NCBI GenBank assembly: GCA_013388895.1
Contig: JACAEK010000020.1
Location: 1 to 37,177, forward strand
From: Candidatus Bathyarchaeota archaeon
Lineage (GTDB): Archaea > Thermoproteota > Bathyarchaeia > Bathyarchaeales > Bathycorpusculaceae
Reading direction: 5' to 3'
Length of the DNA: 37,177 nt
Of the stretch, positions 1 to 37,177 are shown in pieces (the stretch's first letter is position 1; the number at the start of each line of letters is the position of its first letter). The position numbers were made by a program, and so were the translations under genes. The notes under the pieces were generated by a model. The model was not told the DNA's origin and made no database searches. It saw nothing but the letters and a program-made list of their open reading frames with translations.

Positions 1-186
1 CATTCCAGGAGTCTCCACCTATCTGAAATTAGCCCCAGTTTCCCGGGGTTGTTTCCGTCCCAAGGGCAGGTTAGCCACGTGTTACTGAGCTGTATGCCGC
101 GCCTCCAACATGGCTTAGAGGCGCACGACTAGCATGTCTTAGTCCCATCCCGATAGCAGTGGGGTCCGGCAGGATAAACCGGAGTT
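1..186 (-). rRNA. 16S rRNA, 5' portion (gene runs off the left edge)
   Basis: Read on the minus strand, the segment begins near 186 with AACTCCGGTTTATCCTGCC, the archaeal 16S start, followed by the usual GGACC, GACTAAGCCATG-like and AACACGTGG blocks of the 5' domain. One base in the universal forward-primer region reads TTT where most archaea have TTG. Only the first ~186 nt lie in the window; the rest of the rRNA operon continues to the left. Confidence 0.97.
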
Positions 187-446
187 AAAATAGCTCCTAG
201 TTAATCACAAGCCAGATACTGTTATTTTTTTTGTACAGCTACAAAGCTGACTGGATTTGGAGGGAAATTATCCATTAACGCTGAAGCCCAATTCAGACCT
301 AACGCATGATTAGCATGTCAGGTCCACATGTTTGTCCCCGCAACTGGAGGTCAACCATCCTCATCCTTTAGGGCGACTGTGCGCCTTTATAGTTGGGGTT
401 GAGCCGCCGCCGTAAAATTGCGGGGCTAGTTTTCATTCGCCAAAAT
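187..446 (-). other. 16S rRNA leader
   Basis: This stretch has no gene. It lies between the predicted rRNA start (~446) and the 16S 5' end and is GC-richer than nearby spacers. It holds several inverted repeats expected of a processed leader: TTCATT/AATGAA at 432-449, and GACCT/AGGTC at 296-324 enclosing a second CATG/CATG pair. The partner strand of the processing stem would lie beyond the 16S gene, outside the window, so a bulge-helix-bulge site cannot be confirmed. Confidence 0.6.
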
Positions 447-467
447 GAATCAGAAGGCGTCTTAACC

Positions 468-482
468 AATATAAATATTTCT
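468..482 (-). promoter_or_regulatory. rRNA operon promoter (BRE + TATA box)
   Basis: The minus strand reads AGAAATATTTATATT, with an A-rich BRE-like element directly before a TTTATATT box at 468-475. A start about 25 nt downstream (~446) gives a ~260-nt leader before 16S. It sits just past the stop of the HAD hydrolase gene, so rRNA transcription has its own promoter. Confidence 0.65.
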
Positions 483-514
483 TTTCGGTCCTAATATGTG
501 TTGCCTATATTGTC

Positions 515-1273
515 TTAACAGTCTTCAAGTATGTCTGGTAACTCTCTTAATCTTTTGATAACTCTGTCTGGATTATGTTTTACATCGTTTTCAGGAGGTT
601 TCCAGACAACTGTGTTTGGTGCATCTGTCAACGTGGTTTTTCTTCTGATAAGAATGGATTTCATTGCGACAGCTTTTGCGCCCTTAATATCCATGCTGGG
701 TGTATCGCCCACAAAAACGGCTTCAGAGGGGCATACTTTCAATTTTCTTAACGCTCTTTGAAAGATTTCTGGACTAGGCTTTCGCCTATTTATGTCTCCT
801 GAAATTACAATGATGGCGAAAAATTTTTTTAAATCAAATTTGTCCAACAGATTTCGGACGCAATCTGGGATGGCAAAATTCGAAACCATTCCGAGTCTGT
901 ATTTTCCGTGAAGTTTTTGTAGAACATCGAGGGTATCATCATCTAAGCACACGTAGCACGCGAATTCTTTGGCGAAGGCGTCAGTTGCCTCAGCCGCCAC
1001 TTTACTAGAAGCGCTATAATTGTATCCAAGTCTATTCAGCGTTTGAGAAATGCGTGTGTTGAAATGTGGTTCTTCCAGAGTCTCAGCAGATTTGGCATAA
1101 AGTTCGTCGCGAACCTCAAAGTACACGCGTTTAAAATTTTCAAAATCCGTTTCAATGCCGTTCTTGACCAAGTTTTCATGGAGCTTTCGTAATGAAGGTT
1201 CGTAGAACTCTTCACCTTTTTTGATTAGTAGCAGAGTATCAAATAAGTCAAACAGTACTGCTTTGACCTTCAA
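515..1273 (-). CDS. HAD-superfamily hydrolase (phosphatase-like)
   Basis: A 252-residue soluble HAD phosphohydrolase. Motif I is FDLFDTL (nucleophile Asp9), motif II VSNF near 131, motif III the Lys of RRKPSPEIF near 164, and motif IV VFVGDTPSMDIKGA near 187-200. The residue two after the nucleophile is Phe rather than Asp, as in many DxFDTL-type subfamily I members, so dephosphorylation of a small phosphate ester is likely but the substrate is unknown. A helical cap lies between motifs I and II. The start is TTG, chosen because GAGGG stands 7 nt upstream. It is transcribed towards the rRNA operon and lies 59 bp after the glycosyltransferase gene on the same strand. Confidence 0.85.
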   Translation of the reverse strand: MKVKAVLFDLFDTLLLIKKGEEFYEPSLRKLHENLVKNGIETDFENFKRVYFEVRDELYAKSAETLEEPHFNTRISQTLNRLGYNYSASSKVAAEATDAFAKEFACYVCLDDDTLDVLQKLHGKYRLGMVSNFAIPDCVRNLLDKFDLKKFFAIIVISGDINRRKPSPEIFQRALRKLKVCPSEAVFVGDTPSMDIKGAKAVAMKSILIRRKTTLTDAPNTVVWKPPENDVKHNPDRVIKRLRELPDILEDC

Positions 1274-1332
1274 TTTTTATCCCTCTAGACTGTCAAGTAG
1301 GCTGAACTTAAAACGGTTTTTGCAATGAATGA

Positions 1333-2745
1333 TTAAAAATGTTTGCTTTTGTCATCTATTCTTGTGTGCCAGTTTCCTCGGTCGCCTAGAAGATATTTGA
1401 AAGTGCTGGTTAAACGTGTGAGTATGTTGATAAGCCTTAAGATTGGATAGAAAGGTGTGTAGAAGAGCAAGACTCTGTAATTGTGTCTATGATAGGCGTA
1501 TTTTAGAGCTATTGTCTGATTTATGGCACCTATGAGTAAGCTGTAAGGCAAGAAAATCAGTAAGTTAAGGACAAAAAGAATAGGGTCTGGTGCGAACCAG
1601 AAGAGGAATGGAACCGCAAGCATTGCGGCTAAATCGATGAACGCTCCGAAGTACTCAAAAATGTAGCAATACCATATTAGCAAAGTCAACCATGATTTTT
1701 TTAGAAGCAAATCTTTGTGGATGCTTGATGTGTTATGTAACCAGCCTGTGAACCATCTTAGGCGCTGATTCCATAAAGCGTTGAACGAAACTGGGACTAT
1801 TGTTGAGCTTGTGGCAACGCTGACGTAGCCTACATTTGCTTTTCTCTTGTGCATTTCTAATGTAATCTCTAAATCTTCGGTGACTGAGCGAAGATTTTTT
1901 TCAAATAGGATTTCGCGTAGCACATTGGCATTGTATACGCCAATGGCTCCGGAGACGACCAAGACATTATTGCCTAATGATTGTGCACATCGTGTTATTC
2001 CTAAGCCTTGACTGTACTCGAGTTGCTGTAAAACCATGTAGGGGTTTACTTCGTAATCGCCGTCTGCCGGATGCACGTAGCCAGTTACTGCTTTCTTTCC
2101 ATTCAGAAGCATGTAATCCACTAGCTTTAGAAGGGTTTCAGGCATCCAGTAAGAATCTGCGTCTACGATGGCTATGAGGTTGCCTAAAGCACTGTCCACG
2201 CCAGTTTTGATTGCCTCTATTTTGCCTAGGTTTGCCGAGTGTCTAACGACTTTTCCACGTGTCTTCGGATTTTTTCGGCGGTTTAGTTCTATTGCTGCCC
2301 ATGCTATTTCGTATGTAAAATCGTGGCTTCCATCGTCTACTACTATGATTTCGCATATGCTGGGATACCTTTCTGCACATTTGAAAAGGCTGTGTATGCA
2401 ATGAGAAACATTTTTCTCTTCGTTATAGGCTGGGACAAGAAAAGAGACCATGGGGTACCATAATCGTTTAATCTTTTTGCTTTGTTGGATTCTGGCAAAT
2501 TTGGCAGCAACTGCCCAAATCCCGGCTATGCCTATGGCTAAAAACGTGTACCAACTATAAAAGAAGCGGATCGCTAATTGCCAAAGCCAGTCTGCCTCCT
2601 CACCCATGGTTGTGTAGCTAAAAGTCTGAGCTACAAGCCAATGTGCAAAAATGGGGAAAAAATACCATGAAATGAAGGCTAGAATAATGGGTACTAGAAA
2701 TGCCAAATAGGCAATGTGAAGACGCTTAGATAACCTTAATTTCAT
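1333..2745 (-). CDS. Membrane glycosyltransferase family 2 (processive type)
   Basis: A 470-residue integral membrane glycosyltransferase. Two N-terminal membrane helices (about 10-34 and 62-85) precede a GT2 domain with PMVSFLVPAYNEEKN, the nucleotide-binding VVDDGS, the metal-binding DADS, the catalytic SVTEDLE and a QRLRW motif. About three more helices follow at 355-445. This architecture matches poly-N-acetylglucosamine, cellulose and hyaluronan synthases, which polymerise a sugar and move it across the membrane. The polymer cannot be told from sequence. The start is ATG with only a weak purine stretch upstream. No partner deacetylase or export gene is next to it. A role in surface polysaccharide or glycolipid synthesis is inferred. 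Confidence 0.85.
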   Translation of the reverse strand: MKLRLSKRLHIAYLAFLVPIILAFISWYFFPIFAHWLVAQTFSYTTMGEEADWLWQLAIRFFYSWYTFLAIGIAGIWAVAAKFARIQQSKKIKRLWYPMVSFLVPAYNEEKNVSHCIHSLFKCAERYPSICEIIVVDDGSHDFTYEIAWAAIELNRRKNPKTRGKVVRHSANLGKIEAIKTGVDSALGNLIAIVDADSYWMPETLLKLVDYMLLNGKKAVTGYVHPADGDYEVNPYMVLQQLEYSQGLGITRCAQSLGNNVLVVSGAIGVYNANVLREILFEKNLRSVTEDLEITLEMHKRKANVGYVSVATSSTIVPVSFNALWNQRLRWFTGWLHNTSSIHKDLLLKKSWLTLLIWYCYIFEYFGAFIDLAAMLAVPFLFWFAPDPILFVLNLLIFLPYSLLIGAINQTIALKYAYHRHNYRVLLFYTPFYPILRLINILTRLTSTFKYLLGDRGNWHTRIDDKSKHF

Positions 2746-2910
2746 TGATAAACCTGTCCTCTACATGTTGAACTGGACTAGTCCCTCCCTTTCTCCAATA
2801 ATCAGCAAGCTTTCTCACAATAAAGCAAGTATTCCCATGTGAGCAATATTCTTAAACTGCAAACATGCACTTTGCTAACAGAACGCATACATATTTCGGA
2901 ATTCAAAAAC

Positions 2911-2920
2911 GCATAAATAT
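2911..2920 (+). promoter_or_regulatory. Probable TATA box of the membrane-bound regulator gene
   Basis: The sequence GCATAAATAT lies 46-55 bp before the ATG at 2966. It would start transcription near 2942 and leave a ~24-nt leader carrying GGTG. No other good TATA match lies in this 220-bp divergent spacer. Confidence 0.4.
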
Positions 2921-2965
2921 CCACCCTAAAACATAGTTTCCAATGATCATGGTGAAGCTTTTCAA

Positions 2966-3757
2966 ATGGAAGACTTATCACGGTACTACACATTGCTTAG
3001 AGACCCCGCACGCCGAAAGATAATTGAAATTTTAGGCGTTCAAGAAAAAATCGGATTTAAAGAATTAAAAGAACTTTTAGGTTTAGGCGTGGGCACAGTT
3101 TATTATCATTTAGACATGCTTTCTGACTTCATAGCGCAAGACAAGCAACGAAAATATAAGCTGAATGATCGGGGGCAGATGCTTTATAGAATTTTGAAGG
3201 ACGGGAGCGTTCCTGCTGCACTGGAAATGAGCGAAGCTTTCAGTCATCGCATTGCCAAGTGGCTCTTCCTTTCACCTGTTTTTGCTAAAACTTCGAAGCC
3301 GCTGAATCTTTTGCCAGTTTCGGTGGCCATCTTATTCATTGGCGCAGTGGGCACGGCGTATGCAGAACTTGACTCTGCGCTTTTCTTTTATTTTCCATAT
3401 TCGGTCTACAATTTCACTAGTATGATGGCGCTCTACTTTTTCAATTGGATTGGCTTTTTCCTGTTTGTGGAATTATCCACTTTTCTTCTGTATCACCGTA
3501 TAGGAAACGACCTTCAGCTTTTTACATGTCTGGGTTTGGCAGCTTTTCCAATGGCAATTTTTCCATACATATACTTGTTCATGTCAAATGCATACTCTCA
3601 GTATGTCCTGCTTATTCTGCAGATTTGGAGCGTTCTACTCGTTTCAGCTGCATGCTGCTTTGGAAAAGGTTTGAGACTTGATAAAGCCATAGTAATAAGT
3701 CTAACAGCCATATACCTAAACATAGCAGTGCTATTTATACTGGGGCGTTTTGCCTAG
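2966..3757 (+). CDS. Membrane-anchored winged-helix transcription regulator
   Basis: A 263-residue protein. Residues 1-80 are an ArsR-like winged helix: DPARRKIIEIL, then FKELKELLGLGVGTVYYHL as recognition helix, then a basic wing (QDKQRKYKLNDRG). The remainder is hydrophobic with about five membrane helices, near 111-131, 147-175, 184-207, 211-234 and 240-262. It resembles one-component archaeal regulators in which the DNA-binding domain is tethered to a membrane sensor. The ATG at 2966 has GGTG 11 nt upstream. It is divergent from the glycosyltransferase gene and may control it or the secreted-protein gene downstream, though neither is shown. The ligand is unknown. Confidence 0.75.
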   Translation: MEDLSRYYTLLRDPARRKIIEILGVQEKIGFKELKELLGLGVGTVYYHLDMLSDFIAQDKQRKYKLNDRGQMLYRILKDGSVPAALEMSEAFSHRIAKWLFLSPVFAKTSKPLNLLPVSVAILFIGAVGTAYAELDSALFFYFPYSVYNFTSMMALYFFNWIGFFLFVELSTFLLYHRIGNDLQLFTCLGLAAFPMAIFPYIYLFMSNAYSQYVLLILQIWSVLLVSAACCFGKGLRLDKAIVISLTAIYLNIAVLFILGRFA

Positions 3758-4179
3758 AAATTTCTGAACTCCTTACGAACATTTTTCCAGTTCTAAAGAG
3801 AGCCATACGCTGTTGTTTTGCCTCGGTTTAAACAATTATTCATATCTTTTTAGGTACAAGGGCTGGCTTGCTTTTTCTTTCCCTTTTTCTCTGGACATTT
3901 TCCTGGATTTTGCGGCTTTCTCAAGTTCAGATTCCAATTATACCTACCATGTGTTATTAATTAGCCATTAACATATCTAACTTCTGAAGCTCTAATCAAT
4001 ATGCTGAAACAATATCTAGCAAACTGGAAAATTGGCTTCAAAGCTTAACCTGAATATGACTAAGAGGGTTTCGAAGCACAAGTTCTATCTTTCTAGAACT
4101 TCTAACAAGCAATATTCGAGTTTTTTCGAAACGATTTTCTTAATAAACCGCTTTACATAGTTATTTTCGGTGAAAAACC
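3758..4179. other. 422-bp spacer with inverted repeats
   Basis: I see no coding sequence here. There is a perfect inverted repeat with 8-bp arms, AAGTTCTA at 4080-4087 and TAGAACTT at 4094-4101, and a second, TTCGA at 4115-4119 and TCGAA at 4126-4130. Both lie within 100 bp of the GTG start at 4180 and could be regulator sites. TTAATAAACC near 4139 is a possible weak TATA element. Confidence 0.5.
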
Positions 4180-5556
4180 GTGAAAATTGAAAGAAATCAG
4201 ATATTTGCTCTGAGTTTAGCATTGCTTCTAACGCTACCAGTAATAGCAATCGCCTCACCAACCGCGAATGCTGATGACTCAGAAGATATTCAAGGGTTAC
4301 ATGTACAAGTTGACAATAATTGGAAGGGCGTGTGGTACAAGTTTGAAACTCCTTTAATAACATTGATTTTCCCTGCAAGTGGAAAGAAACCCATGTTCTT
4401 ATGGTGGTACACCGACGATAACAGCTCAATATATGTGGTGAAATTCAAGGGAGTGATAGAGTACTTAACGTTTGATCTGCCATACTATGATAGACGCTAT
4501 CCAGCTGATAACTTAACCATTAATCAGACGTTAAGTAATGAATACATTGAACCAAAACTAGGCAGCCTTCATGAGCAACTAAGTGAGACCATAAAGAAAA
4601 CCATAAGGCAGAATCTCTTGTCCTGGCTGGCTGGTCTTCACTCGCCTTATCTGCCATTCAGCGCCTGCACTTGGGAACTAACTGGTCCTGAACTTGTATC
4701 TAACGGCAATGTTTCTTATTGGTCGTTTAACTTTACACTGAAAACAGTTCCAATGCCTCGCCTTGCATTCGCTGAGAATAACATACAGATTAGATGCAGG
4801 TTCTATAATACAAGCGCCACAGAAACACCTGATCCAAGCCATCCTGAATACAATTACACAGTAGCTGCTGGACAGTTAAAGTTCGACTTTGTTGTTAGCA
4901 ATTGGGAGTGGAACATAGATAAACTCAAAGATTTTGCAGATTGGCTCGAAATGAATCATCCGAATCTGGATATTACAATACCCACTTACAAAACAGGTCT
5001 TGCCTTATGGATTAACATGGCATCAATAAAACTTGAAGACATAAGCTATGCAGAGAACGAAATTCAAAGTCAGTCTCAAGAAACAGTTGAGACGCAATCG
5101 CAAATGCAAGCTGCAAGCATAAATGACGAATACTACCCAGTTACCGCAAACAAAACACAAAGTGAATATGAAAGACAAGTGCGCGTAACCAGTCGCTTTA
5201 GAAATCACTCAAGGGTGCAATATGCAAATGTCAAAGGAAACATTTCAGGCTTCCTTGAATTTGTGCCATGGGCAAGGCTTCTAAACACGACAGGCGATAC
5301 TGTTGACTACGTGAATGTTACCGCATCATACATCGCTGCTGGGGCTCATTTAAGATTGTTCATTTGCTACCCATACTTCGGCAACTACACTTTGGAACAC
5401 GACCCCACAATAGGACTTGCATCAGCTCCCTCGATTCCAATGCTTGTAGCACCAGTTCTTCTGGCAATTCTGATTGGTGCAACAATTACTATAGCTGTTG
5501 CAGTCGCCGCTATTAGATTGCAAAAGAAACCAGTCAACATCGTAAACGTTCAATAA
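4180..5556 (+). CDS. Secreted, membrane-anchored glycoprotein of unknown function
   Basis: A 458-residue protein not assigned to a known family. A signal peptide (1-31, hydrophobic core ALSLALLLTLPVIAIA, likely cleaved after ASPTANA) precedes a ~390-residue extracellular region rich in Trp, Tyr and about a dozen N-x-S/T sequons, suggesting N-glycosylation. A Gln/Ser-rich low-complexity stretch lies near 290-310. One membrane helix (about 421-445) and a short basic tail (RLQKK) end the chain, giving a type I topology. The GTG start has GGTG 7 nt upstream. The gene follows the membrane-bound regulator. It could be a cell-envelope or binding protein; no catalytic motif is visible. Confidence 0.75.
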   Translation: MKIERNQIFALSLALLLTLPVIAIASPTANADDSEDIQGLHVQVDNNWKGVWYKFETPLITLIFPASGKKPMFLWWYTDDNSSIYVVKFKGVIEYLTFDLPYYDRRYPADNLTINQTLSNEYIEPKLGSLHEQLSETIKKTIRQNLLSWLAGLHSPYLPFSACTWELTGPELVSNGNVSYWSFNFTLKTVPMPRLAFAENNIQIRCRFYNTSATETPDPSHPEYNYTVAAGQLKFDFVVSNWEWNIDKLKDFADWLEMNHPNLDITIPTYKTGLALWINMASIKLEDISYAENEIQSQSQETVETQSQMQAASINDEYYPVTANKTQSEYERQVRVTSRFRNHSRVQYANVKGNISGFLEFVPWARLLNTTGDTVDYVNVTASYIAAGAHLRLFICYPYFGNYTLEHDPTIGLASAPSIPMLVAPVLLAILIGATITIAVAVAAIRLQKKPVNIVNVQ

Positions 5557-5558
5557 CC

Positions 5559-5576
5559 TTCTTTTTTTCTTTTTAT
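5559..5576 (+). terminator. T-rich terminator after the secreted-protein gene
   Basis: Immediately after the stop codon comes a run of T with only single C interruptions (CTTTTTTTCTTTTTA), the usual oligo-U form of archaeal termination. No stable hairpin is needed or seen. Confidence 0.5.
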
Positions 5577-5605
5577 AGTTTTTATGTCGTTAGTGAAAAT
5601 AAAAG

Positions 5606-5629
5606 TTTATATTGTGTATTGCTATACAC
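5606..5629 (+). promoter_or_regulatory. TATA box followed by an inverted repeat
   Basis: TTTATATT at 5606-5613 is followed directly by GTGTAT-TGCT-ATACAC (5614-5629), a perfect 6-bp inverted repeat lying between the TATA box and the expected transcript start (~5636). A protein bound here would block polymerase loading, so it is a good repressor-site candidate for the 38-residue ORF that follows. Confidence 0.5.
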
Positions 5630-5648
5630 TATATAGGAGTTTGAAACA

Positions 5649-5765
5649 TTGACTGTGCACTTAAAAGATGAGGATGTTCGTTGGCGGGTTATTAAGGCGA
5701 TGCTTGACGAGTTTCCAGTTTTGAGGGTTAGAGTTAAGAAATATCTTAAAGAAAAGAGGAATTAA
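5649..5765 (+). CDS. Small basic ORF, 38 residues, unknown
   Basis: A short reading frame, TTG start, encoding MTVHLKDEDVRWRVIKAM and then a strongly basic, probably helical tail (VRVKKYLKEKRN). Support comes from the spacing: a clear TATA box at 5606, GGAG at 5636-5639 placed 9 nt before the TTG, and a T-rich run straight after the stop. No family is recognised. The charged helical pattern and the operator-like repeat in its promoter suggest a small DNA-binding or regulatory peptide, but this is a guess. Its 3' end faces the winged-helix gene at 5775. Confidence 0.5.
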   Translation: MTVHLKDEDVRWRVIKAMLDEFPVLRVRVKKYLKEKRN

Positions 5766-5774
5766 ACTCTTTTT

Positions 5775-6122
5775 TTAGTTTCTTTTGAGAAGATGTGGAG
5801 GCGGAATTTTGACGTTGTTTTTTATGTGGTCGTTTTCTTCTTTGAGAAGTTCTGTTATTTCACGGTAGCGTTGGAGGAAGCTTAAGCCCTTTTCGGTTGC
5901 TTTGTAAATGTCTTTGTCATTGAGAAGGTTTTTTTCTATGAGTTCGTTTTTTATCATGAACCCCAAGTATTCATTAAGTTGTGTGAAGCTTAGGTTTGCA
6001 CGGTACATGATTTGTGTTTTTAGGACACCCTCTTTCACTATTTCCAATATTTCTGCTACTATATAGAGTTTGTCTCTTCTTTTTGAAGAAGCAGATACAC
6101 CATTTGCGCCCCAAGGATGCAT
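5775..6122 (-). CDS. Winged-helix transcriptional regulator (archaeal HTH_45-like)
   Basis: A 115-residue cytoplasmic protein. After a short leader the core KRRDKLYIVAEILEIVKEG, then TQIMYRANLSFTQLNEYLGFM as the helix-turn-helix and LIEKNLLNDKDIYKATEKG as the wing, matches the small archaeal winged-helix family usually called HTH_45. Such proteins are typically dimeric one-domain regulators. The ATG at 6122 has GAGG about 10 nt upstream. A later start near the KRRDKL segment would also give a complete domain. It is divergent from the metallophosphoesterase gene and convergent with the 38-residue ORF. Its targets are unknown. Confidence 0.8.
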   Translation of the reverse strand: MHPWGANGVSASSKRRDKLYIVAEILEIVKEGVLKTQIMYRANLSFTQLNEYLGFMIKNELIEKNLLNDKDIYKATEKGLSFLQRYREITELLKEENDHIKNNVKIPPPHLLKRN

Positions 6123-6281
6123 TTTCTATATTCCTCTTTTAGAACAGTTTTCTATAGTAGGAAGAGGTTTGGAGCGTTTTAAATGGTGTTTCGCTTGTTT
6201 TAGTATGTCAAATAGCGAAATATTCTCTAGAACAAACTTCTATATGCTGGAAACGTTAGAGAGTTATAAAGGTGGAATGAA

Positions 6282-6779
6282 GTGTTGATAGGGTTAATCA
6301 GTGATACGCATGATCGTTTACCAATCATAGAAGAAGCGATAAAACGATTGAACGAGGCTAACGTGGAGCTTGTGCTTCATGCAGGCGATTATGTAGCGCC
6401 TTTTGTTATTCCAAAGTTTAAGGATTTAAAGGCGAAACTGATTGGGGTTTTTGGCAACAATGACGGCGACCATGAGCTTCTGAAGAAACGCTTCAATGAG
6501 AACAAGAACTTGGAGATTCGCGGACGCTTTGCCGTGATACAAGTTGACGGCTTAAAAATTGCCTTGTTGCATGGTGATGAAGAAGAGCTTTTGGAGGCTT
6601 TGATAGAAAGCGGAGGATTTGACGTGGTTGTTCACGGACACGCGCATACTGCTGGCGCCTGTCGTAGAGGCAAAACGTTAGTTATAAATCCGGGCGAAGT
6701 GTGCGGATATTTAAGTGGTAAATCTACCATGGCGTTGTTCGACACAATTAAGCGAGAAGCAGAAGTAATAGAACTATAG
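6282..6779 (+). CDS. YfcE/MJ0936-type metallophosphoesterase
   Basis: A 165-residue phosphodiesterase of the YfcE/MJ0936 family, a compact calcineurin-like fold with two metal ions. All metal motifs are visible: SDTHD (residues 7-11), HAGDYV (34-39), GNNDGD, LLHGDE and VVHGHAHTAGA. The length is the family's usual ~160-170 residues. Members cleave phosphodiesters such as bis-pNPP in vitro and the physiological substrate is generally unknown. The start is GTG with AGGTGG 7 nt upstream. It is a single gene ending at a GC-rich hairpin (6796-6828). Confidence 0.9.
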   Translation: MLIGLISDTHDRLPIIEEAIKRLNEANVELVLHAGDYVAPFVIPKFKDLKAKLIGVFGNNDGDHELLKKRFNENKNLEIRGRFAVIQVDGLKIALLHGDEEELLEALIESGGFDVVVHGHAHTAGACRRGKTLVINPGEVCGYLSGKSTMALFDTIKREAEVIEL

Positions 6780-6795
6780 ACCAAATCTAATTTGT

Positions 6796-6828
6796 GGGGG
6801 GTCTTGTTCTCGAAGCGCTCGGCCCCCC
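6796..6828. other. GC-rich hairpin between convergent genes
   Basis: GGGGGGTC at 6796-6803 pairs with GGCCCCCC at 6821-6828 (8 bp, one G-U) around a 17-nt loop, in AT-rich surroundings. It sits between two converging genes and is followed by TTATAAATAG, itself a good TATA-like sequence. It may act as a bidirectional terminator or belong to a small RNA; neither is established. Confidence 0.45.
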
Positions 6829-6884
6829 TTATAAATAGATTGAATCAAAGCTTTGACTGGCAAGATGTCTCTAAAGCGAATTGG

Positions 6885-7817
6885 TTAGAAAAAGTCTAGG
6901 CTTGTTAGGTAGAATTTTTCGCCATACGTCTTTTTGAATGATGCCTTAGCGTTTAGCGGTTTAACCATTAGTATTGAGTGGCTTTTCTTCTGAATCATGT
7001 AGCCTCGAGACTTGTAAACCTCAAGTAATGTGTCGTCGAAAACTGCGCGGTCATAAATGAGGTCTTTTGATTTCTCTTCCACGCACTCCACTAACCTGTT
7101 CATTGCTTGCGCGTCTGAAGCTGCAAGCTCTCGAATCCATGTTCCCCTTATCCACGTTCCACCCACATTGGTTTTGAATATGACATAGCCATCTTTGGTG
7201 ATGATGCAATCTTTGGGTGAAAGACTTTCTAGTCTTCGAGTTGTCTTCATGTAAGCCTTATCGCGTACAACAAAACCCGCTTTTGATTCCACGTATTTGT
7301 TATATACTTTCAGAATTTGGTCCAAATCCAACTTCATATTTTTCTTCTTTTTAGTTTGCTTGGCTTTTTTGGGCATTAATATTTTGTGGGCTGTTGGTCT
7401 TTCAAGCCAATCTACATAACCCAGTTTCTCGTACATTGCATGCGCTACGATTGTGCGACTTGTCCAGAGAAACGAAAACCTATAATCCTTCTCCGTGAAA
7501 TACTGATGCGCAGCATTCATCAAAGCTGTGGAAACTCCCTTTTTGACATGGCTTGGCAAGGTGGCGACACCATAAACACCGCCAACATGTCCTATGCTTC
7601 CATCCAGCGTGCGAGTAGTCATATCCATAACTCCTACGCTGCCAATCACATTACCTCTTTCGACTGCGAAGAAACCCATTGGGCTGTCTTTCAACCTTGG
7701 GTCCAGTTTCGCAAGAGTTTCGAACGTTCTTGGATTGAACGTCCAGCCGAAAGCGTGATCCAACAATGGCAGAAGACTGTTCTTTGACTCTAATTCTTTG
7801 TAAGTTAAAATCTTCAT
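6885..7817 (-). CDS. GNAT-family acetyltransferase with C-terminal extension
   Basis: About 310 residues. Residues ~1-145 are a GNAT domain: GFFAVERGNVIGSVGVMD (beta4), then VYGVATLPSHVKKGVSTALM with the acetyl-CoA loop and helix, then AMYEKLGYVDW. A lysine-rich linker (KKAKQTKKKKNMK) leads to a second domain of ~150 residues, the arrangement of Eis-like or two-domain GNAT proteins. The acceptor substrate is unknown. ATG at 7817 is used, but a GTG two codons upstream (7823) lies closer to a GAGAG. The C-terminal half contains a small tandem duplication, GTWIRGTWIR. It is last in a leftward run with the next GNAT gene 12-18 bp upstream. Confidence 0.8.
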   Translation of the reverse strand: MKILTYKELESKNSLLPLLDHAFGWTFNPRTFETLAKLDPRLKDSPMGFFAVERGNVIGSVGVMDMTTRTLDGSIGHVGGVYGVATLPSHVKKGVSTALMNAAHQYFTEKDYRFSFLWTSRTIVAHAMYEKLGYVDWLERPTAHKILMPKKAKQTKKKKNMKLDLDQILKVYNKYVESKAGFVVRDKAYMKTTRRLESLSPKDCIITKDGYVIFKTNVGGTWIRGTWIRELAASDAQAMNRLVECVEEKSKDLIYDRAVFDDTLLEVYKSRGYMIQKKSHSILMVKPLNAKASFKKTYGEKFYLTSLDFF

Positions 7818-7835
7818 TTGCACTGCTTCTCTCGT

Positions 7836-8384
7836 TCAGGTTTTAGTTAATATTTTTGGTTGTTTCCATTCATCTCTGAGTATGCCATACACGTCACCGC
7901 TTGTCCATTTTCCTTCGGCGTTCCAAAGCGTCTTGCGCAATGTTCCTTCCTTTTTGAATCCGACTTTTTCCAACGCCCTTCGAGAGGCCGCATTTACAGA
8001 ATCTGCGATTGCTTGTATTCGGATGATGTCTCTTGTAAGAAACAGATAATCAACGAGAATTTGTATGGTTTCTGTTGCATATCCTCTGTTCCTTTCATTT
8101 GGCACAATTGCGTAGCCGATTTCTATCCAACCAAAATTAGGCGAACTCAAATAATGGACAGCCCAGCCGATTTTGTTTCCATCCTTCTTCTCTACTATGA
8201 AGTCAACCCATTCATGCTCGTAAAGCTTCTGCTCAACTATTCGTTTTTCAAGTTTAGCTTTGGTGATTTGGTCCGGAAAATGCTGGTAATCACCCCCAAA
8301 ATTAACATTATTGAGCCACTGCACTAACAGCGGCACATCTTCTTTTTCAGCAATTCTAAGATTGACGTTTTTACCTACAAGCAT
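7836..8384 (-). CDS. RimJ/RimL-type GNAT acetyltransferase
   Basis: A 182-residue N-acetyltransferase. It begins with NVNLRIAEKEDVPLLVQW, the usual RimJ/RimL opening, and has IEIGYAIVPNERNRGYATE (acetyl-CoA-binding loop) and ADSVNAASRRALEKVGFKKEG near the C-terminus. Relatives acetylate ribosomal-protein N-termini, amino acids or antibiotics; the target here cannot be called. ATG at 8384 is the first in frame. It lies 33 bp after moaA on the same strand with no obvious promoter between, so co-transcription with the molybdenum cofactor genes is likely. Confidence 0.85.
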   Translation of the reverse strand: MLVGKNVNLRIAEKEDVPLLVQWLNNVNFGGDYQHFPDQITKAKLEKRIVEQKLYEHEWVDFIVEKKDGNKIGWAVHYLSSPNFGWIEIGYAIVPNERNRGYATETIQILVDYLFLTRDIIRIQAIADSVNAASRRALEKVGFKKEGTLRKTLWNAEGKWTSGDVYGILRDEWKQPKILTKT

Positions 8385-8417
8385 GAAATATCAAAAGCTG
8401 AAATGCGTTTCACGTAT

Positions 8418-9350
8418 TTAGTTTTTGTTGTAATATGGATGCCTACGCCGATTTACCAGTTCAAATAGCTCTACTAACTCTTTGTCGCTAGCTCCATTTC
8501 TCATAGGTGTCAAAATGTCCACTAAATTGTCACTTCTCATTAGGCATGATTTAAGTTTTCCATCACTAGTCACACGCAGACGTGTGCAGCGCAAACAAAA
8601 ATCCGTGTTCTCAATCGGATGCACAACTTCGACAGTAACATCTGACAGGTGGTATATGTGGCGGCTCTGCATGAACCGTCTAGTTTCAACCTTTAATGCC
8701 TTCTGCCTCAACATGACCTCATACTCATCCAGTCCCTTATGATACTCTGAATAATAGGGCTTGCCAATGTTTATCGGCTCAAGCTCAATCAACTGCAAAA
8801 TCGTTCCAGTGTTTCTTGCAAAATCAACCATTTCCAAAACGTCGCTGTCATTCATGTTTTTCAAAATAACCATGTTAAGCTTAACTGGATTAAACCCAGC
8901 ATCAACAGCCGCTTTAATGCCTTCCCAAACATCTCCTACTCTGCCGCCAGTTAATTTCTTGTAAACCTCTCCATTCAATGTTGGTAAGCTTATGTTTACT
9001 CGCTTTAAGCCGCTTGCATGCAATTCTCTAGCCAAAGAAGAAAGCATGACGCCGTTGGTTGTCATGGAAAGGTCCGCTAAGCCACGTATAGCTGCAATGT
9101 TTTTCACTATCTCTAAAATGTCCTTGCGCATGAGAGGCTCTCCACCAGTCAGCTTCACATGAGAAATTCCTAAGCCAGCAGCGATTCTCACGATGCGGAC
9201 TATCTCAGCAACACTCATTTCATCAGCAAAATCATTGCTAAGCCTGTCTTCGCCTTCTTTGTGACAATATTCACAACGCAGATTGCAACGCTGAGTTATT
9301 GCCACACGCAGATTCAGTAACGGTCGTCCGCAACTGTCCTTTAACACCAT
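8418..9350 (-). CDS. moaA: GTP 3',8-cyclase MoaA
   Basis: A 310-residue radical SAM enzyme catalysing the first step of molybdenum cofactor synthesis, the rearrangement of GTP to 3',8-cyclo-GTP. The SAM cluster is Cys22-Cys26-Cys29 (RCNLRCEYC), followed by LTGGEPL. The second, substrate-binding cluster is Cys252-Cys255-Cys269 (FCLRCTRLRVTSDGKLKSC). The C-terminus ends RRRHPYYNKN without the Gly-Gly tail required in bacterial and human MoaA. Start ATG lies 2 bp after the moaB stop, so translation is probably coupled. It forms a unit with moaC and moaB, transcribed leftward. Confidence 0.95.
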   Translation of the reverse strand: MVLKDSCGRPLLNLRVAITQRCNLRCEYCHKEGEDRLSNDFADEMSVAEIVRIVRIAAGLGISHVKLTGGEPLMRKDILEIVKNIAAIRGLADLSMTTNGVMLSSLARELHASGLKRVNISLPTLNGEVYKKLTGGRVGDVWEGIKAAVDAGFNPVKLNMVILKNMNDSDVLEMVDFARNTGTILQLIELEPINIGKPYYSEYHKGLDEYEVMLRQKALKVETRRFMQSRHIYHLSDVTVEVVHPIENTDFCLRCTRLRVTSDGKLKSCLMRSDNLVDILTPMRNGASDKELVELFELVNRRRHPYYNKN

Positions 9351-9352
9351 CG

Positions 9353-9880
9353 TTATTCCCGTGCATGCTTAACGATGTGTGGGGACTCGGGCAATATAAG
9401 TTTTTCAAAACAAACCCTAACAGCGTCAGGTGAGCCTGGCACGCAGAAAAAGACCTTACCTTTTGCAACCCCGGCGATTGCGCGTGACAAAACAGCCGCA
9501 GAACCAACTGTGTCAAAGCTTAAACGCCTAAAAATCTCTCCGAATCCGGGCAGAACCTTCTCCAAGAATGGCATGACAGTTTCAATGGTCACGTCGGAAG
9601 GAGCAATGCCTGTTCCACCGCAAAACACGGCGACGTCCAAACCAGATGTTAAAACTTGCTGCATGCCTTTTTCAATCATCGCCCTATCGTCTGGAATAAT
9701 CTTTTTGAAAGCCACAGTGTGTCCCGCATTCATTACGAAATTCTCAATCAAATCGCCAGAAACGTCCTCTACATGTCCGTCTTTCTGCAACTTCTCAAAA
9801 CGTGAAGTGCTGCAAACAAAAATGCCAAACCTCAAACGTTTAGGGGCTTCAGCCTTATGCTTTTTTGTGCTTTCGCTCAC
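9353..9880 (-). CDS. moaB: Molybdopterin adenylyltransferase-like protein MoaB
   Basis: A 175-residue MoaB/MogA-family protein. Archaeal MoaB activates molybdopterin by adenylation before metal insertion. Visible family motifs are DLIENFVMNAGHTV, FCGGTGIAPSDVTIETV (the MPT/ATP-binding loop) and LPGFGEIFRRLSF, with a final VFFCVPGSPDAV strand. The length is normal. The GTG start at 9880 lies inside the end of moaC, so the two genes overlap by 26 bp in different frames. Its stop is 2 bp before moaA. Confidence 0.93.
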   Translation of the reverse strand: MSESTKKHKAEAPKRLRFGIFVCSTSRFEKLQKDGHVEDVSGDLIENFVMNAGHTVAFKKIIPDDRAMIEKGMQQVLTSGLDVAVFCGGTGIAPSDVTIETVMPFLEKVLPGFGEIFRRLSFDTVGSAAVLSRAIAGVAKGKVFFCVPGSPDAVRVCFEKLILPESPHIVKHARE

Positions 9881-10322
9881 TTGGAACGCCTTCCTTAACT
9901 TTTTTCACAACGCGGATGTTCTCTATGGCTGTTGATGGATACTGTCCTTCAGCATCCTTCTCATACTGCTTCACCATGTCCCAAATCGTTAATAGGCTAA
10001 CAGCAGTCGCTACTAAGGCCTCCATTTCAACACCCGTCTGCGCCTCCGTCTTGACAGTTGAAATAATCCGTATAGCAGATTTTCCGAGAATTTTGGCTTC
10101 TATTTCCACGTTTGTCAATGGCAAAGGATGACAAAGCGGAATCAAATCGCTCGTTTTCTTAGCAGCCAGAATCCCAGCAATCTTCGAGGCATATAATGGG
10201 TCGCCTTTAGCAATTTTTCCTTCTTTGATGAGGTTTACAGTTTCTTGCTTCAGTTTGATTGTTCCTATTGCAGTTGCTTCGCGAAAAATCTTCGGCTTAC
10301 TTGAAACATCAACCATCACCAT
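9855..10322 (-). CDS. moaC: Cyclic pyranopterin monophosphate synthase MoaC
   Basis: A 155-residue MoaC, which converts 3',8-cyclo-GTP to cyclic pyranopterin monophosphate together with MoaA. Diagnostic segments are KTSDLIPLCHPLPLTNVE, TGVEMEALVATAVSLLTIW and DMVKQYEKD (catalytic Asp and Lys). The C-terminus has the IENIRVVKK strand but an extra charged tail. GGAAGG stands 7 nt before the ATG at 10322; a second ATG two codons in is also possible. It is the first moa gene of the leftward moaC-moaB-moaA series and follows a GNAT gene by 27 bp. Confidence 0.95.
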   Translation of the reverse strand: MVMVDVSSKPKIFREATAIGTIKLKQETVNLIKEGKIAKGDPLYASKIAGILAAKKTSDLIPLCHPLPLTNVEIEAKILGKSAIRIISTVKTEAQTGVEMEALVATAVSLLTIWDMVKQYEKDAEGQYPSTAIENIRVVKKVKEGVPSERKHKKA

Positions 10323-10349
10323 ATCGTTTCCTTCCTATTTTCTTGAACC

Positions 10350-10817
10350 TTAATTTTGCTTGGACGGAACAAAAGCCACCACTACTTGGTCCACTTCTTT
10401 GAACCCAGCATCCTTGTAAAGTTTTATGGCTGCCTCATTGCCGTGATGCGTCCAAGCAAAGGCTACTTCTACTTTTTCTCTAATAAAAAGCTGTTTGGCA
10501 ACATTCATCAAATCTCTTCCAACACCCTTCCCTCTAAACTCCCTTTCAACGAAAAATTCAGCTACTTCGCCCTGCTTGTCTATTCCTCTGTCAACTATCG
10601 TGCACCAGCACAAACCGACAATAGTGCCTTCTTCTTCAGCAACAAAAATAACACTTCTGCCCCTAACCTCTCCACTTATGGGTATCTTGCTACTTTCGAA
10701 AAAACATTCTTCTAATGTTTTAATCTGTTTCCGCCAGAAAGTCTGATCCTCATAATCTAGCCTAGCAAGAAGTTCCCTAACCTTGCCTTCCTCTCCGTGT
10801 TTCATTTCCCGAATCAT
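10350..10817 (-). CDS. GNAT-family acetyltransferase
   Basis: A 155-residue single-domain N-acetyltransferase. GEVAEFFVEREFRGKGVGRDLM is the acetyl-CoA-binding beta4-alpha3 unit (R/Q-x-x-G-x-G as RGKGVG), and NEAAIKLYKDAGFKEV the C-terminal helix. ATG at 10817 has GAGG about 10 nt upstream. It heads the leftward group GNAT-moaC-moaB-moaA-GNAT-GNAT with short gaps. Whether it acts on a protein or a small amine is not visible. Confidence 0.88.
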   Translation of the reverse strand: MIREMKHGEEGKVRELLARLDYEDQTFWRKQIKTLEECFFESSKIPISGEVRGRSVIFVAEEEGTIVGLCWCTIVDRGIDKQGEVAEFFVEREFRGKGVGRDLMNVAKQLFIREKVEVAFAWTHHGNEAAIKLYKDAGFKEVDQVVVAFVPSKQN

Positions 10818-10874
10818 TACATGCTTTCCTCATTCAAATCTAGCCACGTCATAACATTATAACTTTATTGTGAG

Positions 10875-11135
10875 TTAGGACTCCCACGTCTCTATAAGAT
10901 TTTGAATAGCTTTGGCCTTAAGTGAGTTTTCTTTAATCCTATATAATCGAATTCTCCCAAACACTTTCTGTTGAAGGATGCCTTCATCCTCCAAAACTTG
11001 CAAATGCCTACTTGCAGCATTATGGTTTATGCCTAATCTGCGGGCGATTTCTGAAATGTTAAGTTCACTCATCTGCATCAGGATTTTTACGATTTTTATC
11101 CTCAGCCTTGAAGAAAAGACGTCTTCTACATTCAT
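10875..11135 (-). CDS. ArsR-type winged-helix regulator
   Basis: An 86-residue helix-turn-helix protein: SSRLRIKIVKILMQMSEL, then ISEIARRLGINHNAASRHLQVLEDEGIL as the recognition unit, then QQKVFGRIRLYRIKEN as the beta wing. It has no cysteine pair for metal binding, so it is not an arsenic or zinc sensor. The ATG at 11135 lies 7 bp after the Orc1/Cdc6 stop, which suggests one transcript. A link between this regulator and replication initiation is possible but unproven. Confidence 0.87.
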   Translation of the reverse strand: MNVEDVFSSRLRIKIVKILMQMSELNISEIARRLGINHNAASRHLQVLEDEGILQQKVFGRIRLYRIKENSLKAKAIQNLIETWES

Positions 11136-11142
11136 GTTGCCT

Positions 11143-12324
11143 TCACGCTTCCTTTTCTAAAAGGGCACTTAGTTCCTTCTCCAATTCGCGTGCTGGAATA
11201 CGGGACAAGTAAATGATTGTCGTTCTTCCACGAGAACCAACTGATGCGACTTTAGTCTCTATAATGCCAATTGATGAAAGACTATGCAAATACTTCCATA
11301 GTTGAGTGTGGCTGTTCGGTTCTATGTTGAATTCTTCGCATACAATGTTGTAGGCTTTTTCAGCTTCTGAAAGCGAAATATGGTCATTTTCACTTTCCTT
11401 AAAACGTCGTGAAATGCTAAGCAGGAAAAGCTTCTCATGAAAACTCAATGATGCCAAATCACTCTTGCGCACGGTGGGAATTATGCTTGAGACTGCCTTT
11501 CGAACACATTCGAGCGCAACCATGTCAAAATTTTCTGCATCAGCGTATTTGCCAGCACGCCACAACAGTTCAATACCAAAACGGGCGTTTCCACCCTCAG
11601 AAGAAGCAAGCTCGGCAATCAAGTTCAGAGTCTCTTCTGACACAGTTAAGGTTTTAAAAGCAAGTGAAGCACGGTCGCTTAGAATATCTCGCAACTGTTC
11701 TTTTGAATATTTCTCTAGGCTTATTACATTAGACTGCAGAGTGCTTCGTGTACTAGCGTCTAATGCACCTATTGCCTTTAAATCTCGTAGAATACATATA
11801 ATCGAAAATCTTTGAGGCTTGTTCTGCCTCATCTCCTGCAATCGCGTAAGCTTGTAAACGCCTTCTGAACCTTCTCTTTCGACAAGACTGTCAAACTCGT
11901 CCAAAGCCAAAATCAAATAGATGTTTTCTTCATCCAGAATGTTCAAAAAATTGCGCAGAAGCTCTTCAGCAGCATAACCCCGTTTCGGAAAGTTGGGATA
12001 AAAAAGAGATATTATATGGTGTAATATCATGAACAGGCTTCCGCGATATTCACGGCAGTTAACATGAACATAACGAAGATTCGTCCCGTTCTTGTCAGCT
12101 TCGCGGATGATGTCAACTCCAAAACGTTGAGAAAGCGCGGTTTTGCCAGTGCCGATATCCCCAGTTATGATAACTCTTTGAGTCATTTTCGCCGGAAATT
12201 GCAGTAGGAAACTGAAGAACTCCATTAGCAGGCGCAGTTCTCTGTCTCTGTGTGGGAGTCTGCTGGGAACATAGCTAATGTCAAGCTTTGTTTCATCCTT
12301 GAATATGCTCCGGTATCGTGGCAT
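11143..12324 (-). CDS. cdc6: Orc1/Cdc6 replication initiator
   Basis: A 393-residue AAA+ ATPase of the archaeal Orc1/Cdc6 family, which binds origins and loads MCM. It shows the N-terminal PSRLPHRDREL element, Walker A GDIGTGKT (55-62), Walker B LILALDEFDSL (Asp142, Glu143), a sensor-2-like NARFGIELLWRAG, and a C-terminal winged helix from about 290 (FLLSISRRF, EAEKAYNIVCEEF, GRTTIIYL). The length matches the family (~390-410). Initiator genes often lie beside their origin, so the AT-rich upstream spacer (12325-12475) deserves attention. It probably shares a transcript with the ArsR-type gene. Confidence 0.93.
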   Translation of the reverse strand: MPRYRSIFKDETKLDISYVPSRLPHRDRELRLLMEFFSFLLQFPAKMTQRVIITGDIGTGKTALSQRFGVDIIREADKNGTNLRYVHVNCREYRGSLFMILHHIISLFYPNFPKRGYAAEELLRNFLNILDEENIYLILALDEFDSLVEREGSEGVYKLTRLQEMRQNKPQRFSIICILRDLKAIGALDASTRSTLQSNVISLEKYSKEQLRDILSDRASLAFKTLTVSEETLNLIAELASSEGGNARFGIELLWRAGKYADAENFDMVALECVRKAVSSIIPTVRKSDLASLSFHEKLFLLSISRRFKESENDHISLSEAEKAYNIVCEEFNIEPNSHTQLWKYLHSLSSIGIIETKVASVGSRGRTTIIYLSRIPARELEKELSALLEKEA

Positions 12325-12475
12325 GCAACCAAACCTCAGACTAATTATGTGCAGAGTATTGTTATTCTTTTCTCCGGACTAACGGTTAAACCATTAAACA
12401 CTGTTGAGTGTAAGGTGCGTATCTAAACAAAAGCCTAATAAGTACATTTTATTATTTCTATTGCGAAATGGCAAA
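12325..12475. promoter_or_regulatory. Divergent spacer upstream of cdc6 with two inverted repeats
   Basis: This 151-bp AT-rich spacer separates cdc6 (left) and the arginine decarboxylase gene (right). It holds GGTT-A-AACC at 12384-12392 and ACACT-GTTG-AGTGT at 12398-12411, both perfect. TTTTATTATTT at 12447-12457 may be the TATA element of the decarboxylase. I find no match to the Sulfolobus or euryarchaeal ORB consensus, so origin function is only a possibility. Confidence 0.4.
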
Positions 12476-13027
12476 ATGATTCCCAAATATTTCTTCCTAA
12501 CGAAAGGCGCTGGCAAACATAAAGAGCAATTGCAATCGTTTGAGTTAGCTTTGAGAGACGCAGGAATCCAACATTGTAACATAGTGAATGTTTCAAGCAT
12601 AATACCGTCAGGTTGCAAGCTCATCTCAAGAGAACAAGGCTTAAAAGCGATACGACCAGGCGAAATCACCTTTGTGGTCTTAGCTAGAAATTCGACGAAT
12701 GAACCGCATAGGCTGATTGTCTCGTCTATAGGTGTTGCGATACCATCCGGCAAAAATAATTATGGTTACCTTTCTGAACATCATACTTATGGGCAGACTG
12801 ATGAGGTTGCTGGAGACTATGCTGAAGATTTGGCTGCAACTATGCTCGCTACAACTATGGGTATTCAATTTGACCCTGAAATAGCTTGGCGCGAAAAAGA
12901 ACAAATGTTCAAAACCAGCGGACTAATTATTAAGACTACTAACATAACTCAGTCGGCAACTGGCGACAAAAACGGCTTATGGACAACAGCCATCGCAGCA
13001 GCAGTTTTCCTTCCAGAAAAAAGATAA
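12476..13027 (+). CDS. pdaD: Pyruvoyl-dependent arginine decarboxylase
   Basis: A 183-residue proenzyme of the PvlArgDC family, which cleaves itself to make a pyruvoyl cofactor and converts arginine to agmatine for polyamine synthesis. [18 protein letters not shown] is the family N-terminus, and [12 protein letters not shown] carries the Ser40-Ser41 cleavage site. [15 protein letters not shown] and [17 protein letters not shown] complete the fold. The open frame reaches back to 12404, but the family begins at this ATG (M-I-P-K), 24 codons later. A TATA-like element ~25 bp upstream points to a leaderless mRNA. It is divergent from cdc6. Agmatine in archaea also modifies tRNA-Ile, another use of the product. 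Confidence 0.92.
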
Positions 13028-13053
13028 CAACAGTTTTCCGCCACAGTAAGCAT

Positions 13054-13066
13054 CCTTTTTTTATTC
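13054..13066 (+). terminator. T-rich terminator after arginine decarboxylase
   Basis: CCTTTTTTTATTC begins 27 bp after the stop codon, on the coding-sense strand, and fits archaeal oligo-U termination. The ~240 bp that follow contain no gene that I can support. Confidence 0.4.
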
Positions 13067-13340
13067 TCAAGCAGCATTTTTTCACAAACAACAGTATTTT
13101 TCCCACATCTTCATTTCCGCAATTGTGAACGGTTTAATGTTTTCCATGTTCGTAACTTATTCAAACCCGATTCTATCAATTTCCTAGTTTCTTTCACTAG
13201 TCATAAAACTTGGAAAGAAGACTTACATGCTTATCTTCCAGAGAATGCTTGTTTTGGTTTTGCTGAAAAGCTATAGCTGAACTGAATCGAAAGAACTAAT
13301 CAGAATTATGGAGACGGAAAAGGGGGGGGTGATAGTTGAG

Positions 13341-13496
13341 TTGAAAGAATGGGAATGCGTTGAAGTTGGTCACCATAAGAATGTCGGCGAAACAATAGAA
13401 GAATGGCAAAAGAATGGTTGGCGTCTTCACACCTACCAAGCGACGGGATTTGGTATGGATGTGAAGCATTACTTGCTGTTTGAGAAAGGTGAGTAG
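13341..13496 (+). CDS. Small DUF4177-like protein
   Basis: About 51 residues, one compact domain: KEWECVEVGHHKNVGETI, then EEWQKNGWRLHTYQATGF, then VKHYLLFEKGE. The W-E-x-x-V start, the L/I-x-x-W-x-x-x-GW centre and the final hydrophobic strand resemble the DUF4177 pattern (strand-helix-strand-strand); function unknown. The frame is open from an ATG at 13308, but GGGGTGAT (13326-13333) sits 7-9 nt before a TTG at 13341, which I prefer as the start; a GTG at 13329 is a third option. An 8-G run (13322-13329) would be coding only if the upstream ATG is used. It is a single gene before the tpiA unit. Confidence 0.65.
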   Translation: MKEWECVEVGHHKNVGETIEEWQKNGWRLHTYQATGFGMDVKHYLLFEKGE

Positions 13497-13545
13497 AAGG
13501 CACTTCTATCAGTTCTTTTGAGCAACTGTTACCATATTTCTAATC

Positions 13546-13585
13546 GGAGATATCTATGTCAATCGGGAATACGGGAGACATCTCC
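13546..13585 (+). promoter_or_regulatory. Tandem palindromic sites upstream of tpiA
   Basis: GGAGATATCT (13546-13555) and GGAGACATCTCC (13574-13585) share the pattern GGAGAyATCT and are spaced 28 bp apart. The second is a perfect palindrome with a 2-nt centre. They lie just upstream of a TATA-like CTTAATATT (13595) of the tpiA unit, the expected place for an activator. They do not match the TGM glycolytic motif of Thermococcales. Confidence 0.4.
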
Positions 13586-13599
13586 AACCTCAGCCTTAA

Positions 13600-14337
<738 letters not shown>

Positions 14338-14349
14338 GGCGATTCACGT

Positions 14350-15231
14350 TTGAAAGTTGAGCCAGAATGCGCATCCTGTATTCTTCATAGAGCTGTAGCT
14401 GAAGCAACTGAAGCAACTACAAATCCTGCCTTGCGTTTCAGAGCAATAACTGACCTCATACACTTGTTAAACAAAGAATTTCGTCCTACAGCGGTTCCTG
14501 CAGACTTGGGCACAAAAAGAGACCGCTTGATAAAGCGAGTCACGGGCAACAACGACCCATACAAGAGAAGCAAGAGAATAAGCAACGAAAAAGCCCTAAA
14601 ACTTTTGCCCTATGCACGAAAGCTGGTTGAAGAGGGCTATGCACAGCAAGACAGATTTAAAAAAGCTTGTCTATGTGCCATAGTTGGCAATGTGATGGAG
14701 TTTGATATTCCTGGTCACAGATTTGACTTCACTGGGTTAAAGAAAATTCTTCGCGATGCTGGAAAAGATTTAGCGATAGACGACACGGCAAAAGCCTACG
14801 AGTTAGCGAAAAAATCGAATACGGTTCTTTATTTGACGGATAATGCTGGTGAAATAGTTTTCGATGTCTTGCTTGTTGAACAATTGAAGAATATGGGTTT
14901 GAATGTGGTTGTTGCTGTGAAAGGTGGACCAATAATTAATGATGCAACGTTGGAAGATGCTGAGGCGTCTGGCATTGGCAAAGTTGCTGACAAAATAGTG
15001 ACAACTGGTACAGATGCTGTTGGATTCGTTCCCAATGAGTTTTCTAAAGAATTTCTCGACGTTTACAATTCTTGTGACGTCGTTTTTGTCAAGGGTATGG
15101 GCTACGCTGAAACCTTAACAGAGTATAGATTGAAGAAACCTCATGTTCTGCTTTTCAGAACTAAATGTAATCCTGTAGCGAACTTTTTTTGTGTGGGAAA
15201 AGAAAAGAATGTTGTGAAGCTGATGCCCTAA
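14350..15231 (+). CDS. DUF89 / ARMT1-like damage-control phosphatase
   Basis: A 293-residue protein of the DUF89 family, metal-dependent phosphatases that remove damaged or misplaced sugar and cofactor phosphates. The metal and phosphate site is visible: YLTDNAGEIVFD (Asp164, Asn165, Glu168, Asp172), KGGPIINDATLEDA (Asn197, Asp198) and FVKGMGYAETL. An N-terminal CxxC (Cys7, Cys10) is typical of the archaeal/bacterial subfamily I. The start is TTG, as no better in-frame codon exists 3' of the tpiA stop. Its position between a glycolytic isomerase and the debranching enzyme suggests clearing of a side product from this pathway; this is inference. Confidence 0.85.
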   Translation: MKVEPECASCILHRAVAEATEATTNPALRFRAITDLIHLLNKEFRPTAVPADLGTKRDRLIKRVTGNNDPYKRSKRISNEKALKLLPYARKLVEEGYAQQDRFKKACLCAIVGNVMEFDIPGHRFDFTGLKKILRDAGKDLAIDDTAKAYELAKKSNTVLYLTDNAGEIVFDVLLVEQLKNMGLNVVVAVKGGPIINDATLEDAEASGIGKVADKIVTTGTDAVGFVPNEFSKEFLDVYNSCDVVFVKGMGYAETLTEYRLKKPHVLLFRTKCNPVANFFCVGKEKNVVKLMP

Positions 15232-17319
15232 ATGACACTACCCCAAGTAAGGCTCAATCGAGAAAAACTTGCACAGTTTGAAGATGCCATAAAAACAGAG
15301 TGGCTTATAACAAACGGTTTAGGTGGCTACGCCTCATCAACAGTCTTGGGCGTGAACACGAGGAAATATCATGGGTTGCTCGTAGCTGCTCTTCATCCGC
15401 CTGGCAACCGCAGAATCTGCGTGGCACGATTAGATGAAGAGATAAGCGTAGGAAACAATACTTATCCGCTGGGTTCACACGAGTTCCAGAACGGAATTTT
15501 CCCTAAAGGACACTTGTTTCTGGAAGAGTTTTCAATTTCTCCCTTTCCAAAGTGGGTTTATGATGTGCAAGGTGTTGAAGTTCGAAAAACTGTTTTCATG
15601 CCATACGAAAAAAACGCTGTCGTAACAGTTTATAACATTTTGAACAAGGACGATTCAGATGCCAAGATTCGAGTTTTTCCGTTGGTAAATTGGCGACATT
15701 TTCACGAAGTTACTGATAGATGGAAAATTTCGTGGGAGTTCATGCAGAAGCAGGACGAAAAAGAAGTGGATGTGCAGTTCAGCGTTCCTCAGTCTGTGCT
15801 AGCAATAAAAACGACAAACGGAAAATACTATGCTGCTGGAAAATGGCTTGAGAAAATATACTATCGTGAAGAAGCCATGCGGGGCGAAAGCTGCCTAGAA
15901 GACTGCTATCAAACTGGCTACTTTGAAACAAGCGTGAAAGCAAACAAAACAGAAAATTTCGCTGTTACAGCGGTTGCTGATAAGAATGAGGCGGATGTGC
16001 AGAAGATTCTGACTGAAATTCCCAATGCAATGTATAATATGGAGGCTTTGCTGGAGCAGGAGATTCTGCGTCGTGAGAATTTGTTGGAGAGATTTTATGA
16101 GCAACATAAGAGTGTTTCAGTCAGCGATTGGTTAAATTGGCTTGCTTTGGCTGCTGACCTGTTTATAGTTAGAGGCTTAGATGAAACGCAAAAAGCGGTT
16201 ATTGGTGGTTATCACTGGTTTGATGTCTGGGGAAGAGACGCATTCGTTTCTCTGCCTGGATTAATGCTTGTAACTGGAAGGTTTGACGACGCAAGAAAAG
16301 TTTTTCTAACGTTTAAGAAGTATGCGAAAGATGGTTTGATTCCCAATTTCCTGCCTGACCAGCCTAAGGAGCCAGCGGCTTATAATGCTGTTGACGCCAC
16401 TTTGTGGTTTGTTAATGCGGTTTTGCAATATCTGAAATATACAAGTGATTTCAAATTCGTTCAAGCGCAGCTTTGGACAACATTGAAGGCGATTGTTGAG
16501 GCGCATGTTAGAGGAACTGCTTTCAACATAAGCATGGATAGCGATGGTTTGCTTTCTCATGGTTCTCAGTTGACGTGGATGGATGCAACTGTGGACGGCA
16601 AGCCAGTGACGCCTAGGGCGGGAAAAGCGGTTGAGGTTCAAGCCTTGTGGTATAATGCACTTAAGATTATGGAGCTTTTGGCGAAGCGTTTTGCTGAAAG
16701 TGCTGAGGCTGAGAGATATGCGCAGTTGGCTGCGAAGGCGAAGGAAAGTTTTGCTGGGAAATTCTGGAATGCGGAAAAGAACTGTTTGTTTGATGTGGGA
16801 AGCGAAACGGGCACGGATGATTCTTTGCGTCCCAATCAAGTTATCGCTGCTGCTTTGGATTTTACCATGCTTGATAATGTTAAAAATGAGAGAATTGTTG
16901 ATGTTGTGTTTCGTGAGCTTTTAACGCCTTATGGCTTACGAACGCTTGCAAAAAACGACTCGAAATATGTTGGCGTTTATGCTGGTGATAGGCGAAGCAG
17001 AGACAAGGCTTATCACAATGGTACAGTGTGGCCTTGGTCGCTGGGACCTTTTGTGACGGCGTTTTTGAAGGCTAAAGGTTATGCGGAGTATAGACGTGAA
17101 TATGCTTTGAAACATTTTCTTATGCCGTTATTTAGTGGGCAACTCTACACGGCGGGGCTAGGCGTGATAGGTGAGGTTTTTGATGGTGAACCGCCACATA
17201 TACCGAGAGGATGTATTGCACAAGCATGGAGCATAGCGGAACCGTTTAGAGCTTACGTGGAAGATGTTATGCAAAATAGAACAAAATATGAGAAGGAAGT
17301 TCTGCAAGGCTTAAGATGA
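15232..17319 (+). CDS. Glycogen debranching enzyme (amylo-alpha-1,6-glucosidase, GH133-like)
   Basis: A 695-residue cytoplasmic glucosidase. The N-terminal beta domain opens with EWLITNGLGGYASSTVLGVN and TRKYHGLLVAA, the signature of GDE-N in archaeal/bacterial debranching enzymes. The C-terminal (alpha/alpha)6 barrel (from ~300) contains YHWFDVWGRDAFVSLPGL, LIPNFLPDQ, YNAVDATLWFVNAV, QLTWMDATVDGKPVTPR, VWPWSLGPFVTAF and VFDGEPPHIPRGCIAQAWS. No amylase-type transferase domain is attached, so it probably hydrolyses alpha-1,6 branch stubs only. Its ATG abuts the preceding stop. The 3' end overlaps galT by 9 bp, convergently. The length fits the family (~650-700). Confidence 0.93.
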   Translation: MTLPQVRLNREKLAQFEDAIKTEWLITNGLGGYASSTVLGVNTRKYHGLLVAALHPPGNRRICVARLDEEISVGNNTYPLGSHEFQNGIFPKGHLFLEEFSISPFPKWVYDVQGVEVRKTVFMPYEKNAVVTVYNILNKDDSDAKIRVFPLVNWRHFHEVTDRWKISWEFMQKQDEKEVDVQFSVPQSVLAIKTTNGKYYAAGKWLEKIYYREEAMRGESCLEDCYQTGYFETSVKANKTENFAVTAVADKNEADVQKILTEIPNAMYNMEALLEQEILRRENLLERFYEQHKSVSVSDWLNWLALAADLFIVRGLDETQKAVIGGYHWFDVWGRDAFVSLPGLMLVTGRFDDARKVFLTFKKYAKDGLIPNFLPDQPKEPAAYNAVDATLWFVNAVLQYLKYTSDFKFVQAQLWTTLKAIVEAHVRGTAFNISMDSDGLLSHGSQLTWMDATVDGKPVTPRAGKAVEVQALWYNALKIMELLAKRFAESAEAERYAQLAAKAKESFAGKFWNAEKNCLFDVGSETGTDDSLRPNQVIAAALDFTMLDNVKNERIVDVVFRELLTPYGLRTLAKNDSKYVGVYAGDRRSRDKAYHNGTVWPWSLGPFVTAFLKAKGYAEYRREYALKHFLMPLFSGQLYTAGLGVIGEVFDGEPPHIPRGCIAQAWSIAEPFRAYVEDVMQNRTKYEKEVLQGLR

Positions 17320-18348
17320 AACTGCCTTTTTCAAGGTTTCTGCTGCTGTTTCGGGTGTAACAGTGTTTATGTACATGCCTGTGTTTTTCTCGAACCCGGC
17401 CCAAATAGCCAGTTTAGGATAGACTTCCAAATGCCAATGATAATAATCACGCGCCTCTTTGTCTATGACTAGGTGGAAACCATAATTATAAGGTGGGTCA
17501 TTCACTAGCTGTTTTAACCCGCAGAGACATGCCTTCAATGTTTCAGCAAAAATCTTCACTTCACCCTGTGACAAACCAAGCAATGTAGCTTCATGCTTTT
17601 TGGGCAGTATCCAAAACTCCATGGGATTGACGCTTGCGTAAGGCGCAAACACAAAGAACTTTGAGTTTTCAAGGATGAGACGTGGTCCATCGCGTTCTTT
17701 CTCTATGATGTCGCAGAAAACGCATTCTCTGTTTTCTTTCCAGAATTTCTTGCTTGCTGCAAACTCGGTTTCAACTGTTTCTGGAATAAATGGCGTCGCA
17801 ATAATTTGGCTATGTGCATGTGAGAGCGAGGCTCCTGCTTCTAAACCGTGATTGCGGAAAATAGACACATATTTCACATAGGGCTTTGCTGAAAGTTCAC
17901 GCAAACGGTCAACGTAACCATTAATCACGTGCACTAACTGTGGAATCCTTGCGACTGCTGGGTGCTCCTCATGATTCGGCGATTCAATCAGAACTTCATG
18001 ATGTCCCACAGCCTCAAACAGATCCTCACCTCTACATATCTGCTTTCTACTTATCTTTCCTTTCGGAGGACTAAAAGCTGGAAAAAGGTTCGGCACACAA
18101 CGAATTAGCCAGTTCCTGTGCCTAAAATCATCCTTATCCTTAGCCTTTTTGACGCCTTTACCTGATTTAAGATATGCTAGAGCTGCTGGCGGCGTCATGT
18201 ACTCGTTGCCTGGACACATTGGACAAACGCCAGTTTTTGCCTTTTGCCTATCTTGCTTCGCAAAGTCTGTCGGTCTGCGTCCTCGTTCAGTTGCGATGAC
18301 TACCCAGCGGTTCAGCAAATAATCTTTACGCACTTCGTTGAAGGGCAT
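17311..18348 (-). CDS. galT: Galactose-1-phosphate uridylyltransferase
   Basis: A 345-residue HIT-superfamily transferase exchanging UMP between UDP-glucose and galactose 1-phosphate (Leloir pathway). Visible features are FNEVRKDYLLNRWVVIA, the zinc ligands CPMC, VLIESPNHEEHPA, the active-site SHAHSQIIATP (in place of the classical HPHGQ) and YYHWHLEVYPK. SHAHSQ is common in archaeal homologues, some of which may use ADP- or other sugar nucleotides. I start at ATG 18348, with GGAAG 7 nt upstream; the frame stays open to an ATG at 18396 that adds 16 unconserved residues. It is divergent from the KaiC-like gene. Confidence 0.9.
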   Translation of the reverse strand: MPFNEVRKDYLLNRWVVIATERGRRPTDFAKQDRQKAKTGVCPMCPGNEYMTPPAALAYLKSGKGVKKAKDKDDFRHRNWLIRCVPNLFPAFSPPKGKISRKQICRGEDLFEAVGHHEVLIESPNHEEHPAVARIPQLVHVINGYVDRLRELSAKPYVKYVSIFRNHGLEAGASLSHAHSQIIATPFIPETVETEFAASKKFWKENRECVFCDIIEKERDGPRLILENSKFFVFAPYASVNPMEFWILPKKHEATLLGLSQGEVKIFAETLKACLCGLKQLVNDPPYNYGFHLVIDKEARDYYHWHLEVYPKLAIWAGFEKNTGMYINTVTPETAAETLKKAVSS

Positions 18349-18435
18349 GCTCAAACTTCCAACAGCATATAGATTAACGCATAGAACATTTAGCATTTTC
18401 CAACAAACACTGACGCTATTATTCTTACCAGATTT

Positions 18436-18447
18436 CTAATTATATCT
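18436..18447. promoter_or_regulatory. AT-rich core between galT and the KaiC-like gene
   Basis: CTAATTATATCT is TATA-like on both strands and is the only good candidate in this divergent spacer. A start ~25 bp to the right would give the KaiC-like gene a ~45-nt leader with GGGGT before its ATG; one to the left serves galT. Confidence 0.4.
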
Positions 18448-18515
18448 CAAGATATGGATTGCCAATTCACAAACGATTTCTGTGTCCTAGGTATCACAGA
18501 TTTTGGGGTAACTAT

Positions 18516-19283
18516 ATGGAACATGTTCCCACCGGGATTGATGGTTTAGATAAAATGCTTAATGATGGTTTGCCAACTGGTCGCTGTATTCTAGTATGTG
18601 GTGGTCCGGGATCTGGTAAAACTATTCTTAGTATGCAATTTTTGCGTCATGGTGCGATTCAATGTAACGAGTCGGGTTTGTACGTTTCTCTTGACGAAGA
18701 TATAGGTCAGCTAAAAGAAGAAATGGCTGGTTTCGGATGGGACCTTGAGAAGTTAGAAGAGAAGGGAAAACTTGCAATCGTTGACGCTTCTCCTATTCGG
18801 CATATACCTAAAGAAGTCAAGGTTGGTGACTTATGGGTTGGGAAGAGAAATTTCAGCTCCCTAAGCCTCATAGAAATTGTCAAGAAAAATGTTGAGAAAA
18901 TTAATGCAAAACGTATCGTTATCGACCCAATCACCGCCCTAACACTTCAATACCCAGATATTTCAGAAAGACGAACAGCAATTCTAGACTTGTTTGAAGC
19001 TCTCTCAAATCTAGGAACAACCAACTTAATCACCACTGAGCTTAGAAGCGTCACATTAGAAAGGAAAATCCGCGCTGAAGAATTTCTGGCACATGGAGTC
19101 ATAGTGCTTCACGTTTTCATGAGTGACAAGGAAATTGTCAGAGGAATACAAATTGAAAAAATGCGTGGAATTGCTCATGACGATCAAATCCGCCCATATA
19201 AAATAACCGAAAAAGGCATAGAAGTATTTTCGCAGGAAAAATCGTTAATTGCGACTCCTATAACTTCAACTTTGCAGGTCTAA
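18516..19283 (+). CDS. Soluble KaiC-like RecA-fold ATPase, single domain
   Basis: A 255-residue KaiC/RadA-type ATPase. It opens with the family's VPTGIDGLDKMLNDGLP, has Walker A GGPGSGKT (29-36), SLDEDIGQLKEEM with the catalytic acidic pair, Walker B KRIVIDPITAL and the late IEKMRG strand. One domain only, unlike circadian KaiC with two, and no sensor partner is fused. I start at ATG 18516, preceded by GGGGT at 6 nt; the open frame extends to a TTG at 18459 but the family begins here. Archaeal homologues are linked to signalling and motility but their outputs are poorly known. It faces a membrane protein that ends in the same kind of domain. Confidence 0.88.
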   Translation: MEHVPTGIDGLDKMLNDGLPTGRCILVCGGPGSGKTILSMQFLRHGAIQCNESGLYVSLDEDIGQLKEEMAGFGWDLEKLEEKGKLAIVDASPIRHIPKEVKVGDLWVGKRNFSSLSLIEIVKKNVEKINAKRIVIDPITALTLQYPDISERRTAILDLFEALSNLGTTNLITTELRSVTLERKIRAEEFLAHGVIVLHVFMSDKEIVRGIQIEKMRGIAHDDQIRPYKITEKGIEVFSQEKSLIATPITSTLQV

Positions 19284-19337
19284 TCTTAGGGAAGAAAGAT
19301 TAGCCCATTTTCAGGGTTTATGTCAAACAATATCCAC

Positions 19338-21560
19338 TTATCGGAAGCGTTTCTTCCCCGCATTTTTTTTGATGCACAATCTTCGGATGGTTTTTTCTTG
19401 GCTTTTGCTTATGTCCAATTCAATTACGCAATCAACAACTTCTTCTAACCTATTTAAGAGGTTTGGCTGGATTGTCTCCTTACCTAACGTAAAAATAAAT
19501 GTGCCATTACCTCCTTTGATGCGCGCGCTGCGGTCTTGTAGGAATTCGACAACTTTCGACTGGTCAATATTGGTCAAAAGCGGCACTGTAGAGTCAAGGA
19601 ACACCCTAGAAGCACTAGCTCTTTCGCTTGTTGCTTTAGATATCATGATGCCTAAGTCAGATAATGAAAACGGCTGACTTACTGAATACTTTTCCTTTTT
19701 AGCAACTTGAGCAATTGAAGAAAAGCAATCGATAAATGCGAATTTCCCTTCATTTTCGTAGTTAGATGTTTTCCAATGGAACTTTCCCATGTTATCTCGT
19801 ACTTCGTCTGGAAAACCATCGTACGTTATGTATATGCAATGCTTTCCCTGATTCAAAGATGTGTGGGTTAACTGTTGGCACAGGACGCTTTTTCCTGAGC
19901 CAGGTCCGCCAATTATCAAAACAGAGAACGAGTCAGGAATACCTCCATTGGTAATCTTGTCAAAGAAGCTGAAATCTCGGAATTTCTGAAGTTTGTTTTT
20001 TCGTTTCCAAGAGATTCCCAAAACAAGAAGCAAAATAGGCGGAACAGTGGTTATAAGAATCCAATTCCAATCTAATGGGAACGAAGAAGCTGATACTTCG
20101 CGAACTCTTGCAGTGTCACCAATGTAAGTGTTGTCAAGTACGTCACTTTCACCGGGAACAGTGTCCGCCGTAGCTTTGATCAGAAAGATATTGGTTTGGG
20201 TTATGTCTGATGTGTTCCATTGAAAATTTAGAATCAGTTCAGCGTTAGAAGCTAAATTTAACACAAGTTGAGTGCCTATTAGGGTTTCATTTCTGAACAC
20301 GGTTACATTGAATGATTCTGTTACTGTTCCTTCATTTTTCGCAGTGACAGTTATGTTCACGACTTGGCCGATATACACATCGTCTTGAGAATTTACATTG
20401 AGGATTGCAATGTCGTGTATGTTTACAGAAATTCCATGAAGTTGCGAGGCGCTGTAACCGTCGTTGTCTACCACTGTTAAAGTCACATTATAGTTTCCAT
20501 GCATAGTATAGATGTGCGACAGTGCAGTTTCACTAGTTACTGTTATATTTGCATCTCCAAAATTCCATTCATAGTTGACAATTGCACCGTCAGGGTCATA
20601 TGATGAAGAAGCGTTGAAAACTACTGTTTCGTTGACTACAGGTTGTTCAGGCTTGTAGCTGAATGAAGCAACAGGCTGTCTAATCCCTCGGATTCTTATT
20701 GTTTTTGTTGTGGAGTTTGTTAATCCGTGGCTGTCTGCCACCGTTAATGAGACATTGTAGGATCCTGACATTGTATAATAATGCAAGATTATTGGACCAG
20801 TTTCGTTCACTGTTGGTGTGGCGTCTCCGAAGTTCCAAGCGTATTTTGTGATAGAACTGTTATATGAGTAAGAGGTTGTTGCGTTGAAGGTTATTGATTG
20901 ATTTATGAGGGGATCTTCTGGAGTATAGGAAAAACCTGCAACTGGCAGCTTTGGAGGTTCATAATTGATTTCGAGTTTTGCCGCCGAGTTTGGGTTGTAG
21001 TCCCAAGACCAAACTTCGTGTCCCACGGCGTCGCCTGATTGAAGCTTGATTCTTAAACCAATATAACTTCCAACGGTGTACCCAGGTCTGTCTACGTATG
21101 CTTGCACTACAGTCTTAAGATCTGTAGATATATACCACGTGTTAGGTAAGAATTGTTCTGGTAACCGCCAGTCAACAAATTCGCTCATGACTTGCCAACC
21201 CCAGAAGTTCGTGTCGAAATCATCACAGGAATCTTGATCAAATGCTTCTATTCTGACAGTGGTATTTGCTCCGTTTACCTGGTTTTTGGCTCTGCAAATG
21301 AAATTAGTGCTGATTATTGTGGCTCCTTTGGGGATGTCAATTCGCCATCTGCATCCAGTTATAATGTCGGGCGCTGAAAGGTAATATTGATCCGTATCCC
21401 ATTTTACATCATCAACCTTGCTCCACGCGTCATCCTTAGAAGCTTCAACCACATACGTAATGAGCGTCGAGGCAGCAGCTTTAAAACTTGAAGAAAAATA
21501 GAAAAAATTGAACCAAAAAAGAATTAAGATAAAGCTTACTATGAAGAGTTTCTTTAGCAT
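19338..21560 (-). CDS. Transmembrane PKD/CARDB protein with cytoplasmic KaiC-like ATPase domain
   Basis: About 740 residues in an uncommon order. 1-31: signal peptide (KKLFIVSFILILFWFNFFYF). 32-200: beta-rich secreted domain with an AYVDRPGYTVGSYIGLRI segment. 207-290 and 296-379: two PKD domains, each with WNFGD and a final YNVxLTV strand. 384-482: CARDB-like domain (VVNITVTAKNEGTVTESF). 496-517: membrane helix followed by WKRKNK. 530-735: RecA-fold domain with Walker A GGPGSGKS (551-558) and Walker B RVFLDST. Many N-x-S/T sequons lie outside only. The usual catalytic Glu after strand 2 is changed (ITYDGFPDEV). I infer a receptor that passes an outside signal to an ATP-binding domain inside. 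ATG 21560 is chosen for its clean signal peptide; the frame is open to 21611. Confidence 0.85.
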   Translation of the reverse strand: MLKKLFIVSFILILFWFNFFYFSSSFKAAASTLITYVVEASKDDAWSKVDDVKWDTDQYYLSAPDIITGCRWRIDIPKGATIISTNFICRAKNQVNGANTTVRIEAFDQDSCDDFDTNFWGWQVMSEFVDWRLPEQFLPNTWYISTDLKTVVQAYVDRPGYTVGSYIGLRIKLQSGDAVGHEVWSWDYNPNSAAKLEINYEPPKLPVAGFSYTPEDPLINQSITFNATTSYSYNSSITKYAWNFGDATPTVNETGPIILHYYTMSGSYNVSLTVADSHGLTNSTTKTIRIRGIRQPVASFSYKPEQPVVNETVVFNASSSYDPDGAIVNYEWNFGDANITVTSETALSHIYTMHGNYNVTLTVVDNDGYSASQLHGISVNIHDIAILNVNSQDDVYIGQVVNITVTAKNEGTVTESFNVTVFRNETLIGTQLVLNLASNAELILNFQWNTSDITQTNIFLIKATADTVPGESDVLDNTYIGDTARVREVSASSFPLDWNWILITTVPPILLLVLGISWKRKNKLQKFRDFSFFDKITNGGIPDSFSVLIIGGPGSGKSVLCQQLTHTSLNQGKHCIYITYDGFPDEVRDNMGKFHWKTSNYENEGKFAFIDCFSSIAQVAKKEKYSVSQPFSLSDLGIMISKATSERASASRVFLDSTVPLLTNIDQSKVVEFLQDRSARIKGGNGTFIFTLGKETIQPNLLNRLEEVVDCVIELDISKSQEKTIRRLCIKKNAGKKRFR

Positions 21561-21695
21561 TGGCCTAACCGTCTTCTGATTCTCAGCACAACTTAATCGT
21601 TCTGGCATCAAAAGCGTTTTGAAGTAAAAATTAGTATTGCAAATTCAGGTTACACTTGCATATTCTTCGAAACTTGCTGATTCCATCCTTTAAAA

Positions 21696-22013
21696 GGCGA
21701 TGGGTCACTGGGGTTCGACATTCAGAATCCGCCTAGCCCTCAAACCCTACACTCGTACCCGCACCCCCTTGAGCGCCAAACGTCCAGACTTAGGTTGCTC
21801 CCTCCCGGGCCTGGCCAGATTCACCTGGTAAACGTTGGAGACGGCTTCCCTACGGAAGCTGCCCAACAACCGCCAGCCCCAAGGGACGGATAGTCTTCGT
21901 TTCGGAAATGAGGGTCTCAGCGACCTTAAACGCCTCAGCCTCAGCTGTCAGCCCGTCCTATAGAGGGTTTACGGTACAAGGGACCCCTAGCCCCCCGCCT
22001 AAGCCCCACCGCC
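21696..22013 (-). ncRNA. ffs: SRP RNA (7S RNA)
   Basis: A 318-nt archaeal signal recognition particle RNA. Helix 8 is unmistakable at 21793-21816: GGCCAGGCC, then CCGGGAGG with a GGGA tetraloop, then GAGCAACC, the SRP54-binding site. The ends are set by perfect helix 1 pairing: GGCGGTGGG (22013-22005) with CCCATCGCC (21704-21696), followed by TTTT. The length matches archaeal 7S RNAs (~300-320 nt). A TATA box lies ~29 bp upstream. A 67-codon reading frame inside it on the plus strand is not a gene. Confidence 0.95.
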
Positions 22014-22036
22014 AAAACAAACAAAACAAACTTAAA

Positions 22037-22047
22037 CCATATAAAAG
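22037..22047 (-). promoter_or_regulatory. SRP RNA promoter (TATA box)
   Basis: The minus strand reads CTTTTATATGG, a TATA box whose centre is about 29 bp before the helix-1-defined 5' end at 22013. The match between promoter distance and RNA end supports both calls. Confidence 0.7.
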
Positions 22048-22089
22048 TTACACAACACAAACCAACAATAATCCGACCTCAAATTCACA

Positions 22090-22142
22090 AAACATATTAG
22101 GATCCAAATAGACGGGCATACACCCGTTGCGCACGCACACAC
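22090..22142 (-). repeat. Dispersed repeat, copy 1 (upstream of SRP RNA)
   Basis: Read on the minus strand: GTGTGTGCGTGC, CAACG, then 28 nt containing GTCTATTTGGATCCTAAT and ending ATGTTT. The 28-nt block (22090-22117) and the 12-nt block (22131-22142) are identical to 32806-32833 and 32779-32790. It begins 25 bp after the stop of the GT4 gene and ends ~43 bp before the SRP TATA box. Confidence 0.85.
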
Positions 22143-22167
22143 ACAAACCCTCCTCACAAACCCTCAA

Positions 22168-23406
22168 CTAAAGAAGAGTCTCATAAATCTCGATTGTCTC
22201 TTCAGCAGTCTTTCGCCAAGTAAAATACTCCAACACTCTCTTACGCCCGTTTTCACCCCACACCTTCGCTCTCTGCGGATCCTTCAACGTTTCCTTTATT
22301 CCCCACGCTATATCACTTGGATCTTCTCCGTTAACATGCATTCCATTCTGACCAGACCCCGAAGATACTACCTGCTCTCGAAAGCCAACCACTCCTCTGG
22401 CTCCTACGATTACGGGTTTCTGCATTGCCATCGCTTCTAGACTGACAATGCCAAAGGGCTCGTAAACTGATGGGAAAATGCAAACGTCTGCCGCTGCATA
22501 GCTCAAGATTCTTTCATCTTCTGGCACAAAATCAAAACGGTATATGACGTTGTCTTTTATTCCCAGTCTACTTGAGGTTTCCACAATGTCTCTCTGCTCT
22601 TCTCCTTTGCCCAAGACTACGAGTTTTGTTTTCGGGCATTCAGCTAGAACTGTAGGCATGGCTTGCAACAAATTTCTGACGTTCTTAACCCACGTAAGTC
22701 TGCCAATGAAAAGTAACATGTTCCAATCTTTCGGAATGCCATACTTTTCTCGAACGTTCTCTACATCTTGTTGCTTACATTTCTGCGGATTGTAGCGATC
22801 AGGATCAACGCCGTTCCAGACCACGCTGATTTTTGATTGAGGCCATCCGTGTCTGGTCAAATCTTCTTGCATGGCGTAGCTGACGGTGATGACCCGATCT
22901 GCACTTTGAGCTGTGGCCCATTCTAGATGTGAGACAACTTCGGAGCCGTGTCCGCCGCTTCTGCCCCACTCTGTGCTATGAACATGAAAAGCCAACGGAA
23001 TCTTCGTTTCGTTCTTAATCATTAAGCCAGCCACGCTGCTCAACCAGTCGTGTGCGCAGACTATGTCAAAATGGTACCCTTCTTTCTTGATTAGTCCGTT
23101 AACAAATTTTGTTGCGCTCAGAATGTTGTAAATGAATATGTCGTTAAACAAGCGAATGTTTGTTCCCCATTTCTTCAAGTCGTCAATAACGAACATAGGA
23201 AAAATGTTGCTTGCGTTTCCAATCATTGGGCGATGAACTTCCACTCCCTTTAATATTTCTCGAGTTTTTAAATCGCCAGGATTTAATGTGAAAACTGAGA
23301 CATCATGACCTAACTCTACAAACTCGTGCGTAATATACTCTGCATAAGTACCTAAACCGCCCACGAGTTTCGGCGGATATTCCCAAACAAAAAAGCCAAT
23401 TCTCAA
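22168..23406 (-). CDS. GT4 glycosyltransferase, glycogen-synthase-like
   Basis: A 412-residue retaining glycosyltransferase with the GT-B fold. N-terminal FFVWEYPPKLVGGLGTYAEYI carries the GGLG nucleotide-sugar motif and AHDWLSSVAG the acceptor-side helix. The C-terminal half has FIGRLTWVKN, VVLGKGEE and EPFGIVSLEAMAMQKPV with the E-x7-E catalytic pair. This matches archaeal glycogen/starch synthases and close GT4 relatives; a trehalose or glycolipid transferase is the main alternative. The debranching enzyme in the same window favours glucan synthesis. TTG start with GGTGAT 6 nt upstream; no earlier in-frame start codon is supported. A TATA-like TAATATAAAA lies near 23465. Confidence 0.82.
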   Translation of the reverse strand: MRIGFFVWEYPPKLVGGLGTYAEYITHEFVELGHDVSVFTLNPGDLKTREILKGVEVHRPMIGNASNIFPMFVIDDLKKWGTNIRLFNDIFIYNILSATKFVNGLIKKEGYHFDIVCAHDWLSSVAGLMIKNETKIPLAFHVHSTEWGRSGGHGSEVVSHLEWATAQSADRVITVSYAMQEDLTRHGWPQSKISVVWNGVDPDRYNPQKCKQQDVENVREKYGIPKDWNMLLFIGRLTWVKNVRNLLQAMPTVLAECPKTKLVVLGKGEEQRDIVETSSRLGIKDNVIYRFDFVPEDERILSYAAADVCIFPSVYEPFGIVSLEAMAMQKPVIVGARGVVGFREQVVSSGSGQNGMHVNGEDPSDIAWGIKETLKDPQRAKVWGENGRKRVLEYFTWRKTAEETIEIYETLL

Positions 23407-23504
23407 TCAACAATCACCAGAAAACTGTAGTTGCTTCTAATTAAAAAGTGTTTTAGCCTTTTTATATTAGAAGATGAGAGAGTTCTAACCTTGGCTCTCT
23501 TGTT

Positions 23505-24314
23505 TTATCTCACCAATTTTTTCACTTGTTTAATGTATTCTACAATATCCCTATAACTGGCTGTTCCCTCCAATTCTATAGTGAAAATACCAGAATATCC
23601 TGTCTCAATAAGCAGTTTTAGAGCTTTTTCATAATTCAAGTTTCCAACAGTTGGCGCCAATCTGCCTTCCTGATACTTTCCTTGAATATGAATATTATTA
23701 ATGTACGCTAACTCCTTTGCGAAGAGGTCGAATTCGTTGAAGAGCGAAGCCCACTTAAGGTCTAAAGTTCTATGCTTGAAACCTTGAATTAGCTGAAACG
23801 GAGTCTTGTATTTCGTTGGAATGTTCTCGACGGATATTTCGATTTTTGGATTGTCTTCCTGAAGCTTTCTGTACTGGTTTTGCAGATTGGAAAGTTCCAG
23901 TTTTTCTTTCCAAGTATCCCAGAAGTGGAAGACACAAATCCTAGACTGCACTGCTTTAGTAAACTCTAAGCACTCCTTCGTCAGCCTAACTCCTTTTTTC
24001 ACCAATTCCGTTTTCTCGGAGCAAAGATAGCCACCTATGTCTCTGTTGGCGTGCACAGATAAGAACGGAAAAACCTGAGGCTGAAGAATTTCAACAAGTT
24101 CCTTTAAGCTGTGTTTTTCGCATTCAAAAGGCGCTGAAGTTGGAGTGATTGGCTGATTCTCAGCATCCCATTCTGGGAGCAACACAAACTCGAAACCATC
24201 AACCTCCGATTCTTCCAAAAGCTTTTCCATCATATTCATTATTGAAGACAGCTCGTAGAATTGATGATTCTCCAGTCTTGCTAGACAGCCTGTGGAGATG
24301 GAAACACTAGCCAT
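23505..24314 (-). CDS. Xylose isomerase-like TIM-barrel protein (sugar isomerase/epimerase)
   Basis: A 269-residue (beta/alpha)8 protein of the xylose isomerase / AP endonuclease 2 superfamily. Possible metal ligands sit at strand ends: Glu in SVENIPTKY, Asp in TLDLKWASL, His in NIHIQGKY and Glu in FTIELEGT, the E-D-H-E order of that superfamily. Length fits sugar epimerases (~270) better than endonuclease IV. The substrate is unknown, but the flanking genes (glucan synthase, phosphofructokinase) suggest a sugar or sugar phosphate. ATG at 24314. It is divergent from the PFK gene; a CATACTTATT direct repeat (24312 and 24338) lies across the spacer. Confidence 0.75.
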   Translation of the reverse strand: MASVSISTGCLARLENHQFYELSSIMNMMEKLLEESEVDGFEFVLLPEWDAENQPITPTSAPFECEKHSLKELVEILQPQVFPFLSVHANRDIGGYLCSEKTELVKKGVRLTKECLEFTKAVQSRICVFHFWDTWKEKLELSNLQNQYRKLQEDNPKIEISVENIPTKYKTPFQLIQGFKHRTLDLKWASLFNEFDLFAKELAYINNIHIQGKYQEGRLAPTVGNLNYEKALKLLIETGYSGIFTIELEGTASYRDIVEYIKQVKKLVR

Positions 24315-24401
24315 ACTTATTAATAGAAAATGAGGGTCATACTTATTTTTGTCTGACGTTTATCTGCGCCATTAACCAAAAATCAAAAGAGGGCAGTAGA
24401 G

Positions 24402-25364
24402 TTGAAAACGATAGGTGTAGTTACTAGCGGTGGAGACGCGCCAGGAATGAACGCAGCTATCCGTGCTGTTGTTCGTATTGCCTATTCGAAAGGTCTCAAC
24501 GTTTTAGGCTTCGAAAAAGGTTGGGAAGGTCTAATGTCAAACACTTTTCGAGAGTTAACTCCCCGTTCAGTAGGTGGCATAATAAATTTGGGCGGCACAA
24601 TTCTTCTGACTTCAAGGTGCCAAGAATTTAGAGCAAAGAATGGTACAAAAAAAGCTGCTGAGACGTTGGACTTGAACAATGTTGAAGGGTTTGTGGTCAT
24701 TGGCGGCGATGGTTCTTTTAAAGGAGCATGCGAATTGAGCAATGAAACTGATGCGTTAATAGTTGGCATCCCTGCAACAATAGACAATGACGTTTTTGGC
24801 ACAGACGAAACCATAGGCTTTGACACAGCGGTAAATACGGCGGTTGCAGAAATCGACAAAATCCGAGACACAGCCATCTCCCATGAGAGAATTTTCATCG
24901 TCGAAGTCATGGGACGAACAAGAGGGTTCCTCGCATCAACTGTGGGCTTAACAGTAGGCGCCGAAGTGATTCTTGTACCAGAAGAAAAATACAATATAGA
25001 AGAAACCCTCAAAACCATAAAGGCGAACACTGCAAAAGGAAAACGATCCGGCATAATCGTTGCTGCAGAAGGCGTTGGAGACACACAGAAACTTGCAGAA
25101 GAAATCGAAAAACACACAGACGCTGATGTAAAACTCAGTATTCTGGGCTATGTTCAAAGAGGCGGCAACCCAACAGCCCGAAGTCGACTCTTGGCTAGTC
25201 TTTTCGCCGACGAAGCTGTTCGGCTGCTATTGCAAGAGCAAAGAAGCAGAATAGTTGGGCTGCAAAATGGCAAAATAACAAACATAGACCTCAAGAAATC
25301 GTGCGAAACACGGAAGCCTTTGGACTTAAGCCTGCTGAAGCTGGCAAGGGTGCTTGCCACATAA
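24402..25364 (+). CDS. pfkA: 6-phosphofructokinase, ATP-type signature
   Basis: A 320-residue PfkA-family enzyme phosphorylating fructose 6-phosphate. Motifs: TSGGDAPGMNAAIRA, GGDGS (101-105, Gly104), IPATIDND (catalytic Asp in TIDND), and EVMGRTRGFLA. Gly at 104, and Ala rather than Lys before TIDND, are the ATP-using signature. The length equals bacterial ATP-PFK (~320). Most archaea use ADP-dependent glucokinase/PFK of a different fold, so a bacterial-type enzyme here is notable and probably acquired by transfer. TTG start with GAGGG 9 nt upstream. It converges with a second PFK 17 bp away. Confidence 0.9.
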   Translation: MKTIGVVTSGGDAPGMNAAIRAVVRIAYSKGLNVLGFEKGWEGLMSNTFRELTPRSVGGIINLGGTILLTSRCQEFRAKNGTKKAAETLDLNNVEGFVVIGGDGSFKGACELSNETDALIVGIPATIDNDVFGTDETIGFDTAVNTAVAEIDKIRDTAISHERIFIVEVMGRTRGFLASTVGLTVGAEVILVPEEKYNIEETLKTIKANTAKGKRSGIIVAAEGVGDTQKLAEEIEKHTDADVKLSILGYVQRGGNPTARSRLLASLFADEAVRLLLQEQRSRIVGLQNGKITNIDLKKSCETRKPLDLSLLKLARVLAT

Positions 25365-25381
25365 TCCCAATAGACCCGCGG

Positions 25382-26410
25382 TTAACCGAAAAATACGCTT
25401 GCTATATCATATAACTCTAAATCCACGGTTTTTCTTTTTCCGACAACATCTTTCAATGGGACAGAAACAATCTTGTTCCCTCTAATGCCAACCATGTGAC
25501 CGAATTTTTTCTGCCTAACTAGATCTATTGCTGCTACTCCAAATCTTGTTGCTAATATTCTGTCGTAGGCTGTTGGAGAACCACCTCTTTGAAGGTGTCC
25601 CAGAACCACAACACGAGTTTCGATGTCAAGACTTTTTTCAATCTTTTTTCCCAGAAAATAGCCTACACCGCCTAGGCGTATGTGTCCAAACTCATCGATG
25701 CTTTCGCTGTACACAATTTCTTTTCCGCTTTTTGGTTTGGCGCCTTCAGCCACGATTATTATGCTAAAGTTTCTTCCTCTTTCTTGTCTGCGTTTGACAT
25801 AGCTGCAGATTTCACTTATTCTGAAAGGCTTTTCTGGGATTAGTATGCAATCTGCGCCTCCTGCTAATCCAGCTTCTAACGCTATCCAGCCTGTGTATCT
25901 TCCCATGACTTCGAGAATCATGACTCTGTGATGTGTTTCTGCTGTGGTGTGGAGTCTGTCAAGAGCCTCTGTTGCTATGGCTACGGCTGTGTTGAAACCA
26001 AACGTGTAATCTGTGCCAGCTAAATCGTTGTCAATTGTTTTGGGCACGCCCACACACTTAAGTCCATATTCGCTCATTTTGTGAGCAATGCTTAGAGTGT
26101 CATCACCGCCAATGACCACAACTGCGCCAATCTTTGCTTTTTCAGCATTTTTCATTATTTTCTCAGGTCCTTTTTCATGTTTGAAAGGATTTGTCCTCGA
26201 AGTGCCTAGAATTGAGCCTCCACGTGGAAGAATTCCAGATGCTGACTTCACGTCTAACGGTAGGAATTCATTTTCAAGCAGTCCATGCCATCCATCTTTT
26301 ATGCCAACAGTCTCGTAGCCGTAATTTTGAATGCCTTTTCTGACAACTGCTCTTATGACAGCGTTAATTCCTGGTGCGTCTCCGCCTCCACTTAATACTC
26401 CAACCTTCAC
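25382..26410 (-). CDS. pfp: 6-phosphofructokinase, pyrophosphate-type signature
   Basis: A 342-residue PfkA-family protein. GGDDT (101-105, Asp104) and VPKTIDND (Lys124) are the two residues that exclude ATP and favour pyrophosphate, so it probably runs fructose 6-phosphate + PPi = fructose 1,6-bisphosphate + Pi, reversibly. LEVMGRYTGWIAL and HLQRGGSPTAYDR (substrate binding) are also present. GTG start, 17 bp after the aldolase stop, so the two are likely one transcript and catalyse consecutive steps. It converges with the ATP-type paralogue, from which it differs by only ~20 residues in length. Confidence 0.9.
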   Translation of the reverse strand: MKVGVLSGGGDAPGINAVIRAVVRKGIQNYGYETVGIKDGWHGLLENEFLPLDVKSASGILPRGGSILGTSRTNPFKHEKGPEKIMKNAEKAKIGAVVVIGGDDTLSIAHKMSEYGLKCVGVPKTIDNDLAGTDYTFGFNTAVAIATEALDRLHTTAETHHRVMILEVMGRYTGWIALEAGLAGGADCILIPEKPFRISEICSYVKRRQERGRNFSIIIVAEGAKPKSGKEIVYSESIDEFGHIRLGGVGYFLGKKIEKSLDIETRVVVLGHLQRGGSPTAYDRILATRFGVAAIDLVRQKKFGHMVGIRGNKIVSVPLKDVVGKRKTVDLELYDIASVFFG

Positions 26411-26427
26411 TTTTTTTCCGACCTACA

Positions 26428-27345
26428 CTACGCTTTTCCAGCGCTTCCGAACAAGCGCATTTTTCCTCTAACAACTTCTTTCATAGCGTCTTTTGCAGGA
26501 CCTAAAATCTTCCTTGGGTCAAATTCTTTTGGAGAATTTGTTAACACTTCGCGCACTGTTGCTGTGAACGCTAAACGAAGATCTGTGTCAATGTTTATTT
26601 TTGCTATGCCTAAAGAGATGGCTTTTTTGATGTGCTCTTCTGGAATACCCTTTGCTCCTGCCAATTCAGCGCCGTATTTAGTGGCTTTTTCGATAATCCA
26701 CTGCGGCACGCTAGAAGCTCCGTGCAAAACAAGCGGTATATTCACTTTTTCTCTGATAAGCTTCAATCGTTCAAAGTCAAGTTTCGGCTCAGCCTTAAAC
26801 TTGTAGGCGCCGTGAGATGTGCCAATCGCAACTGCAAGCGCATCAACGCCTGTCTGTTCAACAAATTCTTTGGCATTATTTGGGTCAGTTAAAACTGCTT
26901 CTTTCTCCTCAACAGTTGACTCCTCTACACCAGCAAGTCTGCCAAGCTCCGCTTCAACTGAGACTCCTTTAGGATGCGCAAGACTTACAACTTGCTTTGT
27001 TAAAGTGATGTTTTCTTCAAACTTCAGAAATGAGCCATCAATCATAACCGAAGTGAAACCAGCCGCGATGCATTTTGAAGCTATTTCAAAGTTTTCGCCG
27101 TGGTCAAGGTGCAAAGACATTGGCACAGAAACTGTTTCAGCCGCAGTTTTAACAATTCTTGTAAGATACGCTAAGCCACCGTATTTTATGGCACTTGGCG
27201 TAACTGCAACTATGGCAGGTGATTTCTCTTCAGTTGCTGCTTCAGTAACCGCTAATAATGTTTCCAAATTGTTTATGTTAAAGGCGCCAACTCCATATGC
27301 TTTCTGCCTTGCTGGTAACAGCAAATCCTTATTTGCTACAAACAT
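26428..27345 (-). CDS. fba: Class II fructose-bisphosphate aldolase
   Basis: A 305-residue zinc aldolase splitting fructose 1,6-bisphosphate to two triose phosphates. Zinc and substrate motifs: LHLDHGE (Asp81, His82), SVEAELGRL, GTSHGAYK (His178), LVLHGASSVP (His208) and IAKINIDTDLR. The length fits GatY/KbaY/FbaA-type enzymes (~285-310). Tagatose-bisphosphate aldolase is the closest alternative, but the adjacent PFK favours fructose bisphosphate. Archaea normally use a class I DhnA-type aldolase or the bifunctional aldolase/phosphatase, so this is a bacterial-type gene. ATG at 27345; the first gene of the leftward fba-pfp unit. Confidence 0.9.
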   Translation of the reverse strand: MFVANKDLLLPARQKAYGVGAFNINNLETLLAVTEAATEEKSPAIVAVTPSAIKYGGLAYLTRIVKTAAETVSVPMSLHLDHGENFEIASKCIAAGFTSVMIDGSFLKFEENITLTKQVVSLAHPKGVSVEAELGRLAGVEESTVEEKEAVLTDPNNAKEFVEQTGVDALAVAIGTSHGAYKFKAEPKLDFERLKLIREKVNIPLVLHGASSVPQWIIEKATKYGAELAGAKGIPEEHIKKAISLGIAKINIDTDLRLAFTATVREVLTNSPKEFDPRKILGPAKDAMKEVVRGKMRLFGSAGKA

Positions 27346-27380
27346 GTTTGTTCACTGCAGTTGGATATTAATTGAAATTA

Positions 27381-27387
27381 GTATAAA
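27381..27387 (-). promoter_or_regulatory. Promoter of the aldolase-PFK unit
   Basis: On the minus strand CATTTATAC provides TTTATAC at 27387-27381. A start ~25 bp downstream (~27358) leaves a leader of only about a dozen nucleotides before the ATG, a common archaeal arrangement. Confidence 0.5.
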
Positions 27388-27409
27388 TGATTTAACGAAA
27401 TTACAAGTG

Positions 27410-27874
27410 TTAATGTGGCTTTCCCATAAAAATGAATGCTGCCACAGCAGCCATGCAAACTAGAACTATGATTATTGTGAGGAAAAGCATTTGTGGCATC
27501 CCAAAAATGTAGTGTTCAACTTCATAATCCAACGTTACAAGTTTATCCTCTGAAGAGCCTGTATTGGAAAAATGTAAAACGTATTCACCTTCTAAATTGC
27601 AAACAAAAGAATATTGAAAAGTGCCTGTTTTGCCAAAATCTCGCCTGGTTCCATTAGGATAAGTCATAGAAAAATACAATGTGTGCTCGGACAGTCCAAC
27701 AACGGTAAGTCTTATCAAAACATGGTCGTCAATTGCCAGATTAAGCGTTTTGGTTAGTTCTTCGCCGCTATGCACCGTAAAACTCATGGCTGTTGCTTCT
27801 GCCAACTGGACAAACAAGAATAATGCTAGTGTCAACAAGAAAGTGCAAACTGTCAGTTTCTTATATTTGGTCAT
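27410..27874 (-). CDS. Secreted type I membrane protein, GOLD/p24-like beta domain
   Basis: A 154-residue protein: signal peptide 1-29 (LTVCTFLLTLALFLFVQLAEATA), a ~90-residue beta-sandwich, then one membrane helix (LFLTIIIVLVCMAAVAAFIF) and a very short tail (MGKPH). The outside domain reads like GOLD: SFTVHSGEELTKTLNL opening, TLYFSMTYPNGT centre, and GTFQYSFVCNLEGEYVLHFSN towards the end, the G-x-Y-x-x-x-F-S-N pattern of p24 cargo receptors. GOLD in eukaryotes works in vesicle transport; in archaea its role is unknown. A generic secreted beta-sandwich is the alternative. ATG 27874 is preferred to a TTG one codon upstream. Confidence 0.6.
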   Translation of the reverse strand: MTKYKKLTVCTFLLTLALFLFVQLAEATAMSFTVHSGEELTKTLNLAIDDHVLIRLTVVGLSEHTLYFSMTYPNGTRRDFGKTGTFQYSFVCNLEGEYVLHFSNTGSSEDKLVTLDYEVEHYIFGMPQMLFLTIIIVLVCMAAVAAFIFMGKPH

Positions 27875-27984
27875 CAAAAATAGTCTTCGTTGTTAAAAGT
27901 GGATAACTCTTATGAATTGAAAGTAACGATGGAGAATAAAGATTTATAGAATTGTCCTCTTAATGGTGTTTTCTGAGGATATTC

Positions 27985-28200
27985 ATGACCTGCTATTTTA
28001 GACATCTCAAAGAGGTTCTCAGCAAAGCTAGAATAGAGGTTACAAAAGAGAACAGAAGAGAAATTGATGTGGTTATCCGCAACATTGTGGGCTTAAAGTT
28101 TGGCAACTGCCCTGATGTTTGGAGAGAAGTGAAAAAGAGAATAATCGAAGACGAAGCAGATTTTGTTTCTAAGCTGAAAGACATGTGGAGCAAGAGGTAG
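27985..28200 (+). CDS. Small conserved-looking protein, 71 residues
   Basis: A basic, mostly helical protein: CYFRHLKEVLSKARIEVT, KENRREIDVVIRNIVGLKFG, then NCPDVWREVKKRIIEDEADF and a short helix. Good expression signals support it: TATA-like GATTTATAGA at 27941-27950, GAGG 7 nt before the ATG, and an expected start near 27970. No family or function is recognised. Two cysteines (Cys3, Cys42) are separated too widely for a zinc knuckle. Its stop is 2 bp from that of the oppositely oriented ribbon protein, so the two are convergent, not an operon. Confidence 0.7.
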   Translation: MTCYFRHLKEVLSKARIEVTKENRREIDVVIRNIVGLKFGNCPDVWREVKKRIIEDEADFVSKLKDMWSKR

Positions 28201-28202
28201 TA

Positions 28203-28358
28203 TTACTTTTTGGCTTTAGGTTTAGGCTTTGCTACCTTCTGCTCTTTCATTGGAACTCCACAGCATATTAAATCGCACGGAGCACATTCACATGCTCTAT
28301 CCACCACCACAACCAGTCCACATTCTTCACACTTGTATTTCGCACCCTTTTTTGCCAT
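28203..28358 (-). CDS. Desulforedoxin-like iron/zinc ribbon protein
   Basis: A 51-residue protein: GAKYKCEECGLVVVVDRACE, then CAPCDLICCGVPMKEQKV and a Lys/Pro-rich tail. KCEECG followed by LICCGVPMK matches the four-cysteine site of desulforedoxin and of the desulfoferrodoxin N-terminal domain, which binds one Fe with Cys4. Here two extra cysteines (CECAPC) lie between, so zinc binding is also possible. GGAGGTG stands 7 nt upstream of the ATG at 28358, one of the best ribosome sites in the window, and TTATA at 28411-28415 can be its TATA box. No superoxide reductase domain is attached; perhaps it is a small electron carrier or metal-binding protein. Confidence 0.75.
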   Translation of the reverse strand: MAKKGAKYKCEECGLVVVVDRACECAPCDLICCGVPMKEQKVAKPKPKAKK

Positions 28359-28600
28359 CTGATTTCACCTCCGTCAATCACTAACATACGAAAGCTTAAT
28401 TCTCTAGGGATATAAGACTATTCAAAATCACGATAAAAAAGGCAATTCAAAACTTCAGTCACCGAAGAATGCGTGCCTAGTTTTCATCACCCGAAATTTC
28501 CAATACGCATCCATGTTTTTCTTAGTATGTTTTTATTAATTTGTAGATAATAAGATTTATTAAGTCTAGCGATAACAGACACAATTAAGGTGAAACAACA

Positions 28601-28921
28601 TTGGGAGGACCCTCTGAACGCGAATATAGAGAAAAACTGGGCAAAATAAAACAGAAACTGGGCAAAAAAGTAGTAGATATAAAGAGCGAATTTGAGAGAT
28701 TCGAAAAAGCTAAAGTGGAAATGTTGAAGAGAACCAAAGAAATGAAACACGAAGCCGAACACGAAGTCGTCAAGATGGAAGAAGACATAGCAAAATCAAA
28801 GGACTTAGCTCCTGAATCCAAACAAAGACTTCGCCTAGAAATAGACATCGTTAAAACCGAAATCCGAGAGTCATATTCGCAACTGGAAATAAGAATTGCT
28901 GAAGCTGTTGTGCCCGTATAA
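28601..28921 (+). CDS. Coiled-coil protein, 106 residues, unknown
   Basis: Almost wholly helical and charged: SEREYREKLGKIKQKLGKKV, EFERFEKAKVEMLKRTKEM, then EHEVVKMEEDIAKSKDLA and RLRLEIDIVKTEIRESYSQ. Heptad-like spacing of L, I, V and M indicates a long coiled coil broken once near LAPESKQ. No membrane segment or signal. TTG start with AGGTG 8 nt upstream and a TATA-like GATTTATTAAG near 28552. No known family is recognised; it could be a scaffold or filament-type protein. It lies in a run of small genes of unknown role. Confidence 0.7.
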   Translation: MGGPSEREYREKLGKIKQKLGKKVVDIKSEFERFEKAKVEMLKRTKEMKHEAEHEVVKMEEDIAKSKDLAPESKQRLRLEIDIVKTEIRESYSQLEIRIAEAVVPV

Positions 28922-28986
28922 CCATTGCCACCAAAGACACGCGCACACCTAGCAAAATCGAAATGTCCTAAAGGTTCGAATCTTTA

Positions 28987-29385
28987 ATGAGAATTCTTAT
29001 TAGACAAAAATCCGCATACGCACTAAGTCTAATATTCTGCCTGCTAGGAGCTTTTGCTCTCTTCTTCACCATATGGAAGATATATCCGCTGCTCTCTTCT
29101 GGAGCCCCCTTCTCAACTTTCTTATCACTTCTCTGGACAGAAAACCTAACTCTCATTCCTGGGCTAGAATTCAAACTTGCGTATCTCGTCATTCTAGGCT
29201 TCGTAATGCTGGTTGCAGGAGTAATCATCTGGGTTTTGAGTAAACAATGGATTGTTCTTCCCGGAAGAACAGTGTGGTTTCAATGTCCCTTCTGCAACAA
29301 AAAATGGAGAGCCACCGGAGACAAAGCACTCGTCCATTGTCCGCATTGCAACCAACTCATCCATCCCAGAATGACTGAAAAATAG
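28987..29385 (+). CDS. Membrane protein with C-terminal zinc ribbon
   Basis: A 132-residue protein. Two membrane helices, SAYALSLIFCLLGAFALFF (about 9-30) and LAYLVILGFVMLVAGVIIWVL (60-80), flank a short outside loop. The cytoplasmic end is a zinc ribbon: FQCPFCNKKW, then VHCPHCNQ (CxxC-x15-CxxC). Such helix-plus-ribbon proteins are frequent in archaea; the ribbon may bind a protein or nucleic acid, but no function is known. ATG at 28987 has only AAAGG about 13 nt upstream. It is convergent with the secreted amidotransferase-like gene. Confidence 0.75.
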   Translation: MRILIRQKSAYALSLIFCLLGAFALFFTIWKIYPLLSSGAPFSTFLSLLWTENLTLIPGLEFKLAYLVILGFVMLVAGVIIWVLSKQWIVLPGRTVWFQCPFCNKKWRATGDKALVHCPHCNQLIHPRMTEK

Positions 29386-29422
29386 AACCTTACAAACTGA
29401 ACAGATGTCTAGCGTTTCGAAT

Positions 29423-30451
29423 TTAACTGCATTTAAAGATAGTCTTTCCATCAAACCTGCATTGAGTTTTTTTGTAGATTATGGCAGCTAGTAGAGTTGC
29501 TATCATGATGAGCGACAAAATGGGAAGTGATGTGAACTCTGGAACTGCTGTTATTTTGTCTATTATGATTGGAGGATTATTCATCTTTAGTATGATAAAG
29601 TTGTAGTCATGCAGTTCAATCCATCCCTCGTCGTTATTGGTTGGAGGTTGCGAGGCAATCACTGCATATGATGGTGACGTTTCGTTATAATAATAATGCA
29701 GGGTATTTCCAAGGCGAAAGCCCCATAAGGTTTCTCCGTCTGTAAGAAAGAAATTCATTGTGCCATACGCGTTTTTGGTTATGTTTCTTATTGCTTTTGC
29801 TACGCCTGCTGTAACGTTCCAATCGTTTTCTTCTATGCATTTCAGAATATACAACATATAAAGATCGGAATCTACAACTCGGGGGTCGCTCCAGTTGTCG
29901 CCCACAGTCGGAGGATTCTGATCCAAATATTCCTGTCCTATAAGCTCTCTTAGGGCAGGCTCTGACAAGCCACCATTGTGCCCATAAGCCCACCATTTTC
30001 CACCTTTTAACCTCATAAAAGGATGTGGATTCGGAATGTCGGACGCTCCAGATGTTGCTCTTCGAACATGGCCAACTCCTATCTTGGAGCCACTTTCAGC
30101 CAGTTCTTGTGCAGCCAAGTCAAAAGCTGGGTCAGAATTCGCAGGCAGTGCTCCTCTCAAAACAGTTGGTTCACAGCTATTGAAGTAAGCTAGTCCCCAG
30201 CCGTTGTAGTTAATGGCGCCAAGATTCTTCAACGATTGTTCTCCATAAACAAGCTGATTCATGGCAACAGATTCTGGCATAGAAGGGGAGATCATTGCCC
30301 AAAAACGGCATTCGTGAAAAGCCTCAGAAACTAGATGTTGGTTTTCGTCGAAATTCTGGGTCTTGAACAAAGTACCTGTCAGAAGCAGTACTGAGAGGAT
30401 TACTAGCACGATGAAAAGACTGGAAACGCATGATGCCCTAGTCCTTATCAA
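29423..30451 (-). CDS. Secreted class II glutamine amidotransferase-like (Ntn hydrolase) protein with C-terminal anchor
   Basis: 342 residues. A hydrophobic leader (10-28) and short linker precede Cys48 in CRFWAMIS, which aligns with the N-terminal nucleophile of class II amidotransferases (YafJ/EgtC/DUG3 type). Further motifs agree: INYNGWGLAYF, VGHVRRATSG, YGHNGGLSEPALREL, DSDLYMLYILKCIEE and MNFFLTDGETLWGFR. Since Ntn hydrolases need a free N-terminal Cys, cleavage just before Cys48 would be required. The end, VPEFTSLPILSLIMIATLL then YKK, is a PEF-type C-terminal anchor, so the enzyme probably sits outside the cell. A dipeptide or amide hydrolase is more likely than ammonia transfer there. 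TTG start with GAGG 8 nt upstream. Confidence 0.8.
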   Translation of the reverse strand: MIRTRASCVSSLFIVLVILSVLLLTGTLFKTQNFDENQHLVSEAFHECRFWAMISPSMPESVAMNQLVYGEQSLKNLGAINYNGWGLAYFNSCEPTVLRGALPANSDPAFDLAAQELAESGSKIGVGHVRRATSGASDIPNPHPFMRLKGGKWWAYGHNGGLSEPALRELIGQEYLDQNPPTVGDNWSDPRVVDSDLYMLYILKCIEENDWNVTAGVAKAIRNITKNAYGTMNFFLTDGETLWGFRLGNTLHYYYNETSPSYAVIASQPPTNNDEGWIELHDYNFIILKMNNPPIIIDKITAVPEFTSLPILSLIMIATLLAAIIYKKTQCRFDGKTIFKCS

Positions 30452-30484
30452 TGGGAAACCTCGTTTCGCTCAAAGATCAATCCT

Positions 30485-30501
30485 TATATATATATATATA
30501 C
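30485..30501 (-). promoter_or_regulatory. Extended TATA tract, promoter of the secreted amidotransferase-like gene
   Basis: An alternating T-A tract of about 17 bp, reading GTATATATATATATAAG on the minus strand, lies 34-50 bp upstream of the TTG start. It places transcription near 30465. The simple repeat could change length by slippage. Confidence 0.5.
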
Positions 30502-30668
30502 GATTCAATCGCTGAATTAAAATTTGTGGAATGTTCGCAAATGCACCTTACGCCACTGAGCAAAGAGTAAGGATGGACAGGTTCACTTTTCGAATCTTTG
30601 AATGAATAAACACTAGAAAAACATGAAAACAGCTCTAGGAGACTGTAAGACAAACAAAAACGAATGTT

Positions 30669-30757
30669 TGGCGCGGGATGTGGGATTTGAACCCACGCGG
30701 CCATTACTGACCACAGACTTAGCAGGCCTGCCCCCTACCAGGCTAGGGCAATCCCGC
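30669..30757 (-). tRNA. tRNA-Ser (anticodon GCU)
   Basis: Acceptor GCGGGAT (30757-30751) pairs with ATCCCGC (30679-30673). The anticodon arm is CAGGC-CTGCTAA-GTCTG, anticodon GCU. A long variable arm, GGTC-AGTAAT-GGCC, marks a type II tRNA, as expected of serine, and the T arm is GTGGG-TTCAAAT-CCCAC. The 3' end carries an encoded CCA after discriminator G (30672). No intron is seen. Confidence 0.96.
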
Positions 30758-30865
30758 AGTTTTGCTGTCATCTAGTTTTTGTGTGCTGAGTTATTTTTGT
30801 GTTTCCATGTTAACAAACATTTTTACTGAAGAAAGACTATTTGTGAAAATAGAGGGGAAAATGCG

Positions 30866-32104
30866 TTGGGCTTATCGCCTTTAAGTGACATGATAAAACG
30901 AACCAGCGACATGCTTAAACATGGAGCTTCAAAGCAGGTTCTGGATTACGAACAACGATTCTCATCTCTTAAAAACCTTTACGAAGGCTTGCTTTCAAAC
31001 CTTATAAGAATGGATTTTGACCATAAAGAGGCTTGGAAAACTGCGAAAGAATTCTTCGACGCTTCCGCTGTTCGCTTTGCTGGTGTAGATGGCACAATGT
31101 ATTCACGTCCACTATTTGACTTGGTGATTTTCTTTGGCGGCGCTTATGCTTCAACTGGCACCGTAACCTTTTCAGAGAAAAACAAACCCATATTTGAATG
31201 TGATGATAAAACTGCAAAGCAAGGTGCAGGCATATCAAGCGTTGTGCCTATCTACGTCAACGAAATTCCAGACGTTGACCAGACTTTTTTTGACGCTTCT
31301 CAACCTAGAGAAATCAGTTTAGCGAAGCCGCTGACCGATGAATCAATAATAAGCAATGCTTCTATTGCCAATTGGATAATGACTTTCGCCGAATACTATC
31401 TGGCATACAAGCTTGCCACAGATCCCGACCAGAACATGCACATCATATTCTTGGACAGAAGCCTATCCATTGAACGAGCAAGTCTCCTTTATGATACTTC
31501 GAAAATTGATTTTTGGAAAGCCAAAAGCAGCATAATCGGATACAAAATAGACAATGAACCTTTTGATATTAACGATTTAACAATTGCACGACAATATGTT
31601 AGCAATCATGCTTTGGGTTTACCACCTCCAAGAGCTGATTACCTGCGCTACGCAATAATCCATTTACTTAGACAGAAGGGCGTTGTAACAGAAAAAGAGA
31701 TTCTGAAAGAATACGGCATAACTGATGAAAAAAGAGCCAAACGAATAAACCGATACCTTAGGCATTTGACCAAAAAAGGCGTTTTTAGCGAGAAAAATGA
31801 GGCATATACTTTGGCGTCAAAATATGGAACAACATGGGAACGCATCAGAAAGCTCGTGACAAGCCTAGGGAACCGCTTCTTTTTTGCAAAAACGCAGGAA
31901 ACAGAAACATCTAGCCTAATGAAGATTCTGAAGGGTGGAAAGGAACATTGGTTGACCACACTCGACATTGCTTTTCTTACGTTGTTCACGTTGCATATGC
32001 TTATGGAAGAATGCTGGAAAAGGCACATTCTGCTCATTGGCATAACCAAGGACACTGCAGCGCGTGATTTTAAACGACAATTGATTCCAATAATGCATAA
32101 TTAA
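30866..32104 (+). CDS. nurA: NurA nuclease, N-terminal part (ends at in-frame TAA)
   Basis: A 412-residue NurA-domain protein, the 5' end-processing nuclease that works with HerA in double-strand break repair. Motif I is RFAGVDGTMYS (Asp75); an acidic helix AEYYLAYK carries Glu176; IIFLDRSLS carries Asp197, giving the metal-binding acidic set. A winged-helix insertion (about 265-325, GVVTEKEILKEYGITDEKRA) follows, and the chain ends LLIGITKDTAARDF. The typical C-terminal NurA motif is missing here but is found in the next ORF, which is in the same frame and 6 bp on. TTG start with GAGGGG 8 nt upstream. Confidence 0.8.
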   Translation: MGLSPLSDMIKRTSDMLKHGASKQVLDYEQRFSSLKNLYEGLLSNLIRMDFDHKEAWKTAKEFFDASAVRFAGVDGTMYSRPLFDLVIFFGGAYASTGTVTFSEKNKPIFECDDKTAKQGAGISSVVPIYVNEIPDVDQTFFDASQPREISLAKPLTDESIISNASIANWIMTFAEYYLAYKLATDPDQNMHIIFLDRSLSIERASLLYDTSKIDFWKAKSSIIGYKIDNEPFDINDLTIARQYVSNHALGLPPPRADYLRYAIIHLLRQKGVVTEKEILKEYGITDEKRAKRINRYLRHLTKKGVFSEKNEAYTLASKYGTTWERIRKLVTSLGNRFFFAKTQETETSSLMKILKGGKEHWLTTLDIAFLTLFTLHMLMEECWKRHILLIGITKDTAARDFKRQLIPIMHN

Positions 32105-32110
32105 GGTTTA

Positions 32111-32773
32111 TTGAAAACGGCTTTTTCGCGTGAGGAGTTTGAGAAGTTGCCAAATACGGATCGTATGATTCTCCAGTCAGCCAGCATATTTAATACTGAG
32201 AAGATTAGGTTGCCGTGGAGCTTAATCGAGTATGATTCAGCTTTCAGGACAATGACTTTGGATAGGGAGAATCGGAAGGGCTATATTTCTGGGGCGATTA
32301 AAAATAAGATTGGTTTGGAGAGGACGTTTCTTAAGACCTATGTTCAGCTGAGTCAGGCGCAGTCTGATCCGATGTTGCGGAGTAATGTGTTGTTGGTGGA
32401 TCGTTTGGTTTATCCTGAATATGATTTTAAGCCTGAGAATGTTGTGGAGTTTTGGAATGAACTTAGCGATGGCACACGTGAGCCTGTGGAGGCTGTTTTG
32501 TTTATGGACAAGGATGTTCCAAATAGGCTTCAGGATTTGGTTATGGCGGTTTTGGCGGTTATGGCACCGTCGAGTATTCCTGAGGCTTTTGGGCATAATA
32601 AGCCGTTGTTCATTGCTGATAAAGTTGCTAAGTGGAATTATGCTCAGTTCAAATGCATAGTTGATACGGCTGCGAGTTGGATACTCAATAATCATAAATT
32701 GCGTAAGTTCATATTTTATATGAGTACGTTTAGGGAGAGGAGGGCGGCGGTTGAGGCGGCGAGAAGGGAGTAG
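32111..32773 (+). CDS. NurA nuclease, C-terminal part as a separate ORF
   Basis: 220 residues, in the same reading frame as the preceding ORF and separated from it by one TAA and two codons. It contains LLVDRLVYPEYD and VEAVLFMDKDVPNRLQDL, then GHNKPLFIADKVAKW at 161-175. This last segment resembles the C-terminal NurA motif (G-x-P-x-P-L-x-x-A-H-x-x-A) with Asp where His is usual. Together the two ORFs would make a complete ~635-residue NurA. A TTG with AAGG 5 nt before it could start translation independently, so it may be a true second subunit; the alternatives are a nonsense mutation or a sequence error. Confidence 0.65.
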   Translation: MKTAFSREEFEKLPNTDRMILQSASIFNTEKIRLPWSLIEYDSAFRTMTLDRENRKGYISGAIKNKIGLERTFLKTYVQLSQAQSDPMLRSNVLLVDRLVYPEYDFKPENVVEFWNELSDGTREPVEAVLFMDKDVPNRLQDLVMAVLAVMAPSSIPEAFGHNKPLFIADKVAKWNYAQFKCIVDTAASWILNNHKLRKFIFYMSTFRERRAAVEAARRE

Positions 32774-32778
32774 GCTTG

Positions 32779-32833
32779 GTGTGTGCGTGCGTGCAACGCT
32801 GTCTAGCCCGTCTATTTGGATCCTAATATGTTT
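32779..32833 (+). repeat. Dispersed repeat, copy 2 (upstream of herA)
   Basis: GTGTGTGCGTGC (32779-32790), CAACG (32794-32798) and a 28-nt block (32806-32833) containing GTCTATTTGGATCCTAAT match copy 1 upstream of the SRP RNA in inverse orientation. It starts 5 bp after a stop codon and ends just before the GGGAGGAG ribosome site of herA. Both copies point the same way relative to the downstream gene. Confidence 0.85.
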
Positions 32834-32851
32834 GGGAGGAGATGTTGACTG

Positions 32852-34738
32852 ATGGGTGCGCGGAAGGAAAGTGTGTTTAATAGTGTGTGTTTCACGGATT
32901 TTGAGGGTAGATTTGTTGCAAGGCTTGCAGCTGTTATTCCACGCTTTTTTGGTGGTGCTGAGGAGACTAAGCTTGCTGGTACGAGTGCGCGTTATCAGTG
33001 TCGTGTTAAGATTGAGTATCAGAAGGATTTGATGGGGCTTTTGGAGGAAGGCATGCTTTTGGCTGTTAGAAACTTTAAGCAGGCTGAGGTGGGTGAAGAG
33101 CGTTTTACGCTTATGGAAGTTAGTCGTGTTTGGCCTGAGCATTTTGGTTTGCGTGGTTTGTCTGATCATGGTTATTATCCTATGCAGTTTGAGATTATTG
33201 AGCAGTCTGAGGAGGATTGGCAGACGGATGACAGGTCTACGATGATGATTCAGATAGATGCTATTCCAATAAATTATGATTTGGTTTTGGACAAAAACTG
33301 TGAATTTGAATTTGTTAAAGGCTTTTCTTATCCAGTTGTCGGCAGTTCTGTCTATCTTCTAAATAGTACCATGATAAACCGCATGTATAACCAGAAAATC
33401 GCCAAAAAATTGAACATAGACTCGTCTAAGACTGTTGATGATGCTAGGATTGACCCGAGACTTGGCTTGATTAAAATGTTTCAGGCAAGCAAAACCATAA
33501 TTCCTATCTATATTGATTTTGAGAAGCTTACGCGTTATCACTTTGGCGTTTTCGCTTTCACTGGCGGCGGGAAAAGCAATTTGATGTCTAATGTTCTTAG
33601 ACGGATTCTGTTGCATACTGACAATACGAAGGTTATAGTTTTTGACATAAGCTGTGAATACGTGTTCTTGTTGCTTGATTTGTTGGCTGACCCTGATGTT
33701 TCTGCAAAAGTAGTTCTTGAACACAAAATCGATTCGACGGAGCAGTTCTTTAATTCAGTTGTGAAGCCACGAGAATATGAGGTTGACGAAAGGATTAAGG
33801 CTGGATTAGCGTGTATTATGGAGCAGGGTAAACTTGCCTATTATACGAGACCTAAACAAAGGGTTCCGACTTATAGTCAGTTTTTGGATGAGCTTAGCGC
33901 TCAGAGAAAAGACAGTATGGATAAACCGCATTACATGAATGCAATCGACAGGGTTCATGATGCTGTGGTTGAGTATGTGGAAGAGCATGGCTTAAGTGAA
34001 AACCAAGAGGTTAGTGAAGATTTTGTGGGGTACATAGACCAAATTGCAGCGGATACAATACAGCAGTTTAAGGTTCACGAAAAAAGCGGATTATATGCTT
34101 GGGCAACTACTAGAAACACAATCTTGGACATAATCAGAAAGAAACAGGAGAAAGAGAAGGAAGAGGTCGGCGGATTAACCACAGAGAAGATTAGGGAGTT
34201 ATTGGAAAGCGAGGAAAAGCTTGTCTGTATTTCAATCTCTGACCCGTTCACGATAAAAGACCTCGTTGTGGCTTTGACGCAGGATTTGCTTGCACGCAGA
34301 AAACGGAAATTTCAAGTTAAGCCTTACATTCTGCTTGTTTTTGATGAGGCGCAGGAGTTTGTTCCTGAGATGGGTGGTTCAATGGGTATCGATAAGAAGT
34401 GTAGTAAGCAGGTGGAGACGTTGCTTAGGCAGGGACGTAAGTATGGTTTAGGTGTGTGTTTAGCCACGCAGCGTATTGCTTATTTGAATACTAATGCTTT
34501 GCAGCAGTTGCACACGTATTTTGTGGGTACTCTGCCACGTCCATACGACCGAGCATTAATCAGCGACACATTCATGATAGACAAAGGCATACTGGAGAAA
34601 ACTTTGGAGTTTGCACCAGGCGAATGGCTTTTGTCAAGCTATATTGCGACTGGAATAGAGAACGTGCCAATATTCATAAAGGCAGATAACGCAGAAAACG
34701 AAATAGAAAAATACCTAAAAGAAAACGGATCAAAATGA
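32852..34738 (+). CDS. herA: HerA bipolar DNA translocase/helicase
   Basis: A 628-residue hexameric ATPase that pairs with NurA to resect DNA ends. An N-terminal HAS-barrel region (1 to ~130) precedes the RecA-like core: Walker A FTGGGKSN (236-243), Walker B YILLVFDEAQEF (Asp498, Glu499), and LLRQGRKYGLGVCLATQR with the arginine finger and sensor. A four-helix-like insertion lies between 300 and 440, rich in Lys/Glu near RKKQEKEKEEVGG. The C-terminal LPRPYDRALISDTF and GEWLLSSY segments are typical. ATG 32852 follows GGGAGGAG. No Mre11/Rad50 genes are nearby. It ends 5 bp from the convergent gene. Confidence 0.93.
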   Translation: MGARKESVFNSVCFTDFEGRFVARLAAVIPRFFGGAEETKLAGTSARYQCRVKIEYQKDLMGLLEEGMLLAVRNFKQAEVGEERFTLMEVSRVWPEHFGLRGLSDHGYYPMQFEIIEQSEEDWQTDDRSTMMIQIDAIPINYDLVLDKNCEFEFVKGFSYPVVGSSVYLLNSTMINRMYNQKIAKKLNIDSSKTVDDARIDPRLGLIKMFQASKTIIPIYIDFEKLTRYHFGVFAFTGGGKSNLMSNVLRRILLHTDNTKVIVFDISCEYVFLLLDLLADPDVSAKVVLEHKIDSTEQFFNSVVKPREYEVDERIKAGLACIMEQGKLAYYTRPKQRVPTYSQFLDELSAQRKDSMDKPHYMNAIDRVHDAVVEYVEEHGLSENQEVSEDFVGYIDQIAADTIQQFKVHEKSGLYAWATTRNTILDIIRKKQEKEKEEVGGLTTEKIRELLESEEKLVCISISDPFTIKDLVVALTQDLLARRKRKFQVKPYILLVFDEAQEFVPEMGGSMGIDKKCSKQVETLLRQGRKYGLGVCLATQRIAYLNTNALQQLHTYFVGTLPRPYDRALISDTFMIDKGILEKTLEFAPGEWLLSSYIATGIENVPIFIKADNAENEIEKYLKENGSK

Positions 34739-34742
34739 TGCT

Positions 34743-35672
34743 TTAGTGTATGATGTCCCGCGTTGTCGCATTAGCGACATTGACCCGGACTGATTCTATT
34801 CCCCTAAAACATTCTCGTTTAGTTTCATAGTCTTCGCTTGTTGCGATTATCTTTCCATTTGCCGCTTTTAATCTGAATCTGAATTTTCCTTTTTTGTCTC
34901 TAAATACCTCAAAGACGGAATTCATTTTTGTTCGACTCAAGCGGAGTCTCCAAATCCTTTCTGCAAAAAATCCGAGCGGAAATGCAATTATCCATCCGAA
35001 TATCTGTAACAAAACCCACCACTTGATAGCATCAAAATCCAGCTCGTTCCTATAACTTATATCAATCGAAGTTGTGCTCGTGTTTCCGAACTTGAATAAG
35101 GGAGTTTTGTAAACTAGGGAATAGTAGTGGCTCTCCTCAATGAACACATTGGGAGAGGGGACAGTATTTTCGACAATCAGCTTGCTAAACTGAGAAGGTT
35201 TGGGAACTTTGACAACTATTTCTGGAGGGCTCACTGCATCTGTGTTGAAAGCGTATCGAAGATGCCATGTCCCATTTTCATTTTTCAGCATATCTGAGAG
35301 TTTGTAGAAAAGCTTTAGCTTGACGAATTTGAGTGGCGCAAGGGTAACTGAGAAATTGGCAAAAATAGTGGTAATGCCATTTTCTGATTTGTAAAGAATG
35401 TCTGGCTCTCGTATCTCTGGGTCATACTCGCTTTTGACTTCTCCAACAAGAGTCCCTTTGATGGAATAGGTCGATGTAGAAGTCACGTTTTGGGTTATGT
35501 TTGCTGTTTCCAAAACTGTATGCGTCACGCTTATTAGCCGCTTATCTCCGCAAACAAGTTCAATGTGGTCGCCATATGCGATTAATATTCCCCCTTGAGC
35601 ACTTGTGGAACGAACCAAAGCAACTGTTATTGTTACGAAGATACAGATACTCAAAAAGTTCTTAATTCTCAT
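34743..35672 (-). CDS. Secreted-domain / membrane / YegP (DUF1508) domain protein
   Basis: About 309 residues in three parts. A signal peptide (FLSICIFVTITVALVRSTSA) leads to a ~185-residue beta-rich outside domain with several N-x-S/T sequons. One membrane helix (about 217-238, WWVLLQIFGWIIAFPLGFF) is followed by RIWRLRLSRTK, which puts the C-terminus inside. The last ~50 residues, FEVFRDKKGKFRFRLKAANG then IATSEDYETKREC and GIESVR, are a YegP/DUF1508 domain, small and of unknown function and rarely joined to a membrane protein. GGGA 7 nt before ATG 35672 decides the start over an ATG two codons upstream. TATA at 35708-35714. Confidence 0.8.
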   Translation of the reverse strand: MRIKNFLSICIFVTITVALVRSTSAQGGILIAYGDHIELVCGDKRLISVTHTVLETANITQNVTSTSTYSIKGTLVGEVKSEYDPEIREPDILYKSENGITTIFANFSVTLAPLKFVKLKLFYKLSDMLKNENGTWHLRYAFNTDAVSPPEIVVKVPKPSQFSKLIVENTVPSPNVFIEESHYYSLVYKTPLFKFGNTSTTSIDISYRNELDFDAIKWWVLLQIFGWIIAFPLGFFAERIWRLRLSRTKMNSVFEVFRDKKGKFRFRLKAANGKIIATSEDYETKRECFRGIESVRVNVANATTRDIIH

Positions 35673-35707
35673 GGTCATTTCCCAAATAGAACTGTCTTCC
35701 AGTTGAC

Positions 35708-35714
35708 TTTATAA
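35708..35714 (-). promoter_or_regulatory. Promoter of the YegP-domain membrane protein
   Basis: The minus strand shows GCTTATAAAGTC, TTATAAA at 35714-35708. A start ~25 bp downstream (~35686) leaves a leader just long enough for the GGGA ribosome site. Confidence 0.55.
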
Positions 35715-35759
35715 GCCTGAAGGTTTTCACGCAGCGACTTGTGTCATCCTATATGAAAT

Positions 35760-35825
35760 CGGAAGAAATTTCCGAGAGTATATATAAGAAGGGTCTAGTC
35801 TTTTCGAGAGCAACAGTACTGCTCT
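35760..35825. promoter_or_regulatory. Orphan TATA box between two inverted repeats
   Basis: CGGAA-GAAAT-TTCCG (35760-35774) is a perfect inverted repeat, immediately followed by AGTATATATAAG, a strong TATA box on either strand. A hairpin AGAGCA-ACAGTAC-TGCTCT follows at 35807-35825. No gene on the plus strand begins here. It may serve a longer leader of the leftward gene, an antisense transcript or a small RNA. Confidence 0.4.
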
Positions 35826-35843
35826 TAAATTGCTAAGTGGCAT

Positions 35844-36605
35844 TTAGCTTCTTATTGATAGGTATATCTTGTAGGGTTTGAAGCCAACTTTTGAGTATGC
35901 TCGCACCGCTGGGGCATTGTCCGCTATGACATGAATCAACGCAATTGGAGACCTCTTCAAAATCTCTTGAACAAGTGCAGACACAATCGACGTAGCATAG
36001 CCTCTACTTCTATAATGCTCATCAGTAGCTACAACTCCAATGTTGCTCGCAAAATCTACAAAACGAGTGTTACCAACCGAAACCAGCTTGGCTTCCAGTT
36101 TAATGCCCAACCAAAATAGGCTTTCCCATCTCTGTTTCAACTGTTCCCCAGTGATTTCGCCCCACCATTCGGGATCGCATCGCCTCATAAGAGCCGCAAC
36201 CTCCTCAGCATCTCCAACACTGAGTCTCGCAGGAGTTTCAACTACGTGAATGTGCTCTTCTCCGCGATTCAGACACATTAAAACCATGTCCTGCTTAACG
36301 TGCGGCTTATACTTCTGACAGACAATGTCTTCGCAGTCAGATGGCGCCTGCAACTCAACTTTTTCAAGATTAGCATACTCAAGTAAATTCCTCACCGCTT
36401 CTCGGCTGCCTCTAAATTGGACAATATAATCCGCATAAATCAACAGCGCGCCTAAGACTTCTTCCCCTTCGATTGCCAAGAATATCTTTGTCCGCTCCCT
36501 ACGTTGAGTCCAATCAACTATGAAGAAATAGTAATCCAGCGGGTCACGGTTTACATAATTCCAAAACATCTTTTCATAGCCGCCAGCCACAGAAACAATG
36601 TCCAC
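35844..36605 (-). CDS. GNAT-family acetyltransferase (two-domain)
   Basis: 253 residues. The C-terminal ~120 residues form a GNAT domain: NIGVVATDEHYRSRGYATSI (acetyl-CoA-binding loop) and ADNAPAVRAYSKVGFKPYKI (final helix and strand). The N-terminal half (TKIFLAIEGEEVLGALLIY) looks like a degenerate second GNAT fold, the plan of FR47-like proteins. The substrate is unknown. GTG start with GGAG 9 nt upstream, and ATTTTATATTATT near 36626 as TATA box. It is the fourth GNAT gene in the window and, unlike the others, stands alone. Confidence 0.82.
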   Translation of the reverse strand: MDIVSVAGGYEKMFWNYVNRDPLDYYFFIVDWTQRRERTKIFLAIEGEEVLGALLIYADYIVQFRGSREAVRNLLEYANLEKVELQAPSDCEDIVCQKYKPHVKQDMVLMCLNRGEEHIHVVETPARLSVGDAEEVAALMRRCDPEWWGEITGEQLKQRWESLFWLGIKLEAKLVSVGNTRFVDFASNIGVVATDEHYRSRGYATSIVSALVQEILKRSPIALIHVIADNAPAVRAYSKVGFKPYKIYLSIRS

Positions 36606-36661
36606 AGTATAATCTCCAAATCAATAATATAAAATAAACTGAAAAGATAAAGTTTAAGAAA

Positions 36662-37177
36662 CTAGGCCGTCTTAGGCTGTGTCATCCCGCATCTTTTGAG
36701 CAATCTGTTCCACCTATCGTCTGTTATCCGCTGTATCTCACCAAGCATTTTCTCATATTTCGGCGCAAACAAATGCCTAAAACGACCCTGAACCTGCAAA
36801 TACTCCTTCACTGCTTTCTTTTTCTGCGGACTTAACGCCATCACCTTACTTGATGCAGATAACTGATATTCGCCGTTTACTGCTTCCCACAACGGAAAAA
36901 TACACGTTTCCACTGCCAAACGCGAAAGCTCAATAGACTTAGCTGGGTCACTTCGCCATCCTCTCGGACAAGGCGCAAACACGTGTAAAAATGCTGGACC
37001 ATTCACTTCTATGCCCCTTCTAACTTTCACTAGCAAATCTCGCCAGTAATAGGGCGACGCAGTTGCCACGTAAGGCATGTCATGCGCAACCATAATATCC
37101 GCAATAGGCTTCTTATGCTCCAACTTACCAGGAATGACTGTGCCTGCGGGCGAAGTTGTCGTGGAAGCGCCTAAAGG
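36662..37177 (-). CDS. porB: Pyruvate:ferredoxin oxidoreductase beta subunit, C-terminal part
   Basis: The last 171 residues of PorB; the frame stays open to the right edge, so the N-terminal part with the thiamine-diphosphate motif is outside. PLGASTTTSPAG then GTVIPGK, PYVATASPYYWRDLLVKV, GPAFLHVFAPCPRGWRSDP and LSRLAVETCIFPLWEAVNG match PorB; the Cys of APCPRGW is a cluster ligand. The enzyme oxidises pyruvate to acetyl-CoA and CO2 with ferredoxin, the end of the sugar route found in this window, or runs in reverse for carbon fixation. The other subunits (porA, porG, porD) are expected just beyond the edge. Confidence 0.93.
   Translation of the reverse strand, partial: PLGASTTTSPAGTVIPGKLEHKKPIADIMVAHDMPYVATASPYYWRDLLVKVRRGIEVNGPAFLHVFAPCPRGWRSDPAKSIELSRLAVETCIFPLWEAVNGEYQLSASSKVMALSPQKKKAVKEYLQVQGRFRHLFAPKYEKMLGEIQRITDDRWNRLLKRCGMTQPKTA

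Follow-up and report, generated by a model that had tools for sequence, protein, structure and literature searches.

At one locus of a Candidatus Bathyarchaeota contig (JACAEK010000020.1; the whole stretch of 37,177 nucleotides that was analysed is called the window), one gene appears to join secreted domains, across a single membrane span, to an ATPase domain of the KaiC family. Two questions arise: whether such a gene is genuine, and whether its product acts alone, as a reading of the sequence without database searches had proposed, or together with another protein.

Domain organization of the receptor gene

On the minus strand, a TTG-started open reading frame extends from 19338 to 21611 (757 aa). 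The likely start of the receptor is the ATG at 21558-21560 (MLKKLFIVSF...), and the extent 19338-21560 and the motifs given in the sequence-only reading proved right. The features of the window are listed below.

19338-21560, minus strand: receptor-KaiC gene in its window reading frame, from the ATG at 21560 to the stop at 19338
21471-21560, minus strand: signal-peptide-like N-terminus (MLKKLFIVSFILILFWFNFFYF...AAA), from hydropathy
20943-21470, minus strand: N-terminal beta-rich domain of no database family
20682-20942, minus strand: PKD domain 1 (Pfam), WNFGD at 20823-20837
20445-20678, minus strand: PKD domain 2 (Pfam), WNFGD at 20553-20567
20160-20405, minus strand: CARDB-like domain (Pfam)
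20007-20063, minus strand: single transmembrane helix, residues 517-535
19977-20006, minus strand: basic stop-transfer KRKNKLQKFR, directly after the transmembrane segment
19365-19964, minus strand: cytoplasmic KaiC-like domain (PF06745; Pfam, AF2, Foldseek)
19887-19910, minus strand: Walker A GGPGSGKS, residues 568-575
19809-19823, minus strand: YDGFP in place of KaiC FEETP, the catalytic Glu pair (profile alignment)
19590-19607, minus strand: Walker B RVFLDS (motif in translation)
19363-19370, minus strand: A8 run, exit from the conserved C-terminal frame (comparison with orthologues)
19286-19362, minus strand: out-of-frame rest of the conserved C-terminus (MRGRNASDKWILFDINPENGLIFLP), ending with the stop codon 19286-19288
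18516-19283, plus strand: soluble single-domain canonical KaiC, convergent partner (220.8 bits; frame open from TTG at 18459)

Hydropathy and charge pattern gave the layout of a transmembrane receptor across the family: a signal peptide, extracellular domains, one transmembrane segment and a cytoplasmic basic flank, which in the window is the stop-transfer KRKNKLQK already recognized from the sequence. Pfam searches detected two copies of PKD_4 (8.3e-34), both with the WNFGD motif. The CARDB-like domain, also proposed earlier, gave a weak match: the window receptor scored 4e-4 and 21.0 bits, slightly below the cut-off of 22.7, and orthologues at two loci exceeded it (L087, 26.4 bits; L121, 35.2 bits). 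The N-terminal domain had no Pfam or NCBIfam match, and the class search yielded no family for it; within this class it otherwise occurs only in G134 (60% identity), whose receptor gene (L120, 3570-5521) is broken by a frame change inside that very domain. Its AF2 model was beta-rich at low confidence (pLDDT 63), in line with the secreted beta domain suggested before. A Foldseek search with this low-confidence model pointed weakly, at a TM of about 0.5, towards a TGF-beta-propeptide-like fold, on which we do not rely.

The window receptor ends with ...KKNAGKKRFR because the conserved frame is left at the A8 run; orthologues end with ...KKMRGRKxSxKWIxFEIDxKxGIVFLV. The last approximately 24 conserved residues lie in another frame beyond the run, and 2 nt separate the stop codon of this out-of-frame tail from the neighbouring gene's end. 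Either a sequencing error or a real late truncation could account for the frame change.

Immediately upstream of the receptor gene is the archaeal SRP RNA (21698-22011, minus strand), which is also found upstream at L087 (2795-3109). Further away, two adjacent convergent paralogues, phosphofructokinase-like by sequence (24402-25364, plus strand; 25382-26410, minus strand), are adjacent in L087 as well, and the contig end falls within an archaeal 16S rRNA gene (1-185, minus strand).

Catalytic residues of the receptor KaiC domain

Residues 550-749 of the receptor matched the KaiC family PF06745 with 1.1e-33 and 117 bits (cut-off 26.6), and the single-chain AF2 model of this domain reached a pLDDT of 90.5. 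In Foldseek the best PDB folds were PH0284 (2dr3; TM-score about 0.83) and the CI domain of KaiC (about 0.77, both by query length). The cytoplasmic part therefore belongs to the KaiC family by domain search as well as by fold, and the outcome that would have refuted the sequence-only reading, a cytoplasmic part of a non-KaiC family, did not come about.

In the profile alignment, YDGFP of the window receptor (the ITYDGF stretch) is placed against FEETP of KaiC, which contains the two catalytic Glu; the receptor profile reads ydaFP opposite FEETP of KaiC CI. The window receptor thus lacks the Glu pair that follows strand 2 in catalytically active KaiC, as had been noticed from the sequence. Among 54 receptor homologues, the second catalytic Glu is lost in 49 and kept in 5, whereas the Walker A Lys (49/54), the Walker B Asp-Ser (54/54), the Phe after this Glu position (50/54), the Pro that follows it (54/54) and the Lys of the C-terminal KxRG (53/54) are retained. 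With the catalytic Glu lost, ATP binding is likelier than hydrolysis, in agreement with the earlier suggestion. Judged from these residues, the receptor KaiC domain probably binds ATP without efficient turnover.

A soluble KaiC gene accompanies the receptor gene

The neighbouring gene on the plus strand encodes a soluble canonical KaiC. Only three KaiC-family genes of the window genome gave a clear full match, and two of them are this pair. In three other genomes of the family, and far beyond the family, the partner orthologue and the receptor gene likewise stand tail-to-tail. Scores of the partner profile over 257 genomes of the class were bimodal: 41 genomes carried a single copy each, scoring 364-411 bits, and the next score was 309. 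A receptor gene was present in all 41 partner-bearing genomes, although a few of these genes are cut off by contig ends or split by frameshifts. The two genes are convergent in 38 cases, co-directional in two (G145, G146) and unlinked by about 97 kb in one (G117). Gaps between the 35 tabulated convergent pairs range from -20 to +94 nt, with an overlap of exactly 4 nt in 15 of them. Against a joint function of the two proteins, convergent genes are not co-transcribed, and the conserved overlap could reflect antisense regulation.

The partner keeps its catalytic Glu, Lys, Arg and His in 38 of 38 sequences, and its catalytic site looks competent from these residues. Residues kept and lost thus suggest a receptor that binds ATP but turns it over poorly, beside a partner able to hydrolyse it. 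In the tree, the partner sequences of the class group in a single clade (support 0.995) with two close paralogues nested within it, and receptor and partner trees correlate with r = 0.92 in a mirror-tree comparison, a value that vertical descent alone also predicts.

The pair occurs in families f1, f4 and f10 to f15. Its distribution also speaks against a joint function: in f1, the family of the window, only four of 91 genomes have the pair, and roughly a dozen other receptor paralogues, most of them in f10, lack an adjacent soluble KaiC. Since the receptor is nearly always paired with a catalytically intact soluble KaiC, the system is better described as a two-gene module than as the single-protein device first proposed.

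Beside one receptor paralogue without a linked soluble KaiC lies a gene of about 258 aa that matches tetrapyrrole methylase (L132, 3204-3980); L227, L230 and L231 have a similar gene, judged by length and position only. At three f10 loci (L115, L117, L283) a soluble degenerate KaiC of the receptor clade is encoded near a separate protein with a signal peptide and a C-terminal transmembrane segment, and in L117 and L283 it lies downstream of that protein. This arrangement is possibly a split receptor.

Conservation of the receptor layout

The domain order of the window receptor is repeated in three other genomes of its family (G086, G051 and G052, at L087, L088 and L089). These receptors are 935 aa (G086) and 874 aa (G051 and G052) long and consist of a signal peptide, an N-terminal domain unlike that of the window receptor, PKD domains in two or three copies, a transmembrane segment and KaiC; CARDB is found in G086 only. 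Across the class, over 40 distinct homologues combine a signal peptide, a variable ectodomain, a transmembrane segment and KaiC. In the class-wide search, the KaiC-domain profile had matches at E <= 1e-20 in 78 of the 257 genomes, in some cases through short soluble proteins. We tabulated 54 distinct degenerate-KaiC loci, most of which have a signal-peptide-like N-terminus and a transmembrane segment immediately ahead of the KaiC domain. A scan of named genome contigs gave matches that were nearly all PKD domains.

Ectodomains vary strongly, whereas the KaiC domain and the partner are conserved. Between G051 and G052, dN/dS was 0.06 for the KaiC domain and 0.05 for the partner; a value of 0.11 was obtained for the N-terminal ectodomain and likewise for the whole protein. 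The receptor KaiC domains are monophyletic (support 0.992) save for two nested soluble paralogues.

Phylum-level surveys led us to reject the receptor form as a general archaeal feature. Among the phylum matches listed, those other than G350 and G311 were short soluble KaiCs. The long frames examined in the phylum of the Thermoplasmata locus G583 were cytoplasmic, mostly coiled-coil plus KaiC, with no transmembrane segment; in that of the Methanosarcinales locus G582 long frames were few, and the two examined contained no such segment.

The pairing persists when the attached domain changes

In G350, from another class of the phylum, a soluble KaiC gene is followed by a co-directional gene whose product joins a polytopic membrane part to a KaiC domain of the same degenerate clade. 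A related degenerate-KaiC subfamily carries an N-terminal winged-helix-like domain, with weak matches to Pfam HVO_A0114 below the cut-off (L273, L274). Its members, soluble degenerate KaiC proteins with this domain, are encoded at the following positions.

L273: 1396-2433
L274: 464-1525
L284: 2145-3182
L168: 4066-5166
also at L280 and L285

Genes of this subfamily are often convergent with a canonical KaiC paralogue of their own, at 5 nt in L273, L280 and L284 and at 103 nt in L274; in L285 and in G311 (another class) the two are co-directional. The G350 fusion and the winged-helix-like subfamily indicate that a degenerate and a canonical KaiC stay paired when the attached domain is swapped. 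The winged-helix-like protein is a possible output counterpart of the receptor.

Discussion

Taken together, the conserved linkage, the complementary catalytic residues and the receptor layout point to the receptor and its soluble KaiC as a previously undescribed two-protein transmembrane signalling system. On balance we favour a single-pass receptor with an ATP-binding, hydrolysis-poor KaiC end that works with the adjacent catalytic soluble KaiC. The receptor would span the membrane once, with a cytoplasmic KaiC domain that binds ATP and hydrolyses it poorly or not at all. Most likely this domain would dock on, cap or join a ring formed by its soluble counterpart. The state of the beta-rich ectodomain, set by a ligand, a surface or envelope contact, would then alter the assembly, ATPase or phosphorylation state of the partner, which in turn would hand the signal onward. 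From the data described above we infer signalling by the pair and, with it, the topology in cells, the binding of ATP, contact between the two proteins, the direction in which the signal travels, and a ligand and an output. More tentatively, and with considerable doubt, one may picture a system native to the class in which a KaiC ring takes the place of a phosphorelay, with variable receptors carrying dead KaiC domains, a canonical KaiC with which they communicate, and, as output to genes, a sister branch in which the dead KaiC carries a winged-helix-like domain.

The conserved pair could also work in the opposite direction, the soluble KaiC reading an internal state (ATP/ADP, time, nutrients) and altering an adhesive ectodomain, by clustering or exposure, through the receptor KaiC. 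PKD and CARDB are, like other beta domains, typical of adhesins, switching with nucleotide state is well known for KaiC proteins, and the ectodomains are highly variable compared with the conserved KaiC domain and partner; but the sister branch in G350, with its polytopic membrane part and no large ectodomain, fits control of adhesion less naturally, and we regard such inside-out control as unlikely. That the membrane KaiC instead provides a surface structure (S-layer, pilus or glycosylation machinery) with a ring or scaffold, the soluble KaiC being an assembly factor, appears distinctly unlikely: the pair is not consistently accompanied by a third gene of a surface machine, and in the window it sits between galT-like and glycogen-metabolism genes and the SRP RNA. 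Such a role would nevertheless resemble that of ArlH, which in the archaellum motor forms a KaiC-like ring that binds ATP (PMC8978795); KaiC genes are often close to type IV pilus loci (PMC4858521), and surface-related genes, such as those for glycosyltransferases or an exosortase, adjoin some of our loci.

Two further explanations concern the gene order itself. If the tail-to-tail order served only antisense control or shared termination, as the recurrent exact 4 nt overlap might suggest, the two proteins could belong to unrelated pathways. However, G117, where the genes are unlinked, and G145, G146 and the G350 variant, where they are co-directional, also carry both, which makes an effect at the RNA level only very improbable. 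We give next to no credence to an assembly join or a gene-calling artefact of two genes. The assembly is of the fragmented metagenome type (58 contigs) and there is a frameshift near the 3' end of the receptor gene, but the same order recurs in many independent genomes, under strong purifying selection and with a consistent transmembrane segment and basic flank. These homologues, found in the genome survey that the sequence-only reading had called for, rule out the join. Of its overall interpretation, the membership in the KaiC family, the receptor-like layout, the conserved order and the loss of the Glu stand, and the wording of a single protein is not supported.

Comparison with known systems

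The closest solved folds, PH0284 (PDB 2dr3) and the CI domain of cyanobacterial KaiC, belong to soluble proteins, and KaiC CI carries the Glu pair in FEETP. The window protein reached only 39 bits with the circadian KaiC model TIGR02655 (cut-off 546) and has one KaiC domain instead of two in tandem. DUF7504 (PF24336) is likewise a degenerate KaiC-like domain and was matched with 46.5 bits (cut-off 27), but it is a family of unknown function. A functional parallel is ArlH (FlaH) of the archaellum, a KaiC-like protein at the membrane that binds but does not hydrolyse ATP and modulates the ATPase of its partner (PMC8978795). Unlike the receptor, ArlH is soluble, is encoded in arl operons and has ArlI as its partner, and the ArlH equivalog NF052589 scored 51.6 bits against a cut-off of 215. 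In its working principle the pair resembles two-component histidine kinase receptors, which also combine a variable sensor, a membrane span and a conserved cytoplasmic transmitter with a cytoplasmic partner; there is no homology, however, and the receptor has no phosphotransfer domains.

To our knowledge, archaeal KaiC families are expanded and few of their partners are known. Makarova, Galperin and Koonin (2017; cited in PMC5847659 and PMC6393860) proposed that KaiC-like ATPases, together with their inactivated homologues (iKaiC), serve as signal hubs in archaea. As the citing papers describe it, the definition fits the window receptor, in which a degenerate KaiC domain is joined to an input domain and whose gene is linked to that of an active KaiC. 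It shares with the iKaiC hubs the KaiC-family domain, the degenerate copies, the fusion to input domains and the expected partnership with an active KaiC; it differs in that the pair is defined and linked, the receptor is a transmembrane protein with an extracellular sensor, and its distribution is mainly confined to one class. In a full-text search of the open-access literature, no receptor-KaiC fusion of this type was recognized in the titles and abstracts, and relative to the 2017 proposal, as far as its citing papers convey it, the paired transmembrane receptor appears to be new. The receptor and its soluble KaiC are a concrete candidate for the second component of KaiC signalling, and by supplying such a candidate the conserved pair makes the proposed role of KaiC as a signal hub directly testable.
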